Assembly: GCA_017394865.1 (NCBI GenBank) | Contig: JAFPWT010000001.1 | Location: 1 to 64,000, forward strand | Source: Bacteroidales bacterium | Lineage (GTDB): Bacteria > Bacteroidota > Bacteroidia > Bacteroidales > F082 | Direction of reading: 5' to 3' | Length of the DNA stretch: 64,000 bases | Shown: piece by piece, positions 1-64,000 of the stretch | Layout: the number at the start of each line of letters is the position of its first letter | Position numbering within the stretch: the stretch's first letter is position 1 | Position numbers and translations under genes: made by a program | The notes under the pieces: generated by a model | What the model saw: the letters and a program-made list of their open reading frames with translations, nothing else | The model's database searches: none | Told to the model about the DNA's origin: nothing

Positions 1-927
1 CAAATCGGGGAAGAAGGTCTGTCCGCCAGGCATCTGCAACTCCATCTGTCGCCCCACATACGAAAAGCCCTTGCCCAACTCCATCAAGAAGCGCGTGACA
101 TTCGAAACAAGCGCATCCTCCAAGTCTTTCTCCTCGTACTCCTCGCTCATCGAGAGGAATCCGAAATGATAAGGGTCTTTCAGTATCTCCTTGGCCAACT
201 GACTCTGCGGAGCCGGAAGCGTGTGCTCAAAGTTGGTCACGGCTGCCCCTTGGCTGCCAAAGAGGTTGGCTGCCATCTGGCTTTCAAGTCGGCTGCGGCT
301 CCAGCCTTCTTCAGTCACCTTATTGATATAGAAAATGGCTTCGTCGAGGGTTTGGCATTTGGAAATAATGAGGACATGGTGAAACCAAGGTATTCTGCCA
401 AAAATATCAGGCATTTCCAATTGGTCAACAGCTTGCTGACCTTTTTCGTTTTCGTCCAATTGGCCAGCAACTTGCTGGCCTATTTTCAGATTTTCAATTT
501 GGCCAGCAAGTTGCTGGCTTTTTTCGTCAGCAGGTTGCTGACGAATTGCAGCACCTAATTCGTCACCAGCTTGGTGACCAATTTGGCCAACGGGTCGTTG
601 GCTTTTTGTAACTCGCTCATAATAAAACGAATACCACTGCTTCATGTATTTTACATTGGAATAGGAGAAACCCGTTTCATCGGGAAAGGCTTGGCGCATG
701 TCGAGGGCAAACTGTTTCACCACACCTGCGCCCCAGCGTTCTTCAGCACGAAGTGCCACCAAATCACGACCTACGCTCCAATAAAACTCAAGCATGGCAG
801 TGTTCACACGAACCGCCGCCTTGATTTGGCTTTGGCGGAAACGCTGCTTAATGTCGGCCATCCATTGCACATAGCCTTCATCGGCGGTCATCATGTCACG
901 GGATACGAATGTCGGTTTGTCGCTCAT
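1..927 (-). CDS. yhcG: YhcG-type PD-(D/E)XK nuclease (DUF1016), partial at 3' end
   Basis: The first 309 codons read openly from an ATG at 927 to the window edge. Residues 1-90 form the DUF1016 N-terminal helical domain (FYWSVGRDLVALRAEERWG; FSYSNVKYMKQWY). A Gln-rich linker made of repeated xQQxAxQ units follows at about 107-170, then the start of the nuclease domain (GRIPWFHH; FSYVGRQMELQMPGG). The visible sequence stops at FFPDL, the first acidic position of the PD-(D/E)XK site; the distal ExK residues lie outside the window. A TATATTTG promoter box at 951-958 sits just upstream, so the gene can be expressed separately from the WYL gene 42 bp upstream. Family members are poorly characterised and are often linked to restriction or mobile DNA; the biological role here is not shown. 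Confidence 0.88.
   Translation of the reverse strand, partial: MSDKPTFVSRDMMTADEGYVQWMADIKQRFRQSQIKAAVRVNTAMLEFYWSVGRDLVALRAEERWGAGVVKQFALDMRQAFPDETGFSYSNVKYMKQWYSFYYERVTKSQRPVGQIGHQAGDELGAAIRQQPADEKSQQLAGQIENLKIGQQVAGQLDENEKGQQAVDQLEMPDIFGRIPWFHHVLIISKCQTLDEAIFYINKVTEEGWSRSRLESQMAANLFGSQGAAVTNFEHTLPAPQSQLAKEILKDPYHFGFLSMSEEYEEKDLEDALVSNVTRFLMELGKGFSYVGRQMELQMPGGQTFFPDL
423..602. repeat. Six in-frame palindromes encoding the yhcG linker
   Basis: Six short palindromes lie inside the coding sequence: 423-441, 462-480, 501-518, 525-543, 562-578 and 586-602. Arms are 7-9 bases around a 1-3 base centre, for example GGCCAGCAA-C-TTGCTGGCC and GTCACCA-GCT-TGGTGAC. Centres are 39, 39, 24, 36 and 24 bases apart, all multiples of three, so the frame is kept. 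The arm sequence differs between units but both arms of a unit change together; the unit at 423-441 keeps pairing in the mRNA through one G-U pair. Confidence 0.9.
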
Positions 928-950
928 ATTTCTATAAAGTTAGTGAAATG

Positions 951-958
951 CAAATATA
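951..958 (-). promoter_or_regulatory. -7 promoter box of yhcG
   Basis: TATATTTG on the minus strand, about 24 bases before the yhcG ATG at 927, in the gap after the WYL gene stop. Confidence 0.6.
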
Positions 959-969
959 CGAAAAAAACT

Positions 970-2031
970 TTACAGAGATTGGTAGGCTTGAAATTGTTTT
1001 GTCACTCGGTCGCGCACCTTCTGCTGGATGTCGGCAGGCGAGAGCACCAGCAGATCTTTTCCAAAAGAGGACAATTCGCGGATAAGCTCATAATTCTCTA
1101 TGCAGTCAACGGAGAAGAATGCGCCTCCTTCGAGCATTGGGTATTGTTGACGCAATTCCATTTCCCTTTCCCCCTTGTAATGCCGCTGAGACTCATGCAA
1201 GGGTTTGGTGGCCACATAATCCTTAGAAAAATCACTCACCCAGAACATGATGGTCTGCAACGGATTGCCGTCAATGAGCGTCACCCCGATGATGTCCTCA
1301 AAGCGCTCGTTGAGGTCGCCATCGTATTCCTTATAACTACGGGAAGGCAAAGGGACAAACTTATCGATACGGTCGAGTGCAAACGACAATATTTTGCCAT
1401 CATTGTCGGCGGCCACTATAAGATACCAACGGCGGTTGTATTCTTTAAGCAGGTAGGGATGAACTATCAAATGACGATCCTCATCAGGCGCGTCAAATCG
1501 ATGGTAATACAATTCCACGACCTGTTTCTGCGCGATACAAGTGAAAAGTTCGCCAAGCAAGTTGGAATTCTCTAATGGATTCTTTGTGAATGACACTATC
1601 TGGCGGTCGGTTTTCACTTTGAGACTTTCCCGCAGCCTTTCCAATCCCTCAAGATTAGGCAGGCCGTCAAATTGCCCGAGTAGCGTGAAAGCCTCTCCAA
1701 GCAGGTGCTTCTCATCATCGGTAAGTTTCTGCGTAAATATTGAAAACGACGGGTCGGCATACCGGTGGCAACTTTTCTTGATGGTTTTGAGGGTCCGCTG
1801 GCTGACATCATCAACCTGATAATGCTCTATCTCCGCTAGGAAAGGGCCTTCGTTTTCTATATAATTAAGGTCAAGCTCGATGGTTCGACGACTGACTGGC
1901 TCTTGATTCATTTCGACCAATTCCTCATTGACAAGTCGAAGCAAATCCTCTGTAGAATAATGGTGATAGCGGTTGGCCAACAACTTGTCGAGGATGTAGT
2001 AGCGTGTTACGGCGTTTTTGTTTGCAGGCAT
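970..2031 (-). CDS. WYL-domain transcriptional regulator
   Basis: 353 residues from the ATG at 2031. Residues 1-70 form an N-terminal helix-turn-helix-like DNA-binding region (TRYYILDKLLANRYHHYS; SRRTIELDLNYIE). The WYL domain lies at about 155-215 with RRWYLI at 200-205, followed by a C-terminal extension. WYL domains bind nucleic-acid or nucleotide ligands and commonly regulate phage-defence and DNA-damage genes. An ATG at 2064 is in frame, but the TATCTTTG promoter box at 2054-2061 lies between it and 2031, so 2031 is preferred. The regulator sits directly upstream of, and codirectional with, the yhcG nuclease; that it controls yhcG is an inference. Confidence 0.85.
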   Translation of the reverse strand: MPANKNAVTRYYILDKLLANRYHHYSTEDLLRLVNEELVEMNQEPVSRRTIELDLNYIENEGPFLAEIEHYQVDDVSQRTLKTIKKSCHRYADPSFSIFTQKLTDDEKHLLGEAFTLLGQFDGLPNLEGLERLRESLKVKTDRQIVSFTKNPLENSNLLGELFTCIAQKQVVELYYHRFDAPDEDRHLIVHPYLLKEYNRRWYLIVAADNDGKILSFALDRIDKFVPLPSRSYKEYDGDLNERFEDIIGVTLIDGNPLQTIMFWVSDFSKDYVATKPLHESQRHYKGEREMELRQQYPMLEGGAFFSVDCIENYELIRELSSFGKDLLVLSPADIQQKVRDRVTKQFQAYQSL

Positions 2032-2053
2032 AAGAACTGTTTTTATTATGCCG

Positions 2054-2061
2054 CAAAGATA
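2054..2061 (-). promoter_or_regulatory. -7 promoter box of the WYL gene
   Basis: TATCTTTG on the minus strand, 23 bases before the chosen ATG at 2031. It excludes the upstream in-frame ATG at 2064 as the main start. Confidence 0.65.
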
Positions 2062-2119
2062 CAAATTAACTACGAAATCTTTTTTCGTAGATTTAAAATA
2101 CTGTTTTGATTTAAATAAA

Positions 2120-2189
2120 AACAGCCACTAAGTTGTTGGTCGATTTGACCAACAACTCGTTGACCTATTTCAACTTTTTTTTGGAAAAC
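2120..2189 (-). pseudogene. Decayed fragment of a yhcG linker
   Basis: The minus strand is open only from 2189 to 2073, yet positions 2180-2122 translate to EIGQRVVGQIDQQLSG. This matches the linker of the nearby yhcG (KIGQQVAGQLDE), including the approximately 24-base unit spacing and the palindromic nucleotide pattern. The same DNA forms an 11-bp perfect stem (2131-2141 with 2147-2157, loop of 5). No start codon or flanking yhcG domains remain. It looks like a remnant of a second or rearranged yhcG copy, separated from the intact gene by the WYL gene. Confidence 0.6.
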
Positions 2190-2214
2190 CTAGCGGGAAA
2201 TAGGGAAAGATGTT

Positions 2215-2338
2215 TGTCTTTGTAACGTCACTCAATGAGTTAGACTATCCGGGCAGAATCCCGAGAGGGCAAGACTTTATCGACACTACCCAAAATTACA
2301 AATTGAGCCGCCTTAACGACGGCTCTTTCTGGTTTTAA
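2215..2338 (+). other. Hairpin-rich intergenic stretch, possible small RNA or 42-codon ORF
   Basis: A promoter-like TGTCTTTG at 2215-2222 is followed by a palindrome at 2230-2240 (ACTCAATGAGT), a CGGG/CCCG hairpin at 2250-2263, and a terminator-like GAGCCG/CGGCTC stem at 2305-2325 ending in a T-rich tract. An overlapping ORF runs from ATG 2210 to TAA 2338 (42 codons, ending in LNDGSFWF). I cannot tell whether RNA or peptide is the product, and no clear -33 TTG is correctly placed. Confidence 0.3.
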
Positions 2339-2360
2339 ACGTATCGAATTCGATACGTTT
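2337..2360. terminator. 24-bp perfect palindrome 3' of the porin gene
   Basis: AAACGTATCGAA followed directly by its reverse complement. It lies 24 bases past the stop of the minus-strand porin gene. It may act as a transcript end or as a binding site for a dimeric protein; there is no long T-run on the minus strand. Confidence 0.4.
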
Positions 2361-2383
2361 AGAAAGCGATCGCCCCAATCCTT

Positions 2384-3676
2384 TTATCTAAAAAATCCAC
2401 TATACGCCACGCCAATGCTGAAACTCGGCTCATCGTTGTACTGCTCCTTGAGGAAGCGTTTGGCGTACTCGGCCTTGATGACGATCTGGTCGGTGGGATA
2501 GTAATTCAAGCCTAAGGTCATCACGTGACGGTCGGTCCACTGGTAATCAGTGAGGGTTAAAGCAGATGGAATGTAGCTGTCGTAGTAGTCGTAACGGCCG
2601 AAGACGTATAGTTTCTGGTTGTTAACAGACTTTACGGGTCTTAGGATGTCGTAGGCGGCCTCTCCGCCGTAAGCAATGGCCTTCTCTCCTACCTGTGAGC
2701 GCGGATAAGGCGAGAAACTCTGGTGGTTCTGGTTCTTGTTCCACGACGAGATGAGGTTGGCCTCGCTGAGGTAGCCGTAGTCGAAGTTGCCGCGCAGCAC
2801 CAAGCCGTTGGCCTTGTAGTCGAACTCGGCAGTGCCAATCACCACGGTGCCTTTCACATCCTTATAAGGACTGTTTTCGGAGAATTCGTTGGTGACGATA
2901 TCGTTGTTGAAGCAGTTGCCGATGTAGCCACTCACACCGAGATGCAGGTTCTTGACGGAGTAGTTATCGATGCGCAACACTCCCGCTAGATGGTTGGCCA
3001 CACGGAACTCGTAGGCCGAAGCCGAGCCGTTTTTCACCCAATTGGCATTGTTGAACATATTGGAATTCAAGGCGGGAATCACCATGGCCTCGTAACGCCA
3101 GTTGCCGAGCTTGCCCCAGAGGCTAATGCCGGTCTCATGCCAAGTACAAGGCAGGATGTTGAACTCGCCTTCGGGACGGTAGCAGGTGAAGAACTCGGTG
3201 GGCATATGGGCTTTGTTGGTCTGTCCGACCGGTACCACCAGATGACCCATACGGATGTTGAAGGCTTTGCCGAACGACTTCTGAATCCAGAACTGTTCCA
3301 GGGCCACCTCGCCACCACGTTCGATCTCATGCTCAAACTCGCCAGTCTCTTCGGCTTCGATCTCCACAGCCATCTCGTTACCGCCATGCTCAAATTCGAT
3401 CTCCGAACCCATGGTCCAGCCATGGCCAAAGTCGTAACCCAAATTAATGACCACATGAGGCAAATCGAACCGCCCGTGACCTTTGGCATCCTTGTACGAC
3501 TCCGCATGGGAATAGCGGTACATATTGTCGCTATAGAAATTACGGGTATAGACTGCCTCGCCATAACCCCCGACGGTCAGGCGTGGTTTCTTCGTAATGG
3601 TATCTTGGGCTTGTAAGGAATTCGCTATCAGCGCAACACCCAATAAAAAAGCACTTGCTATCAGTTTTGATTTCAT
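2384..3676 (-). CDS. Outer-membrane porin, OprO/OprP-like beta-barrel
   Basis: 430 residues with a clear signal peptide (about 1-23, ending SLQAQ). Many alternating aromatic beta strands and a terminal aromatic/basic end (GVAYSGFFR) fit a monotopic beta-barrel porin of the Bacteroidota phosphate-selective-porin-like group. Residues about 95-130 are unusually acidic and His-containing (EFEHGG; EFEHEIERGGEVALEQ). A real Shine-Dalgarno-like AGGAG lies at 3683-3687 just before the ATG. The gene is divergent from the metal ATPase at 3836 and shares a 159-bp control region with it, which suggests a role in metal traffic, but the substrate is not shown. Confidence 0.8.
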   Translation of the reverse strand: MKSKLIASAFLLGVALIANSLQAQDTITKKPRLTVGGYGEAVYTRNFYSDNMYRYSHAESYKDAKGHGRFDLPHVVINLGYDFGHGWTMGSEIEFEHGGNEMAVEIEAEETGEFEHEIERGGEVALEQFWIQKSFGKAFNIRMGHLVVPVGQTNKAHMPTEFFTCYRPEGEFNILPCTWHETGISLWGKLGNWRYEAMVIPALNSNMFNNANWVKNGSASAYEFRVANHLAGVLRIDNYSVKNLHLGVSGYIGNCFNNDIVTNEFSENSPYKDVKGTVVIGTAEFDYKANGLVLRGNFDYGYLSEANLISSWNKNQNHQSFSPYPRSQVGEKAIAYGGEAAYDILRPVKSVNNQKLYVFGRYDYYDSYIPSALTLTDYQWTDRHVMTLGLNYYPTDQIVIKAEYAKRFLKEQYNDEPSFSIGVAYSGFFR

Positions 3677-3806
3677 CTTTATCTCCTTTTTATTATTGAT
3701 GATGCAAAATTCCGAACTCTTTTCCCGCTAGGATATCCCCATTGATGAGGGTTTTTGAAAAAACGAATAACCATAAATAAGGAGGATGTTCAATCGTTTT
3801 ACTCCC

Positions 3807-3814
3807 TAATTTTG
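3807..3814 (+). promoter_or_regulatory. -7 promoter box of the metal ATPase
   Basis: TAATTTTG, 21 bases before the ATG at 3836. On the other strand a weaker variant, GAATTTTG at 3705-3712, may serve the divergent porin gene. Confidence 0.55.
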
Positions 3815-3835
3815 CGGTCGAAAGGAATTTGAAAA

Positions 3836-5761
3836 ATGTCAGAACATCATCACGAACATAACCATGAACACCACGAAGAAGGGTTGAGAGGACAGATCAT
3901 TAAGATTGCCATCGCTGTAGTGTTACTCATCGCAGCGGTTATCGTTGAAAAAACCTGTGGATTGAATAACTGGCAACTGTTGCTGGTCTATCTCGTCCCC
4001 TATCTTTTCATCGGTTTCGACACGTTGAAGGAAGCCGCTGAGGGTTTGGTCCACGGAGAGGCTTTCAACGAGGACTTTTTGATGTCAGTCGCCACCATCG
4101 GCGCACTCTGCATTGGCTTTATGCCTGGAGCTGAGACCCAATACCCCGAGGCTGTCTTTGTCATGCTTTTCTTCCAAATCGGAGAACTCTTCGAGGAATA
4201 TGCCGAGGGCAAGAGTCGTGAAGGCATTGCCCATCTGATGGACATCCGTCCGGACATTGCACACGTGGAACGCAACGGAGCCTTGGAGGATGTCCATCCC
4301 GAGGACGTTGCAGTCGGTGAGACCATCCTCGTCAAACCCGGCGAAAAAGTGCCGTTGGACGGCGTGGTCGTCGAAGGCAGCACGGCATTGAATACGGTGG
4401 CTCTGACGGGTGAAAGTGTTCCCCGAAACGTGGAAGAAGGCGACGAAGTCATCTCGGGCTGTGTCAACCTCTCGGGCCTTGTCAAGGTGCGTACCACCAA
4501 GGCTTTTGGCGAGAGCACAGTGGCAAAGATCATCGACCTGGTGGAGAACGCCGCCGAGAGCAAGTCGAAGAGCGAGAACTTTATTACAAAATTCGCGCGC
4601 GTTTATACCCCTGTAGTCGTGTTTGCGGCCTTGGCTCTAGCCGTGATCCCTCCCCTGTTGCTGTCACAGCCGTTTGCCACTTGGATTTACCGGGCATTGA
4701 TGTTTCTGGTGGTGTCATGTCCCTGCGCATTGGTCATCAGCGTACCGCTCACTTTCTTTGGCGGCATCGGAGGGGCTTCAAGAAAAGGCATCTTGGTGAA
4801 AGGCTCCAACTATATGGATGTCTTGGCGAAGGTGGACACGGTGGTCTTCGACAAGACCGGAACCTTGACCCACGGTCAGTTTGCCGTCACCGCCATCCAT
4901 CCCGAGAAGTGCGATGAGAAGCATCTCCTGCATCTTGCAGCGCATGTGGAGCACTATTCCACCCATCCCATCGGTGCTGCTTTGCGCGATGCTTTCCCCG
5001 ATGAAGCCACTGACGGCTGCAAACTGAGCGAGGTGGAAGAGATTGCCGGACAAGGCATCAAGGCCAAGGTGGAAGACTGGACGGTATGTGTGGGCAACGC
5101 CAAGATGATGGAGTCGATAGGCGCACAATGGCACGACTGCGAGCATGTAGGAACGATCATCCACGTCGCCATCGACGGGGAGTATGCCGGTCATATCGTT
5201 ATCAACGACAAGGTGAAGGACGACAGCGCCGAGGCCATCCACGAGCTGAAATCGCTGGGCGTACGCCGCACCGTGATGCTCACCGGCGACCGCGAAGAGG
5301 TCGGCAAAGCCGTAGCCGAGCAACTCGGCATCGACGAATATCACGCTGAGCTATTACCCGCCGACAAGGTTTCATATATTGAAAAACTAACTCCAAGGGC
5401 CGACACAGAGGTTGGCCACTCCGTTCCACTCGCCTTTGTGGGTGACGGCATCAACGACGCACCTGTGTTGGCTCGTGCCGATGTGGGCATCGCTATGGGC
5501 GGACTTGGCAGCGACGCTGCCATCGAGGCCGCTGATGTGGTGCTTATGGATGACAAACCGTCGAAGATTGCTTTGGCTATCCGTATCGCACGTCGCACCC
5601 TGCGTATCGCCAAACAGAATGTATGGTTTGCCATTGGCGTGAAGGTGCTGGTATTGCTGTTGGCCGCTTTCGGCATCGCCACGATGTGGATGGCGGTATT
5701 CGCCGACGTGGGTGTCACCGTTTTGGCAGTGCTCAATGCCATGCGAGCATTGAAAAATTGA
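3836..5761 (+). CDS. Heavy-metal-translocating P1B-type ATPase (Zn/Cd/Pb type)
   Basis: 641 residues. The N-terminus is a His-rich stretch (HHHEHNHEHHEE, residues 4-15) in place of a full ferredoxin-like metal-binding domain. Core motifs are in order: TGES at 191-194 (actuator), the intramembrane CPC at 295-297, the phosphorylation motif DKTGT at 339-343, an HP motif (YSTHPIGAAL) near 380, and GDGINDAP at about 536. CPC with HP is typical of ZntA/CadA-type exporters, so efflux of zinc, cadmium or lead across the inner membrane is likely. No CopZ-like chaperone or metal-sensing regulator is adjacent. Divergent from the porin gene. Confidence 0.93.
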   Translation: MSEHHHEHNHEHHEEGLRGQIIKIAIAVVLLIAAVIVEKTCGLNNWQLLLVYLVPYLFIGFDTLKEAAEGLVHGEAFNEDFLMSVATIGALCIGFMPGAETQYPEAVFVMLFFQIGELFEEYAEGKSREGIAHLMDIRPDIAHVERNGALEDVHPEDVAVGETILVKPGEKVPLDGVVVEGSTALNTVALTGESVPRNVEEGDEVISGCVNLSGLVKVRTTKAFGESTVAKIIDLVENAAESKSKSENFITKFARVYTPVVVFAALALAVIPPLLLSQPFATWIYRALMFLVVSCPCALVISVPLTFFGGIGGASRKGILVKGSNYMDVLAKVDTVVFDKTGTLTHGQFAVTAIHPEKCDEKHLLHLAAHVEHYSTHPIGAALRDAFPDEATDGCKLSEVEEIAGQGIKAKVEDWTVCVGNAKMMESIGAQWHDCEHVGTIIHVAIDGEYAGHIVINDKVKDDSAEAIHELKSLGVRRTVMLTGDREEVGKAVAEQLGIDEYHAELLPADKVSYIEKLTPRADTEVGHSVPLAFVGDGINDAPVLARADVGIAMGGLGSDAAIEAADVVLMDDKPSKIALAIRIARRTLRIAKQNVWFAIGVKVLVLLLAAFGIATMWMAVFADVGVTVLAVLNAMRALKN

Positions 5762-5778
5762 TTTTCAAGCTTTTTTAG

Positions 5779-5786
5779 TATTTTTG
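5779..5786 (+). promoter_or_regulatory. -7 promoter box of the hemerythrin operon
   Basis: TATTTTTG, 23 bases before the ATG at 5810 and 17 bases after the ATPase stop. It indicates separate transcription of the hemerythrin-regulator-transporter unit. Confidence 0.6.
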
Positions 5787-5809
5787 CCTCACGAAAAAAG
5801 CAAAATACC

Positions 5810-6511
5810 ATGTCAAAAAAGAAAAACCTTTTCTCCAAAGACACCAAGCTGGCCGAGTTGATTGCCGAAGATAGAAGGCTACTCCAACTGTTGCCCAGAT
5901 TCGGTATTACCTTGGGTTTCGGCGACCGCAGCGTGGAGGAAGTGTGCCGCATGAACAACGTCAGCGCCGAGCTCTTCCTCGTTCTTTGTGAGATCTATAC
6001 CGACAGTGGCTACAAGCCTGATCACAACGAGCTGAAGCATATCGACATGAGCGGACTCCTGCCCTATCTCAGGGCTTCGCACCAGTATTATCTCGACGAG
6101 CGTTTCCCCCACCTGGAGGAGCATCTGCAACGCATCATCGAGGCCTGCGGACCCAAATACGGCCCCATGCTCAGCCACTTCTACGAAGAATATAAGAAAG
6201 AGGTGATGCGGCACATCAAATACTACGAGGAAGAAGTGGTGTTCCCCTACATCGAGGCTTTACTCCAAGGGAAACGCACCAATTCGTACAGGATTGACGA
6301 GTTTGAGCATAATCACACCAACATCCAAGATGTGCTCGACGACATGATGAACATCCTACTCAAGTACCTACCCGGCGACATCCTTCCCAAGGAACGCATC
6401 GAGATTTCTTTGGATATCGTGGAACTGAGCGACGACCTCAACCGCCACTCCGTCATCGAGGATCATATCCTCATCCCTTACGTTGAATCGCTCGAAAACG
6501 CACTGCCATGA
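5810..6511 (+). CDS. Hemerythrin-domain protein with ScdA-like N-terminus
   Basis: 233 residues. Residues 1-75 resemble the N-terminal helical domain of ScdA/RIC-type proteins (DTKLAELIAEDRRLL; RFGITLGFGDRSVEEVC). Residues 90-225 carry hemerythrin-type metal ligands: H91, H101 with nearby Glu, H123, H135 followed by EEEVVFPYIE, H167/H169, and EDHILIPY at 218-225. Such proteins hold a di-iron centre and respond to O2 or NO, or help repair iron-sulfur clusters. The stop overlaps the next start (ATGA at 6508-6511), so translation is coupled to the LuxR-type regulator. That the two act as a sensor-regulator pair is an inference. Confidence 0.85.
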   Translation: MSKKKNLFSKDTKLAELIAEDRRLLQLLPRFGITLGFGDRSVEEVCRMNNVSAELFLVLCEIYTDSGYKPDHNELKHIDMSGLLPYLRASHQYYLDERFPHLEEHLQRIIEACGPKYGPMLSHFYEEYKKEVMRHIKYYEEEVVFPYIEALLQGKRTNSYRIDEFEHNHTNIQDVLDDMMNILLKYLPGDILPKERIEISLDIVELSDDLNRHSVIEDHILIPYVESLENALP

Positions 6512-7095
6512 GAAACCGTGTCATCATCTGCGAAGCCTCCGAGATCATCGCCAACGGGCTGGCCGAAGTCATCGACAGCATGGCGCAGTTCGACGTAGTG
6601 GCACGCATTGAGAATCCCGAGCATCTCAACGAGAAAATCACCGCTTCCGATGCCAACATAGTGATTATCAATCCTTTGTTGCTGGGTTATCAAAACAAGG
6701 AATTCATCAATCAGCTTGGCAAAGAGCATCCGAACCTTGTCAGTATTGCTTTAGCAACTTCTTATCTCGACCATTCTATCCTCACTCCATACAGCGGTGT
6801 GATTGAAATCAACGACACCCGTTCGAAGATCATCAGCAAGATGAACGAGTTCGCTCAAAGCGAAACCACCAAGAAAGCCGACGATGTCGAACTCTCGAAA
6901 CGGGAAATCGATGTGCTGATTGCCGTGGCTAAAGGCATGATGAACAAAGAGATTGCCGATCAAATGAACATCTCCATCCACACGGTCATCTCGCATCGTA
7001 AGAACATCACCCGCAAGACCGGTATCAAGTCCGTTTCAGGCCTGACGGTCTATGCTTTGCTGAACAATCTGATTGAAGAGAATGACTTAATTTGA
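6508..7095 (+). CDS. LuxR-type regulator with a degenerate receiver domain
   Basis: 195 residues. The C-terminal LuxR/NarL helix-turn-helix is at about 128-185 (SKREIDVLIAVAKGMMNKEIA; SIHTVISHRKNI). The N-terminal 1-115 has receiver-like beta/alpha periodicity, but the strand that should end in the phospho-acceptor Asp reads ANIVIINPLLLG, with Asn55-Pro56 at that place. Phosphorylation is therefore unlikely. It overlaps the hemerythrin gene by 4 bases and ends 6 bases before the transporter, so the three form one operon. No histidine kinase is nearby. Confidence 0.85.
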   Translation: MRNRVIICEASEIIANGLAEVIDSMAQFDVVARIENPEHLNEKITASDANIVIINPLLLGYQNKEFINQLGKEHPNLVSIALATSYLDHSILTPYSGVIEINDTRSKIISKMNEFAQSETTKKADDVELSKREIDVLIAVAKGMMNKEIADQMNISIHTVISHRKNITRKTGIKSVSGLTVYALLNNLIEENDLI

Positions 7096-7101
7096 TTTGT
7101 T

Positions 7102-8454
7102 ATGTTCCAAAAGATCATCCGGGGCTGCGTCAAGCTCGTACAGAAATATCTCCCAGAACCCTTCATTTTTGCCATCATTCTGACACTGGTTGCCATGATT
7201 GTGGCGATGCCTGTGTGCAAGCAGACACCCTGGGAGGTGATCATCAACTGGGGTGATGGCGTGTGGAATCTGTTGGATTTTGCCATGCAGATGGCCTTGG
7301 TGTTGGTATGTGGTTCCACGCTAGCGACAGCACCCGTGATCAAGAAAGCCATTGGCAAGTTGGCCGCCCTGCCCAAGACCCCGGCAGGCGCCATCGCCCT
7401 GGTAACGTTGATCTCGGCCATCGCCTGCTGGCTGAACTGGGGTTTCGGGTTGATTGTGGGGGTGATTTTTGCCAAGGAAATCGCCCGCAAGCTGAGAGGT
7501 GTGGACTACCGTCTGCTGATTGCCTCGGCTTATAGCGGCTTCGTGGTATGGCATGCGGGCCTCTCGGGTTCCATCCCACTGAAGATGGCCACACCAGGAC
7601 CGAAGCTGGCGGAAGCCACACAAGGTGCTTTGGTGGATCCCGTGCCGATCTACGACACCGTCATGAGTCCCTATAACATCGTCATGGTGGTTGTCATCAT
7701 TGCAGCCTTGGTGCTGGTGAATTCATTAATGCATCCCAAGGGCGAGCATGTGGTAAGCATCGACCCAGCCCTGCTGGAAGACGAGCCTGAGCCGGAGAAG
7801 AAGAAATCGACCACACCGGCGGAGAAGATAGAGAACAGTCCCATCCTCTCGTGGGTCATCGCCTTACTGGGCTTCATCTACTTGGTCATCAAGCTGTTCT
7901 TCAAAGGAGGAAGCATCGACTTGAACATCGTCATCCTGATCTTCCTTCTCCTTGGTCTGATCCTTCATCGTACGCCCATCGCCTACGTCCGTGCTTTCGG
8001 CAAAGCCGCCATCGGCGCTGCTGGCATCATCTTGCAGTTCCCCTTCTACGCTGGCATCATGGGCATCATCACTGGCGTGGGTGAAAGCGGATTGTGTCTG
8101 GGCACCCTCATCAGCGAAGCCTGCGTCAACATCTCCACGCCTGTGACCTATCCCCTGCTCACCTTCTTCTGCGCTGCCATCCTGAACATGTTCGTCCCCT
8201 CCGGCGGCGGGCACTGGGCCATCCAAGCCCCCATCATGTTCACGGCGGGTGCTGCCATGAGTGTCGATCCTGGCCTGACGGGCATGGCCATCTCGTGGGG
8301 CGACGCCTGGACCAACCTTATACAGCCTTTCTGGGCGCTTCCTGCCTTGGCCATCGCCAAGCTCAACGCCAAGGACATCATGGGCTTCTGCCTGATCGAT
8401 TTGCTGGTTTCGGGATTGATTATATGCGCCGGGTTGCTGATCTGGGCGATGTAA
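7102..8454 (+). CDS. Short-chain fatty-acid transporter, AtoE family
   Basis: 450 residues, a strongly hydrophobic multi-pass inner-membrane protein. Features seen are the N-terminal YLPEPFIFAIILTLV segment, a Gly-rich ISAIACWLNWGFGLIVG, WHAGLSGSIPL, and the conserved GGGHWAIQAP near the C-terminus, all typical of the AtoE (TIGR00366) family that takes up acetoacetate or butyrate-like acids. It is the third gene of the hemerythrin/regulator operon, 6 bases after the regulator stop, which suggests redox-dependent control of short-chain acid transport. The true substrate and direction are not shown. Confidence 0.88.
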   Translation: MFQKIIRGCVKLVQKYLPEPFIFAIILTLVAMIVAMPVCKQTPWEVIINWGDGVWNLLDFAMQMALVLVCGSTLATAPVIKKAIGKLAALPKTPAGAIALVTLISAIACWLNWGFGLIVGVIFAKEIARKLRGVDYRLLIASAYSGFVVWHAGLSGSIPLKMATPGPKLAEATQGALVDPVPIYDTVMSPYNIVMVVVIIAALVLVNSLMHPKGEHVVSIDPALLEDEPEPEKKKSTTPAEKIENSPILSWVIALLGFIYLVIKLFFKGGSIDLNIVILIFLLLGLILHRTPIAYVRAFGKAAIGAAGIILQFPFYAGIMGIITGVGESGLCLGTLISEACVNISTPVTYPLLTFFCAAILNMFVPSGGGHWAIQAPIMFTAGAAMSVDPGLTGMAISWGDAWTNLIQPFWALPALAIAKLNAKDIMGFCLIDLLVSGLIICAGLLIWAM

Positions 8455-8456
8455 CC

Positions 8457-9905
8457 TTATTTACCGATGCAAAAACGAGAGAAAATGGAGCCTAAGACCT
8501 CGTCGGTGGTGATCTCGCCGGTGATGGAACCTAGGTAATAAAGGGCTTCCCTTAGATCCTGAGCCACCAAGTCGGTGGGAATGCCCTCGTCAAGGCCTCT
8601 TGACACGGCGTTGAGGCTCTCTGAAGCGTGTTTCAAGGCTTCAAAATGTCTAACGTTGGTGACCAAAACCGTATCCTGACTGATGTTCATGGATTGCTGG
8701 ATCGACAGCAGCGTCTGATGCAGCTGGTCGAGGCCGTTGCCGGTCTTGGCGGAGAGGGTCTGAATATAGGTATGGTTCAAGGAAGATTCCGTGACGAGGC
8801 TCTTCAACAGATCGACCTTCTCAGCCGATTCTGAGGGACAGAGGTCTGTTTTGTTCAACAACAAGACCACCACTTGATGGACGTCGTCGATCTTATCCAG
8901 GATAAGATGGGCGGCTCTGATAAGTTCTTGAGGCTGTTGGGTGGCATCCACCAAACCCAGCACGATGTCAGCCTCGCTGATCTTACGGAAGGTACGCTCG
9001 ATGCCAATCTGTTCGATGGTCTCGGTAGTGTCGCGGATACCTGCGGTGTCGATGAAACGGAACAACGTGCCGTTGAGGTTCATCACCTCCTCGATGGTGT
9101 CGCGAGTGGTACCGGCAATGTCCGAAACGATGGCGCGGTCTTCGCCGAGCAAGGCGTTCAGCAATGTGGATTTACCTGTGTTGGTCTCCCCGACGATGGC
9201 CACCGGGATGCCGTTTTTGATGGCGTTGCCCAAACGGAACGAGTCCATGAGTTTGGTCACATGAGCCTGTGTCTCTCCTAGCAAAGCCTTCAGCTTGCTA
9301 CGGTCAGCAAACTCTACATCCTCTTCTGAAAAGTCCAGTTCAAGCTCCATCAACGAAGTGATTTCCAAAAGTTTGGATCGCATCATTTGAAGCTCGGATG
9401 AAAAGCCGCCTTTCAGCTGATTCATGGCAACACGGTGGGCGGCTTCGTTTTGCGAGGCGATGAGATCGGCCACGGCTTCGGCTTGGGCCAGGTCGAATTT
9501 GCGGTTCACGAAGGCTCTGCGGGTGAACTCGCCCGGCAGGGCGAGACGTGCTCCGTGTGCCACGAGGACTTCCAGCAGACGCTGCTGGATGAACACGGAG
9601 CCGTGGACGCTGATCTCTGCAGCGTCCTCACCCGTGAACGAGTGTGGTGCCTTGAAAAAAGTCACCACGGCTTCGTCAAGGATCGTTTCCGAGTTTGAAG
9701 CCTTATCTGTGTCGACAATCTGCCCGTAATAAGCGCGATAGCCTTCGATCAACAATTCGTCAAAAGGCTTTCCATGGCGGTGAAACAGGCTGCACACGAT
9801 GGCGTGGGCCTGTGGTCCCGAGACCCTGGCGGTGGCGATGGCGCCCATGCCATGCGGGGTGGCCACAGCGCAGATGGTGTCGTCAGAAAAAAAACTCGTC
9901 CTCAT
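8457..9905 (-). CDS. mnmE: tRNA-modification GTPase MnmE
   Basis: 482 residues from the ATG at 9905 (MRTSFFSDDTICAVATPHG). The N-terminal formyl-THF-binding domain is followed by a helical domain with an inserted Ras-like G domain: P-loop GETNTGKST near residue 238, DIAGTTRDTI, DTAGIRDT, and NKTDL. The C-terminal CIGK is the invariant end with the reactive cysteine. With MnmG it installs carboxymethylaminomethyl or aminomethyl groups on the wobble uridine of tRNAs. The TATCTTTG box at 9923-9930 lies upstream of 9905 and rules out an in-frame ATG at 10037. Convergent with the AtoE gene, with 2 bases between stops. Confidence 0.97.
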   Translation of the reverse strand: MRTSFFSDDTICAVATPHGMGAIATARVSGPQAHAIVCSLFHRHGKPFDELLIEGYRAYYGQIVDTDKASNSETILDEAVVTFFKAPHSFTGEDAAEISVHGSVFIQQRLLEVLVAHGARLALPGEFTRRAFVNRKFDLAQAEAVADLIASQNEAAHRVAMNQLKGGFSSELQMMRSKLLEITSLMELELDFSEEDVEFADRSKLKALLGETQAHVTKLMDSFRLGNAIKNGIPVAIVGETNTGKSTLLNALLGEDRAIVSDIAGTTRDTIEEVMNLNGTLFRFIDTAGIRDTTETIEQIGIERTFRKISEADIVLGLVDATQQPQELIRAAHLILDKIDDVHQVVVLLLNKTDLCPSESAEKVDLLKSLVTESSLNHTYIQTLSAKTGNGLDQLHQTLLSIQQSMNISQDTVLVTNVRHFEALKHASESLNAVSRGLDEGIPTDLVAQDLREALYYLGSITGEITTDEVLGSIFSRFCIGK

Positions 9906-9922
9906 CTTCGTGAATTTGTTGG

Positions 9923-9948
9923 CAAAGATACAGGATTTTGTAATTTTG
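9923..9948. promoter_or_regulatory. Divergent promoter pair for mnmE and truA
   Basis: TATCTTTG on the minus strand (9923-9930) faces mnmE; TAATTTTG on the plus strand (9941-9948) faces truA. The two boxes lie back to back with 10 bases between them. The truA ATG at 9954 is only 5 bases past its box, so that transcript would be nearly leaderless. Confidence 0.65.
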
Positions 9949-9953
9949 CGGAC

Positions 9954-10700
9954 ATGAAACGCTATTTTATCCATCTGGCCTACAATGGTGCCAACTACTG
10001 CGGCTGGCAGGTGCAACCCCACTCCTCCAGTGTTCAAGCTGAACTTGAGCGTTGTCTTAGCTTAAAACTAAACCAAACCATTGGCGTCACAGGCTGCGGA
10101 AGAACGGATACAGGAGTTCACGCAAGAAACTATTATGCCCATTTCGATATTGATGGTGAAATCAACGATTGCCAAGAGCTGGCCTACCGCCTCAATGTTT
10201 TTCTTCCCAACGACATCGTCATCTACCGCATTTGGGAAGTAAAGCCCGAATCACACGCCCGTTTCGATGCACTCTCGCGCACCTATCACTACCAAATCGT
10301 TCGAAGCAAAAACCCATTCCATCAGGATGACGCCTACGCCTATTATGGGCCCCTCAACGTGGAGAAGATGCAAGAGGCCGCCGACCTCTTAAAGGAATAT
10401 ACTGACTTCACCAGCTTCAGCAAGCTGCACACCCAGGTGAAGACCAACAACTGCAAGATCATGGAGGCCCGTTGGCTGGAACAGGACGACTTGCTCATCT
10501 TCCGCATCAAGGCCGACCGTTTCCTGCGCAACATGGTGCGCGCCATCGTGGGCACCTTGCTCGAGGTGGGCAAAGGCAAGATGACGCTCGACGAGTTCCG
10601 TGGCGTTATAGAGCAGAAAGACCGTTGCTCCGCCGGTGAGTCGGTACCCGCCCAAGGCCTGTTCCTGCAGGAGGTCGACTACGACTTCAAGGCGTTGTAA
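9954..10700 (+). CDS. truA: tRNA pseudouridine(38-40) synthase TruA
   Basis: 248 residues starting MKRYFIHLAYNGANYCGWQ. The catalytic aspartate is D52 in GCGRTDTGVHA. Other family signatures are FDALSRTYHYQI and FLRNMVRAIVGTLLEVG. It modifies uridines 38-40 in the anticodon arm of many tRNAs. The open frame extends upstream to 9774, but the promoter box at 9941-9948 and the family's usual N-terminus fix the start at 9954. The 3' end overlaps the convergent sigma-like gene by 22 bases. Confidence 0.96.
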   Translation: MKRYFIHLAYNGANYCGWQVQPHSSSVQAELERCLSLKLNQTIGVTGCGRTDTGVHARNYYAHFDIDGEINDCQELAYRLNVFLPNDIVIYRIWEVKPESHARFDALSRTYHYQIVRSKNPFHQDDAYAYYGPLNVEKMQEAADLLKEYTDFTSFSKLHTQVKTNNCKIMEARWLEQDDLLIFRIKADRFLRNMVRAIVGTLLEVGKGKMTLDEFRGVIEQKDRCSAGESVPAQGLFLQEVDYDFKAL

Positions 10701-11557
10701 AGCGGCCTGACGCTAGTGCTGTAACGATAGCCGTAGCAATTGGATTCATGCATGATCATCCCCATCTCTTCCCTGTATCGTAAGCGCAAAGCCTTGATAT
10801 CACCCTTGACGGGAAGCTGTTCCAATACCTGATTGTAAAACCCGATCAGCAGGTCGTAGAGCCGGTTGAACTCTTCGACGATGCAAAGCCGCATCAACTC
10901 ATGGCGTCGGTCCAAATCGAGATGATGTCCCGTCTCCTGTTGTAGGATGAAGCCTTGGAGGCTGTCGCGCTGCCGCTTGCATCGCACACGGTAGGTCACA
11001 GGATGCAACTTCATGGCCATGGCCATCTCCTCCTGCGGGATGGCACGGCGATGGTCAAGCAAGGTAAGCAGCGAACGGTAAAGGATAAAGAGGTTGCAAG
11101 GAATGAGACGCTGGTCGGCGAAAGCGATGGCCGAAGCAAGGTAGCTGATCATCGTCTCCTCGTTCAGGCCCCTCCCGTCATCGTCGACAAACGACTTTGC
11201 CTCCTCTCGCAGCGCCTTACGTTTCATCTCCTCTTTGGCCTTATTCAGCAGAAAATTACGATAAGTCGCCACGATCCACCCAAAGAACGCCTGCTTGTTC
11301 TGGACGCCATGCACCATGGCAAAAGGCTTGTTGTTGTCGCGTGCCCCCTCGTAAAGATACAGGAAGAAGTCATCTAAAGTATCGTCGAAGTCATCGTCCA
11401 ATCCAAAGCCATGAAGCTCGAACACCCGTTGCAGGGCACGATGCAGCCGACGTTGAAGTAGATAGTAAACCACCTCCACTGGGGTGTCTTCGGTAAGCGC
11501 TACCGCATCAAAATAGTCAGAAGCGGAAAAATAGTTGTATTGCTCTATATCTCTCAT
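10679..11557 (-). CDS. Sigma-70-like/DNA-binding protein of Bacteroidales
   Basis: 292 residues, soluble and helical. Residues about 20-110 look like a sigma region-2 fold (ALQRVFELHGF..DDTLDDFFLYLYEGA; AFFGWIVATYRNFLLNKAKEE), and residues 145-200 like a region-4 helix-turn-helix (LLTLLDHRRAIPQEEMAMAM; HPVTYRVRCKRQRDSLQGFI). Long C-terminal helices follow. Sequence similarity to true sigma factors is weak from inspection alone, so an anti-sigma-free ECF-like role is only a suggestion. The start is fixed by a TAATTTTG box at 11586-11593 set inside a large inverted repeat. Confidence 0.55.
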   Translation of the reverse strand: MRDIEQYNYFSASDYFDAVALTEDTPVEVVYYLLQRRLHRALQRVFELHGFGLDDDFDDTLDDFFLYLYEGARDNNKPFAMVHGVQNKQAFFGWIVATYRNFLLNKAKEEMKRKALREEAKSFVDDDGRGLNEETMISYLASAIAFADQRLIPCNLFILYRSLLTLLDHRRAIPQEEMAMAMKLHPVTYRVRCKRQRDSLQGFILQQETGHHLDLDRRHELMRLCIVEEFNRLYDLLIGFYNQVLEQLPVKGDIKALRLRYREEMGMIMHESNCYGYRYSTSVRPLYNALKS

Positions 11558-11561
11558 AAAA

Positions 11562-11604
11562 ATAAATCCGTAATATTGAATGCCACAAAATTACGGATTT
11601 ATTT
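11562..11604. promoter_or_regulatory. 15-bp inverted repeat spanning the sigma-like gene promoter
   Basis: The arms AAATAAATCCGTAAT (11562-11576) and its exact reverse complement (11590-11604) flank a spacer of about 13 bases. The right arm overlaps the minus-strand TAATTTTG -7 box at 11586-11593, the left arm lies between promoter and ATG. This is a good operator candidate, or a 5' hairpin at the start of the mRNA. Confidence 0.6.
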
Positions 11605-11655
11605 CTAAATATACCTATTTTTTTCAAGAAATTGAGAAAAAGGCCTTTTCAAGTC

Positions 11656-13365
11656 TTATTTCCGATAAAGCGTCACTTTTCTGGTGGTGACGTTGCCGAC
11701 GCCGTCTTTCACCACCACTTTCACCGTGTTCTTTCCCGCCTTCATGCGGTTGTCCACGTCGTAGTAAAGCAGGTTGTTCTTGGCGTCATACTTGCCCAGC
11801 AGCCAGACATCGTTGGCGTAGATGTTATACGATGCAATACCCGTCATATCGTCGCTGATTTTGACTTTCAGGGTGTTGCCAGAGGCGATGGTGTCATTCT
11901 CCTTAAAGTTCTGTATCTTGACGGTAGGTGCTATAGAGTCGATCTTCAGTGCATATTTGCCCAACGACCGGGCGGTAGTCTCCACATAGCCGTCGGAGCA
12001 GAGCTTCCCACCCAGCGACGACACCTTGCCATCGGATTCGAAATAAGCGATGTAAAGCTTGGAGTTGCCCGCCCACTTGTCATCGGGCTTGATGCGGATG
12101 GTGACCGTCTTGAACACCGCCTGGGTATAGTCGCCGAAGCGGTAACCCCGTGAGCAGCAATCCTTGGGATCAGTGATGGCTGTCAGCATCCAGGTGTCGC
12201 GGAAGAACGTGTTTTTCTCTGTGACCACTTGGAAGTTTTCGATCTCGATATGGCTGTTCATGCTGCCGTCTGTCTTCACGAAATAATGGCTCCTTGAGAT
12301 CGGCTCGTGCTCCACCTCGACCGGCGCGGTGCCCACCACTTTAAACGACGCCGTGGAGACATTGCCCGAGTAGTCGGAAATCTTGAAGCTGACGTCCACA
12401 GTATCGCCCTCCTTCACATTGACGACGCCTTTCTTCACATTATACATGGAGAGCCGGTTGTTGGGATCGACCTCGGTGCGGATGTAACGGTTGCCTTTTT
12501 CCTTATAGCGTTTATAATCGATGAGACTGTTGATGTACTTGGGTTCGCTGTAGGAGAAGCTGTCGCACTGGAAGCGGAATTTCAGATCGCCATCGAGGTA
12601 AAGCTCGTGTTTATAAGCCCCGTTTTTGTTGGGTGAGGTGCCGACCTGGTCGTCTGTACTGATACCGAAGGCAATGGTGCCGTTGGCATAGACGATTTCC
12701 TTGCCTTTTGGCACATAGACACCTTTTTTCTTCTCCACGGCATAGTAGACCGGATCGCCTTTGCCTTCTACACTTGAGGTCTCATCGGTGGGATACACCG
12801 ACACCCCTTTGATGTTGGGTCTGACGTCGTCGGTCACCGGCAGCCCGAAGAAAAGCGGGTTGACAGGCTTCTCACTCTTGGTATAGCGAAGCTCATAGTG
12901 CAGATGCGGTCCGCCTGAGCTCCCGGTATTGCCCGAAAGTCCAATGAAATCACGGGCTTTGATGGGGAACGTCTCTTTCGGCGGATAGATGGTCGCAGTG
13001 AACGTCTTGTTGCGATACTGGTAGTCCGTCACATACTTGGTGATGGCCTTGTTGAAGCTCTGCAGATGAGCGTAGACTGAGGTAAAGCCATCATTATGGG
13101 TGATGTAAATCACGTTGCCATAGCCATAGGGCGACACCCCGATACGGCTGATATAGCCATCGGCCACGGCATACACCTTCTTGCCTTCCACGCCTTGGGT
13201 CTTGATGTCGACACCGGCATGGAAGCTGTTGGGGCGTAACTCGGCAAAAGTGGCACTGAGATAGACGGGGATGTCCATCGGCGAAGGATACTGAGGATAC
13301 TTCTCCTGGGCTTTCAAGCTGAAAACCAAAGCGATAAGGGCAATGATGACACTGATTCTCTTCAT
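11656..13365 (-). CDS. M23-family (LytM) zinc metallopeptidase
   Basis: 569 residues. The signal peptide is residues 1-19 (ending SLKAQ). The peptidase domain is at about 25-165, with the first zinc ligands H49 and D53 (SFHAGVDIK) and the HxH pair at 154-156 (GGPHLHYELRY). The 400 C-terminal residues are beta-rich with Ig-like segments (KVVVKDGVGNVTTRKVTLYRK end), without a recognisable T9SS signature. LytM proteins cut peptidoglycan cross-links or activate amidases in the periplasm. The ligands are intact, so it is likely active. The promoter TATATTTG at 13389-13396 is divergent from the LTA-synthase-like operon. Confidence 0.9.
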   Translation of the reverse strand: MKRISVIIALIALVFSLKAQEKYPQYPSPMDIPVYLSATFAELRPNSFHAGVDIKTQGVEGKKVYAVADGYISRIGVSPYGYGNVIYITHNDGFTSVYAHLQSFNKAITKYVTDYQYRNKTFTATIYPPKETFPIKARDFIGLSGNTGSSGGPHLHYELRYTKSEKPVNPLFFGLPVTDDVRPNIKGVSVYPTDETSSVEGKGDPVYYAVEKKKGVYVPKGKEIVYANGTIAFGISTDDQVGTSPNKNGAYKHELYLDGDLKFRFQCDSFSYSEPKYINSLIDYKRYKEKGNRYIRTEVDPNNRLSMYNVKKGVVNVKEGDTVDVSFKISDYSGNVSTASFKVVGTAPVEVEHEPISRSHYFVKTDGSMNSHIEIENFQVVTEKNTFFRDTWMLTAITDPKDCCSRGYRFGDYTQAVFKTVTIRIKPDDKWAGNSKLYIAYFESDGKVSSLGGKLCSDGYVETTARSLGKYALKIDSIAPTVKIQNFKENDTIASGNTLKVKISDDMTGIASYNIYANDVWLLGKYDAKNNLLYYDVDNRMKAGKNTVKVVVKDGVGNVTTRKVTLYRK

Positions 13366-13388
13366 GGAATTCGATTATTTATTAGGTG

Positions 13389-13424
13389 CAAATATACTAC
13401 TAATTGAATAAATAGTTATTTTTG
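13389..13424. promoter_or_regulatory. Divergent promoter pair: M23 peptidase / envelope-lipid operon
   Basis: TATATTTG on the minus strand at 13389-13396 serves the peptidase; TATTTTTG on the plus strand at 13417-13424 serves the gene at 13448. Confidence 0.6.
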
Positions 13425-13447
13425 CAGTTCATGTTTTTTCAGGAAAA

Positions 13448-15460
13448 ATGAATGCTTCTTATCGCAAAAAGAAAAAAATAAACTGGCATAACATCCCAGT
13501 AGTACAGCTGCTTTTCAGGCTCTTGATGGTGCTGCTGCTCTTCTCCGTCAGCCGCTGGCTGATCTACCTCTTCAACACCGACTTCTTCCATCATCTGACG
13601 TTAGGACAAGCTTTGCGGCTTTACCTCACGGGCATGCGTTTCGACTTGGTGGTGATCGCCTATGCCAACCTCCCCTTGATTTTGTATTACTGTCTGCCGT
13701 TCAAGTTCATCTATAAAAAAGGCCTGCAGAGCGTCATGGGCTTTTATTTCATCTTCGTCAACTCAGTCATCATTTTGCTCAACATGGTGGACGTTATCTA
13801 CTTCAGGTTCATCGGGAAGCGTATGACCTCGGAGTTGTTCCAGTTTTTCGGCAATTCCGATGAGAACATCTGGGCCATCGTAGGTCAGGTGGTGGTGGAC
13901 TACTGGTTCATGTTGGTGCTGATGGTGCTCTTTGTGCTGGTGCTGGTAGTGGTGAGCAAGCGTACCCGTTTGGAGGCTGGAGAAGACACAGGTCGCCGGT
14001 GGACTCTTGTTCAGTGCCTCAGCCTATTGGTCTTTGCATTCCTTACCATCATCGCAGCCCGCGGCGGCTTGCAGAACAAGCCTGTGAACATGTCGACTGC
14101 TTTGCGTTACGCTGACTCGCAGAACGTACCCATCGTGCTGAACACGCCGTTCACCATTGCGAAAAGCTCAACCAGCCAGGGGCTGAAGGAACTTCACTAC
14201 GAGGGCTTGGAAGATATCGACTTCTCCCCTGTCCATTTCTCTAGCGAAGCCAACCGATTCGTGGCCGACAGCCTCGACTTCAAGCCCAATGTGATGTATA
14301 TCGTCCTGGAAAGCATCGGACAGGAGATGATCGGCTATTACAACCCCGACCGTCGTTATCCATTGACGCCGTTCCTTGACACTTTGCTTTCGCAGAGCCT
14401 TACCTTCGACGGACGGGCCAACGGACGCCGCTCCATCGAGGCGCTGCCTTCGTTGCTCTCGGGCATCCCGTCACTGATGGACGTCGACTTCACCTCGTCG
14501 CCCTATTTCAGCAACCGCATCGACGGTCTAGGAAAGACGCTGAAAGAGCAAGGCTACGTCACCGCTATGTTTCATGGTGGCAACAACGGCACCATGAACT
14601 TCGACATCTACGCCCAGAATGCCGGCTTCGACCGTTACTATGGCCGTTCCGAATATGGCAACGACGACGACTTTGACGGACGCTGGGGCATCTTCGACGG
14701 ACCATTCCTGCAGTACACCCTGCACACCGTCGACACCTTCCAACAGCCTTTCGCCGCTGTCGTTTACACGCTCTCGTCGCACCATCCCTATACCCTTCCC
14801 AAGGGCTTTGAGCTCCCCAAGGAAAGCTACCTCTGGAGTGGCTTCGAGAAGACCGTCTACTATGCCGACTGCGCCCTCCGCGACTTCTTCGTCGAGGCAG
14901 CCACCAAGCCCTGGTTCGATAGCACCCTGTTCGTCATCACCGCCGACCATGCCAACACCGAACATTACCTCCCCGAATACAGTAACATCTGGGGTATGTA
15001 CTCCATCCCCATCGCCTTTTACATGCCGACGAAGATAGCGGCTCATCGCAGCGACGAGCTGGCCCAGCAAACCGACCTCAACCTGTCCATCATCGCCGCT
15101 CTAGGCATCAACGACACGGTGTTCTCCTTCGGGCGCAACCTCTTCGACACCCTGACCCGTCCCAGCAGCATCGCCTACATCAACCAGACCTACCAGTTCA
15201 GCGACGGGCGCTACCTCTTGCAATCCGACGGCGACAACACCATCGGGGTGTTCAACATGCATCGCGACCGACAGGTCGACGACAACTTGATCGACCGCAT
15301 CCAGTGCGAAGACCTAGCGATGATCATGAAGAAGATCATCCAAGAATACAATAACAGATTCATTAATAACCAACTGTTTGTCGACAAAGAAGCCTATCAT
15401 GAGCAAGCAAAAGATACGCTTTATCTTGAACCCGGTGGCGGGGAAATCGAGCAAGAATAA
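13448..15460 (+). CDS. LTA-synthase-like sulfatase-fold transferase
   Basis: 670 residues. Five N-terminal membrane helices span about 18-230, with a linker and an extracytoplasmic sulfatase/alkaline-phosphatase-fold domain from about 285. Motifs seen are NVMYIVLESIGQE (metal ligand Glu), NGRRSIEALPSLLSG with the presumed nucleophile Ser329, MFHGGNNGTMNFD, and ADHAN near 500. LtaS uses Thr at the nucleophile position; Ser is found in this Bacteroidota subgroup. The substrate is probably a phospholipid head group such as phosphoglycerol or phosphoethanolamine moved to an envelope glycan. It overlaps the lipid-kinase gene by 62 bases and heads a four-gene operon. Confidence 0.85.
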   Translation: MNASYRKKKKINWHNIPVVQLLFRLLMVLLLFSVSRWLIYLFNTDFFHHLTLGQALRLYLTGMRFDLVVIAYANLPLILYYCLPFKFIYKKGLQSVMGFYFIFVNSVIILLNMVDVIYFRFIGKRMTSELFQFFGNSDENIWAIVGQVVVDYWFMLVLMVLFVLVLVVVSKRTRLEAGEDTGRRWTLVQCLSLLVFAFLTIIAARGGLQNKPVNMSTALRYADSQNVPIVLNTPFTIAKSSTSQGLKELHYEGLEDIDFSPVHFSSEANRFVADSLDFKPNVMYIVLESIGQEMIGYYNPDRRYPLTPFLDTLLSQSLTFDGRANGRRSIEALPSLLSGIPSLMDVDFTSSPYFSNRIDGLGKTLKEQGYVTAMFHGGNNGTMNFDIYAQNAGFDRYYGRSEYGNDDDFDGRWGIFDGPFLQYTLHTVDTFQQPFAAVVYTLSSHHPYTLPKGFELPKESYLWSGFEKTVYYADCALRDFFVEAATKPWFDSTLFVITADHANTEHYLPEYSNIWGMYSIPIAFYMPTKIAAHRSDELAQQTDLNLSIIAALGINDTVFSFGRNLFDTLTRPSSIAYINQTYQFSDGRYLLQSDGDNTIGVFNMHRDRQVDDNLIDRIQCEDLAMIMKKIIQEYNNRFINNQLFVDKEAYHEQAKDTLYLEPGGGEIEQE

Positions 15461-16274
15461 ACTGCCCGAACTCATTGCTGATGTGATCGACGCTGAGCGT
15501 TTCGATTGCGACATCTGCATCTCGGAGTACGCTGGACATGCCGGCGTGCTTGCCGAGGAGGCTGTCGACAAGGGTTACGACGTGGTGGCGGTGGCAGGCG
15601 GCGACGGCAGCATCAACGAGGTGGGCACGAAGCTCATCGGCACCGACATCGCGCTAGCGGTGATCCCCGTTGGCTCCGGCAACGGCCTCTCACGTTGTCT
15701 CAACATCCCCCTTGATCCTATAAAGGCGCTGGAACTCATCAACCGCATGGCGGTGTGCCGCATCGACACCGTGACGGTGAACGACGTGCCTTTTATCAGC
15801 ATCGCCGGCACAGGCTACGACGCACAGGTCGCCGACGACTATGCCCACGACACCCATCATGGCTTCAACACCTACCTGCGTTACATCGTCAGGAACTACT
15901 TCACCCTCGGCGAGAAGGAATACACCCTGCAGCTCGCCGACCGCAGCTTCACCACCAAGGCGTTCTTCATCTCGTTCGCCAACTCCAACCAGATGGGCTA
16001 CGACGTGCCCATCTCGCCCAAGGCCTCGCTGTGGGACGGCAAAGTAGACCTCTGCATTGTCCGTAAGCCCAACCCCTTGGAGCTCCCCGTCGTTGGCAGC
16101 TTCTTCCTGAGCAAAAACATGGACAAGTCGCCCAAAGTCGACATCCTCCAAGTGTCGGAGGCCACCATCATCCGCCCCGAAGCGGCGGCGCTGAACATCG
16201 ACGGCGAGTCCGTGATGTTTGAGAAAGACCTCCACATCAAGATCAACCCTTTATCACTCCACGTCATCGTCTAA
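15399..16274 (+). CDS. Diacylglycerol/lipid kinase, YegS-DagK family
   Basis: 291 residues starting MSKQKIRFILNPVAGKSSK. Conserved DAGK catalytic-domain motifs are NPVAGK at the N-terminus, AVAGGDGSINEVG and PVGSGNGLSR for nucleotide binding, and SIAGTGYDAQVA. An in-frame ATG at 15378 would add seven residues; 15399 gives the usual family start. The gene begins inside the 3' end of the transferase gene (62-base overlap), so the two are translationally linked. A lipid kinase would recycle diacylglycerol released when the upstream enzyme removes phospholipid head groups; this coupling is an inference from context. Confidence 0.9.
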   Translation: MSKQKIRFILNPVAGKSSKNKLPELIADVIDAERFDCDICISEYAGHAGVLAEEAVDKGYDVVAVAGGDGSINEVGTKLIGTDIALAVIPVGSGNGLSRCLNIPLDPIKALELINRMAVCRIDTVTVNDVPFISIAGTGYDAQVADDYAHDTHHGFNTYLRYIVRNYFTLGEKEYTLQLADRSFTTKAFFISFANSNQMGYDVPISPKASLWDGKVDLCIVRKPNPLELPVVGSFFLSKNMDKSPKVDILQVSEATIIRPEAAALNIDGESVMFEKDLHIKINPLSLHVIV

Positions 16275-16286
16275 AAAACCGTCACC

Positions 16287-17507
16287 ATGATAACAGATTT
16301 CATCCACTGGCTCACCAACTTCCTCATGCATCTCGGCTTCAGACAGTATTATTCCGAGGTGATCTCCGAAGGCATCGCCCTTTTCCTGCTGCTGGGCGTC
16401 GGCATACTACTGCTGTATCTCTCCAGGTTCATCATCAAGAAGACCGTCTACCGCGTCATCCTGAAGTCCGAATCGAAATACGACGACCAAGTCATCAACA
16501 ACAAGGTGCTGATGCGTCTCTGTCTGCTGATTCCCGCGGTGTTGGTGATGAAATACAACCATATCGTTCTCCCCGACTTCCCCAACGTGCAGCATTTCGT
16601 GTTCAACTGCTCCATCGTTTACGTCATCGTGGTCATCACCATGGTGCTCTTCTCGGTGTTGAACACAGGCAACGACATATACAACATGCACCAGACCGCT
16701 AAGATGAAACCCATGACCGGCTTGGTGCAGACCCTCAAGATCATCCTCATCGCCTTCTGTGTATTGCTGATCATCTCGTTCCTGATGGGCAAGAGGGTCA
16801 GCACGGTGATCATCGGCTTGGGAACGATGTCGGCCGTATTGCTGCTGATCTTCCAGAACACCATCCTAGGTTTCGTGGGCAGCATCCAGCTGACAGTGAA
16901 CGACATGTTGCGCATTGGCGACTGGATCAAGATGGGCGAAGCCGACGGCACCGTCACCGAGATCAACCTGACCACTGTGAAGGTACAGAACTTCGACAAC
17001 ACCATCACCACCATCCCCACTGCCTCGATGGTCACCAACCAGTTCACCAACTGGCGTGGGATGACGGAGAGCGACGGACGGCGCATCATGCGGAGCATCA
17101 CCATCGACTCGCGCAGCATCCAGTTCTGCACGCCCGAGATGCTCGAGCGTTACAAGCAGATCGAGCGTGTCAGACCTTATCTGGAGCAGAAAGAAAAAGA
17201 CATCGCCGAATACAACAAGGCCAACCAGATCGACACGTCAAACATCGTCAACGGCCGTCAGCAGACCAACCTCGGCGTGTTCCGCGCGTACATCAGCGCC
17301 TACCTCAAGTCGAATCCCAACCTCAACCAGAATATGACCCACATGGTGCGACAGCTGCAGCCCACCGAGTTCGGCGTGCCGTTGCAGGTGTATGTGTTCA
17401 GCAAGGAGAAAGACTGGACCCGCTACGAGGAGATCCAGAGCGACCTCTTCGACCATATCATCGCCGCCGCGCCGTTGTTCGACCTGAAGATCTACCAGCG
17501 CCTATGA
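16287..17507 (+). CDS. MscS-family mechanosensitive channel
   Basis: 406 residues. Transmembrane helices lie at about 25-50, 75-120 and 145-170, then the pore-lining helix and beta domain (FQNTILGFVGSIQLTVNDMLRIGDWI) and VQNFDNTITTIPTASMV, which match the YbdG/MscS conserved core. The C-terminus is a soluble cage region of about 150 residues. It probably releases solutes under membrane tension. It starts 12 bases after the lipid kinase and overlaps the next gene by 4 bases, so it belongs to the operon. Confidence 0.9.
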   Translation: MITDFIHWLTNFLMHLGFRQYYSEVISEGIALFLLLGVGILLLYLSRFIIKKTVYRVILKSESKYDDQVINNKVLMRLCLLIPAVLVMKYNHIVLPDFPNVQHFVFNCSIVYVIVVITMVLFSVLNTGNDIYNMHQTAKMKPMTGLVQTLKIILIAFCVLLIISFLMGKRVSTVIIGLGTMSAVLLLIFQNTILGFVGSIQLTVNDMLRIGDWIKMGEADGTVTEINLTTVKVQNFDNTITTIPTASMVTNQFTNWRGMTESDGRRIMRSITIDSRSIQFCTPEMLERYKQIERVRPYLEQKEKDIAEYNKANQIDTSNIVNGRQQTNLGVFRAYISAYLKSNPNLNQNMTHMVRQLQPTEFGVPLQVYVFSKEKDWTRYEEIQSDLFDHIIAAAPLFDLKIYQRL

Positions 17508-18424
17508 GTCCAGGGAAGCAGTTTACCGAGAAGTACCTCAACGTGATGTTCTCTTCGTTAAAGGACGCCACGCCCGAGGAGGTGCAGGAGGAGCTGGAGC
17601 ATTGCCGCAACATCAACCGCAAGCCAGTGAGAGTGCCGCGGACGCATCGTGCGCATTTCAGCGAGAGCCTGTTCCACGCCTCCAACGGCTTTGACATGCA
17701 AGTGTTCTCCAGCGAGCCTTGGAACAGCCCTAACCGGGTGATCGTCTACATCCACGGCGGCGCCTGCATCTACCAGCCGGTGTTCTTCCATTGGCGTTTC
17801 GTGCACGACCTAGCCATGCGCACCCATTGCCGTGTGATGATGCCCATCTACCCGAAGTATCCCGAGTACCTCTGTGCCTATAACATGACGGTGCTGATGG
17901 ACTTTTATGAGCGTTACGTGATGCCGATGAAAGCTTCGAAGGTGATTCTGATGGGTGACTCCATCGGAGGCAACATAGCGATGGCGATGACACAAGAGAT
18001 CCAGAAACGTGGTTTGCAGCCCATTTCGGCGCTGGTGCTGATGTCGCCTTGCGTCGACAACGCCTTTACACGTCGCGATGCAATGGTGGCCTTGCAGCCT
18101 CTGGACCGGATGATCAAGCTGGAGCGGATCGAGAGCATCATGGGCGGCTGGCAGGGCGAGTTGCCCTCCACACATCCTTGGGTGAGCCCCATCTACGGCG
18201 ACCTCAAGGCTTTCCCTGACGACACCTTGTTAATCTACGGCAGCGACGAGATCCTGAAAGTCGACGCCCTGCTCCTCACCGAGAAAATGAAAGAGTTTGG
18301 TTTGCCAATAAGGTCATTGGAGTATCCCGAGATGTTTCACACCTTCCCATTATTCCCAGTGAAAGAAGGATTTCAGGCGATGCGGGAGGTAGCAAAATTA
18401 GTTCTTCAGCAACTGGGTCAATAG
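17504..18424 (+). CDS. Alpha/beta hydrolase, hormone-sensitive-lipase-like
   Basis: 306 residues, no signal peptide. The oxyanion motif IHGGACIY lies near 84, and the nucleophile elbow GDSIGG has Ser153. The Asp (YGSDEILKVDALLL) and His (PEMFHTFPLF) of the triad follow in the C-terminal part. This is the acetyl-hydrolase/esterase group (HSL family). Last gene of the envelope-lipid operon, overlapping the channel gene by 4 bases (ATGA), which suggests a lipid or ester substrate. It overlaps the convergent kdsA end by 27 bases. Confidence 0.85.
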   Translation: MSPGKQFTEKYLNVMFSSLKDATPEEVQEELEHCRNINRKPVRVPRTHRAHFSESLFHASNGFDMQVFSSEPWNSPNRVIVYIHGGACIYQPVFFHWRFVHDLAMRTHCRVMMPIYPKYPEYLCAYNMTVLMDFYERYVMPMKASKVILMGDSIGGNIAMAMTQEIQKRGLQPISALVLMSPCVDNAFTRRDAMVALQPLDRMIKLERIESIMGGWQGELPSTHPWVSPIYGDLKAFPDDTLLIYGSDEILKVDALLLTEKMKEFGLPIRSLEYPEMFHTFPLFPVKEGFQAMREVAKLVLQQLGQ

Positions 18425-19183
18425 CCCTTCCACTTGATCTAATGGAAGCATATTAGCGCCATCAGAGAGGGCGTGTGCAGGATCGGGATGCGTCTCCATG
18501 AAGATGCCGTCAACGCCGACGGCGACACCGGCCTTAGCCATCATACCAATCATTTCGGGCTTGCCTCCGGTGACTCCTGAAGGCTGGTTGGGCTGTTGGA
18601 GCGAATGCGTCACGTCGAGTACCACGGGGACGCCGAAGCCTCGCATGACGGGGATGTTGCGGAAGTCGACCACCAGATCCTGATAGCCGAACATCGTACC
18701 ACGTTCGGTGAGCATCACCTTGTCGTTGCCGGAGAGGCGCACCTTATCCACAGCAAATCCCATGCTCTCGCCCGAGAGGAACTGGCCTTTCTTGATGTTG
18801 ACCACCCTACCCGTCTTGGCCGCGGCCACCAGCAGGTCGGTCTGCCGGCATAGGAACGCAGGGATCTGAAGGACGTCGGCGTATTCGGCAGCCATGGCAG
18901 CTTCTTCCGCGGCGTGGATGTCGGTGACCACGGGGATGCCGAACTGTTCACGGATCTTACCCAGCACTTTCAAGGCTTTTTCATCGCCGATGCCGGTGAA
19001 TGAATCCAGTCTGGAGCGGTTGGCCTTGCGGTACGAAGCCTTGAAGATAAAGGGGATTCCCAGTCGCGAGGTGATGTCGGTGAGCGTCTCCGCGATGCGC
19101 AGTGGCGAGGTCTCGTCTTCGACGACACAAGGGCCGGCCATCAGAAAGAAACGGCCGTCTTTATGGTAAGGATAGGTGATCAT
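18398..19183 (-). CDS. kdsA: 3-deoxy-8-phosphooctulonate synthase KdsA
   Basis: 261 residues from the ATG at 19183 (MITYPYHKDGRFFLMAGPCVVED). The beta/alpha barrel carries the PEP and arabinose-5-phosphate motifs GPCVVE, FKASYRKANRS, TDIHAAEEA, IPAFLCRQTDLL, IKKGQFLS and DVTHSLQQPN. It makes Kdo-8-phosphate for lipopolysaccharide core synthesis. The frame is open upstream to 19384, but the TAGTTTTG box at 19199-19206 and family length support 19183. Confidence 0.96.
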   Translation of the reverse strand: MITYPYHKDGRFFLMAGPCVVEDETSPLRIAETLTDITSRLGIPFIFKASYRKANRSRLDSFTGIGDEKALKVLGKIREQFGIPVVTDIHAAEEAAMAAEYADVLQIPAFLCRQTDLLVAAAKTGRVVNIKKGQFLSGESMGFAVDKVRLSGNDKVMLTERGTMFGYQDLVVDFRNIPVMRGFGVPVVLDVTHSLQQPNQPSGVTGGKPEMIGMMAKAGVAVGVDGIFMETHPDPAHALSDGANMLPLDQVEGLLTQLLKN

Positions 19184-19198
19184 TCCATTATTTTTTTG

Positions 19199-19227
19199 CA
19201 AAACTAGGAATATTTTTATTATTTTTG
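19199..19227. promoter_or_regulatory. Divergent promoter pair for kdsA and the DUF4831 gene
   Basis: TAGTTTTG on the minus strand (19199-19206) faces kdsA; TATTTTTG on the plus strand (19220-19227) faces the DUF4831 gene. Confidence 0.6.
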
Positions 19228-19262
19228 AAGCCCAAAATAAAAAAACCACACAGGAGGCACCT

Positions 19263-20312
19263 ATGAAACACTTGAAGACATCCTTGTTACTGATTGCCGC
19301 GCTTGCATGTTTTGCCGGCCATCTGAACGCACAATACGTCACCACCCATGCCAAGGCCGCCATGCCGAGCAACCAGAGGGGCATCTACTATGCCCTACCC
19401 CGCACGGTCATCCAGCTCGACCTGATGGTCGACAAGACGGAACTTATCGAAGGGCCTTACAGCCGATATGCCTATATGGTGGGTGCTAGCGATGTCGTCA
19501 AGGGCGACACCACCGAGTACATCCTGAAGGATGTGGTGATGAGCACTTATGCCGAGGCTGACCCCAACGCCACGTTCTTTGTCGCCATCAACACGAGAAG
19601 CGAGTCCATGCCTTTCTATCTGAACTCGAAAGGCATCTTGGAGGGTGTGGGCATGGCTGGCGAGGCTGTGAAAGAAGAGGCGTCGACGCCTATCCAAGTG
19701 AAGGTGTCGGCCGACAAGACCTTCAAGTACCAGTTCAGCACGACGTCCACCCGTAGCGAAGAGCAGCAGGCTAAGGCGGCTGCCGACATGATCTATAGGC
19801 TCCGCGAAGAGAAGATCAAATTGTTGACGGGTTTCCAGGAGACGGCGTTCACGCTCGACACCTATCGTCAGATGGAGGCCGACCTCAACGATATGGAGAC
19901 CGAGTATCTGAGTCTCTTCATCGGCAAACGTGTGGTCACTCCTATTGTCCAGACGGTGTATGTGACTTTGACGAAGGAAGTCCCCTCGCAGACGGTCGGC
20001 TCGTTCTCTAAGACTTCAGGCTTCGTTGCCAATGGGTACGACGGAAGCACCATCACGGTGCAGGCCATCTCGATGAAGACCACGGGCAGCATCAACACGT
20101 TGAGTCCATCGGCGGTGGAGACCATCAGTCATGACGACAAGCTGTTTTACCGCATTCCTGAGACGGTGTATGTGAAAGTCAGTCTGGGCGATGAGGTGTT
20201 GGTTGAGCGTCGCGAGACCCTTGCCCAGTTTGGCGTGTTCATCTTGGCGCCATTAGGCAAGGCCAAGATGCAGTTTGACCCGAACACCGGGCAGATCATC
20301 AGAATGGAATAG
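19263..20312 (+). CDS. DUF4831-family exported protein
   Basis: 349 residues from the ATG at 19263 (MKHLKTSLLLIAALACFAGHLNAQ, a signal peptide). The start is set by a full Shine-Dalgarno AGGAGG at 19252-19257, unusual among these genes, and by the promoter box at 19220-19227. The mature protein has regularly spaced beta strands and the repeated element 'TVYVxLTxxxxxLVERRE', as in DUF4831 proteins of Bacteroidales. Function is unknown. Convergent with the DUF5618 gene 14 bases downstream. Confidence 0.8.
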   Translation: MKHLKTSLLLIAALACFAGHLNAQYVTTHAKAAMPSNQRGIYYALPRTVIQLDLMVDKTELIEGPYSRYAYMVGASDVVKGDTTEYILKDVVMSTYAEADPNATFFVAINTRSESMPFYLNSKGILEGVGMAGEAVKEEASTPIQVKVSADKTFKYQFSTTSTRSEEQQAKAAADMIYRLREEKIKLLTGFQETAFTLDTYRQMEADLNDMETEYLSLFIGKRVVTPIVQTVYVTLTKEVPSQTVGSFSKTSGFVANGYDGSTITVQAISMKTTGSINTLSPSAVETISHDDKLFYRIPETVYVKVSLGDEVLVERRETLAQFGVFILAPLGKAKMQFDPNTGQIIRME

Positions 20313-20326
20313 TCCCCTATTGACCG

Positions 20327-20719
20327 TTATCCCAGCATTGTAGCGCAACGATCGATGATTTGATTGGCCAGACAGAAGCCTTGGCCACAGATTTTTTTGT
20401 TTCTGATACCGTCGTAGTTCATATAAAGGTGCATCACCATGTACCCGTCATTCACCCAGTCGAGCAGTTTACGATCTCGATTCCCCACGGCGTTGGTATA
20501 GTCATCGATATTAACGCGAGTACGGCGGTCCTTGCGTACTTGGAATACGGCATCGAGGGCGATTAAAGTGCCAAGCCAGAGGTAGTTTCCGGCGGCACGG
20601 ACATATTTAGGGTCTTCGTACAGCCCTGTCTCCTCGTTTACTTTGGTATTTTCGTTTAACACGTCATGGGCGTTTTGCACATAACGGCGAGCCTCTTCGA
20701 TTGGATTCTTCTTCTTCAT
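20327..20719 (-). CDS. DUF5618-family small helical protein
   Basis: 130 residues, all helical, soluble, without a signal peptide: NPIEEARRYVQNAHDVL at the start, then YLWLGTLIALDAVFQVRK and YMVMHLYMNYDG. This matches the HEPN-like DUF5618 proteins of Bacteroidales, for which no function is established. Promoter TATCTTTG at 20775-20782. No antitoxin-like partner is adjacent. Confidence 0.65.
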   Translation of the reverse strand: MKKKNPIEEARRYVQNAHDVLNENTKVNEETGLYEDPKYVRAAGNYLWLGTLIALDAVFQVRKDRRTRVNIDDYTNAVGNRDRKLLDWVNDGYMVMHLYMNYDGIRNKKICGQGFCLANQIIDRCATMLG

Positions 20720-20774
20720 GATTCTGAGTTTTAAAGGTTAAACAATTCAAGAATGGCTCATTTGTTTTCATCGG

Positions 20775-20782
20775 CAAAGATA
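20775..20782 (-). promoter_or_regulatory. -7 promoter box of the DUF5618 gene
   Basis: TATCTTTG on the minus strand, about 55 bases before the ATG at 20719, in an AT-rich gap. Confidence 0.5.
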
Positions 20783-20855
20783 ATATATTAATTGTATTTG
20801 ACAATACTTTTTAGTATTAATTTTTTTATCTTTTAATCGTTGTACTCTGGCATAA

Positions 20856-20888
20856 AAAAATAGCCGCACTAACCATGCGGCTATTTTT
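20856..20888. terminator. Bidirectional rho-independent terminator
   Basis: A perfect 13-bp stem AAAAATAGCCGCA / TGCGGCTATTTTT with a 7-base loop. It ends the minus-strand transcript of the small protein at 20908-21189 and its upstream T9SS gene. Confidence 0.9.
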
Positions 20889-20907
20889 GAAAGAAGTCGT
20901 TTTTTTC

Positions 20908-21189
20908 TTACTTCTCGTTTCTCTTCTTCAGAGCATAGGCTGCACCGAAGCCGATGAGCAGCAGTGCGCCACCGGCGAGCGGGGTTTGGTCATCAGTGCT
21001 ACCGTGTTGGCTAGGAAGTGCGATCATCCCGTCACGGGTAGCGCTTTCGTCGTAATAGCCATAGTTATAGTAACCATAGCCGAAGTCATCGGCGCTGCTT
21101 TGGCCTCTGCCGAACAAACCGTTACCCTGGGCCATGCCAGCGAGGGTGATTCCGAGAACGATTGCGATTGTTAAAACAGTTTTTTTCAT
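20908..21189 (-). CDS. Small secreted protein with PL-GG/TM/KKR tail
   Basis: 93 residues. There is a signal peptide (MKKTVLTIAIVLGITLAGMAQ), a Gly/Tyr-rich middle (GYGYYNYGYYDE), then ALPSQHGSTDDQTPLAGG, a single hydrophobic helix (LLLIGFGAAYAL) and a basic end KKRNEK. A motif-helix-basic order is the layout of sorting tails such as LPXTG or PEP-CTERM, but no sortase or exosortase is visible in the window. A paralogue with the same tail lies at 34505-34810. Both sit directly downstream of a giant T9SS protein gene, here with a 24-base gap, and a terminator follows, so the pair is one transcript. Confidence 0.7.
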   Translation of the reverse strand: MKKTVLTIAIVLGITLAGMAQGNGLFGRGQSSADDFGYGYYNYGYYDESATRDGMIALPSQHGSTDDQTPLAGGALLLIGFGAAYALKKRNEK

Positions 21190-21213
21190 TTTATGTTGAT
21201 TTTTTATTTGATT

Positions 21214-24200
21214 TTATTTGATGATAACTTTTTGGGTTTTAACGTTGCTGCCGTTGACGAGGCGAAGCACATACACGCCGGTGGCGGCGTCGATGTTCTT
21301 GCTGCAGCTGCCGTTGATGACTTCGCTGCTGAGGACGCGGCCGGTGATGTCGACCACTTGCAGGGTAGCTTCACCGTCATTGGCGATGATGAGTTGTCCG
21401 TTGCTGAGGAAGGCGAAATCGTCGTTGCCGTTCTCGTTGTTCATGCCGTTGGCGCTGAACACCAGTTTGAAGCGGCTGGTGTAGTCGTCGATGCGGGCGT
21501 TGAAGGTGTAGCTCGGGGTGTTGAGCAGGTCGATGTCGGCGCCAGTCATATTATCTACGAGGTGGAGGTAGCCCATCTCGACGTTTTCGGTGTTGACGGT
21601 GATGGTGTACTGGCCGTTCTGGTTAGCCTTGAAGCTGACGGGCATCACGCCGTGGGCTTCGGCGCTCACGATGGCGTATTCCTCATTGCCTTGCGGGATG
21701 TAGATGTTAGCATTCTGGTTACCGAAGTAGAACTTCTCGAGTTGGCTGTTTTCGTTGAAGCTCACGATGGCGTTGTCCAAGGTCTGAACGCTCTCGCCAC
21801 GGGTGTTGCTGTTGGCCACATTCTGGGTGAGGGTCAGTTCGAGGTCGCCGTTGTTGGCGGAACCGTCCGTTTGTTTTGTCTTGCTGAAAGTCACTGAGGT
21901 ACCATTAATGATAACACCAATACAGGGAGCAATTGAGGTACCTGGACCTGTTGGTGTGGCTGAGATAGTGTTGCCATCAACCAACATGTAATAGCTTTGA
22001 TTGAGATATGCATTACAGGTGAATGGGTTGCCCACGAGGTTAAAACCTGAATTCAGGCCATTCACGGTCTTGTTTTCGTTGCTAGGTTGAACGTTACCAA
22101 CGAACTCAAGATTGACACCGTTTTTATTAGCATAGAGATAGCCTTGACCATTGACCAAGGTAGTGAAGTCAGGATGATCTGTGGTATTTTTGTAGTTCTC
22201 CCATGCCTTAAGAGCATTCGGGTTGAGACGGTATAGATCGTAATCATCTGCGGTACTAGCAATCAAGTTTGGCACGTCTACAATGTTCTTAGATCCTTGA
22301 AGCGGAGAGGCAATGAAGTGCCAATCGCAAGTTTCGCCTTTAGCACCGCTGTTGTAACCGATGATGTTCTTCTCCACTGTAGCTGCTACAGCGTAGCTCG
22401 TGACGAGTTGACCACCGTCTTCGATGATGAGGTTGGAGGCATTGCCGTTGTTAGCACCAGTGAGAGTGAGGACACCACCATCCTTCACAGTGATACTATA
22501 GGTTGGCTCAATACTTGACAGAGTTTCTGTTGAATTGATTTCCTCAATGCGGGTGTAGGCTGAACCTTCTCTCTTCTTGAACAAGTAGAAACCTCTATAT
22601 TTTGTTGTACCGTTATAACCACGAATTGCACCTGTTGTAGTTGAATTCTCCGATACAGTGTAATTTGTGTAATTGGAATATGTATGCATGTAAATTGCGC
22701 CCTCTGATAAGCCATTATCCAAATCATAAAATTTCCACCGATAAGAATAATCCCCGAATGCAAGATTGCGACTTTGACTTGATGAGAATCCCAACGATTT
22801 TGAATTATATGAGATAACAAAACCATCAGTGTTATTACCAGTCAATTCAAACTCCACTCCACCATCAGGAATTGAAGTAAACACATTATTGGTTGGTTCA
22901 AATTTATCAGACGTAACTAACATGTCTTTTGAGTTGCTCCCAGTAGAAATAGATCCTGTGGCTATTGAATATTCTAATGTTTGCGGCAACGTTTCGGCTC
23001 TTAATGCTGCAAACAAATACGTGCCTTCTGTTATCTGGCTTGCAGAAGTAACCAATTCATAAACTATAGCAGAACTGTTTACGTGTAACACGGCATACAA
23101 AGTAGCATTCTCTGTAGGAGTGAAACTGTTCACCGTTGTTGTGCTGTTTGCAGAAGTGCTCCAACCAAGGAAAGTACATCCAGAAGGCAATTCTACACCA
23201 ACAATTGCCATTTCTTCAACAGTCCAAAGTTCTGCATTATCACCACAATCAATATCTGCATCAACCAATTCAGATTCAATGGTTCCATTCACGGAATAAT
23301 TGACCGTGAATTTCTTTTGATTGAATGTGGCGGAAACCGTAACAGCACTTGCAGGCATGGTAAAGGTATTATCGTCAGTCCAAGTGACACTAGGTGTAAC
23401 CGTCCAACTGTCAAACGTGTAGCAATCATCCAAGTCAGTGCTCAAAGTGATGGTTTGGCCAGCTTCGGCTGAGGCATAGTCAGCTTCAATGGTACCGCCC
23501 GTGTTCTGGTTGAGTGTAATGATGTAGGTCTGAGTGCAAGATGGTGAAGTAGCGTATGTGGCTGAACCGCCTTCAAAATCTATATAAAAATACTCGTTGC
23601 CTATACTTGCTGTGGAAAAATTCTTAAAATAATAATAAGTATTTGTCCTGAACAATAAAGCACGTCCACTATTCGCCCACACTTTCCAACTTCCATATTC
23701 GGAATTGGAAGATTCTATTGTCCAACTGGTTTCATTGGTATTTAAATCGGCTGAGCCAGAAGAGCCGACATAATTCGAACCGTCATTAATCTTATATACA
23801 CCCTCCGATTGTTTTTCAAATGTATAAGATGTAGCTAAACTGGGATCAGTTGTAGATTCTAATCTCTTATTACTATTAACACCACCCATCGCATAATACT
23901 TGGTTCCACTAACATTAGCATAAATCTTAAATTCTCCGCCTTCCGTATTGTTGAATGAAGCAGCGGTTACCAACTTATATACGGCATACAAAGTGGCTGT
24001 GCCAGTAACTTCATAACTTGAAATTGTTGGATCGGATGTTAAATCGTTAGCACTTGCTGTGGCCCAACCAGCAAAAGTCCATCCATTGCTTGCACAGGCA
24101 TCTGAAGGTGTTGCAGTTGGGAATTCTGTAATCACAGTCCCTTCGTAATAGGTTTGTGGAGAAGTGCCGCATGTTCCCGAGCCAGCATTGAAGGTAATGG

Positions 24201-25014
24201 TGTATTGCTGGGCTTGAGAAAGAGTGGCCGAAATGTTGATGTCGTATGCAGGAACGGTGAGGGTGCTTCCGTTAAGGACAGAGGCGGTAACATTGTCGCC
24301 ACCCTCTTGCTTAGTGATAACCCATGATGAGAAGACATAACCTTCTGTCACATTTTCGTAAGCCAAAGTAACTTGGGTGTTTTGGTCAATGTCGGCGTTG
24401 TTGCCTTCGGCCAAACTGCCATCGCTATATGTGGCGGTAAGGTCAACATTAGCGACGGTGGCCATTGCCACGTTTGAGGTGGGGGTTGGAGTGCCACCAG
24501 AGGTAGTCCAAGTGAACTCTATGCTTGAAATATAAACAGCACCATTATTCGAGCGAATACCAACATATGAGTAGGTGTCCGACACGGTAATAGTCCCTGT
24601 AGCAGAAAGGCTTCCTATTTTTGTTCCTTGTGTTGAGCTACCATAAAGATTAGAAGCAGAAGTATAAGCTGTGTTGCTTCCATAAACATCTATGGTATTG
24701 CTTCCGCTACCCACTGTAATCTTTATAGATGCAATAGTTCCTCCTGATGTTGTAGTAACAATACCACTATTAGAGTTTTTGCTTCTTAATTGGATATTTC
24801 CAGAACTATCTTTTGCACTTTGGCCTGCATAAACTGCATCAGAAGTCAAAGAGACGTTTGAGAAATCCACATAGGTATTAGACGTAGCAGTAAGATCGTC
24901 TGCTGTCATTTCATCCACAACAGTTCCTCTAGTTTGTCCCACCGCTTTCCCCGGCAGGTTGATCATTGTTAGCAGCATCAACGCTGCAATTAGAAATGTA
25001 AATTTCTTTTTCAT
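21214..25014 (-). CDS. Giant T9SS-secreted modular surface protein
   Basis: 1266 residues. A signal peptide (1-26, ending AVGQ) is followed by a beta-sandwich at about 35-175 that is clearly homologous to the N-terminus of the protein at 57522 (SDAVYAGQSA; GSNTAYTSASNLYGSSTQG). Listeria/Bacteroides InlB-B-like repeats follow (YTITFNAGSG, GWTFAGWATASAN; CTFLGWSTSANS) plus related beta repeats at about 190-570. A large middle part, then a C-terminal T9SS type A sorting domain (LQVVDITGRVLSS; GVYVLRLVNGSNVKTQKVIIK end). It should be exported by the Sec and type IX systems and attached to the surface. The middle part (about 22.5-24.9 kb) is visibly more AT-rich than both ends. Confidence 0.85.
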   Translation of the reverse strand: MKKKFTFLIAALMLLTMINLPGKAVGQTRGTVVDEMTADDLTATSNTYVDFSNVSLTSDAVYAGQSAKDSSGNIQLRSKNSNSGIVTTTSGGTIASIKITVGSGSNTIDVYGSNTAYTSASNLYGSSTQGTKIGSLSATGTITVSDTYSYVGIRSNNGAVYISSIEFTWTTSGGTPTPTSNVAMATVANVDLTATYSDGSLAEGNNADIDQNTQVTLAYENVTEGYVFSSWVITKQEGGDNVTASVLNGSTLTVPAYDINISATLSQAQQYTITFNAGSGTCGTSPQTYYEGTVITEFPTATPSDACASNGWTFAGWATASANDLTSDPTISSYEVTGTATLYAVYKLVTAASFNNTEGGEFKIYANVSGTKYYAMGGVNSNKRLESTTDPSLATSYTFEKQSEGVYKINDGSNYVGSSGSADLNTNETSWTIESSNSEYGSWKVWANSGRALLFRTNTYYYFKNFSTASIGNEYFYIDFEGGSATYATSPSCTQTYIITLNQNTGGTIEADYASAEAGQTITLSTDLDDCYTFDSWTVTPSVTWTDDNTFTMPASAVTVSATFNQKKFTVNYSVNGTIESELVDADIDCGDNAELWTVEEMAIVGVELPSGCTFLGWSTSANSTTTVNSFTPTENATLYAVLHVNSSAIVYELVTSASQITEGTYLFAALRAETLPQTLEYSIATGSISTGSNSKDMLVTSDKFEPTNNVFTSIPDGGVEFELTGNNTDGFVISYNSKSLGFSSSQSRNLAFGDYSYRWKFYDLDNGLSEGAIYMHTYSNYTNYTVSENSTTTGAIRGYNGTTKYRGFYLFKKREGSAYTRIEEINSTETLSSIEPTYSITVKDGGVLTLTGANNGNASNLIIEDGGQLVTSYAVAATVEKNIIGYNSGAKGETCDWHFIASPLQGSKNIVDVPNLIASTADDYDLYRLNPNALKAWENYKNTTDHPDFTTLVNGQGYLYANKNGVNLEFVGNVQPSNENKTVNGLNSGFNLVGNPFTCNAYLNQSYYMLVDGNTISATPTGPGTSIAPCIGVIINGTSVTFSKTKQTDGSANNGDLELTLTQNVANSNTRGESVQTLDNAIVSFNENSQLEKFYFGNQNANIYIPQGNEEYAIVSAEAHGVMPVSFKANQNGQYTITVNTENVEMGYLHLVDNMTGADIDLLNTPSYTFNARIDDYTSRFKLVFSANGMNNENGNDDFAFLSNGQLIIANDGEATLQVVDITGRVLSSEVINGSCSKNIDAATGVYVLRLVNGSNVKTQKVIIK

Positions 25015-25106
25015 TTTGTTTTTAATTGTTTTTAGTTGATTGATTGATTATTTAGATTTGATATTGATTTCGTTAGCGATTTGTTTTTTTTGATTTTTTT
25101 CGGGCG

Positions 25107-25114
25107 CAAAGATA
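25107..25114 (-). promoter_or_regulatory. -7 promoter box of the T9SS gene at 21214-25014
   Basis: TATCTTTG on the minus strand, giving a 5' untranslated leader of about 85 bases before the ATG at 25014. Confidence 0.55.
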
Positions 25115-25183
25115 CAAAATTAATTGATATGACAGGAACTTTCTTATTATTTTTTAACAAGGTCAGGTTGAGGGGTTTCTTTT

Positions 25184-25420
25184 GCCTCTTTTGTCTTGAT
25201 ACAAAAGAGGCGGAAAAAATCAAGGCCAAAACAATGGCCCACCGCACAGCCTCTCTAAGTGGGTGATTCTCAAGGCGGGGAGTGCCTTCGTTCCGAAGGC
25301 AAACGCTCCGCTAAAGCTCCGCGCCCCGCCCTGAGTCTCAACCCACTTAGTTCGGCTTTTGGGCAGGCCCTGCTCCTGTTTTGGCCATGGCCCGCGCACC
25401 CAGCCCGGGGCATTTTTGTT
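25184..25420. repeat. Large folded non-coding element
   Basis: Nested inverted repeats fill this gene-free stretch. There is a hairpin at 25184-25211 (11-bp stem GCCTCTTTTGT, loop CTTGAT). A long outer stem pairs 25255-25264 (CTAAGTGGGT) with 25341-25350 and continues inward with 25269-25280 against 25324-25335 (CTCAaGGCGGGG / CCCCGCCcTGAG). Inside it is a hairpin TGCCTTCG/CGAAGGCA at 25283-25301 and a direct repeat of GCTCCGC. GGCCAAAAC near 25225 and GTTTTGGCC near 25378 also form an inverted pair. Its GC content is well above the flanking intergenic DNA. It could be a dispersed Bacteroidota repeat, a MITE-like element or a structured RNA. Confidence 0.7.
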
Positions 25421-25460
25421 GTTTTTTTTGAATAAAAACCCTTGCGAATTGAAAAAATAA

Positions 25461-25484
25461 AAAAGACAGAGCACTCTGTCTTTT
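25461..25484 (-). terminator. Terminator of the ORF6N gene
   Basis: AAAAGACAGAG-CA-CTCTGTCTTTT, a perfect 11-bp stem with A/T-rich ends, overlapping the ORF6N stop codon. Confidence 0.75.
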
Positions 25485-26121
25485 ATTTTTTCACGAAGCC
25501 AATGCGCTGTCGCTCGGTGCGTGGTTTCGCTTGGAGTTCGGCCAAAACTTTACTGATGGCATCCAACTGCGCCTGAGTCATCTCGTTGATATCATTTTGG
25601 TCGGCGAGTATCTCTTCGAGTTCATTGCGTAAGGAGTTAACTTCATTCCTCAACTCCTCATCGTTATTGGGCAAAGGCTGCATTGCTAAATGCCTGATTG
25701 CCACGAATGCTCGCATTATGCTGATGTTCACCTGAATAGCCGTTGGCGATCGTAAAACACTGCTGAGCATAGCCACTCCAAGTTCTGTGAAGGCAAAAGG
25801 TAATGAACGTGACTTAGATGTCTGTTTTGCGGTCACAATTTGTGACCGCAAAACTATATCATCGTGATTTTCAATGAGATTTATGGTCGCATCTTGTGTC
25901 CCTAACAATGTATAGTTGTTGCTGATCAAATTCCATTCACCTTGAGTCAACTGAAACATAAAATCAGCTGGAAAACGTTCAATATTACGCTTAACCGCTT
26001 GGTTAAGGGCTTTGGTTTCTACACCATATAAAGAGGCCAGCTCGTAATCGAGCATGACACGCTGTTCGCGTATAATCAAAATTCGCTGTTGTATGGCTAC
26101 TTTGTTCATATTCGATATCAT
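25483..26121 (-). CDS. ORF6N-domain protein
   Basis: 212 residues. The ORF6N domain fills about 5-100 (IQQRILIIREQRVMLDYELA; LYGVETKALNQAVKRNIERFP; FTELGVAMLSSVLRS), followed by a coiled-coil-like acidic helix (about 160-195) and a basic end. ORF6N domains are DNA-binding modules spread by phages and mobile elements. An internal ATG at 26109 (MNKVAIQQ) is an alternative start. The gene lies in a more AT-rich accessory pocket with a fragment of a phage-type nuclease upstream (stop 86 bases away) and the folded element downstream. Confidence 0.85.
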   Translation of the reverse strand: MISNMNKVAIQQRILIIREQRVMLDYELASLYGVETKALNQAVKRNIERFPADFMFQLTQGEWNLISNNYTLLGTQDATINLIENHDDIVLRSQIVTAKQTSKSRSLPFAFTELGVAMLSSVLRSPTAIQVNISIMRAFVAIRHLAMQPLPNNDEELRNEVNSLRNELEEILADQNDINEMTQAQLDAISKVLAELQAKPRTERQRIGFVKK

Positions 26122-26173
26122 TAGGTTATTTAGCTACATTTCTATTGAAATTATATTTTTTTGAAATAATTCC

Positions 26174-26203
26174 TTGCGGAATGGGAAAATTGTTGTATAT
26201 TTG
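26174..26203 (+). promoter_or_regulatory. Strong promoter with no sense gene behind it
   Basis: TTGCGGAATG at 26174-26183 and TATATTTG at 26196-26203 with 19 bases between TTG and TAT match the best promoters in the window (tRNA-Lys, small RNA at 40.2 kb). Transcription would start near 26210 and run antisense through the gene at 26207-26482. A GGAGGC/GCCTCC hairpin lies at about 26221-26241. Confidence 0.6.
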
Positions 26204-26206
26204 CAG

Positions 26207-26482
26207 TCAAGAAACAGCATCGGAGGCGACAGCCCTGCCTCCAGAATTGCTATCAGGGGTTGCTAGGGTGGTAGCAGATGCTTTCTTTTGTGACTTGGGT
26301 CTGTTATTATCGAAAGATGTAACGACCCAATTCTCAATGTCACCCAACTCTTCACGGTGAAAAACGCCAAGCAAATCACCGTCCTCGTGGATAATTAGGA
26401 AATCGAAGGCTTCCTTTACCTTCCCTCTGAACTGATCGTAGATGTTCCCAAAATAACCAACACCTATTGGCTGAATATCCAT
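26207..26482 (-). CDS. Short protein resembling a truncated phage barnase/colicin-E5-like nuclease
   Basis: 91 residues. Residues 1-55 (MDIQPIGVGYFGNIYDQF; GKVKEAFDFLI; LLGVFHREELGDIENWV) resemble the conserved opening of phage and conjugative-element proteins annotated as barnase/colicin E5-type endoribonucleases, from memory of that family. The catalytic remainder is missing; the C-terminus is low-complexity (SATTLATPDSNSGG). It is therefore probably a decayed or minimal derivative. The promoter TATCTTTG is at 26553-26560. The ATG lies within one arm of a 12-bp inverted repeat. Confidence 0.4.
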   Translation of the reverse strand: MDIQPIGVGYFGNIYDQFRGKVKEAFDFLIIHEDGDLLGVFHREELGDIENWVVTSFDNNRPKSQKKASATTLATPDSNSGGRAVASDAVS

Positions 26483-26534
26483 GTTTTATCGTTTTTTAAG
26501 TTACCATAGCATTAGCTGCGATGATAAAACATGG
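26479..26534. repeat. 12-bp inverted repeat enclosing the start codon
   Basis: CCATGTTTTATC at 26479-26490 pairs exactly with GATAAAACATGG at 26523-26534. On the minus strand the second arm contains the ATG of the gene at 26482, so folding of the leader would hide the start site. Confidence 0.55.
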
Positions 26535-26552
26535 CTCAAACGTATCTCGCTG

Positions 26553-26560
26553 CAAAGATA
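26553..26560 (-). promoter_or_regulatory. -7 promoter box of the nuclease-like fragment
   Basis: TATCTTTG on the minus strand, about 70 bases before the ATG at 26482. Confidence 0.5.
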
Positions 26561-26607
26561 CATAATAAATCCGTTTTCTTCGGATTATTAATAAAATATA
26601 TTTTATT

Positions 26608-28122
26608 TTAACACTTTTCCCTCTTGCTGGCAATAAGCAAACCCAGGAAAGTCAACAGACCATTGACGATGAGAAGCTCGAAACCGAACTTGTAACCCCA
26701 GAACAAATCAGCAGAATAACGCTTCAAAAAGAAACATATGACGGGCGACGCCACCGCAATGAACGGCACCGCCTTGTCGTAGACCCTGCGGCGCTTCACA
26801 AACAGACCAAAGGTGTATAAACCCAACAATGGACCATAGGTCAAAGCGGCAATGTCGAAGACCATGTTGATCAACGAATCGTCATGGAATGGCTTGAATA
26901 TGATAATCACCAACAGGAACAACAGGGCAAACCCGACATGGATCAGCTTGCGGTATTTGGTGACCTGCTGCTCTGTGAAGCCTCGTTTCTCAAAATGCAA
27001 AAAGTCGTAACAGAACGTGGTGGTCAAAGCCGTCAACGTGCCATCAGCACTGGAATAACCCGCCGCCACCAAACCCAACACAAAGACCACCGCTGTGAAC
27101 GAACTGAGCGAGAAAGCTACCGAAGGAAAGATCTTGTCGGCCAACACCTTTTGTTCCCCATTCACCATCTCAATGGGCATGATACCCTTCTGCTGGGCAT
27201 AATAGATCAAAGCGGCACCCAGCGACAGAAACACGACGTTCACCACAATAAACAGCAGACTGGAGGTCATCACGTTCTTCTGCGCGTCACGGAGATTCTT
27301 GCACGTAAGGTTCTTCTGCATCATGTCCTGATCCAAACCCGTCATGGTGATGGTGATGAACGCACCGCTCAAGACCTGCTTCAACCAGAACTTGCTATGC
27401 GCCGGGTCGTTTTCGAAAACCAACGACCAAAAACCACGATTCGATGGATTCTCCTCGAGCATCCCCTCCGACGAGACCTTCAAGATGTCGGTAATACCCA
27501 TGCCAAGATTCCTGGTAATGAACACCACCGTCAGCACTGCTGCCAAAATCAAGAAGGTTGTTTGTAAGGTGTCAGTCCATACTACCGTCTTGATACCACC
27601 TTTAAAGGTGTATAGCAAGATGATTGCAATAAAAATCACCGCCGGAACCCAGAATGGGATTCCCCAATGCACAAAAACGAATTCATAGAGCACAAAGACC
27701 ACCAGATACATTCGCAGTGCCGAGCCCAGCAGCCTCGAGAGCAGGAAAAACGCCGCCCCCGTACGCTCGGAATGCACGCCGAAACGCTGCTCCAAATAGG
27801 AATAAATAGAGGTGAGATTGAGCTTATAGTATAACGGTAGCAACACCCAAGCGATGACGGCATAGCCGATCACATAGCCCAACACGATGCCGATGTAGGT
27901 GAACTTGTCGTTATAAACGCCACCCGGCACCGACATGAAGGTGACCCCCGACAACGAGGCGCCGATCATGCCATAGGCCACCACAAACCAAGGCGACTTA
28001 CGGTTGCCCTTGAAGAACGACTCGTTGTTCGACTTGCGCGAGGTGAAATGCGCGATGACGAACAGTAGCACGGTGTAGACCACAAAGACGGATAATATGA
28101 TGACAGGGTTTACGGTGCTCAT
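26608..28122 (-). CDS. Sodium:solute symporter (SSS family)
   Basis: 504 residues with about 13 membrane helices. Family features are FFKGNRKSPWFVVAYGMIGASLSGVTF near 36-62, GLDQDMMQKNLTCKN near 265, and the charged helix end ALTYGPLLGLYTFGLF. It is an inner-membrane Na+-coupled importer; the substrate cannot be read from sequence, and sugar, nucleoside or sialic-acid type are all possible. Its ATG overlaps the stop of the upstream phosphatase (ATGA at 28119-28122), so the two are cotranscribed. Confidence 0.9.
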   Translation of the reverse strand: MSTVNPVIILSVFVVYTVLLFVIAHFTSRKSNNESFFKGNRKSPWFVVAYGMIGASLSGVTFMSVPGGVYNDKFTYIGIVLGYVIGYAVIAWVLLPLYYKLNLTSIYSYLEQRFGVHSERTGAAFFLLSRLLGSALRMYLVVFVLYEFVFVHWGIPFWVPAVIFIAIILLYTFKGGIKTVVWTDTLQTTFLILAAVLTVVFITRNLGMGITDILKVSSEGMLEENPSNRGFWSLVFENDPAHSKFWLKQVLSGAFITITMTGLDQDMMQKNLTCKNLRDAQKNVMTSSLLFIVVNVVFLSLGAALIYYAQQKGIMPIEMVNGEQKVLADKIFPSVAFSLSSFTAVVFVLGLVAAGYSSADGTLTALTTTFCYDFLHFEKRGFTEQQVTKYRKLIHVGFALLFLLVIIIFKPFHDDSLINMVFDIAALTYGPLLGLYTFGLFVKRRRVYDKAVPFIAVASPVICFFLKRYSADLFWGYKFGFELLIVNGLLTFLGLLIASKREKC

Positions 28123-28661
28123 GATTTCAAAACGTTGGCAAAATCAATTAACGAGGGAAAACTGTCGTCGGCATCAGGATTGGCTTCGCCGATGAAGATG
28201 GTTTTGACGCCGGCGTTGCGGCCAAATTCAACGTCGACAGCTCCGTCACCGACCATGATGCATTTTTCCAAATCAATATCAGGGCAGATCTCGCAGGCCA
28301 TGAAAGCCATGTCAGGACGGGGCTTGCGGTAGTTATCAGGCTCCGAGGCCAGCTGGGGACACACCAAGATGCCATCGATGTTGCCGCCGTGAGCTTCAAT
28401 TTCAGCACACATCTGATCATGGATGGCGTCGACCTGCTCCATGGTCATCAGCCCCTTCCCTACACCCTGCTGGTTGGTGATCACAAAGATGTACCTGAAA
28501 CGCTTGGTGAGGGTTTGCAGAGCCTCCAGCACGCCAGGTAAAAACTCGAATTCGTCCCACGAAGTGACGTAACCGTCTACAATACGGCGGTTGATGACGC
28601 CATCGCGGTCAAGAAACAAAGTCCAGTCTCCTTTTATAATATGGTTCCAGTCGGGTTTCAT
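28119..28661 (-). CDS. HAD-IIIA phosphatase, GmhB-like
   Basis: 180 residues. HAD motif I LFLDRDGVIN has the nucleophile D18 and D20, motif II is VITNQQGVGKG, and motif III/IV is CIMVGDGAVDVEFGRNAG. CP..ASEPDNYRKPRPDM resembles the GmhB/histidinol-phosphatase segment that often carries zinc ligands. It probably dephosphorylates heptose 1,7-bisphosphate for LPS or a related sugar phosphate. It is upstream of and translationally coupled to the symporter, which fits uptake and use of a sugar less well than a chance pairing; the exact substrate is open. Confidence 0.75.
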   Translation of the reverse strand: MKPDWNHIIKGDWTLFLDRDGVINRRIVDGYVTSWDEFEFLPGVLEALQTLTKRFRYIFVITNQQGVGKGLMTMEQVDAIHDQMCAEIEAHGGNIDGILVCPQLASEPDNYRKPRPDMAFMACEICPDIDLEKCIMVGDGAVDVEFGRNAGVKTIFIGEANPDADDSFPSLIDFANVLKS

Positions 28662-28680
28662 CCGAAGAAAAAATTTTTAG

Positions 28681-28708
28681 CAAAAATATAAAAAAACAAC
28701 TATCTTTG
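28681..28708. promoter_or_regulatory. Divergent promoter pair: GmhB-like / ExoX-C-like genes
   Basis: TATTTTTG on the minus strand (28681-28688) faces the phosphatase-symporter operon. TATCTTTG on the plus strand (28701-28708) faces the gene at 28730 and shows that an in-frame ATG at 28706 is not used. Confidence 0.6.
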
Positions 28709-28729
28709 CCGCAAAATTACACAAGCATT

Positions 28730-29158
28730 ATGAAATTCTATGATCTTGATGACGTCTTCACTTTCGGAAAGTACGAGGGACAGACGATCGCTGAAGTTTT
28801 CGAGAAGGATCCAAAATACATCAAATATTGCGAAGAGAACATCGATGAGTTCTATGTCTCGCCTTCCTTGAAGCGCGACTTGAAGTCGCTGGGCCGTGCC
28901 GTCAGCGACTCCGCCTTGCTCGACATGGACTTCGACAAAATGAGCGACGACGAGATTGACGACTTCATGCAGCACATGGACGACGGCGACGAGTTCAGCG
29001 AGGAGAAACTCGAAGACGAGTTCGACTGGGACAATGCTGACATCCCCGACGACAGCCCCTTCGATGAGTTTGAAGACGAGTTCGATGAGAACGAATTCGA
29101 CGAATTCAACGATGAATTCGGCGATAGTTACGATGGCAACATCGATGACCTATATTGA
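28730..29158 (+). CDS. ExoX-C-like domain protein with very acidic tail
   Basis: 142 residues. Residues 1-55 (YDLDDVFTFGKYEGQTIAEVF; DPKYIKYCEENIDEFYVSP) match the small domain found at the C-terminus of exodeoxyribonuclease X and in DUF3820-type proteins. The remaining approximately 75 residues are dominated by Asp and Glu with a loose repeat (DEFDENEFDEFNDEFG). No catalytic exonuclease residues are present. A role in nucleic-acid binding competition (DNA mimicry) is possible but unproven. Convergent with the glycosyltransferase at 29163. Confidence 0.7.
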   Translation: MKFYDLDDVFTFGKYEGQTIAEVFEKDPKYIKYCEENIDEFYVSPSLKRDLKSLGRAVSDSALLDMDFDKMSDDEIDDFMQHMDDGDEFSEEKLEDEFDWDNADIPDDSPFDEFEDEFDENEFDEFNDEFGDSYDGNIDDLY

Positions 29159-29162
29159 GCCA

Positions 29163-30101
29163 CTAAATCTTTTCAGAGATTGAGTAAACTCTCTTTTCCC
29201 TTTGCGTCGAGGTGATCATCTCGGCGAGGAAGCCTGTGCAGAAGAGTTGTACGCCGACGATCATGGCCAAGATACCCAGATAGAATAAGGGACGGCTGGT
29301 CATGGGGACGTAGACGTGGCCGAAGTACTTGGTGCAGACCAGGTAAACGCTGATGATGAAACCAGCCAGGAACGACAACGAGCCCAGCACCCCAAAGAAA
29401 TGCATCGGCCGGTTGCTGAACTTCGAGATAAAGTTGATGGTGATCAAATCGAGATAGCCACGGACGAAACGGCTCAAACCAAACTTGCTCTTGCCATATT
29501 TGCGCTTCTGGTGGTGCACCACTTTTTCACCGATATTGGAAAAGCCATTCATCTTGGCGATGACGGGGATGTAACGGTGCATCTCACCATAGACCTGAAT
29601 GCTCTTTACCAGATCAAGGCGATAGGCCTTCAGCCCACAGTTGAAGTCGTGCAGTTTGATGCCCGACATGACGCGAGTCGTCCAGTTGAAGAACTTCGAA
29701 GGGATGTTCTTCATCACCGTCGAGTCGTAGCGTTTCTTCTTCCATCCGGAGACCAGGTCATAGCCATCCTCTTTGATCATGCGGTAGAGCTCGGGAATCT
29801 CGTCGGGGCTGTCCTGCAGGTCGGCGTCCATGGTAATCACCACGTCGCCCTGCACCACCTTAAAGCCTTCGTTCAAAGCCGGCGACTTGCCATAGTTTCT
29901 GCGGAAACGCAGTGCATGGATATTGGGGTTGTTCTGGGCGAGATCTTGGATGATCTTCCAGGAATTATCGGTGGAGCCATCGTCGACGAAGACGATTTCG
30001 TAGCTGAGGTTTTCTTTTTCCACGACACGACGAATCCAGGCTTCCAGCTCGGGCAGCGACTCGGCTTCGTTCAACAGTGGTATGACGATAGAGAGATCCA
30101 T
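29163..30101 (-). CDS. Family 2 glycosyltransferase, GtrB/DPM1-like
   Basis: 312 residues from the ATG at 30101. The GT-A domain at 1-215 begins MDLSIVIPLLNEAESLPEL, with FVDDGSTDNSW, the DxD motif TMDADLQD, and SGWKKKRYD. Two C-terminal membrane helices (about 235-300) anchor it. Such enzymes move a sugar to polyprenyl phosphate for envelope glycan or lipid modification. The open frame continues to 30131, but the TATCTTTG box at 30119-30126 places the start at 30101. Confidence 0.9.
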   Translation of the reverse strand: MDLSIVIPLLNEAESLPELEAWIRRVVEKENLSYEIVFVDDGSTDNSWKIIQDLAQNNPNIHALRFRRNYGKSPALNEGFKVVQGDVVITMDADLQDSPDEIPELYRMIKEDGYDLVSGWKKKRYDSTVMKNIPSKFFNWTTRVMSGIKLHDFNCGLKAYRLDLVKSIQVYGEMHRYIPVIAKMNGFSNIGEKVVHHQKRKYGKSKFGLSRFVRGYLDLITINFISKFSNRPMHFFGVLGSLSFLAGFIISVYLVCTKYFGHVYVPMTSRPLFYLGILAMIVGVQLFCTGFLAEMITSTQREKRVYSISEKI

Positions 30102-30118
30102 GCTTATGATTTTTTTTG

Positions 30119-30126
30119 CAAAGATA
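30119..30126 (-). promoter_or_regulatory. -7 promoter box of the GtrB-like gene
   Basis: TATCTTTG on the minus strand, just after the SRP RNA gene end and 18 bases before the ATG at 30101. Confidence 0.6.
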
Positions 30127-30135
30127 CACAAAAAA

Positions 30136-30232
30136 GGGTAAGCTACTTACATCGCACCGCTACAACCTCCTACCCTTGCTACCTTCCGGTCCTGGGGGAA
30201 TTCAGAGGGAGCTGGTCGTATAAGACTTACCC
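30136..30232 (-). ncRNA. ffs: Signal recognition particle RNA, small bacterial type
   Basis: On the minus strand a 97-base RNA is closed by GGGTAAG/CTTACCC. It carries the conserved SRP domain IV core (CCAGGACCGGAAGG followed by AGCAAGGGTAGG), the binding site for Ffh. A T-rich stretch follows the 3' end at about 30130-30135. Promoter elements TTG (30264-30266) and TACTTTTG (30237-30244) with 19 bases between them are ideally placed. It directs membrane-protein targeting with Ffh and FtsY. Confidence 0.93.
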
Positions 30233-30236
30233 GATG

Positions 30237-30266
30237 CAAAAGTACAAGTTTTTCTTGGATTGGCAA
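30237..30266 (-). promoter_or_regulatory. Promoter of the SRP RNA gene
   Basis: TTG at 30264-30266 and TACTTTTG at 30237-30244 on the minus strand, with a 19-base spacer. Confidence 0.75.
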
Positions 30267-30284
30267 GAAAAAACCGAAAATATT

Positions 30285-31694
30285 TTACTTGTGGCCGTAG
30301 CTCGACCCGTCGAAGCAATGCGTGCAGAGCTGCTCTTTGGGCAGGCCGATGGCGGTGACCACGCTTTCCAATGAGTTGAACTTTAGCGAGTCGACGCCCA
30401 TACGGTGACGGATCTCCTCCACCATGGCGTTGTATTCCTTGGAGTCGTGCTGGCAATAGCACTCGAGGTTCTTGGTGGAGTCGCCTTCGAGTTGTTCCAC
30501 TACGCGACGGGAAATGAGCTCCATCTCCGTCTTTGAGGCCGAGAAGTTGAGGAAGGGGCAGCCGTAGAGCAACGGCGGACAGCTGATGCGGACGTGCACC
30601 TCTTTGGCGCCGTAATCGTAGAGCATCTTCACGTTGTCGCGCAGTTGTGTGCCACGGACGATGCTGTCGTCGCAGAATGCCACCTTCTTGCCTTCGAGCA
30701 GGGCGCGGTTGGGGATGAGTTTCATCTTGGCCACATGCTCGCGTTGGCTCTGGTTGACCGGCATAAAACTCCTTGACCATGTCGGAGTATACTTCACAAC
30801 GCCACGCAGATAAGGGATCTTACGGACATTTGAATAGCCTAGTGCCATGCCGATGCCCGAGTCGGGGATGGCGGAGACGTAGTCGAGCTCGACGTGATCG
30901 TGTTTGCCCATCTCGCGGCCTTCGTTGTAGCGGGCTTCCTCAACATTGATGCCCTCGTAGTCGGAGGCGGGATAACCGTAGTAGATCCACAGGAAGCTGC
31001 AGATCTGGCTCTTCGGATTGGGTTGAAGCAATTGCTGGATGCCGTCAGGGGTCACCTTCACCACCTCGCCCGGTGCCACGTTGTAACAAGTAGTGTAGTC
31101 AAGGTTGATATAGCTATGGCTCTCCGAGGCCAGCGCATAGCCGTTCTCGTTTTTGCCGATGACGATGGGCGTACGTCCATAGAGGTCACGGGCCGCGATG
31201 ATGCCGTCCTTGGTGAGGATGAGCATCGAGCACGAGCCTTTGATCTTGTTGTAGACATTACGGATGCCATCCACGAAGTCCTCGCCTTGGGTGATGAGCA
31301 GTGCCACCAACTCTGTAGGGTTGGTGAAGCCCATGCTGAGCTCAGCAAAATGCTGTTTATTCTCGAGGCAATGGTCGACCAGCTCATCGATATTGTTGAT
31401 CTTGGCCACGGTGCTGATGGCAAACTGGCCAAGGTGCGAGTTAACGATGATAGGCTGTGCGTCGGTATCACTGATGACGCCGATGCCCAGATTGCCTTTG
31501 TACTTGTCAAGTTCGTCGCTGAACTTGGTGCGGAAATAGGTGTTTTCGATGTCGTGGATGGAACGGTGGAACAGCTCACCGTCGTGAGTCACCATACCAG
31601 CGCGTTTGGTTCCAAGATGTGAATGATAATCAATGCCGTAAAACAGATCCTTGACGCAGGATTGTTTCAGAACAGTGCCAAAAAAGCCTCCCAT
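30285..31694 (-). CDS. PurF-like amidophosphoribosyltransferase lacking the glutaminase cysteine
   Basis: 469 residues from the ATG at 31694. The protein starts MGGFFGTVLKQSC; PurF enzymes need Cys directly after Met as the N-terminal nucleophile, and here that position is Gly2. The rest of the class II amidotransferase fold is recognisable (HSHLGTKRAGM; LGIGVISDTDAQPIIVNSHLGQ; ARDLYGRTPIVIG). The phosphoribosyltransferase domain has the PRPP motif FCDDSIVRGTQLRDN. Cysteines near the end (ECYC; CTHC) resemble an iron-sulfur site. It may use free ammonia or have another role. The TAGTTTTG box at 31718-31725 fixes the start; the open frame runs further to 31967. Confidence 0.85.
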   Translation of the reverse strand: MGGFFGTVLKQSCVKDLFYGIDYHSHLGTKRAGMVTHDGELFHRSIHDIENTYFRTKFSDELDKYKGNLGIGVISDTDAQPIIVNSHLGQFAISTVAKINNIDELVDHCLENKQHFAELSMGFTNPTELVALLITQGEDFVDGIRNVYNKIKGSCSMLILTKDGIIAARDLYGRTPIVIGKNENGYALASESHSYINLDYTTCYNVAPGEVVKVTPDGIQQLLQPNPKSQICSFLWIYYGYPASDYEGINVEEARYNEGREMGKHDHVELDYVSAIPDSGIGMALGYSNVRKIPYLRGVVKYTPTWSRSFMPVNQSQREHVAKMKLIPNRALLEGKKVAFCDDSIVRGTQLRDNVKMLYDYGAKEVHVRISCPPLLYGCPFLNFSASKTEMELISRRVVEQLEGDSTKNLECYCQHDSKEYNAMVEEIRHRMGVDSLKFNSLESVVTAIGLPKEQLCTHCFDGSSYGHK

Positions 31695-31717
31695 ATTTAT
31701 AGTGAATTTCGAAAGCG

Positions 31718-31743
31718 CAAAACTAATAAAATTTGTAAATTTG
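31718..31743. promoter_or_regulatory. Divergent promoter pair: PurF-like / TsaC-type genes
   Basis: TAGTTTTG on the minus strand (31718-31725) and TAAATTTG on the plus strand (31736-31743), each about 17-24 bases from the chosen ATGs at 31694 and 31761. Confidence 0.6.
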
Positions 31744-31760
31744 CAGCCAAATTTTTTGAT

Positions 31761-32375
31761 ATGTTTTTGAAACTTTATCCAACCAATCCCAACCCTCGTT
31801 ACGTGAAGATGATTCTGGAGTGTCTGCACGACGGGGGCACCATCATCTTCCCTACCGACACGATCTATGGACTTGGTGGCGACATCCACAGTCCCAAGGC
31901 GTTTGAACGCATCTGCCAGATCAAGGGAATCAAGAAGGAGAAGGCCAATTTCTCGTTCATCTTCCATGACTTGAGCATGTTGAGCGAGTTCACGCGCCCC
32001 ATCACCAACGAGGTCTACAAGATGATGAAGCGCAACCTCCCGGGGCCGTTCACCTTTATATTAAATGCGAACAACAACATCCCGCGCATCTTCCAGAGCA
32101 AGAAGAAGACCATCGGCATCCGCATCCCCGACCAGCCCATCATCACCAATCTGGTGCAGGAGTTGGGCAATCCCATCATGACCACTTCCATCGTCGACGA
32201 GGAGGACGAGATGGGTGGATATCTCACTGACCCAGAGGAGATCAACGAGCGTTACAAGGACGTGGTGGACATCATCATCGATGGTGGTGCCGGCGAGCAT
32301 GTGGCGAGCACTGTGGTTGACTGCACTGAAGACGAGGTGTATATCGTCCGTCAGGGCAAAGGCGAGTTGGAATGA
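31761..32375 (+). CDS. L-threonylcarbamoyladenylate synthase, YrdC/Sua5 family
   Basis: 204 residues starting MFLKLYPTNPNPRYVKMI. The YrdC fold carries GGTIIFPTDTIYGLGGD, QIKGIKKEKANFSFI and PGPFTFIL for ATP and threonine/bicarbonate binding, then SIVDEEDE and a C-terminal VDCTEDEVYIVRQGKGELE. It makes the activated intermediate for the t6A37 modification of ANN-decoding tRNAs. It is the short type without a Sua5 domain. The next gene downstream is a tRNA for AAA/AAG codons, itself a t6A substrate class, but that gene has its own promoter. Confidence 0.9.
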   Translation: MFLKLYPTNPNPRYVKMILECLHDGGTIIFPTDTIYGLGGDIHSPKAFERICQIKGIKKEKANFSFIFHDLSMLSEFTRPITNEVYKMMKRNLPGPFTFILNANNNIPRIFQSKKKTIGIRIPDQPIITNLVQELGNPIMTTSIVDEEDEMGGYLTDPEEINERYKDVVDIIIDGGAGEHVASTVVDCTEDEVYIVRQGKGELE

Positions 32376-32400
32376 CGAGAAAGATTTTTTGAATTTTTTC

Positions 32401-32430
32401 TTGCGGAATGAAAAAAGTTTTGTACTTTTG
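32401..32430 (+). promoter_or_regulatory. Promoter of tRNA-Lys
   Basis: TTGCGGAATG at 32401-32410 and TACTTTTG at 32423-32430, with 19 bases between TTG and TAC. Confidence 0.75.
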
Positions 32431-32454
32431 CAGCCGCAAAACGCAAAACCGGTC

Positions 32455-32527
32455 GACTCGGTAGCTCAGCAGGTAGAGCACAACACTTTTAATGTTGGGG
32501 TCCTGGGTTCGAGCCCCAGCCGGGTCA
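32455..32527 (+). tRNA. tRNA-Lys, anticodon TTT
   Basis: Full cloverleaf of 73 bases. The acceptor stem is GACTCGG/CCGGGTC with discriminator A, the D-arm is GCTC..GAGC, the anticodon stem is CAACA/TGTTG with loop CTTTTAA (anticodon 32488-32490), and the T-arm is CTGGG-TTCGAGC-CCCAG. CCA is not encoded. Confidence 0.97.
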
Positions 32528-32528
32528 C

Positions 32529-32563
32529 AAAAAAAGAGGAACTTTTTCAAGTCCCTCTTTTTT
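32529..32563 (+). terminator. Terminator of tRNA-Lys
   Basis: An A-rich GAGG..ACTT stem pairs with AAGT..CCTC and ends in TTTTTT. On the minus strand it may also end the lipoprotein transcript at 32583. Confidence 0.75.
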
Positions 32564-32582
32564 CATTTAAATATCATCCGAA

Positions 32583-34484
32583 TCACTTCCCTTTCACGAC
32601 GAAGTCGTAAGAATGGGAAAGCACCTCCTCGGTGCCATCGGGATGGACAATGATGACGCAGGGTTTGGTGGTGTTCCATTCGGCGTCATATGCCGGGTCA
32701 TCGGTCGGACGAGGCTCTGAGCCGACGTAGAGGAGCGATCCGTTGCCCAGCCAGCCCCATGAGAGGTCGGCGGCATCGGTACCCTTGAGTGCCTTCTGCA
32801 CCGTACCGTCAAGCGAGGCCACGCACAGCGGGCCATGACCCAGGTCGCCCCACTCGATCAGAGCCGAATAGGCGACGCTGCTCCGTGTGGGATCAATGGC
32901 GAAGAAGTTAAATTCAGGCTCTTCGAAATAACTTGGGTCAGAGACGTAGTCCTTGAAGTTGATCTTGTCGCTGAGGCAGATGGGATCCGCGTCGGAGAGA
33001 TAATAATAATTATTCTCAAACACCATGAAGCTTTCCATGTCCTCTTCATATTGCAGGAAGTCGTCGTCGAACAGGTCGGTCTCCGCCTCCTCGTCTTCGC
33101 TCCAGCCATCGAGTTTCCTGCTAGAAGCATAGTCGTAGAACTTGATGTCGGAGAAGTTGTAGAAATCCCAGCTGAAGTTATAGTTGATGCCGACACGGGT
33201 ATAGGAAGGCATACTCGCGAGCGTTGAGGCTTTGCCGTAGGTGTCGCTGACGCAATCGCTGATGGTGAGTCCCCAGTCGGTGAGCATTATGGGACCCGGG
33301 CTATAGTCAATCAGGTAGACTTCCTTGAGGTAGAGCTCCTCTCCTATCTTAACCGTGTAATAGAAGCTGAAGTCTTCCACAAAGACGCCATTGATCACCG
33401 AGTCGGTCTCCGCCACGAAGGGCACGAAGGTGTTGGTTTCAGAGTTGTAGAAGGTCACCTTGCCGTTGTCGAAGAAAGCCACGTCGCAGCCTTCGAGGCC
33501 GGCCTGTTGCACTTCGGTTCTTCCCTGCACGCCTACGCCAAAGGGTCTGACGGCGAAAATCGAGCCGAGGCCAAGGGTCTTGGTTTCTCCTTTCGTGTTA
33601 ATCAACTTGATGCAGGACTGGGTGGTATTATAATCCGGCTCATAGTTCGGGTCGGTCTCGGGGAGCGGAACCTCGCCTATATAGACGAGCGAGCCATCGG
33701 AGAGCCATTCAGGGCATCCATGCCAGATGTCGGAGTCGGCCATGATACGCTGCGAGGTGCCGTCGAGCGCAGCCACGCAGTAGTATCCCCAGCCTTCACC
33801 CCAGAGCACCATAGCGGAATAAGTCACCTTCTTGCCGTCGGGGCTCATCGTCTCAGGGCTGAAGTCCAGATCCTGCAGCTCGTCCTCGTCACTGAAATAC
33901 TGGGAGAATTCGATCGAGTCGCTAAGGCAGGTCTTCCCTTCCGGGGTCGCATAATAAAATAGGTGATCCTCGGTGAAGAAGCGGCTGACGTTGGTCCTGT
34001 TGGTCCTCAAGCCATAGTCTTCTCCTTCGCTCAGTGCCCTCACCGTTTTCGTGTTGAGGTCATAGGCATACGGCATGTAACCGCCTTCTTCCGGATCCAT
34101 GCCGAGGATGATGATGCTTTTCCCAGAGGCGTCAAGATAGATGTTATTCACACTGCCTGTCATAAAGTCCATGGCATAGTCTACCGACAGGTTCCAGTCG
34201 GCGCATTGGATGGGCGTAGGCTTCGAGGTGCTCAGGTCGAGCATCTTCAATGCCAGCTGCTGGTCGTGTGCCACAGTGTAATACAGGTGGATGCTGTCGG
34301 TGAAGAGCAGGTTGACCACGCTGTCGGTCTCAGCCTCGAACGGAGTCATTGACTCGTCGCCGAGGCTGTAGAACAACAGTTTACCTTTTTCAATCGCCAC
34401 GAGGTCGTTGCTTTTTGGCTGATGGTTACAGCCCACGAGGCCGAGAGTAGCGATGGCAATCAGGAAAAAGAAGTTTCTTTTCAT
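32583..34484 (-). CDS. Lipoprotein with an internally duplicated beta-propeller-like domain
   Basis: 633 residues. There is a lipoprotein signal with lipobox LGLVGC (Cys19). The mature part is two homologous halves, about 28-315 and 325-630. Paired segments include KLLFYSLGDESMTPFEAETD with KVTFYNSETNTFVPFVAETD, and WLSDGSLVYIGEVPLPETDP with WLGNGSLLYVGSEPRPTDDP. Repeated 'DGT' strands and TolB-like SPDGKKVTYSAM suggest blades of a propeller. The C-terminus ends SYDFVVKGK without a T9SS signature. Function unknown. It lies 20 bases after the small tail protein and downstream of the T9SS giant, so the three are probably one operon. Confidence 0.7.
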   Translation of the reverse strand: MKRNFFFLIAIATLGLVGCNHQPKSNDLVAIEKGKLLFYSLGDESMTPFEAETDSVVNLLFTDSIHLYYTVAHDQQLALKMLDLSTSKPTPIQCADWNLSVDYAMDFMTGSVNNIYLDASGKSIIILGMDPEEGGYMPYAYDLNTKTVRALSEGEDYGLRTNRTNVSRFFTEDHLFYYATPEGKTCLSDSIEFSQYFSDEDELQDLDFSPETMSPDGKKVTYSAMVLWGEGWGYYCVAALDGTSQRIMADSDIWHGCPEWLSDGSLVYIGEVPLPETDPNYEPDYNTTQSCIKLINTKGETKTLGLGSIFAVRPFGVGVQGRTEVQQAGLEGCDVAFFDNGKVTFYNSETNTFVPFVAETDSVINGVFVEDFSFYYTVKIGEELYLKEVYLIDYSPGPIMLTDWGLTISDCVSDTYGKASTLASMPSYTRVGINYNFSWDFYNFSDIKFYDYASSRKLDGWSEDEEAETDLFDDDFLQYEEDMESFMVFENNYYYLSDADPICLSDKINFKDYVSDPSYFEEPEFNFFAIDPTRSSVAYSALIEWGDLGHGPLCVASLDGTVQKALKGTDAADLSWGWLGNGSLLYVGSEPRPTDDPAYDAEWNTTKPCVIIVHPDGTEEVLSHSYDFVVKGK

Positions 34485-34504
34485 AACGCGAAGATTTTAA
34501 CTTC

Positions 34505-34810
34505 TTACTTCTTGCTTCTCTTCTTCAGGGCATAGGCTGCGCCAAGTCCGATGAGCATGAGGACGCCGCCGGTGAGCGGAGCGTCTTCGTTGGTGGTCAG
34601 GCCGTGATCGGGCAGTCCAGGGGTGCTGCTGCGCAGGAGGCCGAAGAGGGTGTTGTCAACCTCTTGGTCCTGGTAGAAGCCGTACCACGTCATGCCGACA
34701 GACTCTTCCTCTTCGGGCATCTCGCCGTAACCAAAGAGACCGCCACCTTGGGCGTATGAGCATAGGCTCAGACCGAGAACGATTGCGAATGTTAATGCTA
34801 GTTTTTTCAT
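34505..34810 (-). CDS. Second small secreted protein with PL-GG/TM/KKR tail
   Basis: 101 residues. A signal peptide (1-20, ending CSYAQ) is followed by GGGLFGYGEMPEEEES and a middle with FLG-like residues. Then come GLPDHGLTTNEDAPLTGG, a hydrophobic helix (LMLIGLGAAYAL) and KKRSKK. The last 35 residues align closely to the protein at 20908-21189, and the first part shares GGGLFGYG/GNGLFGRG. Like that gene it lies immediately downstream of a T9SS giant (79-base gap). The conserved tail suggests membrane retention or a processed anchor. Confidence 0.72.
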   Translation of the reverse strand: MKKLALTFAIVLGLSLCSYAQGGGLFGYGEMPEEEESVGMTWYGFYQDQEVDNTLFGLLRSSTPGLPDHGLTTNEDAPLTGGVLMLIGLGAAYALKKRSKK

Positions 34811-34889
34811 TTTATTTCGATTTTATAATTATTAACTACGAATTATCACTCTCCCCTTTTCCCTCCCCCGAGGGGGAGGGGTTAGGGCT

Positions 34890-37800
34890 TTATTTCACAA
34901 TGATCTTTTGGGTCTTCACATCGCTGCCGTTGATGAGGCGGAGCATGTAGACGCCGGCGGACATGTTCTCGGTGGAGATGCGGTTGGCGCCATTGGTGCT
35001 GCTGAGCATGCGTCCGGTGATGTCGAACAGCTGGACGGTGGTGTTACCGTTGATGCCGCTGAGGATGATCTCACCATTGTTGATGAAGGCGAATTGTTCG
35101 CTGGCATTGATGTCGTCGTTGCCATTGGTGCTGAACACCAGTTTGAATCTGCTGGTGTAGTCGTTCGTATTGGCCTCGAAGGTGTAGCTCGGGGTCTGGA
35201 GCAGGTCGACATTGTTGCCGGTCAGGTTATCGATCAGGTGCAGGTAGTTGAACTCGACGTTGTCCATGCTGAAGTCGAGCGTGTAGGTGCCATTTTCATT
35301 CGTCTTGAAGTTGACGGGCATCTCGCCGCGGCCTTCGCTGCGGACTACAGCGTAGTCTTGGTTGCCTTCGGTGAAGTATACCTTGGCGGTATTGTCACTA
35401 AGGCTGAACTTACGCATCGCATTGCCTTCGCTGAAACGGATGCGGGCATTGTCGACCAAAGTCTGTTCGCCGCGGTTGACCACTTGGCTGAGGCTGATGT
35501 CGATCATGCTGTTGTTGCCGGCATTTGCATCGGGGGCTGTGGTGGTGAAGGTGACTTGGGTTTCTCCGCTGGTGGTTTCTACGAAGATACCTTCGCAGAC
35601 GTCAATGGCACCTGTAGCTGCAACGAAGGCATTGCCTTCGGCGTTCATGCGATAGAAGTCGCGATTGCCAACAAGATAAGCTTTGCAGGTATACGGGTTA
35701 CCGATGAGGTTCCAGCCTTCAAAGGTCTTACCACTATTGAAATTCACCGAGACGTTGATGTTGGCGTTGGTAGCAGGCAAGTCGGTGTTGATCACGTTAG
35801 TGCCGTTATAGCCGTATCCATTAAAACTCAGGGTGCGATCTTCCTTTGAAGCATAGAGCGCAGCAACATTTGCTGAAATATGCCATGGACCCATGGCTTG
35901 CCTAATGTTGCGCCATTCTTGTCCTTCGTAAGAAGCGTCAAAATGATAGGCGTCTGTGTTGTCGACCGGTGAAATCATAGTATTTGCAGGTGCGGACACG
36001 AGGTAATAGCCATCTTTTCCAGTGCTATTGCCATAGCCGGTGATATTCTTCTCAACGGTACCGCTCACGGCTGAAGGCGTGTAGAGCTGACCACCGTCTT
36101 TGATGATGAGGTTGGTGGCGTTGCCTTCATTAGATAGGCCATTAATGCCTATGTTCAGCGTAGCTCCGCTATAAATAGTGCAAACCTTGTCAACTGGGAT
36201 GTTGAGATGATCCACAGTCACGTTGCCGTAGATGTCGTAGTTCTCAGTGGCGCGGATGTTGCCGAGGGCGACGTTGCCAGAGCTCTTAGTGGTATAGACC
36301 CACTTGATGTATCTAACCGTGGTGGGAAGATCGATGTGGGTGACAGATTGGGTAGCGCCGAGTTCGGTATATGATGCCAGAGGATCGTAGGTGGTTCCAT
36401 CAGCAGAGGTCAGCACATCGAATGTACCACCCGAGAAGGTGTTGCCCTTAATATCATATGATACCGAAACAGGAGTCGCATTTAATTTTAAAATGAGATA
36501 ATCTCCCTCGGTGTCGAATTTGATTCTTGGAGTTGAACTAGTGTAAACCCCAAGTCCATTTTGTGTTAAGCCTGTAGGCATATCATTTACCCCATGGTCT
36601 GCGACATACTCATCAGTATAGGTAAATGGCAGCGTCGCATAGTCGACAACCAAATGCGCTTGGGTCACAGTCACAGTCTTGGCAGTGGCGCCTTCATAAG
36701 TGAGCGTGAAGGTGGCGATGCGGTCATCGGTACCATCGTTGACAGTAGTGGTGAAGCTGACTTTCTCGTCAGTTACCACGATATTACTGATCCAGCTGGC
36801 TGTGGTTGTGGCCTCCAGACTCTTACCAGCAACAGGGTTGGCGATGGTATAGTTGATTTGGCCGGAAGTGGCGTCATAAGGCAGTTCAACAGTTGCCGGA
36901 GCATTGATTATCGGGTCGGTGCTCATCTCGTAAGAGTAGCTGATGTAATAGGCTTTCACACCTTTGGCAATGTTGGTGACGGTTACTGTCAATACTTTTC
37001 CGTATGCGGCAACGGGGCCTCCTACTATTACATCAGTAGTGGCATTCAAAGAACCTGTAGCAACTTCAGTGGTGCCAACGGTAAGGCTGACATCACCGGC
37101 GGTTCCACTGAAGCCTCCGAATTTGGCTTCAAAAGCAGTGATCGTAACGTCGGTAGGCAATGTGGTTGTGAAGGTGATGCTTGTAGCTGGCTTGCTACTA
37201 GCACCTATTTGACAGTATTGATTCGATGGAGTGAAACTCGTGGTTCCTTCTGTCGTAACCGTCCAGGTATTGCCAAGATCATCAGTTCCTTCTTTAGGTG
37301 AAGCATTGATGTTCATGTTTCCTGTTCCTGCGGTTGAGGAGAAATGAATGGTACCTGTAAGAGCGTTGCTCCACTGTGCGGTGAACGAAACGTCGGCTGT
37401 TACATTAAATGAGGCGCCAGCGGCATAGATGTCAGTTGTTCCATCGAGCAGCCATCCGGCGAAGTTGGTGCCGGTTTTGGTTGCTGAAGGCAGTTCGTAG
37501 GTGCCCGCTGCAACTTCGATGATATCATCTGTGAAGACAGCGTTCGGGACGAAGGTGCCTCCGTCCAAATTGAAATTGACAGTATATAATGTGGCTGTCG
37601 GACGCTCGAAATGGACGAGGTAGTTGCCAGCATCAAATTCCTTGGTGCTGTTGTAAATCTTAACATTACCATAAATGGTGACGATGTCGCCAACTTGGAT
37701 ATCGTTTTGTGCGGTGAAAGCAGCCTGTTCTAAACCTTTGCCTTTGTAGACCTGGAGTTGGTTGGTGTCAGTGCCGTCGACAGAGATGTAATAAGTAAGC

Positions 37801-40043
37801 TCGCCATTGCTGGTCGGGGCCTGTGTCGGGGCGGTTGAAACGATGCCGTTCACATAGATGCCGTTGGCGGGATACTCATAGAAGGCCAAAGCCTGGGTCA
37901 CGGTGTAGGGGTTGGCTTGTGAGCAGATGTGGTAGGTAGCTGTGGCCACAGTGCTTTCATCGCTTCCTTTGATGGCAATGGCTTTGAAAGTTGTGGTTGT
38001 CGATACATTCAAAGTTCCAGTGTACTCAGTGCTTCCACTTGTCGGGTCTGTACCATCTGTGGTGTAATAAATCGTTGCGCCGGCCGTTGCGCAGCTGATA
38101 GTAACCTCTTGTGCGCTGGCATAAGTGCCTGCTGCCGGGCTGAATGTCGGAGCTTCAACAGCAATGACAGGAGCCACGTAAGTAACAAGTTGGTTGTTTT
38201 GGTCGAACTCGTAAGTGGAATTATATTTCTTCAGGGTACCCGTAATCACCACAGTTGCGCCTACCTGAATATTATCAGTCGAGGTAAAGGCATTGCCATT
38301 AATATCCTTGCCTTTATAGACTTGCAGACGGGTTGTCTCGGTACCATCGTCGGAAATCCAGTAGGTCAGATAACCACCAGAAAGCAATGAGGTGGGAGCG
38401 GTACAAACAATACCTGTTGCATAGGCGTTGTTGATTGTGCCTTGAGCCTCGATTGCGGCAATGGCATCTGCCACGGAGTAAGGATTGTTCAGTGTGCCAG
38501 GAACATTCGGGTCGCTGTTGGTGACAGTCATACCGTATGTTGCAGTGGCACCGTTATAGTTGGCGTTACCAGCGAATGTTGCGGTGAAAGTTACAGAGCC
38601 AGCGCCAACGAGGGTGACAGCACCCGTGGTTTCGTTGATAATGGCAACGGCATCGTCATTGCCGCTCCAAGTAACGGTTGCGCCTGACACTGGTTCATTA
38701 TTGTAGGTGACAGAGGCGGTAAGGCTACCAGCATCTGTGCCAGCATAAATGTCGGTGTTTGTGATGTTAGAGTCGTCAATGGTCACGGTCGGTGTTGGAA
38801 GAGAGGATGCCACGCCGATAGTAATGGTGTATTTGCTAATAGTGGCATAACTGGAGCCGGTAGATGGACGCGACATGGTAACTGTAGCTGAAGAGCCAGA
38901 CCATGTTTGTGACGAGCTGTTGAATCCTGTAGGATCAAAGGTCAAATCGCTTTGAAGCGTACCCTCAATGACAATACTCTTAATATCATATCCAGTCGGA
39001 GCTGTGAATACCAATGTGTTGTCCTTATAGAAACGCATGGCTGTCGTATTTGCGTACGTTGAGCCACTGCCTTTTGTCCAATACAATGACACATTGTCTT
39101 TGCTACCTGAAAGTTCACTATAAGTACTGCCGCTGAATTGACCAGTCTTTCCCCAGAAAGTATAATTAGGAATGATTTCAATGGTAGTGGGCTGGACGTA
39201 GGGCTCGCTGCTTGTGACGGTTAGTTCGTATGTGGCAGAAGACCCGCTGTAAGTGCCGCTTACACCGGCATAGCTTGCTGTGATGGTGGTGGTGCCGGCA
39301 GCTACGAGAGTAACCTCGCCGTCACTATCGATGGTGGCAACGTTCTCGTTGCTGGAAGACCAGGCGACGCTTGCGCCGCTAATAACGTTATTATTGGTGT
39401 TTTCTGTCACTGTTGCGCTCAACGAACCTGCAGCGGTGTTTACGTAAACATCAGTGTTGGTGATACCTGAATCATCAATGGTTACGGTTGTTGGTGTGGC
39501 TGAACTTGCAGTGTAGGTATAGGTAATGCTAATTTGGGTTGGCCTTAATTGAGTATTAGAGGCAGAAGCGACATTTTGAATATAAATCGCTTGCAATCCG
39601 GCTGTACCTACAGAAGAAATTACGTGGGTGCCACCACTAGTGGTTGTCCAGGTCGCATTAATATCTGTGGTGTTGCTTGTAACTGTGTTATTTAAAACGG
39701 TAGTACCTGCGGTTAAGGAATTGCCGTAATAAGAGCCATCACATTTTATGCTGATGCTATTAATAGCATAGCCATCAGAGCAAACAAAAGAAAGATAATG
39801 CCCTTTGTAGATACGAGGTGCTGCTATGTAACTGCTATTAACAGCAGAACTGCCTGTCCCTTTCAATTGTTGGATAGTAATGTTACCATCTGCAAAAGAC
39901 CATACGATATGATCCGTTGAATAGGTTCCACTTGATAACGTAACATCAGCTGTTGCCGTTGTCTGTCCCCAAGCCCTAACAGGCTGGAAGACCGTGATCA
40001 GCAGTGCGAAGGCTGCGATCAATAAAGTAAACTTTTTTTTCAT
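34890..40043 (-). CDS. 1717-residue T9SS-secreted modular surface protein
   Basis: The signal peptide is residues 1-26 (ending RAWGQ). Modules in order are a beta-sandwich at about 30-180, Ig-like Big_2 repeats (VAWSSSNENVATIDSDGEVT; VTWSGNDDAVAIINETTGAVT), a second sandwich at about 300-410, and two OB-fold-like DUF5689-type domains (NPYSVADAIAAIEAQGT; NPYTVTQALAFYEYPANG). A chitobiase C-terminal-like domain lies between them (PTFSPAAGTYASAQEV; IYYTTDGTDPT). Then come an InlB-like repeat, a BACON domain (TTTASWISNIVVTDEKVSFTT), a discoidin-like module, and a T9SS type A sorting domain at the end (VQLFDITGRMLSS; LRLINGSDVKTQKIIVK). It is likely a surface adhesin or glycan-binding protein; no catalytic domain was seen. 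A variant box TATCTTCG lies at about 40098-40105. Confidence 0.87.
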   Translation of the reverse strand: MKKKFTLLIAAFALLITVFQPVRAWGQTTATADVTLSSGTYSTDHIVWSFADGNITIQQLKGTGSSAVNSSYIAAPRIYKGHYLSFVCSDGYAINSISIKCDGSYYGNSLTAGTTVLNNTVTSNTTDINATWTTTSGGTHVISSVGTAGLQAIYIQNVASASNTQLRPTQISITYTYTASSATPTTVTIDDSGITNTDVYVNTAAGSLSATVTENTNNNVISGASVAWSSSNENVATIDSDGEVTLVAAGTTTITASYAGVSGTYSGSSATYELTVTSSEPYVQPTTIEIIPNYTFWGKTGQFSGSTYSELSGSKDNVSLYWTKGSGSTYANTTAMRFYKDNTLVFTAPTGYDIKSIVIEGTLQSDLTFDPTGFNSSSQTWSGSSATVTMSRPSTGSSYATISKYTITIGVASSLPTPTVTIDDSNITNTDIYAGTDAGSLTASVTYNNEPVSGATVTWSGNDDAVAIINETTGAVTLVGAGSVTFTATFAGNANYNGATATYGMTVTNSDPNVPGTLNNPYSVADAIAAIEAQGTINNAYATGIVCTAPTSLLSGGYLTYWISDDGTETTRLQVYKGKDINGNAFTSTDNIQVGATVVITGTLKKYNSTYEFDQNNQLVTYVAPVIAVEAPTFSPAAGTYASAQEVTISCATAGATIYYTTDGTDPTSGSTEYTGTLNVSTTTTFKAIAIKGSDESTVATATYHICSQANPYTVTQALAFYEYPANGIYVNGIVSTAPTQAPTSNGELTYYISVDGTDTNQLQVYKGKGLEQAAFTAQNDIQVGDIVTIYGNVKIYNSTKEFDAGNYLVHFERPTATLYTVNFNLDGGTFVPNAVFTDDIIEVAAGTYELPSATKTGTNFAGWLLDGTTDIYAAGASFNVTADVSFTAQWSNALTGTIHFSSTAGTGNMNINASPKEGTDDLGNTWTVTTEGTTSFTPSNQYCQIGASSKPATSITFTTTLPTDVTITAFEAKFGGFSGTAGDVSLTVGTTEVATGSLNATTDVIVGGPVAAYGKVLTVTVTNIAKGVKAYYISYSYEMSTDPIINAPATVELPYDATSGQINYTIANPVAGKSLEATTTASWISNIVVTDEKVSFTTTVNDGTDDRIATFTLTYEGATAKTVTVTQAHLVVDYATLPFTYTDEYVADHGVNDMPTGLTQNGLGVYTSSTPRIKFDTEGDYLILKLNATPVSVSYDIKGNTFSGGTFDVLTSADGTTYDPLASYTELGATQSVTHIDLPTTVRYIKWVYTTKSSGNVALGNIRATENYDIYGNVTVDHLNIPVDKVCTIYSGATLNIGINGLSNEGNATNLIIKDGGQLYTPSAVSGTVEKNITGYGNSTGKDGYYLVSAPANTMISPVDNTDAYHFDASYEGQEWRNIRQAMGPWHISANVAALYASKEDRTLSFNGYGYNGTNVINTDLPATNANINVSVNFNSGKTFEGWNLIGNPYTCKAYLVGNRDFYRMNAEGNAFVAATGAIDVCEGIFVETTSGETQVTFTTTAPDANAGNNSMIDISLSQVVNRGEQTLVDNARIRFSEGNAMRKFSLSDNTAKVYFTEGNQDYAVVRSEGRGEMPVNFKTNENGTYTLDFSMDNVEFNYLHLIDNLTGNNVDLLQTPSYTFEANTNDYTSRFKLVFSTNGNDDINASEQFAFINNGEIILSGINGNTTVQLFDITGRMLSSTNGANRISTENMSAGVYMLRLINGSDVKTQKIIVK

Positions 40044-40186
40044 AGTTGATTTGATATTAAAGATTTATGATTTAATGATTATTCTTTTGATACGAGTGCG
40101 AAGATACGGCAAAAATTATTGAAGTACACGCATGTTTATATTTTTATTTATAAACAGGTGTTGATAACTTTTTTTTAAAATAATTC

Positions 40187-40217
40187 TTGCGGTGTATGGA
40201 AATATATTATATCTTTG
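40187..40217 (+). promoter_or_regulatory. Promoter of the small-RNA candidate
   Basis: TTGCGG at 40187-40192 and TATCTTTG at 40210-40217, with a 20-base spacer. This is the same extended -33 as tRNA-Lys. Confidence 0.7.
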
Positions 40218-40222
40218 CATCG

Positions 40223-40285
40223 AGTTCGAACCCGAAAGGGTTTTTACGTCACCAGCCTGGGCAGAGCTATATCTGCCTTTTTTAT
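40223..40285 (+). ncRNA. Candidate small RNA with two hairpins
   Basis: About 63 bases between a strong promoter and a terminator. Hairpin 1 (40229-40242) is AACCC-GAAA-GGGTT with a GNRA tetraloop. Hairpin 2 (40260-40277) is GGCAGA-GCTATA-TCTGCC followed by TTTTTT, a standard rho-independent terminator. No protein of meaningful size is encoded in sense. A small decayed gene ends at the same hairpin on the other strand. Confidence 0.6.
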
Positions 40286-40457
40286 TTTTTCCAGATAACC
40301 TCCAACTTATTCCCCATTAGGCTATATAAATCAGGCAAATTAATCCAGCTATTGTCACGTCTCCTATTTAAAAATGGAGTTTGAGCCAATCAGCATCTGG
40401 AAGAGAAAAATATTCTCTTCTAGAAAGTTCTATATTATTATAGGTGTATTCAACCAT
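40282..40457 (-). pseudogene. Small frameshifted gene of about 58 codons
   Basis: A promoter box TATCTTTG at 40491-40498 (minus) is followed by ATG at 40457 and MVEYTYNNIELSRREYFSLP, which ends at a stop after LKLHF. If one A is restored in the AAA run near 40379, the frame continues as TPFLNRRRDNSWINLPDLYS to KLEVIWKK and the stop at 40282. The two parts together look like one natural protein, more AT-rich than its neighbours. It is unidentified; a sequencing error is an alternative to a real mutation. Confidence 0.4.
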
Positions 40458-40490
40458 TATTTCAATGATAATATATATTGAAATGAATGG

Positions 40491-40498
40491 CAAAGATA
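40491..40498 (-). promoter_or_regulatory. -7 box of the small frameshifted gene
   Basis: TATCTTTG on the minus strand, 33 bases before the ATG at 40457. The remaining gene-free DNA from 40044 to 40190 is AT-rich leader of the T9SS gene, with a TATAAACA inverted repeat near 40135-40156. Confidence 0.5.
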
Positions 40499-40545
40499 AA
40501 CAATAAAATTTTACTTAAAACGATTAATTTAATATAATTAATTAA

Positions 40546-42504
40546 TCATTTTCCAGCCAACGATTTAAAGAAGATCTCGGCATCCTTCCAGACGGTGTAG
40601 TCGCGGGCGTAGAGGAGGTTGAGCTGGTTGTAGACCTCGGTATCGGCGACATGGCCGCTGCGCTCCAAAGGCGTGGCGGGCGAATACACACCACGACGGA
40701 TCTTTGGCAGCTTCTGCATCTCATCAGTATTACAATACCCCACCCAGGTACGGCGCCCTAGCAATACTAAAATGGCATCCTTCAAGAAACGGATTGGCTT
40801 CTTCACCACCAGCGCCAAAGGCAGCCAGAACAGGATGCTGAAGCCAGATAAAACCAAGTCGAGCAGCCGTTTATTGCGACGGTTGGCCACCGTGTCGATG
40901 GCCTTGATATCGACGGTATAAAGATCGCCTCGTGTGTTGATGCTGTTGCTGCCGATGATGGAGAGGCTGTCCTCAGGCGCGATCTTGTAGTCGACATTGC
41001 TGGCATGCCATTCCACCATCTTGTCGATGATGACCTGATGCGGCACGTCCTTCGAGCAGAAGATGATCTCCGTGATCTTATAGATGGTGATGATGTCAGG
41101 CACTTGATTGATGCGCCCGATGAACCCCTCGGGGGTCTCCCCTTTCGCGTCGGAACTCACCAGCCCGATGAAGTCAGGCTTGATAGAGGTGCTCTGGATC
41201 AGCGCCTCAACACGATGTGCCTCGTCGGGGCTGCCGATGAGGAGGAAACGTTTTTTGGCATTGCGTTTCGAGAGGAACGACTCCTGCCCTGTCCACACGC
41301 CGATGAGCCGCGTCACCGTCATCTCCAAGGCGAGCCATAGCGTGCCGAAGAGGATCAAGGCACGCGAGAAGCGGAACGATTCAGGCAGCAAGGCGTAGAG
41401 CATCAGCACGAAGACGCTGCCGATGGCGACGCCAAAGACGCCTTTGCCGATACTGTAAGGCTTGTCGTAGCCTCCAGCAAAATACGTGTTGATCAGCCAG
41501 ATCAGGATATAAGCCGGCAAGACCACCGCAAACAGCGTGAGCGGATAGCTGCCCACGCCATCATACACCGTCGCTCTGCCCCAGAAATAACTAATGGCCG
41601 CCAATCCCCCGTAACCCAAAACGGCATCGAGGAACGGGATGGCAATCTTGTGGAAGAACTGGCTGACCAGGGCAAGAAAGGCCTTGAAATAAATGGCCAT
41701 ATTAATAAAGAAGGAGAACCAGAAAGCGCGTTTCTGTCCGAAGTGCTTCTTGGCGAAGATCTCCATGGCCTTGTAGAACACGAAGACGTAATTGACGCTG
41801 GTCTTCTTGGTGCTCTCGCCTTTATAATGGATAATGCGAGTCTCAGGGAAATAATAGTTTTTGTAGCCGCCCAAGGTAATGCGGTACGAGAGGTCAATGT
41901 CCTCGCCATACATGAAGAAGGTCTCATCGAGCAGTCCCACCTTGTCCAACGTCTCGCGACGCATGAGCATATAGGCGCCAGCGAGAATCTCGCACTCGTT
42001 GGTCTCGTCGTTGGAGAGATGTCCCATGTAATAATGTGCGAAACGCTTGCTGTGCGGGAAGAGCTTGGCCAGACCGAACATCTTATAGAAAGCGGCAGCT
42101 GGCGTAGGCAGTCCACGCTTCGATTCCGGAAGGAAGTTGCCCTTGCCGTCGACCATCTTCACGCCGAGGCCACCAGCATCGGGATGGGCATCCATGAAGG
42201 CGATGCACTTGCTGAACGTGTCGTCTTCGACCACCGTGTCGGGGTTAAGCAGCAGCACATATTCGCCCGTGGAAATCCTGATGGCCTGGTTGTTGGCCCG
42301 GCTGAAGCCCACGTTCTCCTTGTTGGCGATGACCTTCACCTCGGGGAATTTCTCCGCGAGCATCTTCAAGGAGCCGTCAACAGAGTTATTGTCCACCACA
42401 AACACCTCGCCCTCAATGCCTTGCAAAGCCCTACGGACCGAGTAAAGGCACTGTTCGAGGAAATACTCCACATTGTAGTTGACGATAACGATGGAAAGCT
42501 TCAT
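40546..42504 (-). CDS. Glycosyltransferase family 2 fused to a degenerate sugar-phosphotransferase region
   Basis: 652 residues. The N-terminal GT2 domain at about 1-260 has MKLSIVIVNYNVEYFLEQ, FVVDNNSVDGS, LLLNPDTVVEDD (DxD-like) and MYGEDIDLSYR, as in rhamnosyltransferases. Then four to five membrane helices (about 265-400), a Rossmann-like part (RFLLIGSPDEAHRVEAL) and a region like polyprenyl glycosylphosphotransferases (NKRLLDLVLSGFSILFWLPLALVVKK). The catalytic stretch with the KFRSM-type motif of those enzymes is not recognisable, only RRTWVGYC follows. The second half is thus probably non-catalytic or altered. The promoter TATTTTTG is at 42521-42528. It is divergent from the flippase, which fits O-antigen or surface-glycan assembly. 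Confidence 0.85.
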   Translation of the reverse strand: MKLSIVIVNYNVEYFLEQCLYSVRRALQGIEGEVFVVDNNSVDGSLKMLAEKFPEVKVIANKENVGFSRANNQAIRISTGEYVLLLNPDTVVEDDTFSKCIAFMDAHPDAGGLGVKMVDGKGNFLPESKRGLPTPAAAFYKMFGLAKLFPHSKRFAHYYMGHLSNDETNECEILAGAYMLMRRETLDKVGLLDETFFMYGEDIDLSYRITLGGYKNYYFPETRIIHYKGESTKKTSVNYVFVFYKAMEIFAKKHFGQKRAFWFSFFINMAIYFKAFLALVSQFFHKIAIPFLDAVLGYGGLAAISYFWGRATVYDGVGSYPLTLFAVVLPAYILIWLINTYFAGGYDKPYSIGKGVFGVAIGSVFVLMLYALLPESFRFSRALILFGTLWLALEMTVTRLIGVWTGQESFLSKRNAKKRFLLIGSPDEAHRVEALIQSTSIKPDFIGLVSSDAKGETPEGFIGRINQVPDIITIYKITEIIFCSKDVPHQVIIDKMVEWHASNVDYKIAPEDSLSIIGSNSINTRGDLYTVDIKAIDTVANRRNKRLLDLVLSGFSILFWLPLALVVKKPIRFLKDAILVLLGRRTWVGYCNTDEMQKLPKIRRGVYSPATPLERSGHVADTEVYNQLNLLYARDYTVWKDAEIFFKSLAGK

Positions 42505-42520
42505 ACGTTGAAAAATCGGT

Positions 42521-42589
42521 CAAAAATAGGAATTTTTCATTTAAGACACGATGAAATAACGAATAATCCCGAAAAGAATTGTAATTTTG
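42521..42589. promoter_or_regulatory. Divergent promoter pair: glycosyltransferase / flippase
   Basis: TATTTTTG on the minus strand (42521-42528) and TAATTTTG on the plus strand (42582-42589). The plus box overlaps an upstream in-frame ATG at 42587, leaving the ATG at 42599 only 9 bases past the box. Confidence 0.6.
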
Positions 42590-42598
42590 AAGCGGATT

Positions 42599-43903
42599 AT
42601 GTTCAAGAAAATTCTAGGCACAGGCTTGACGAGGGTGCTGAACCTGCTGATCGGGTTCGCCACCATGCTGATGGGCACCAAGGTACTGGGCGCTGCGGAA
42701 TGGGGCATCGGCTTCACGGTGCTGACCGACGTGACGTTCCTGCTGATTGGCGTCGAATTCATCGTGGGTGGAGGTCTGGTGTACTTCACCTCCCGCAAAC
42801 CGCTGTCGACGCTGATGAAGGTCTCGTACGGCTGGATCGTCCTGGTGATGGCGTTTTACGTCTTGGCATTCTGGATCCTCTCCTATTTCCCCGACCTGTC
42901 CGACAGCATCGTGCCTAGAGGCTACGAATGGATCACGCTCCTGCTGACTTTTGTGTACAGCTTCCATAACTTCAACCTGAACATCCTTCTCGGAAAGGAA
43001 AAGGTAGGCACCTACAACTGGGTCTTCCTTTTGCAGATCCTCGTCCAGGTGGGCACGATGGCACTGCTAATCTTCGTATTTCACCTCAAGGACGCCCGGG
43101 CTTTCGTGTATTCGCTACTGTGCGGCTATGTGGTGGCGTTGCTGGCAGGTTTGACACAGGTCTTGCCCATGCTCAATAGAGGTGAAAGCAAGCCGATTCT
43201 GGCCACCGCCAAGGAGATGCTGGCCTACAACAGCGTGATTGTGCTCACTTCGCTGGTGAGCATCTTGAACCGCCGGTTGAGTGTTTTCATGCTCAGGCAG
43301 AAATACACCGATAACGACAAAGAAGTGGGTGTTTACGGTACCGGCACGCAGGTGGGTGAAGCCGTCAAAGTGTTCGGCGTGAGCATCGCAATGGTGCAGT
43401 TTTCACATCTAAGCAACTTGAAAGACAAGGACGAGGCGGTGAATCTCACCATCAAATTCCTTAAAATCAGCGTCATCCTCACCTTCATCGCACTTCTTGT
43501 ACTGGCCTGCCTGCCCGTGAGTTTCTTCGAGTGGATCTTCTCCAAAGAATTTGGTCAGGTAAAACAGATCATCCTGCTTATGGCTCCCGGAATGCTCTTC
43601 TACTCCGCCCATAGCATCTTCACGCATTACTTCTCGGGCACCGGTGTCCCGAAATACAACCTCTTTGCCTCGCTGGTGGGACTGGGAGTCACTTTGCCTT
43701 GCACATTAACCATGATTCCCCATTGGGGCATCTTTGGCGCTGCAGCTTCATTTTCAGCAACCTTCCTCGCCATCATGCTCTACCAGTGGTTTGTGTTCAG
43801 GCGCATCGCCGGAGTCAGGGCGAAAAATTTGTTGTTGACAAAAGAAGACTGGACATGGTGTAAAGAGGAATTTTACGCTATCTTTGCAAAAAATAAAAAC
43901 TAA
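42599..43903 (+). CDS. Polysaccharide flippase, Wzx/MATE-like
   Basis: 434 residues from the ATG at 42599 ([20 protein letters not shown]), with about 12-14 membrane helices. [21 protein letters not shown] and the conserved [10 protein letters not shown] segment near the N-terminus fit the polysaccharide-biosynthesis (RfbX/PST) family. It probably moves lipid-linked oligosaccharide across the inner membrane, in line with the divergent glycosyltransferase. The stop overlaps the parE start (TAATG at 43901-43905). Confidence 0.88.
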
Positions 43904-45840
43904 TGGAAAACATCGACGACAATCAGGATATTTTCAACCAACCCGAGTTGCCACCGACGGTGACCGAGGACTATGGCGATGACAAAATCGTCCACCTAGA
44001 GGACATGGATCACATCCGTCGCCGTCCCGGCATGTATATCGGTAAGCTGGGCGACGGCGCCTCGCAGGACGACGGCATCTACGTGCTCATCAAAGAGGTG
44101 ATCGACAACTCCATCGACGAGTTCACCTCAGGCTACGGAAAGAAGATCGAGCTCACCATCGACAAGGCCGAGAAGAAGGTCATCATCCGCGACTACGGCC
44201 GTGGCATCCCTATGGGCAAGTTGGTGGAGGCCGTGTCACAACTCAACACCGGCGCCAAATACGACAGCAAGGTGTTCCAGAAGTCGGTAGGCCTCAACGG
44301 CGTCGGCACCAAGGCCGTCAACGCCCTCTCCTCTTATTTCAAGGTGCAGTCCATCCGCGAAGGCAAGACCCGCATCGTGGAGTTTGCCCAAGGCAAGAAG
44401 ACCAGCGACACCGGGATCATCGCCTATGAAAACGCCGACGAGACCGGCACCCTGGTGGAGTTCATCCCCGACAGCGCCCTGTTTGGCAACTACCATTACG
44501 TCGATGAATACGTCGAGAAACGCGTGTGGAACTACGTGTACCTGAACCGCGGCTTGACGATGGTGTATAACGACAAGCGCTATTACTCCCGCAACGGTCT
44601 CCTCGACCTCCTGCAGAACAACATGGAAGGCGAAGGCCTCTACCCTGTCATACATATCAAAGACGGCGACTTCGAGGCGGCATTCACCCACGTCAACAAC
44701 CAGTCGAGCGACTACTTCTACTCCTTCGTCAACGGCCAGCACACCACCGAAGGCGGCACCCACCAGTCGGCCTTCCGCGAAGGTTACGCCCGCGTTGTGC
44801 GCGAGTTCTTCCAAAAGGAATACGAGCCTGCCGACATCCGTCAAGGACTGATTTGCGCTTTATGCGTGAGGATTCAGGAACCGGTGTTCGAGGCGCAGAC
44901 CAAGACCAAGCTCGGTTCCACTCACCTCGCGCCCAACAACCCCGACGGCACCAACGACAGTCCTTTCCTCAAGACTTATGTGTTCGACATTCTGAAACGC
45001 CATCTCGACAATTATCTCCATAAGAATCCTGAGACCGTCAGCGTGTTGCAGGCCAAGATCCAAGCCAACGAGAAAGAACGCAAGGAGATTGCCGGCATCA
45101 AGAAGGCCGCTCGTGAGAGCGCCAAGAAGGTCAGCCTTAACAACCGCAAGCTGCGCGACTGCCGCATCCATCTGAATACCAACCACGAGAAGCGTCTGGA
45201 GAGCACCATCTTCATCACCGAGGGCGACTCCGCTTCGGGAAGCATCACCAAGAGCCGCGACGTGCAGACCCAGGCTGTGTTCAGCTTGAGAGGAAAACCG
45301 TTGAATTGCCTTGGGATGACCAAAAAGGTATGTTACGAGAACGAGGAGTTCAACCTCCTGCAAGCCGCCTTGAACATCGACGAGGACATCGAGAACCTCC
45401 GCTACAACAACATCGTGATCGCCACCGATGCCGATGTCGACGGCATGCATATCCGCCTGCTGATGCTCACCTTCTTCCTGCAGTTTTATCCCGATCTGGT
45501 TCGTAATGGCCACGTCTATATCCTGCAGACGCCGCTGTTCCGGGTGCGTAACAAGAAGGACACCTATTACTGCTACACCGAAGAGGAGCGCGTCGACTCC
45601 ATCCTGAAGTGCGGCAAACAGGCCGAGATCACCCGTTTTAAAGGTCTCGGCGAGATCTCCCCTGACGAGTTCAAGGCATTCATCGGTCCCAACATGAGGC
45701 TGGAGCCGGTGATTCTTCAGTATGACTTTGGCATTAAGGAACTCCTTAAATATTATATGGGGAATAACACGCCGGAGCGGCAGAGGTTCATTATTGAGAA
45801 TCTGAGGATTGAAGATGATACTTACATCGATAAGGTATAA
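43903..45840 (+). CDS. parE: DNA topoisomerase IV subunit B
   Basis: 645 residues. The GHKL ATPase domain has [11 protein letters not shown] (catalytic Glu), [10 protein letters not shown] and [14 protein letters not shown]. The Toprim domain has [14 protein letters not shown] and [15 protein letters not shown]. It separates linked daughter chromosomes with ParC; no parC is in the window. The opening with [21 protein letters not shown] is the ParE form rather than GyrB. It overlaps the flippase stop by one base, so the two genes are translationally coupled, an odd functional pairing. Confidence 0.93.
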
Positions 45841-45847
45841 AAAAGTC

Positions 45848-46681
45848 ATGAATAAAAACCGTATAGCGCTTGCTCTCTGTGCTATAGCTGTGATCTTTGT
45901 GTCATGCTCCACTACGCGTAATGGTTCAAGGCACTTGCCACCACTGAGCGAGCTTGGCCTGATACTTGACAGCATTGTTGATGAAGGTTACCAACTCTAT
46001 TATTCCGAGCGTGCCAACTGGGTGGCTACAGACCTCGTCTTTGAACACTACCAGCCTGATCAGCTTGGCGGTTCTGTGTCGTACCAACCCGACAAAAACA
46101 CCTGGACGGTAGTTTTCTTCGATCAAAGCTACGAGAATTGCCTGTTGGAATGCCAGTTCGACATCGACTCAAACCATTCTGTCATTTCCGATTCCATCCG
46201 TCCTATCACAGCCACTGAACAGGAGCTGTTGCGTCGAAAACAAGCCATGTTCGACAAAGCAGTTAACATGTATGGCTCCGAAATGAGTTTTGCTCCGTCC
46301 TCTTTTGGTAATCCAAACATTGATATCATACAATTCGACGAAAATCTCACCAGGGTTTACTTCCTGCAAGGCACCATTCAGCATAATGTGATTCCATTTG
46401 GGAATGACTATTCCATCGATTTCGACGAAAAACTCCAACCCATTGCTTTCCGTCGTTACCACAACTCCCTGATTCACTGTCCTACAAAAAATGAAGAAGG
46501 CGAAGAAGTCCGAATGACATGGCACTCCCATTTACAAGACAATCCCTACATCACGCCAACCGACATTTGCAATTTTCTCCTCTACCGCTCTGAAAACATG
46601 TTCGAGTTTGTCGTGTTCAGTACTGCTTATGAAAGGATGTTCACTTTCAATCTTGTCCAACGCCGCATTATCATCCAATAA
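45848..46681 (+). CDS. Uncharacterised lipoprotein
   Basis: 277 residues from the ATG at 45848. The lipobox FVSC lies near residue 20 (signal LALCAIAVIFVSC), followed by a globular beta-rich domain with several Tyr/Trp (YQLYYSERANWVATD; VVFFDQSYENCLLE). I do not recognise a family. The start is 8 bases after parE, so it is probably read from the same transcript; an in-frame ATG at 45809 inside parE lacks a signal peptide context. It is followed by the prolyl oligopeptidase after 19 bases. Confidence 0.75.
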   Translation: MNKNRIALALCAIAVIFVSCSTTRNGSRHLPPLSELGLILDSIVDEGYQLYYSERANWVATDLVFEHYQPDQLGGSVSYQPDKNTWTVVFFDQSYENCLLECQFDIDSNHSVISDSIRPITATEQELLRRKQAMFDKAVNMYGSEMSFAPSSFGNPNIDIIQFDENLTRVYFLQGTIQHNVIPFGNDYSIDFDEKLQPIAFRRYHNSLIHCPTKNEEGEEVRMTWHSHLQDNPYITPTDICNFLLYRSENMFEFVVFSTAYERMFTFNLVQRRIIIQ

Positions 46682-46700
46682 CTAAAAAATAAGTCAAACA

Positions 46701-48836
46701 ATGAAAAAAACACTTTTGATCATGGGAAGCGTAATCGCTTTGGCGGCTTGCACAGAGCAAACCCAGCCGCGTTATCAGGTGGAAAAATACCCTGAGGCTC
46801 TCAAGGTTGACACCGTCGACGAATATTTTGGAACCCAGGTGGCCGACCCCTACCGTTGGCTCGAAAACGACACCTCGGCGGAGACCAACGCTTGGGTTGA
46901 GGCCGAACGCAAGGTGACCGACGACTACCTCAGCCACATCCCCTTCCGCGCGGCCATCAAGGACCGCCTGACCCAGGTGATGAACTACGAGCGTTACAGC
47001 GCCCCCCACAAGCGCTTCGGACGCTACATCTACAGCAAGAACGATGGCCTGCAGAACCAGAGTGTAATCTACCTACAGTACCCCGGCAAGGAACCTGAGG
47101 TGCTACTCGATCCCAACAAGCTCTCCGACGACGGCACTGTGTCTTTTGGTGGTGGATCACAGTCGAACGATGGCAAATACTACGCCTATCTGATCCAACG
47201 TAGCGGCTCCGACTGGGTGGAAATCTATGTGATGGACATCGCCACCCGTGAACTTCTCCCCGACCATATCGAATGGGCCAAGTTCACCGGTGCCTCGTGG
47301 TACAAGGACGGCTTTTTCTATGCCGCCTACGACAAACCTGTGGCTGGCAAGGAGTTCAGCAACGTGAACGAAAACCACAAGATCTATTACCATAAGCTCG
47401 GCACCTCGCAGGACGAGGACCAGCTGTTCTACAGCAACCCCGCCCAGCCGCGCTATTTCCACCAAGTCGAACTCACCGAAGACGAGCATTACATGTTCCT
47501 CTTTGAAAGCGGCCAAGGCGCTGGTAGCACGCTGTGGATCAGAGACATGCAAGACCCGAAGGGCAAGTTCGTGCAGATTGCGTCCGACATGGACTATTAC
47601 TATGTTCCTCTCGATGTGATCAACGACAACCTCTACATCATCACCAATTACGATGCCCCCAAGGGCCGTGTGGTGTGCATGTCGGCCAAAGCTCCGCAGA
47701 TGGAGAACTGGAAGGATCTCATTCCAGAGAATGATAACGTGCTGGTCTCCGCCCAGATGGCGGCCGGCAAGATGATCGTGACCTACGACAAGGACGCCGC
47801 CAACCACGCCTACGTGTATGACCTCGAAGGCAAACAACTCCAGGAGATTGCCCTGCCCACCTATGGTGGGGTCGGCTTCAGTAGCCGGTATGATGAACCC
47901 GAGGTATATTATGCTTTCACCTCGTTTGTGTATCCTACCACCATTTTCAAATACGACATTGACGCCAACACCTCTGAGGTGTTCCGTGCCCCTCAGGTCG
48001 ACTTCAACCCTGCCGACTTCACCACCGAACAGGTGTTTGTCACCTCGAAGGATGGCACCAAGGTGCCGATGTTCCTGACTTATAAGTCGACCCTGAAGAA
48101 AGATGGCAAGAATCCCACCCTGCTCTATGGCTACGGCGGCTTCAACATCACCTTGAATCCCGGTTTCAGCACCTCGCGTCTGCCCTTCCTCGAGAATGGC
48201 GGCATCTATGCTCAGATGAACCTCCGCGGCGGCAACGAATACGGCGAGGAATGGCATCTGGCGGGTACCAAGCTGCAGAAGCAGAATGTGTTCGACGACT
48301 GCATCGCCTGCGCTGAATACCTGATCAATAACAACTACACCTCGGCTGACTACCTCGCCCTGAACGGCGGTTCGAACGGTGGTCTGCTTGTCGGCGCCGT
48401 AGTCAACCAGCGTCCCGACCTCTTCCGTGTGGCCGTGCCTCAAGTGGGTGTGATGGACATGCTCCGTTACCATCTCTTCACCATCGGCTGGAACTGGGCC
48501 AGCGACTATGGCACCAGCGAAGACGACGAGGCCATGTTCAAGGCGCTGTACGCCTACTCGCCGCTGCACACTATCCAAAGTGGTGAGAACGTGCATTATC
48601 CCGCCATCATGGTGACTACCGCCGATCACGACGACCGTGTGGTGCCGGCGCACAGCTTCAAGTATGCCGCTGCCCTGCAGGCCGCACAGACGGGTTCCGA
48701 GCCGAAGATCATCCGCATCGACAGCAAAGCAGGTCACGGTGGCGGCAAGCCAGTGGCGAAGGTGCTGGAGGAACAGGCGGATATCTATTCGTTTATCCTA
48801 TATAATATGGGATTGGAATATAAAAGTATGAAGTAA
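46701..48836 (+). CDS. Prolyl oligopeptidase-family serine peptidase (S9A), lipoprotein
   Basis: 711 residues. There is a lipoprotein signal with lipobox LAAC (Cys17), then the short N-terminal segment YPEALKVDTVDEYFGTQVADPYRWLE typical of S9A. A seven-bladed propeller lies at about 70-435, and the alpha/beta hydrolase domain follows with catalytic Ser558 in GGSNGG, Asp near 644 in DHDDRVVPAHS, and His679 in GHGGGKP. It cleaves after proline in short peptides and probably sits in the periplasm or outer membrane. It follows the lipoprotein by 19 bases. Confidence 0.95.
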   Translation: MKKTLLIMGSVIALAACTEQTQPRYQVEKYPEALKVDTVDEYFGTQVADPYRWLENDTSAETNAWVEAERKVTDDYLSHIPFRAAIKDRLTQVMNYERYSAPHKRFGRYIYSKNDGLQNQSVIYLQYPGKEPEVLLDPNKLSDDGTVSFGGGSQSNDGKYYAYLIQRSGSDWVEIYVMDIATRELLPDHIEWAKFTGASWYKDGFFYAAYDKPVAGKEFSNVNENHKIYYHKLGTSQDEDQLFYSNPAQPRYFHQVELTEDEHYMFLFESGQGAGSTLWIRDMQDPKGKFVQIASDMDYYYVPLDVINDNLYIITNYDAPKGRVVCMSAKAPQMENWKDLIPENDNVLVSAQMAAGKMIVTYDKDAANHAYVYDLEGKQLQEIALPTYGGVGFSSRYDEPEVYYAFTSFVYPTTIFKYDIDANTSEVFRAPQVDFNPADFTTEQVFVTSKDGTKVPMFLTYKSTLKKDGKNPTLLYGYGGFNITLNPGFSTSRLPFLENGGIYAQMNLRGGNEYGEEWHLAGTKLQKQNVFDDCIACAEYLINNNYTSADYLALNGGSNGGLLVGAVVNQRPDLFRVAVPQVGVMDMLRYHLFTIGWNWASDYGTSEDDEAMFKALYAYSPLHTIQSGENVHYPAIMVTTADHDDRVVPAHSFKYAAALQAAQTGSEPKIIRIDSKAGHGGGKPVAKVLEEQADIYSFILYNMGLEYKSMK

Positions 48837-48841
48837 GAAGT

Positions 48842-50071
48842 TTATTGCTTCACAAATTTTTGTACCGTATAGCCATTGGCTGTACGGTACTTTTTTATGT
48901 AAATACCAGGAGCCAAATCGGATTCTCTCACAGGTCTGCCAGTGAGGTCGAACACCTCGACACCAAGGATCTCTTCTTCAGTGAGGTTTTCAGAGACTGC
49001 ATCGACGGCAACGATGGTGATGTCGAAACCGTTATCCTCAGAAATCATGGGATAGTTGGTGGTGACCAAACGGATGCGATAATGTTCACCAGCAAAGATC
49101 CCCTGGGGGATGGTAACCGTGATATTGCCGCTCGTGTTGGTGGCAACCCTCCCCAACTCAATTGGGTTGCTGAAGCTGCCATTGGCAGCAGAAAGTTGTG
49201 CGATCACCTGGTTGGAAGGCTTGTTGAGATTCTCTGGACTCATGGTTCCGTTGATGGTGAACGGGATCGTCACCTCATCACCCAAAACAAAATAGTCTTT
49301 TTCGATGGTCCCCATATGTATAAGGGGGTTGTAAACGAGCAAAATATCATCTACAAAAAGGTCGTCGAAGGTGCTACCCTCTCCAGGGATCTTATTGGTG
49401 GTGATGGTAAAGAGGATATAACGCGGGTCGTTGCAAGGACCGCTTTGGTCGAAGGGAATGGAGAGGCGTCGCCAGTTATATTCACCACCTGCCGCAGCAG
49501 TCCGAGTGAAGTACTCCGAGGCGATCGACACCAGCTGGTCGGCAGGCTGCATAGTGCCGTCAGAGACGAATTTGAAGTCGGCATCGCCGTGGATGGCTGC
49601 ACGAGCCTCCGCCTCCTGGCTGGCACTGGCGGAACGGAAACACACCCACACAGTGAGCGAGTCGGGAACGACGGTGAGAGGCGTGTTGAAAGGCTCCTCT
49701 GAGCGTTGCGTATAGTTGTAGTTGTCCGATCCGGTGGCCGACATGCTTCCGGCGTTCATCCTGCCATTGGTCATGTTGCCGTTGGCAGTGACCCCCATCA
49801 CCGACTTAGGCCACAGCCTGACGCTTTGCGAGCCCGATGAGCCAGGACGCGTATGGATCGAAGGCTCGATCTGTTGTGACAAAAATGCAGACCATGTACC
49901 CGAGGCCGACATGCCGGAATGCCAGTGCACAGGCTCGTTGGTGCTGCTAGAGGAGCCGAAGTTGGCCCAACTTTCAAAGCCACGGTTCTCGAACTGGGTG
50001 CCATACTGGGCGAAACAAAACAAATTGCTTAAGCAAAACGAAATAAGTAAAAACAGGCTGTATCTTCTCAT
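48842..50071 (-). CDS. T9SS-targeted protein with a PCMD-like carbohydrate-module region
   Basis: 409 residues. The signal peptide is 1-21 (ending CFAQ). The mature start (FENRGFESWANFGSSSSTNEP; HWHSGMSASGTWS) and the central beta-sandwich (NWRRLSIPFDQS; DDLFVDDILLVYNP) resemble the PCMD (putative carbohydrate-metabolism domain) proteins. A short T9SS-type C-terminal domain ends it (VEVFDLTGRPVRESDLAPG; YTVQKFVKQ). No catalytic motif is clear. The TAACTTTG box at 50093-50100 is divergent from the glmS promoter; it is convergent with the peptidase gene, with 5 bases between stops. Confidence 0.75.
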   Translation of the reverse strand: MRRYSLFLLISFCLSNLFCFAQYGTQFENRGFESWANFGSSSSTNEPVHWHSGMSASGTWSAFLSQQIEPSIHTRPGSSGSQSVRLWPKSVMGVTANGNMTNGRMNAGSMSATGSDNYNYTQRSEEPFNTPLTVVPDSLTVWVCFRSASASQEAEARAAIHGDADFKFVSDGTMQPADQLVSIASEYFTRTAAAGGEYNWRRLSIPFDQSGPCNDPRYILFTITTNKIPGEGSTFDDLFVDDILLVYNPLIHMGTIEKDYFVLGDEVTIPFTINGTMSPENLNKPSNQVIAQLSAANGSFSNPIELGRVATNTSGNITVTIPQGIFAGEHYRIRLVTTNYPMISEDNGFDITIVAVDAVSENLTEEEILGVEVFDLTGRPVRESDLAPGIYIKKYRTANGYTVQKFVKQ

Positions 50072-50092
50072 TTTTTAAAAGATTTGAAAGGG

Positions 50093-50148
50093 CAAAGTTA
50101 AAAAAATACGATTTTTTTCTTGACTTTTTTCAAAAAAAAGTACTTTTG
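50093..50148. promoter_or_regulatory. Divergent promoter pair for the T9SS protein and glmS
   Basis: TAACTTTG on the minus strand (50093-50100). On the plus strand TTG at 50120-50122 and TACTTTTG at 50141-50148 (18-base spacer) serve glmS, whose leader of about 15-20 bases leaves no room for a riboswitch. Confidence 0.65.
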
Positions 50149-50170
50149 CCCTTTTAAAATTCATCTAACT

Positions 50171-52015
50171 ATGTGTGGAATCGTAGCTTATGTGGGTCAT
50201 CAAGAGGCCTATCCTATCCTCATTGAAGGATTGAAACGTCTTGAATATCGTGGATACGACAGTGCCGGCGTAGCACTGCTGAACGCGAAAAACGAATTGA
50301 ACGTCTATAAGACCAAAGGAAAAGTCTCCGACTTGGTGGCTTATGCCGCAACCAAGGATGTCAGCGGACATATCGGCATCGCTCACACCCGCTGGGCCAC
50401 CCACGGCGAGCCTAACGAGACCAACGCACACCCCCACCTGTCCAACTCAGGCAATATCGCATTAATACATAACGGCATCATCGAGAACTATCTCAGTCTT
50501 CGCAAGGAGCTGGAGAAGCGCGGTTTCCAGTTCAAGTCGTCGACGGACACCGAGGTGCTCACCAACCTCATCGAGGACGTGCAGCAGAGCGAGCATGTCG
50601 ACCTCTTTGAGGCCGTCCGCATCGCCCTCAACCACGTGGTCGGCGCCTATGCCATCGCCATTGTAGAAAAAGGTCATCCCGACGAGCTGATCGCTGCCCG
50701 TAAAGGCAGCCCCATGGTGATCGGTATCGGCGACGGCGAATATTTCATCGCCTCCGACGCCACGCCTATCGTGGGTCGCACCCAGAAAGTAGTGTATATC
50801 GAAGACGAACAAGTGGTACGCATCAAGCTGGGCGAAGAGCTTCACATCAAGACCATCCAAGACGTGGAGGCCATCCCCTATGTGCAAGAGCTGAAGATGA
50901 ACCTCGACAGCATCGAGAAGGCCGGCTTCGACCACTTCATGATGAAGGAGATCTACGAGCAGCCCGCTATCGTGCGCGACACCATGCGTGGCCGTTTGCA
51001 TCCTGAAGCCAACACCGTCCGCCTAGGCGGCATCCAACAATATGAAAAGCAGTTGCTTTATGCCGACAATATCGTGTTTGTGGCCTGCGGTACCTCATGG
51101 CATGCCAGCCTGGTGGGCAGCTACCTCATCGAGAACCTGGCCAAGATTCCCGTTAAGGTGGAATATGCCTCTGAGTTCCGCTACCGTAACCCCGTCATCA
51201 CTCCTCATGATGTGGTGATTGCCGTGTCACAATCCGGCGAGACCGCTGACACTCTGGCCGCCATCAAACTGGCCAAGGAAAAAGGCGCCATCGTTTTGGG
51301 CATCTGCAACGTGATCGGCTCCTCCATCTCGAGAGTTACCGACGCGGGCATCTACACCCATGCCGGCCCAGAGATCGGCGTAGCCTCCACCAAGGCCTTC
51401 ACCTCGCAGGTTACAGTCATGGTGATGCTGGCCTTGCGCCTTGCCGAGTTGAAAGGGTCGTTGAAAGACGAAGAACGCGCGGCTTTCATCAAAGAGTTGG
51501 ATAGCATCCCCGAGAAGATGCAGTGGACCCTCGACCACAGCGGCCATGTGAAAGACATTGCCGCCAAGTACAAAGACGTGCGCAACATGCTGTATCTGGG
51601 TCGACTCCAGAACTATCCCGTGGCCCTCGAAGGTGCTCTGAAACTGAAAGAGATCTCCTATATCCACGCCGAAGGCTATCCGGCAGCAGAGATGAAACAC
51701 GGCCCCATCGCCTTGATCGACAAGGACATGCCCGTGGTGTTCATCGCCACCAACCACAGCACTTACGAGAAGGTCATCAGCAACATCCAGGAAGTAAAGG
51801 CCCGCGACGGCAAAATCATCGCCATCATCAGCCAAAATGACGTTCTGGCCCGCAAAATGGCCGACTACGTCATCGAGATCCCCGAGACAGAATGCCTCTA
51901 TTCTCCCTTGCTGGCTACCATCCCGTTACAGATCCTGGCCTATCACATCGCTGTGATGCGCGGCTGCAACGTGGACCAACCCAGAAACTTGGCAAAATCA
52001 GTCACCGTTGAGTAA
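50171..52015 (+). CDS. glmS: Glutamine-fructose-6-phosphate aminotransferase GlmS
   Basis: 614 residues from the ATG at 50171. The catalytic Cys follows Met directly (MCGIVAYVGHQEAYP). The glutaminase domain has RGYDSAGVAL and HTRWATHGEPN; two SIS sugar-isomerase domains have ACGTSWHAS, SQSGETADT and ASTKAFTSQ; the C-terminus is DQPRNLAKSVTVE, the typical active-site tail. It makes glucosamine-6-phosphate for peptidoglycan and LPS. An in-frame ATG at 50120 precedes the promoter box and is not the start. No glmS ribozyme or RNA element is visible in the short leader. The 3' end overlaps the convergent metallophosphoesterase by 18 bases. Confidence 0.97.
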   Translation: MCGIVAYVGHQEAYPILIEGLKRLEYRGYDSAGVALLNAKNELNVYKTKGKVSDLVAYAATKDVSGHIGIAHTRWATHGEPNETNAHPHLSNSGNIALIHNGIIENYLSLRKELEKRGFQFKSSTDTEVLTNLIEDVQQSEHVDLFEAVRIALNHVVGAYAIAIVEKGHPDELIAARKGSPMVIGIGDGEYFIASDATPIVGRTQKVVYIEDEQVVRIKLGEELHIKTIQDVEAIPYVQELKMNLDSIEKAGFDHFMMKEIYEQPAIVRDTMRGRLHPEANTVRLGGIQQYEKQLLYADNIVFVACGTSWHASLVGSYLIENLAKIPVKVEYASEFRYRNPVITPHDVVIAVSQSGETADTLAAIKLAKEKGAIVLGICNVIGSSISRVTDAGIYTHAGPEIGVASTKAFTSQVTVMVMLALRLAELKGSLKDEERAAFIKELDSIPEKMQWTLDHSGHVKDIAAKYKDVRNMLYLGRLQNYPVALEGALKLKEISYIHAEGYPAAEMKHGPIALIDKDMPVVFIATNHSTYEKVISNIQEVKARDGKIIAIISQNDVLARKMADYVIEIPETECLYSPLLATIPLQILAYHIAVMRGCNVDQPRNLAKSVTVE

Positions 52016-52885
52016 ACGGTATTCGTAAGTAATCTTATCACCACAGTTGACCACAAGATACGAAGGCTCTTCCTGAGTCTCGTTGAGGTTGTCGGTCATC
52101 ACATACTTCACGCCGCCAAAGGTCTTGGTGTCGCGGTAGTGGAAATGTCCCATGATCACCATGTCGACGGCATTGCGGCTCATCAGATCCATGAAGGAAT
52201 ACTGCTCTTCCTCAGGCAGATTGGCGGCCGGAGTGGTGGTGTAGTTGTAAGTGGTTCGGAACAGCCAGTTGTGGCTGACGACAAAGCAATAACGATAGTC
52301 CGTGCGGTGGCTGAGTTGCTCCTCAAGCCATTCAAGCTGACGGCTTCCGTGGGTGCCATTGCCCGAATCCAAAAAGATGAATAGATCCTTATAACCGCCG
52401 TTGGTGTTCACCGTGACCGTATAGGTTGAGGTGTTGAAATGCTTCTTATAATAATCAGCACAGTTGAAATAGACATCATGGTTGCCGATGATCGGGAAAC
52501 ACGGGTCGTTTTTCAGGTGTTTGGCAGGGTTGAAAAGCATGGCCGAGTCGGCAAGGATAAAGGGCCTCTCCCCGCTCTCGTTGGCGATATCACCAGCCAC
52601 GATGGAGAAAGCAGCATGAAGGTCGTTGCGCTCCAAGGTAACGTATTTGGCGAAACGCGATTTGTCATCGTTGATATGGATATCCGAGCAGGAGTAGAAA
52701 CAGTAGTTGTCGGGCACATGGTCGATCACAAAAGGAGGATTCTGGTTGTCCCAGTCGAGCCAGTCGGCCACACGTTCTTCGGTGTCGCTGCGGTTGATCA
52801 CCATGCCTGCGATGTCGAGGCGGTTACAAGAAGAGGCCAGCATCAGGCTAGCAGCAAATATAATGACATAGGTGAGTTTTTTCAT
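51998..52885 (-). CDS. Calcineurin-like metallophosphoesterase lipoprotein
   Basis: 295 residues from the ATG at 52885, with a lipobox ASSC near residue 20. Metal motifs in order are CSDIHINDD, VAGDIAN, IGNHDVY, VVSHNW and GHFHYRD, the full five-block calcineurin-type site. It probably hydrolyses phosphoesters in the periplasm or on the outer membrane; substrate unknown. It starts 5 bases after the stop of the barrel protein, so the two form an operon. Confidence 0.9.
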   Translation of the reverse strand: MKKLTYVIIFAASLMLASSCNRLDIAGMVINRSDTEERVADWLDWDNQNPPFVIDHVPDNYCFYSCSDIHINDDKSRFAKYVTLERNDLHAAFSIVAGDIANESGERPFILADSAMLFNPAKHLKNDPCFPIIGNHDVYFNCADYYKKHFNTSTYTVTVNTNGGYKDLFIFLDSGNGTHGSRQLEWLEEQLSHRTDYRYCFVVSHNWLFRTTYNYTTTPAANLPEEEQYSFMDLMSRNAVDMVIMGHFHYRDTKTFGGVKYVMTDNLNETQEEPSYLVVNCGDKITYEYRLLNGD

Positions 52886-52890
52886 GGCAA

Positions 52891-53592
52891 TTATTGATAA
52901 GAATAGATGCAACCGAGATTAATAAAGAAGCCGTTGTATTGTGAGGACAGGTTGAGCACGCCTGCAGGATGTAGTCCAGCCTCGCCAATCAAGCGCCACT
53001 GTTTGTCGATGTCGTAATAACCGTGGATGTTGTAATAGAACAAGGTGACACGTTCGATAATGAATTCACGGTAGTTGGAAAGACCAGCACCGACGTTCCA
53101 CGGATGATCCTGGGCAAACAGATTGCCTTCGATGTTGAACACAATGTTCATCGGTTCGAAGATGACGCCTTCACCCCCATTTTTCCTCAAGGGAACCTCA
53201 GCGATGTAACGGTTGCAGAGGCCCAGCTGGAAGTTCCAGTGGAGATTACGGTAACCCAGGGTGAGCACTGCATTGAACTCCTGAAGTCCATAGCCTAAAA
53301 AACGGCGATAGAGATAGCGGTTCTCGATGTAAGCGAAGTCATAGTCTGTAAAGCCATCGGTGCCAATCTGATAGGCCAAATTGATGCTATGTTTTCCAGG
53401 GCCAGCTTGATAACCAAAGTTCAAGCCATTGCCATTGTCCAACCTGCCGTCGAAAGCCAGCACCACATGAGGCTGAAACTTCTCGGTACGGCTGTAGTCG
53501 CCTTCGAGATAAGCCCGTCCTCTAAGGTAACCTTGTGCTTGGGCGCCTAAGGCGAGTAAACCCAAGACAGTAATTAGTAAAAGTCGTTTCAT
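52891..53592 (-). CDS. Small outer-membrane beta-barrel-like protein
   Basis: 233 residues, with a signal peptide 1-20 (ending LGAQAQ). The mature part is rich in alternating aromatic strands (RAYLEGDYSRTEKFQPHVVL; NLAYQIGTDGFTDYDFAY; YNGFFINLGCIYSYQ end), with a terminal aromatic residue region that suits an 8- to 10-strand barrel. Family not recognised. It is translated upstream of the metallophosphoesterase lipoprotein with a 5-base gap, which hints at a joint role on the outer membrane. Confidence 0.65.
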   Translation of the reverse strand: MKRLLLITVLGLLALGAQAQGYLRGRAYLEGDYSRTEKFQPHVVLAFDGRLDNGNGLNFGYQAGPGKHSINLAYQIGTDGFTDYDFAYIENRYLYRRFLGYGLQEFNAVLTLGYRNLHWNFQLGLCNRYIAEVPLRKNGGEGVIFEPMNIVFNIEGNLFAQDHPWNVGAGLSNYREFIIERVTLFYYNIHGYYDIDKQWRLIGEAGLHPAGVLNLSSQYNGFFINLGCIYSYQ

Positions 53593-53612
53593 TTCAAATA
53601 TTTTTGTCGCGG

Positions 53613-53636
53613 CAAAGATAGGGTTTTTTATCTTTG
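53613..53636. promoter_or_regulatory. Divergent promoter pair: barrel protein operon / nnrDE operon
   Basis: TATCTTTG on the minus strand (53613-53620) and TATCTTTG on the plus strand (53629-53636). The plus box excludes the in-frame ATG at 53634 and supports 53652. Confidence 0.65.
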
Positions 53637-53651
53637 CAAAAAATCTGGCTT

Positions 53652-55127
53652 ATGAAAATACTAAGCATTGACAAGATTCGGGAAGCCGACCGATATACCA
53701 TCGAAAACGAGCCCATCAGCTCTGTCGACTTGATGGAACGTGCCGCTGGACAGGTATTCGAGTGGCTTCTCCGGCATATTAATAAGGACAGCAAAGTCAA
53801 AATTTTCTGTGGTTCTGGCAACAATGGAGGCGACGGGTTGGTAGTGGCTCGGATGCTCTTCGGCGAAGGCATTGACACCGAGGTCTTTATGGTTCGCTAT
53901 TCAGAGAGAATGAGTCCCGACTGCGAGGCCAATTACCAACGCCTTCAGCGGGAAACCCAAGTGCCCGTCAATGACATCAGATCGGTTGACAACTTCCCCA
54001 CTTTTAAAGACGGAGAAATCATCATCGACGCATTATTTGGCTCAGGCTTAAATCGTCCTATCGAAGGTTTGGCGGCGGAGCTGATCGAGCATCTGAACCA
54101 ACAGCAAGCCATCCGTATCGCCATCGACATCGCCTCGGGCCTGTTCGCCGACAGTCCCAGTCCCAAATCAGCCATCTTCAAGCCCGATTACACCCTCACC
54201 TTCCAGGTGCCGAAACTGGCTTTCATGATGCCTGAAAACGATCCATTTGTGGGTCAACTAGAAATTCTAGACATTAAACTACATCCTCAATATTTACTTG
54301 AAGTAAATACAAATAACTTTTTGGTTAACAAAGAGATAATAAAACCGATTATCCACCATCGAACAAAGTATTCGCATAAAGGCACCTACGGTCATGCCCT
54401 GTTGGTGGCAGGTTCGGAAGGCAAGACCGGAGCGGCTATTTTGGGTGCCAAATCTTGCCTGAGGACAGGCGTGGGGTTGCTTTCTGTTTTATTGCCTCAA
54501 TCGGCGTGGACACCCCTGCAGACCGCCTTACCTGAGGCGATGATTCACGTGGGCGACAAACTTGACGCCTTCAGTGCCATTGGCGTCGGTCCCGGGTTGG
54601 GCCTGTCAGACGACTCCCAGCGCACGGTGCGACACCTGATACAAGACGCCCAGGTGCCATTGGTGATGGATGCCGATGCACTCAACATCATGGCGGAAAA
54701 CAAGACCTGGCTCTCGTTTCTGCCGGCCAAGACCATCCTCACACCCCACCCTAAGGAGTTTGAACGGCTGTTTGGCAAGACCTCTAACGCATTTGAGCGA
54801 CTGGAGCTTTTGCGCGAAAAGGCATTGCAACACGGCATCATCATCGTGCTGAAAGGCGCTAACACCGCCGTAGCGATGCCCAACGGCACCGTCTTTTTCA
54901 ACAGCACGGGCAACCCTGGCATGGCCACCGCTGGCAGCGGCGATGTGCTCACCGGCATGATCCTCTCGCTCCTCGCCCAGCGTTACACCCCCGAGGAAGC
55001 TGCAGTCTTAGGGGTTTACCTTCACGGCCTCGCCGGCGACATCGCCGCCTCTGAGATCGGCCAGGAGGCTTTGATCGCTTCGGATATCACAGAACACATC
55101 GGAAACGCTTATATGTCATTGAAATGA
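53652..55127 (+). CDS. nnrDE: Bifunctional NAD(P)H-hydrate epimerase/dehydratase
   Basis: 491 residues from the ATG at 53652. The N-terminal epimerase (YjeF_N) starts with MKILSIDKIREADRYTIEN and has GSGNNGGDGLVVARML. The C-terminal ADP-dependent dehydratase (carbohydrate-kinase fold) begins near 220 (HRTKYSHKGTYGHALLVAGS) and has LTPHPKEFERLFG and the catalytic loop AGSGDVLTGMI. It repairs damaged NADHX/NADPHX. The stop overlaps the rlmD start (ATGA at 55124-55127). Confidence 0.95.
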   Translation: MKILSIDKIREADRYTIENEPISSVDLMERAAGQVFEWLLRHINKDSKVKIFCGSGNNGGDGLVVARMLFGEGIDTEVFMVRYSERMSPDCEANYQRLQRETQVPVNDIRSVDNFPTFKDGEIIIDALFGSGLNRPIEGLAAELIEHLNQQQAIRIAIDIASGLFADSPSPKSAIFKPDYTLTFQVPKLAFMMPENDPFVGQLEILDIKLHPQYLLEVNTNNFLVNKEIIKPIIHHRTKYSHKGTYGHALLVAGSEGKTGAAILGAKSCLRTGVGLLSVLLPQSAWTPLQTALPEAMIHVGDKLDAFSAIGVGPGLGLSDDSQRTVRHLIQDAQVPLVMDADALNIMAENKTWLSFLPAKTILTPHPKEFERLFGKTSNAFERLELLREKALQHGIIIVLKGANTAVAMPNGTVFFNSTGNPGMATAGSGDVLTGMILSLLAQRYTPEEAAVLGVYLHGLAGDIAASEIGQEALIASDITEHIGNAYMSLK

Positions 55128-56551
55128 AACAAAAGAAACAACCCGAATATCTGGAAAACGTCGAAATCGTCGATGCCGGCAGCGAAGGCATGTCGGTGGC
55201 CAAACCCGAAGGTCGCGTGATCTTCATCCCCTTTGGGGTTCCCGGCGATATCGTTGATATTGAGGTCTTCAAAAAGAAAAAGAATTACCTCGAAGGACGT
55301 ATCCGCAACATCAAAAAGCCGTCCGACAAGCGCGTAACGCCTGTTTGCCAGCATTTCGGTCTCTGCGGCGGCTGCAAATGGCAGCAGATGGACTATCAAT
55401 GGCAGATTGCTTACAAACAAAAGCAGGTGAAGGACAACTTCGACCGCATCGGGAAGATAGCATATCCGGAGATCAGGTCTATCTTGGGCTGTGAAAAACA
55501 ATACTTCTACCGTAACAAGTTGGAATATGCCTTTTCGAACCGCAAATGGCTCATCGACGGCGCTCCTGCCGGGACTTACGGCGAAGACGATTGCAAAGGG
55601 CTCGGCTTCCATCTGCCGCAGTTGTTCGACCGCGTTGTCGACATCGAGCAATGCCATCTCCAAGCCGACCCGTCGAACGACATCCGCCTGTTTGTCCGCC
55701 AATTCACCTTGGACCGCCACCTCTCCTACTATAACGTGCGCCACCACGAAGGGTTGATGCGCAATTTGGTGATCCGCTGCAACGCAAAAGGCGAGTTCAT
55801 GGTCATCCTGGTGATTAACGAGGAGAACGCCGTCATCCGCAATGAGTTGGTACCAGCATTGGAGCAGCGTTTTCCGCAGATCGTATCGCTGCTACTGGTC
55901 ATCAACAACAAAGCCAACGACGTCATCAACGACTTACCCTTCGAGTGCCTGAAAGGCGATCCTTACCTGATGGAGACCATGGCTTCTCCCCGTCTCGGAT
56001 TCCCTGACCTGAAGTTCCGCATCGGGCCTGTGTCGTTCTTCCAAACCAATGTGTATCAGGCCGAAAGGTTATATCGTGCCGCTTTCGACTTGGCAGATGT
56101 AAAGGGCGACGAGCTGATGTACGACCTCTACACTGGCACCGGCACCATTGCCCAGTACTTCTCCCGTTTTGTAAAACGTGTGGTGGGCATCGAATATGTG
56201 GAGGAAGCCATCGCCGATGCCAAGGTCAACGCCGCGCTCAACGGCATCGACAACTGCACCTTCTTTGCCGGTGACATGGCGAAGCTTTTCACTGATGAAT
56301 TCATCGAGGCCAACGGGCGTCCCGATTTCATTGTGACCGATCCACCCCGCGCCGGGATGGCCGAAAAGGTAGTTGAACAATTACTTAAGATAAGAGCATC
56401 TAAAATGGTGTATGTCAGCTGTAACCCAGCAACACAAGCACGTGACTTACAACTGCTCTCCACGGCCTACGAGGTCAAAGCCGTCCAGCCGGTAGACATG
56501 TTCCCCCACACCCAGCATGTGGAGAATATCACACTCTTGGAATTAAGGTAG
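55124..56551 (+). CDS. 23S rRNA (uracil-5-)-methyltransferase RlmD-type (TrmA/RumA family)
   Basis: 475 residues. An N-terminal TRAM-like part (IVDAGSEGMSVAKPEGRVIF) is followed by the iron-sulfur cysteines in CQHFGLCGGCKWQQ, the SAM-binding YDLYTGTGTIAQYFSR, and the catalytic motif VYVSCNPATQARDL with DPPRAGM. RlmD methylates U1939 in 23S rRNA. In Bacteroidota several paralogues of this family occur, so the exact target uridine (U747, U1939 or tRNA U54) is not certain. It overlaps nnrDE by 4 bases and the convergent aroK end by 23 bases. Confidence 0.9.
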   Translation: MKQKKQPEYLENVEIVDAGSEGMSVAKPEGRVIFIPFGVPGDIVDIEVFKKKKNYLEGRIRNIKKPSDKRVTPVCQHFGLCGGCKWQQMDYQWQIAYKQKQVKDNFDRIGKIAYPEIRSILGCEKQYFYRNKLEYAFSNRKWLIDGAPAGTYGEDDCKGLGFHLPQLFDRVVDIEQCHLQADPSNDIRLFVRQFTLDRHLSYYNVRHHEGLMRNLVIRCNAKGEFMVILVINEENAVIRNELVPALEQRFPQIVSLLLVINNKANDVINDLPFECLKGDPYLMETMASPRLGFPDLKFRIGPVSFFQTNVYQAERLYRAAFDLADVKGDELMYDLYTGTGTIAQYFSRFVKRVVGIEYVEEAIADAKVNAALNGIDNCTFFAGDMAKLFTDEFIEANGRPDFIVTDPPRAGMAEKVVEQLLKIRASKMVYVSCNPATQARDLQLLSTAYEVKAVQPVDMFPHTQHVENITLLELR

Positions 56552-57032
56552 CCAAAGTCTCCACATCGCAGTTTTCCCCTTTGAAGGTAAGTTGTGCCTG
56601 TTCGTAAAACGGGAGGCGTTCGGCGTAGTTTTGCCTGATGAAGGCATCAAGCTCTTCAGGGGGGCGGTCATAGATCAACGGGCGCTTCACTTTCGATTGT
56701 GAGAGTCTGACAACGGCCGATTCAGGGCTGATCTTCAGGAACACCGTGAAGCCGTTTTGATTCATCCACTCCATATTATTATTGAAGCAAGGCGTTCCTC
56801 CGCCCGTGGCGATCACAGCGTTATCGAGTGCCAAAGTATCGTGCAGGATCTGTGTCTCAAGCTTACGATACAGATCCGCGTCGTATTTGTGGAAAAAGTC
56901 GTTGATGGAGATTTTGTAGCGTGCCTCGAACAGTCGGTCGGTGTCATACGCCTCCCATCCCAGCTGGTGAGCCAGGCGTTTGGAGGTGGTCGACTTGCCG
57001 GCGCCCATATACCCGACGAGATAGATCCTCAT
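56529..57032 (-). CDS. aroK: Shikimate kinase
   Basis: 167 residues from the ATG at 57032. The P-loop is GYMGAGKSTTSKRLAHQLG, the shikimate-binding Asp/Arg lie in YDTDRLFEARYKISINDFF, and ATGGGTPCFNNN is the conserved Gly-rich loop. The lid segment is KRPLIYDR. It phosphorylates shikimate at O3 in aromatic amino acid synthesis. The frame is open to 57173, but only 57032 gives the family N-terminus. It starts 17 bases after the small lipoprotein's stop. Confidence 0.94.
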   Translation of the reverse strand: MRIYLVGYMGAGKSTTSKRLAHQLGWEAYDTDRLFEARYKISINDFFHKYDADLYRKLETQILHDTLALDNAVIATGGGTPCFNNNMEWMNQNGFTVFLKISPESAVVRLSQSKVKRPLIYDRPPEELDAFIRQNYAERLPFYEQAQLTFKGENCDVETLATLIPRV

Positions 57033-57048
57033 GCCGTCAACAAGGGGC

Positions 57049-57330
57049 TTACTTACGATTGTCGAAGTCGTCGTAAACTTTCTGCAGCGAGTCGAGTTCA
57101 TGACGGAGTCGGGCCGTCTCTCTGCCATATTCTGCGATGATCTCCGGTGAGCCGTAGACGCACGACATCTCACGATCCTTGACGATAGATTTTAGATTGT
57201 CGATACGCTCTTTCAGCTCCGCCTTCGACAAGCCGTTGTCGTTGGTGTTCTTTCCGGTGCAGCAGGCGCCCACGATGAGTGTGGTAAGGGCCACGACGCC
57301 AATCCATGCTTTATTGATGATTTTTTTCAT
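57049..57330 (-). CDS. Small lipoprotein with coiled-coil tail
   Basis: 93 residues from the ATG at 57330 (MKKIINKAWIGVVALTTLIV). A lipobox GACC follows near residue 23, then a charged helical part (KAELKERIDNLKSIVKDREM; RETARLRHELDSLQKVYDDF) that suits a coiled coil. Function unknown. The TATCTTTG box at 57350-57357 is 19 bases before the ATG and excludes upstream ATGs in frame. It is cotranscribed with aroK. Confidence 0.7.
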   Translation of the reverse strand: MKKIINKAWIGVVALTTLIVGACCTGKNTNDNGLSKAELKERIDNLKSIVKDREMSCVYGSPEIIAEYGRETARLRHELDSLQKVYDDFDNRK

Positions 57331-57349
57331 AGGGCTTTGGATTTTGTTG

Positions 57350-57455
57350 CAAAGATACAAATAAAATTGAATGTTGTGAACATGTTTATCAACATTTGTT
57401 GTTGATAATTCGAAGGGTTTTCGTTCTCTTTCTTCGGTTGATATGATTATCTTTG
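57350..57455. promoter_or_regulatory. Divergent promoters: small lipoprotein-aroK / giant protein at 57522
   Basis: TATCTTTG on the minus strand at 57350-57357 and on the plus strand at 57448-57455. Between them lies an inverted repeat TTATCAAC-ATTTGTT-GTTGATAA at 57386-57408 that could be a shared operator. Confidence 0.55.
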
Positions 57456-57521
57456 TAAAATGCATTTTATAGGAAGAATAAATAGTAAATAATTCAATAT
57501 CAATCAATTAAAATCCGACCT

Positions 57522-60500
57522 ATGAAAAGAAAGTTTACCTTGCTGACAGCAGTGATGATGCTGCTGTCGTTCCTCGCCCTCCCTTTGGGAATGATGGGAC
57601 AAAACAGAACGACTGTCACCGATACGCTCACTAGAGCGTCAACAGGCGTCACTGGAACATCTTATGCTTCTTGGTCTGGCGTTACCAGTGTCTCCGACGC
57701 TGTGTATGCCGGTCAGAGCGCTGGTGGAAACGGTTCCATCCAGTTGAGAAGCAACAACAACAATTCAGGAATCATCACGACGTCATCGGGCGGAACGGTG
57801 ACCAATGTCAGCGTCACCTGGAACTCAAATACCGCTTCTGGCAGAACGCTTAACATTTATGGTAGCAACTCGGCCTATTCGAGCCCTACCGAGTTGTACA
57901 GCAGTTCCACACAAGGTACATTGCTAGGCACTATCGTGTGTGGTACGAGCACCTCGCTCTCCATTGACGGCAGCTATACCTACATCGGAATGCGTTCAGC
58001 CAATATGGCTATGTATCTTGAAGAGATTAACATTACCTGGTCAACTGGCGGCAGCACCACGCAAACCGTGGCCACTCCGACCTTCTCGCCTACTGCTGGC
58101 ACTTACAGTGACCCTCAAAGCGTGAGCATCAGCTGCAGTACCCAGGGCGCCACCATCTACTACACCACCGATGGCACTGACCCGATCATGCCCACTGGTA
58201 TCACCGGCACCGTATACACACAGCCGATCACCATCAACCAGACCACTACGGTGAAGGCTATCGCTACTAAGCAAGGCATGAGCAACAGCCAAATCGCCTC
58301 TGCAACCTACACCATCCAGCAACTGCCCACAATCACCACAATTGAAGCGTTATGGAATTTTGCTGAAACTGTGGGTAACACCACCCCCAACCAACCCAAT
58401 GCCAATGTGACCTTTAGCAACTGGTATGTGACTGGCGTGAAAAACAGCCAAGCATACATCTCGGACGGCCAATACGGCTTTGTGATCTATCAAGCGGGAC
58501 ACGGTTTCACTGCTGGTGACAAACTCAATGGAACACTGGCTTGCAAGGTGATGTTGTACCAAAATCATTATGCCGAGATCATGGGCGTGAAAGCCACCGA
58601 CCTCACAGTGACCTCCGGTCAAGAGATGCCTATGCTCACCACCTCTATCGGCGAGTTGACCACGAGAAACTACGGCACTCCCATCAATCTTGGAACTTTG
58701 ACTTACGATGGCACCAAATTCAATGAAGAATCAGGTGCCTCCATCACACCTTACAACAACTTCAATATCAGCCCGAACCCGATTCCCAATCTTGAATCAG
58801 GGAAAGACTACAACGTAAAAGGCATTTACATCATCTATTGGCAGAGCAGCGGATCAACCCAGCAGGTCGCCCCTCGTACCGCTGACGACTTCGAGGAAGT
58901 GACGACTCCTACCCCGACTCAAACCGTGGCTACCCCGACCTTCACGCCTGAAGGAGGAACTTACTATGAAACACAATACGTGGCAATAGAATGTGCCACT
59001 CAAGGAGCTGACATCTACTACACCACCGATGGCAGCACTCCCACCCCAAATAGCACTCCTTTCACTGAGGCCATCACCATCAGTGAAACGACCACGCTGA
59101 AAGCCATCGCCGTGATGCAAGGCATGAACGACAGCCAGATCGCCTCTGCAACCTATACCATCCAACAACTGCCCTCAATCACTACCATTGATGAACTTTG
59201 GGACCTCGCTGATAGCGTTGGCGCCACCGCCACCCAAGCCAACGTCACCTTCAACAACTGGTATGTCACTGGCGTGAAAGGCAGCCAGGCATGGGTTTCC
59301 GATGGTGTATACGGTTTCGTGATCTATCAGTCGGGACACGGCTTTGCAGCCGGCGACAAGCTCAATGGCACCTATACCTGCAACGTCCTGCTGTATCAAA
59401 ATCACTACGCTGAACTCACAGGTGTAAAAGCAGCCAACCTCACCGTGACCTCCGGTCAGGAGATGCCTGTGCTCACCACCTCTATCGGTGAGTTGACCAC
59501 AAGAAACTATGGCACTCCCATCGACCTCGGCACCTTAACTTACGATGGTTCCAAATTCAATGATGAAGGAGGAACCCCCATCACACCTTACAACCAATTC
59601 AACCTTAGCCCGAACCCGATCACCAATCTTGAATCAGGGAAAAACTACAATGTCAAGGGCGTTTACATCATCTACTGGAACAATAGCGGTGCGACCCAGC
59701 AGGTTGCTCCTCGTAGCGCCGACGACTTCGAAGAAGTGACGGCTCCCACCCCAACTCAAACCGTTGCCACCCCGACCTTCACGCCTGCAGCCGGTACATA
59801 CAGCGAAGCCCAGACGGTGACTATCGCCTGCGAAACTCAAGGCGCCACCATCTATTACACCACCGATGGCACCGACCCGATCATGCCCACCGGCATTACT
59901 GGTACTGAATACTCACAGCCCCTCACCATCAACGAGACCACTACGGTGAAAGCCGTTGCAGTGAGAGACGGGATGAACAACAGTGAGATGGCCACGGCAG
60001 AATATGTCATCAACATTGTGCCTCCGGCGCAAGAGACCGCCTACACCCTGATCACCAACGCCAACGCGCTGATTTCAGGAGAAAAATACATCATCGTGGG
60101 TATCAAAGGCGAGGCCTATAAGGCTCTTGGTAAACAAGCCAGCAACAACAGACCTTCTGTTGACGTGACACCTGACGACAATATCATCACCGTCACCCCA
60201 GCCAACCAAGCCGGCCTTGATGCTGTTTACGAACTCACTCTTGGTCAGGAAAACGGCAACTGGACCTTCTATTCCGCTGCTGATAGCGGTTACCTCTACG
60301 CTGCCAGCTCCTCAGCCAACTATCTGAGAACGCAAGCACAGAACGACGCCAACGGACAGTGGACCATCGAGATTGCTTCCGATGGTAAAGCCACCATCAA
60401 GGCACAAGGCACCAACACCCGCAACTGGCTGCGCTTGAACAACAACGGCTCCCCATTCTCATGCTATGGCTCAGGCCAACTCGACGTCTACCTCTACAAG

Positions 60501-63500
60501 GCTGGCGACGTCCCGGCTCCTCCGGCGCCGAATTACTACGCTGTCACCATCAACAAGACCGGTGAAGGAACTGTTGAAGTCAACAAGACCTCGGCTCTCG
60601 AGAACGACACCATCATTGTGACCGCCTCACCAGCACAGGGCTACGCTCTCACCGCTGTGACTTACAGTTACACAGGCACCGCTCCTGTCGACATCATGGA
60701 GACGATGCAGTTCTTTATGCCTGCCTGCGATGTCACCGTCAACGTCACCTTCACCGAGCTGTCGACCGTGGCTGCTCCGACCTTCGCCCCTGCTGCAGGT
60801 TCCTACATCACCCCACAGATGGTGAGTATGACGACCACCACCGAGGGTGCCACCATCTACTACACCTTGGATGGAAGCGATCCCACCCCGAACAGCTTGG
60901 CCTTCTCTGAGGCTTTTGAAGTCGCTCAGACCACTACCGTGAAGGCCATCGCCGTGAAGGAAGGCATGAACAACAGCGCCGTGGCCAGTGCCACCTACAC
61001 CATCATCGAGCCGATGAGCATCGCCGAGGCAAAAACCCTGGCCAACAACGAATACGCCCTGGTGCAAGGCGTGGTGACCTTCATCGATGGTCGCAACGTA
61101 TACATCCAGGATGAGAGCGCAGGCATCGACCTCTTCCTGAACAACAACACCGTTCCTGAGTCTCTCGCCATCGGCGACATGGTCTTAGGCTACGGCAAGA
61201 AAACCGTTTATAACGGCCTCATCGAGTTGTCGGGCATCAACGGCGGCAACGACAACCAGTTTGTCATCCTCTCCAGTGGCAACGAGCTTCCGCTGGAAGA
61301 GAAGACCATTGCTGAGATCCTGGCCGACAACCAAAGCGGCGCCAACTTGTTGCAGTCGACTCGCGTGCAGATTGTCAACGCCACCATCGGCACCATCAAC
61401 ACCGCCAACAACACCCCGATCACACAAGACGGAAGCACCATCAACATCTACAAGATGCCTGTGGTACAAGGTCTTGAACAAGGCGACTTCGTCACCGTCA
61501 CCGGTATCATCGGCTGCTACAACAACCCGCAACTGCGTGTGAACAGCGCCGACGACGTGGAGTTCACCCACCCCGCTGGCATCACCGTCAATCCTTCTTC
61601 ACTGGCTGGATTTAACTATGTGTATGAAGAAGGCCCGTCAACGGCCAAGTCGTTCGTAGTCACTGCCAGAAGCCTTAGCGGCAACACCCTCATCGTCGCT
61701 CCTGAGAGCTACGAGCTCTCCTCGTTCCCGGGCGACGACTTCCATCCGCAGAGTCAGGTCAGCATCAACTCCTATTCAGGCAACTTCACTTATACTATTA
61801 AGGTGAGACTGAAAGCTGGCCTTGAAATTGGCACTTATGATGAGAGCATCATGATCTGCAACGAGCTGGTCGACACCATTTACATGGCTCTGACGGGTAG
61901 TGTCACAGGAACGCCGCAGCCCACTGGCGACTATGTCCGCGTGAGTGAGCTCTCGCAGATCGGCAACGGCACCAAGGTGATCTTCGCCGCCCGTTACAAC
62001 GAGAACGCCAATGAGTACTTTGCCATGACCGCCCAGGCCAGCGGCAAACCCGAAGGCGTGCTCTTCACCAGCGTGGCCGGTACCGACGCCGAAACTCTGC
62101 CGAGTGAGATCACCGACGCTGAGGACACCTACTACTGGACCGTGACCACCGATGGCACCAACTACACCTTCACCAACGCCAACGGCGATGTGCTCGGCTA
62201 TTCCAGCAGCACCAACTTCGCCACCGGCGGCGACAACATCAACTGGACCATCACCGAGGGCACTTCCGAAGCCACTGCCATGGTGCCTGAATACACCGCC
62301 TTCAACATCATCAATGGCAATGTCACCAACAGAGCCTTCGCTCTGAACAGCAACCACAATTATGGTGCGTACCACACCCAGAACATGGCTGGTGAGAACT
62401 ACAACTTCTTCATCGACATGTTCGCCACCTCGGGTACTCCTGTCACTCCTACCTGTGCCACCCCGACCTTCGATCCTGTCGGCGGCACCTACTTCGAGGA
62501 GCAGACCGTCACCATCACCTGCAGCACGGCTGACGCCACCATCTATTACACCTTGGATGGCAGCGATCCTACCCCGAACAGCATGGTCTACAGTGAGCCC
62601 ATCGAGGTCGCCGAATACACCATCATCAAGGCTTATGCCGTGAAGGAAGGCTTCAACGACAGCAACATCGCCGAGACCGAATACACCATTATCCTCGGTG
62701 CCGTCACCATCTTCTTCCAAGACTGGGAAAGTGAGATGAACGGCTGGACCTTCGTCACCGTGGAAGGCAGCAAACCGTGGACCGTTGCCCAATACCAAGG
62801 CAACCACTACGCCAACGCCAACGGCTACAATGGTGGCGTCAACGAACAGTGGTGTATCTCCCCGGCCTTCAGCCTCGAGCAATACAGCGATGTGTCGCTC
62901 AGCTTCATGAACGCCATGAATTACACGGGTCCTGAACTGCAATTGTTCTTCTCGAACGACTATGACGGTGAAGATCCGACCGATGCCACTTGGACAGAAC
63001 TTGACTTCGAAATGTCGCCGGGTTCCTACACTTGGGTTGAATCAGGCGCGATCAGTCTTGCCGACTTCACTGGCACCGAATGCTACATTGGCTTCAAGTA
63101 CACCTCTACTGAGAACGAAGCTGCCGCATGGGAGGTCGATGACATTTTGCTCATGGGTTATACTACTGACCCGTATCTCACGGTGACACCTACCTCATTA
63201 GGTGGATTCACACACATCATCGGTCAAGGCCCATCAGCATCGCAAACGTTCACTCTTACAGCGGGTAACATCTCTCCTGCTCCAGGTGGAACAACAGGTA
63301 GTATAAATGTGTCTGTTTTTAGTCCGTTTGAGATTTCGCTTGATGACGAAGATTATGGCGATGAGATCTTCTTTGAGGATATTACCAACCTTGAGCCGAC
63401 TACAATCTATGTAAGAATGAATGGCACAGAAGTCGGTCAGTACACCGAGACTGTTAATATCTATGCATCTTCAGGTGATGAAGCAACAGTGACCTTGAGC

Positions 63501-64000
63501 GGTACCGTCACCGAGCCCATCCAGGGCGGTGACTGGAACCGTATCGGTTCGTTGGCCGACCTGCACGATGGCGACCAAGTCGTCATCGCGGCGCGTTACG
63601 ACGCGACCGTGGGCGACGGCTACTATGCCATGACCGCCGGCGTGTCAGGCAAGCCCGACGGCGTGCTCTTCACCTCTGTCAACGACAACGGCATCGAGAT
63701 GCTACCCGATGAGATCGTCGCCGACATTGCTACCTTCGCATGGAACGTCACCGTGAACGACACCATCATCACCCTGACCAACGCCGCTGGCGACATGCTG
63801 GGCTACAGCAGCAGCACCAACTTTGCTGGCAACACGAGCACCGACTGGTCCATCAGCTACGCCACCTCTGGCGAGAATGCCATGATGCCCAACTACACGG
63901 GCTTCTTGATCACCAATGTGGAGACCAACAACCGCTGCATCGTGATGAACGCCAACCATAAGTTCGGCGCCTACCACACCAACAACATCAACAACGCCGA
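57522..64000 (+). CDS. Giant secreted modular protein, open at the window end
   Basis: The frame is open for 2159 codons to the edge. The signal peptide is 1-26 (MKRKFTLLTAVMMLLSFLAL..GMMGQ). The N-terminal beta-sandwich at about 30-175 matches the protein at 21214-25014. There are five chitobiase/hexosaminidase C-terminal-like modules, each with a 'PTF-P-GTY' start, IYYT-DG and a TTTVKAIA-like strand: near 58062, 58920, 59757, 60765 and 62450. OB-like domains are duplicated near 58340 and 59185; a DUF5689-like OB domain begins near 61018; a choice-of-anchor-J-like jelly roll (FFQDWESEMNGW; WEVDDILLMGYT) lies near 62710. The C-terminus is not seen, so T9SS export is expected but not shown. 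No catalytic domain recognised. Confidence 0.85.
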   Translation, partial: MKRKFTLLTAVMMLLSFLALPLGMMGQNRTTVTDTLTRASTGVTGTSYASWSGVTSVSDAVYAGQSAGGNGSIQLRSNNNNSGIITTSSGGTVTNVSVTWNSNTASGRTLNIYGSNSAYSSPTELYSSSTQGTLLGTIVCGTSTSLSIDGSYTYIGMRSANMAMYLEEINITWSTGGSTTQTVATPTFSPTAGTYSDPQSVSISCSTQGATIYYTTDGTDPIMPTGITGTVYTQPITINQTTTVKAIATKQGMSNSQIASATYTIQQLPTITTIEALWNFAETVGNTTPNQPNANVTFSNWYVTGVKNSQAYISDGQYGFVIYQAGHGFTAGDKLNGTLACKVMLYQNHYAEIMGVKATDLTVTSGQEMPMLTTSIGELTTRNYGTPINLGTLTYDGTKFNEESGASITPYNNFNISPNPIPNLESGKDYNVKGIYIIYWQSSGSTQQVAPRTADDFEEVTTPTPTQTVATPTFTPEGGTYYETQYVAIECATQGADIYYTTDGSTPTPNSTPFTEAITISETTTLKAIAVMQGMNDSQIASATYTIQQLPSITTIDELWDLADSVGATATQANVTFNNWYVTGVKGSQAWVSDGVYGFVIYQSGHGFAAGDKLNGTYTCNVLLYQNHYAELTGVKAANLTVTSGQEMPVLTTSIGELTTRNYGTPIDLGTLTYDGSKFNDEGGTPITPYNQFNLSPNPITNLESGKNYNVKGVYIIYWNNSGATQQVAPRSADDFEEVTAPTPTQTVATPTFTPAAGTYSEAQTVTIACETQGATIYYTTDGTDPIMPTGITGTEYSQPLTINETTTVKAVAVRDGMNNSEMATAEYVINIVPPAQETAYTLITNANALISGEKYIIVGIKGEAYKALGKQASNNRPSVDVTPDDNIITVTPANQAGLDAVYELTLGQENGNWTFYSAADSGYLYAASSSANYLRTQAQNDANGQWTIEIASDGKATIKAQGTNTRNWLRLNNNGSPFSCYGSGQLDVYLYKAGDVPAPPAPNYYAVTINKTGEGTVEVNKTSALENDTIIVTASPAQGYALTAVTYSYTGTAPVDIMETMQFFMPACDVTVNVTFTELSTVAAPTFAPAAGSYITPQMVSMTTTTEGATIYYTLDGSDPTPNSLAFSEAFEVAQTTTVKAIAVKEGMNNSAVASATYTIIEPMSIAEAKTLANNEYALVQGVVTFIDGRNVYIQDESAGIDLFLNNNTVPESLAIGDMVLGYGKKTVYNGLIELSGINGGNDNQFVILSSGNELPLEEKTIAEILADNQSGANLLQSTRVQIVNATIGTINTANNTPITQDGSTINIYKMPVVQGLEQGDFVTVTGIIGCYNNPQLRVNSADDVEFTHPAGITVNPSSLAGFNYVYEEGPSTAKSFVVTARSLSGNTLIVAPESYELSSFPGDDFHPQSQVSINSYSGNFTYTIKVRLKAGLEIGTYDESIMICNELVDTIYMALTGSVTGTPQPTGDYVRVSELSQIGNGTKVIFAARYNENANEYFAMTAQASGKPEGVLFTSVAGTDAETLPSEITDAEDTYYWTVTTDGTNYTFTNANGDVLGYSSSTNFATGGDNINWTITEGTSEATAMVPEYTAFNIINGNVTNRAFALNSNHNYGAYHTQNMAGENYNFFIDMFATSGTPVTPTCATPTFDPVGGTYFEEQTVTITCSTADATIYYTLDGSDPTPNSMVYSEPIEVAEYTIIKAYAVKEGFNDSNIAETEYTIILGAVTIFFQDWESEMNGWTFVTVEGSKPWTVAQYQGNHYANANGYNGGVNEQWCISPAFSLEQYSDVSLSFMNAMNYTGPELQLFFSNDYDGEDPTDATWTELDFEMSPGSYTWVESGAISLADFTGTECYIGFKYTSTENEAAAWEVDDILLMGYTTDPYLTVTPTSLGGFTHIIGQGPSASQTFTLTAGNISPAPGGTTGSINVSVFSPFEISLDDEDYGDEIFFEDITNLEPTTIYVRMNGTEVGQYTETVNIYASSGDEATVTLSGTVTEPIQGGDWNRIGSLADLHDGDQVVIAARYDATVGDGYYAMTAGVSGKPDGVLFTSVNDNGIEMLPDEIVADIATFAWNVTVNDTIITLTNAAGDMLGYSSSTNFAGNTSTDWSISYATSGENAMMPNYTGFLITNVETNNRCIVMNANHKFGAYHTNNINNA
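58062..59756 (+). repeat. Two long tandem direct repeats of about 858 and 837 bp in the giant gene
   Basis: Two consecutive units start with the same CAAACCGTGGC-like sequence (58062-58919 and 58920-59756; the next module begins at 59757). Each encodes one chitobiase-C-like module and one OB-like domain of about 280 residues in total. Long stretches are nearly identical at the nucleotide level, for example the segment around GAGATGCCT-TGCTCACCACC, which points to recent duplication or ongoing exchange. Confidence 0.85.

What the first reader, a model, noticed from the sequence alone, without database searches (positions are those of the whole stretch)
423..602. Palindromes with covarying arms inside a nuclease linker
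Six palindromes encode the linker between the two domains of YhcG. The arm sequence differs from unit to unit (GGCCAGCAA, GTCAGCA, GTCACCA, GCCAACG, and so on), but both arms of a unit always change together, and one unit keeps pairing through a G-U. Spacing is always a multiple of three. Selection on amino acids (xQQxAxQ) alone does not require symmetrical arms. This suggests a DNA- or RNA-level role: a stem-loop in the message, a binding or recombination site, or units that spread as palindromic insertions, perhaps recognised by the nuclease itself.
Basis: partly seen in the sequence, partly recalled or inferred. Interest (0 to 1): 0.72.

Follow-up and report, generated by a model that had tools for sequence, protein, structure and literature searches.

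The report
Nuclease gene carrying its own address
A gene for a predicted DNA-cutting enzyme, found across many bacteria and in viral contigs, holds palindromes inside its own coding sequence whose bases change in step with the enzyme's predicted DNA-reading residues, so the enzyme likely recognises its own gene, probably to keep itself in check.

Summary
Six in-frame palindromes lie in the yhcG (DUF1016) gene at 419-607. The element, a 27-nt unit with 12-nt arms and a 3-nt centre, sits at this place in 125 of 136 DUF1016 genes examined, and also in E. coli K-12 yhcG and viral copies. Silent codon positions choose the pairing base in 90% of cases against 38% expected, so the constraint is on nucleic acid. 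It is not a dispersed repeat: it is nearly confined to yhcG. The array lies inside the N-terminal domain, which is predicted to fold like the palindrome-reading ParB/Noc domain. One residue of its predicted recognition helix predicts a base: Arg83 goes with G seven bases from the centre (29 of 29 genes; 3 of 96 without Arg; 9 independent pairs on a tree). ParB R173 contacts G at that distance from the parS dyad. E. coli alleles follow this only in part. Best reading: each palindrome is the binding site of the protein its own gene encodes, likely for self-control. What binding does, and why freely varying positions also stay symmetrical, is open.

The parts
1..927 (-). yhcG / DUF1016 gene (PF17761 + PF06250), cut off by the contig start
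628..672 (-). codons of the predicted recognition helix region GFSYSNVKYMKQWYS (P0001 residues 86-100); the residue equivalent to L106 position 83 is Ser90, codon 658-660
   Evidence: motif, positions counted; helix assignment from the predicted model
581..607 (-). palindrome unit 1, AAAAAGCCAACGaccCGTTGGCCAAAT, 8/12 paired
557..583 (-). palindrome unit 2, AATTGGTCACCAagcTGGTGACGAATT, 11/12 paired
521..547 (-). palindrome unit 3, AATTCGTCAGCAaccTGCTGACGAAAA, 10/12 paired
497..523 (-). palindrome unit 4, AAAAAGCCAGCAactTGCTGGCCAAAT, 8/12 paired
458..484 (-). palindrome unit 5, AATAGGCCAGCAagtTGCTGGCCAATT, 11/12 paired
419..445 (-). palindrome unit 6, AAAAGGTCAGCAagcTGTTGACCAATT, 9/12 paired, one G-T
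16..192 (-). start of the PD-(D/E)XK nuclease domain (PF06250, P0001 residues 246-304)
970..2064 (-). WYL-domain regulator gene directly upstream, same strand; probably one operon with yhcG (inferred)
2131..2169 (.). degenerate unit-like palindrome upstream of the WYL gene; not seen at that place in 13 relatives

Best explanation
The palindromes are most likely the DNA binding sites of the very protein that this gene encodes: its N-terminal domain is predicted to fold like the ParB/Noc palindrome-reading domain, and the bases of the palindromes change together with that domain's predicted recognition residues. Shown: a 27-nt palindrome (12-nt arms, 3-nt centre, same reading-frame phase in 109 of 109 genes) is kept at nucleotide level, 18 to 24 codons from the codon of residue 83 in 25 of 28 divergent genes; Arg83 goes with G at the seventh base from the centre. 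Predicted: the fold of the N-domain, the contact, and the nuclease activity. Inferred: two protomers bind one palindrome, or one binds a hairpin arm, in the gene itself. The most probable use is self-restraint: bound protein blocks transcription through its own gene, so a solitary and readily exchanged nuclease gene carries its control element inside its reading frame, and reader and site move as one specificity cassette. The symmetry of positions that vary within one gene suggests that a hairpin or cruciform form, or arm-templated repair, adds to this.
Against: No binding, cutting or expression was measured. E. coli follows the R83-G7 rule only in unit 1: allele A (K83) has C, G, G in units 1-3 and allele B (R83) has G, C in units 1-2; scored by best unit, as for the other genes, all three K83 alleles tested have G and count against the rule. 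Viral L198 (E83) has G7. Offset 4 varies within one gene as much as between genes (identity 0.38 against 0.34) and is still 92% paired, which a plain dimer operator does not require. Sequence-profile support for ParB kinship is weak (hhalign probability 12.6%, P 0.0023; with the loop columns taken out 4.8%, P 0.0083). Helical folds give middling Z easily. The R/K148-C3 link rests on 4 to 5 independent pairs. Aligned strictly, R83 falls one residue after the ParB R173 position. Autorepression itself has no direct evidence.
Confidence: 0.6

Rival explanations
1. The palindromes are own binding sites, but for cutting rather than repression: the nuclease nicks or cleaves its own gene at the extruded palindromes, and repair by recombination drives exchange of the recognition cassette and expansion of units.
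For: In 32 close homologues, modules on either side of the array assort independently: all four combinations of left types 0/1 and right types 0/4, with outer segments alike. E. coli alleles differ in a block nt 241-420 that holds helix and palindromes. Of six E. coli loci opened because their match was short or divergent, two have a break beside an IS or transposase gene within unit 3 (nt 385 and about 406) and one has a deletion that removes units 2-3. The C-domain resembles NucS/EndoMS and Hjc among other nucleases.
Against: Two of the same six loci break elsewhere (nt 235 and 1060), and modules also recombine at borders without palindromes. Cutting one's own chromosome is costly.
Confidence: 0.2
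2. The selected form is a stem-loop in the yhcG message (translation pause, RNase site or autoregulatory RNA).
For: Perfect 12-nt arms with a minimal 3-nt loop in many genes; pairing at positions without sequence conservation.
Against: G-U mismatches are rarer than A-C (15 against 36 collapsed events; 11 against 21 without the outermost pair); no Rfam match in 12 loci; the base-residue link mirrors parS contacts by a DNA-binding fold.
Confidence: 0.1
3. No selection on symmetry as such: replication template switching between arms keeps copying one arm onto the other.
For: Known to homogenise inverted-repeat arms in coding DNA (PMC8604942, abstract); explains symmetry at offset 4.
Against: Would act on any inverted repeat, yet the loop has about 100 times the hairpin density of the rest of the gene and keeps them across phyla; does not predict the R83-G7 link. 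It may act on top of the binding-site function.
Confidence: 0.08
4. A mobile palindromic repeat (REP- or RPE-like) with in-frame copies in yhcG.
For: A few copies lie outside: L003, an array-only copy of three units in L054, a degenerate one at window 2131-2169.
Against: Of the 50 own-genome places listed for the 17-nt pattern, six are fully paired and five of these are in yhcG; the 27-nt pattern agrees; the Clostridium unit occurs twice in 6.1 Mb, both in yhcG; same codon phase in 109 of 109 genes.
Confidence: 0.03

Closest known systems
ParB/Noc DNA-binding domain with parS/NBS; parS-359 inside the B. subtilis parB gene
   Same: Palindrome read by a helix-turn-helix domain; Arg to G at the 7th base from the dyad; a site inside the gene of its own reader (PMC7383237 and PMC4442127, passages).
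Operators inside coding sequences (for example lac O2 in lacZ; recalled)
   Same: A regulatory site inside an open reading frame.
Rickettsia palindromic elements (PMC10969869 and PMC4316617, passages)
   Same: Palindromic DNA kept in frame inside protein-coding genes.
   Different: RPEs are about 100-150 bp, in unrelated genes; these are 27 nt and nearly confined to one gene family.
Type I restriction HsdS specificity subunits with linker repeats (recalled)
   Same: Exchangeable recognition modules around a linker with variable repeat number.
   Different: No palindromic own-site is known to me there; no methyltransferase link tested here.
PDC-S02 phage-defence candidates (PADLOC)
   Same: DUF1016 proteins match these models.
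   Different: A candidate label; I saw only listings of the papers that name it, none about a mechanism of this family by title or abstract start.

Membership tests
DUF1016 / YhcG family | PF17761 and PF06250 above cut-off | tested here: met
   (116 and 65.6 bits)
ParB/Noc family | ParB/Noc-type DNA-binding fold | tested here: met
ParB/Noc family | significant sequence-profile similarity | tested here: inconclusive
   hhalign P 0.0023, probability 12.6%; without loop columns P 0.0083, 4.8%; shallow ParB profile of 16 sequences
ParB/Noc family | N-terminal ParB CTPase domain | tested here: not met
   Pfam scans of P0001 and of the N-terminal parts of five homologues show DUF1016_N and no ParB family; so not filed as a ParB
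ParB/Noc family | base reading at 7th and 2nd base from the dyad by recognition helix and the GHA segment | tested here: inconclusive
   by covariation only: 83 with offset 7 is sharp; 117 and 134 with offset 2 are among many columns that score there, and 117 lies two residues before the ParB 201 position
REP / RAYT palindromes | many dispersed extragenic copies | tested here: not met
Rickettsia palindromic elements | 100-150 bp element in unrelated genes | tested here: not met
   27-nt unit, nearly only in yhcG
Rfam RNA families | match at gathering score | tested here: not met
   12 loci, 0 matches
PD-(D/E)XK nucleases | fold and catalytic motif | tested here: met
   fold by model; motif pattern in 120 of 136 ORFs, several of the rest truncated; activity not testable here
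PDC-S02 defence candidates | PADLOC model match | tested here: met
   4 of 4 proteins scanned; defence activity not testable here

The most novel reading that the evidence does not exclude
Probability: 0.33. Interest if true: 0.95.

Novelty: new variant of a known kind. Interest (0 to 1): 0.87.

Why it matters
The residue-base code makes it directly testable in E. coli K-12, where yhcG carries three such palindromes.

Tried and rejected
Dispersed-repeat idea: tested by whole-genome patterns and dropped. In one search only the first 50 of 67 own-genome places were listed, so a few paired copies could be missing there; one search listed all 10 for the own genome. The reversed-pattern control is not a fair one, because coding bias differs.

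Sense-RNA hairpin: mismatch classes gave no G-U preference.

Exchange at the palindromes: recombination between the flanking modules is real, but other borders recombine too, so I do not claim the palindromes as the exchange signal.

Intergenic copy upstream of the WYL gene as a conserved operator: 13 relatives read by eye show no such palindrome. L066:2340 looks by eye like an ordinary terminator; L059:5032 sits beside a stretch that matches a yhcG gene end.

Catalytic-motif loss against palindrome loss: 15 of the 16 genes without my motif pattern still have a unit, but many are truncated or pattern misses, so nothing can be said.

Structure: no sequence match in the PDB at E up to 1. Holliday-junction resolvases and NucS appear among many PD-(D/E)XK folds; this does not show the substrate. 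No control with an unrelated helical domain was run for the ParB match.

Covariation controls: I also paired G7 with other variable columns on the tree; the output was cut. Those I could read mostly do not follow G7; column 69 follows in part (about 3 of 6 pairs).

Rows dropped or limits: of 172 HMM hits, 136 distinct ORFs of at least 230 aa were kept; one search used 135. Unit calls (271, 192 distinct 19-mers) fix the codon phase and may include palindromes formed between neighbouring units. Of 14 viral loci, L200's ORF lacks the N-domain; L191 and L192 have a loop unit only at 6 of 8 inner pairs, and L192's stronger palindrome lies at codon 45, elsewhere. For L191, L192 and L198 residue 83 and base 7 were read by eye; for L201 residue 83 was read by eye there and base 7 is.

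Full report
What is there. The gene on the minus strand at 927-1 is yhcG/DUF1016 (PF17761 and PF06250), cut by the start of contig C11 of a 2.08 Mb draft genome. Its coding strand holds six palindromes, 27-mers at 581-607, 557-583, 521-547, 497-523, 458-484 and 419-445, with 8, 11, 10, 8, 11 and 9 of 12 pairs. The 65 named loci with a relative are mostly gut and rumen Bacteroidales.

How general it is. From all loci fetched by then (173) I took 136 distinct DUF1016 ORFs of at least 230 aa. Of 135 analysed, 109 have a perfect hairpin with arms of 7 or more and a 3-nt loop in the variable loop; 190 such hairpins lie in 16,932 nt of loop and 15 in 133,653 nt of the rest. Against 200 synonymous recodings of each loop, 109 of 135 genes have a longer stem than expected at p 0.05. 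With at least 7 of the inner 8 pairs required, 125 of 136 genes have a unit, as do 61 of 67 clusters at 60% protein identity. Distant cases: Phycisphaerae L104, Deltaproteobacteria L106 with two 12-nt perfect units, and Clostridium L108 with one in the loop and one near the gene's end. E. coli K-12 yhcG has three, one with 15-nt perfect arms. Of 14 viral-contig loci, the 13 with the N-domain show a unit in the loop, two of them only at a relaxed threshold.

Nucleic acid, not protein. In all 109 genes with arms of 7 or more, the centre falls on codon position 1. In that phase a silent third position faces a coding position of the other arm. Leaving each tested pair out of the selection, silent bases match their partner in 1140 of 1271 cases (90%); codon usage of the same genes predicts 489 (38%). 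Elsewhere in the genes it is 169 of 375 against 146. Related sequences make the nominal z of 41.9 too large, but not the contrast. Pairing holds at offsets 2 to 13 and is gone at 14 (47% against 41%); offset 1 is weak (57% against 41%). The unit is thus 27 nt, nine codons.

Change within one species. Some part of E. coli yhcG was found in 4417 of 5426 genomes. I read 10 alleles that span this part of the gene, plus one truncated within unit 3. Against K-12, the second class (L179, L187) is 86 to 100% alike per 60-nt window outside nt 241-420 and 58 to 71% inside. Unit 1 is AATTCGCCAGACagtGTCTGGCGAATT in one class and AATTGTGCAGACactGTCTGCACAATT in the other: both perfect, three paired changes. 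K-12 itself has one A-C mismatch there. Among unit pairs within one gene, differences at offsets 2-9 are two-sided and paired in 452 cells, one-sided in 214 and two-sided but unpaired in 39.

Not a dispersed repeat. The Clostridium unit occurs twice in 6.1 Mb at up to 3 mismatches, both in yhcG, and not in four other genomes. In the own genome the 27-nt pattern with up to 3 mismatches gives 10 places: the six units, one intergenic copy (C2:184657), a degenerate copy at window 2143-2169, and two poor matches.

Reader and site co-vary. I asked which protein column predicts each base of the best unit, leaving out columns 97-116, which the units encode. For offset 7 the answer is column 83 alone, in the recognition helix: z 17.1 against 4.9 for the next of 288 columns (72 representatives), and 10.3 against 4.3 for 297 columns with 28 representatives under 50% identity, where R83 has G in 15 of 15 and other residues in 0 of 13. 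Over all 125 genes it is 29 of 29 and 3 of 96; over all units, 37 of 40 and 9 of 231. On a quick tree of the C-terminal part of 90 genes, R83 changed 14 times; in 9 independent pairs on supported branches G7 went the same way in 8.8 and never the other way (median p 0.004). Among viral loci kept out of this, R has G in 4 of 4 and non-R lacks G in 8 of 9, the exception being L198. E. coli follows only in unit 1 (K83 with C, R83 with G); its units 2 and 3 do not, and by best unit the three K83 alleles tested go against the rule while the two R83 alleles keep it. Weaker links: residue 86 with offset 8 at 70% but not at 50% representatives, residue 148 (R or K) with C at offset 3 (54 of 56 against 0 of 34, but 4 to 5 independent pairs), 117 and 134 with offset 2; at offsets 2 and 3 many columns score high, so shared ancestry counts there.

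Match with a solved case. In ParB-parS, R173 of the recognition helix bonds guanine 1, and residue 201 sets base 6; with the site TGTTTCAC-GTGAAACA these are the 7th and the 2nd base from the dyad (PMC7383237, passages; the counting is mine). DUF1016 shows the same distances, with the caveats that R83 aligns one residue after R173, that column 117 lies two residues before 201, and that the DUF1016 palindrome has an odd centre. In B. subtilis one parS lies within parB (PMC4442127, one passage).

How it likely works. Inferred: YhcG binds the palindromes in its own gene. Kosinski 2005 reports no obvious gene neighbours for the family; in this clade a WYL regulator gene lies upstream in 20 of the 65 named loci. 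Since the gene's modules recombine, an operator inside the frame would travel with it. Self-repression is my first choice, targeted cutting or recombination the second. Still unexplained: positions that are free within a gene, offset 4 above all, stay 92% paired. A hairpin or cruciform substrate, or template switching (PMC8604942, abstract), would explain it.

Novelty. I found no paper in the held library that links DUF1016 or YhcG with such palindromes. Searches: DUF1016 + palindrom (3 papers), DUF1016 alone (10 papers), YhcG with nuclease and PDDEXK (20 of 61 listed), yhcG with E. coli and DNA (30 of 32 listed), ParB with YhcG or PD-D (5 of 9 listed). I read listings, and passages of four of these papers. 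Most subscription papers and bioRxiv are not in that library. The odds for the best reading were lowered slightly (0.62 to 0.60) on recounting the E. coli alleles by best unit.

Noticed in passing
window 970-2064: A WYL-domain regulator gene lies directly upstream of yhcG on the same strand; a WYL gene lies upstream of yhcG in 20 of the 65 named loci and elsewhere in five more.
   Followed up: partly
L054:530-624: An intergenic, array-only copy of three palindrome units, 83% identical to the yhcG loop of L061, with flanks that show no yhcG homology; how it got there is unexplained.
   Followed up: partly
L108 (Clostridium sp. C8-1-8), codons 97 and 353 of the ORF: The same palindrome stands in the loop and again near the end of the gene, the second with 16-nt perfect arms, so the two copies flank the nuclease domain.
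   Followed up: partly
L175, L176, L180 (E. coli yhcG alleles): Of 4417 E. coli genomes with a yhcG match, 3310 have one place covering 80% of it; in loci opened, a break beside IS1 and a truncation before a transposase gene fall within unit 3, and an O157 allele lacks units 2-3 by an 80-nt deletion.
   Followed up: partly
P0129: A 458-aa protein joins the start of an N6-methylase (PF02384) to a DUF1016 protein, as if the gene had entered an hsdM gene.
   Followed up: no
window 2336-2361: A perfect 12-nt-arm palindrome TAAACGTATCGA-at-TCGATACGTTTA in an intergenic stretch, unlike the yhcG units.
   Followed up: no
32 close yhcG homologues, L001 to L085: The segments left and right of the array assort independently between species while the gene's ends stay alike, as in exchangeable specificity modules.
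   Followed up: partly
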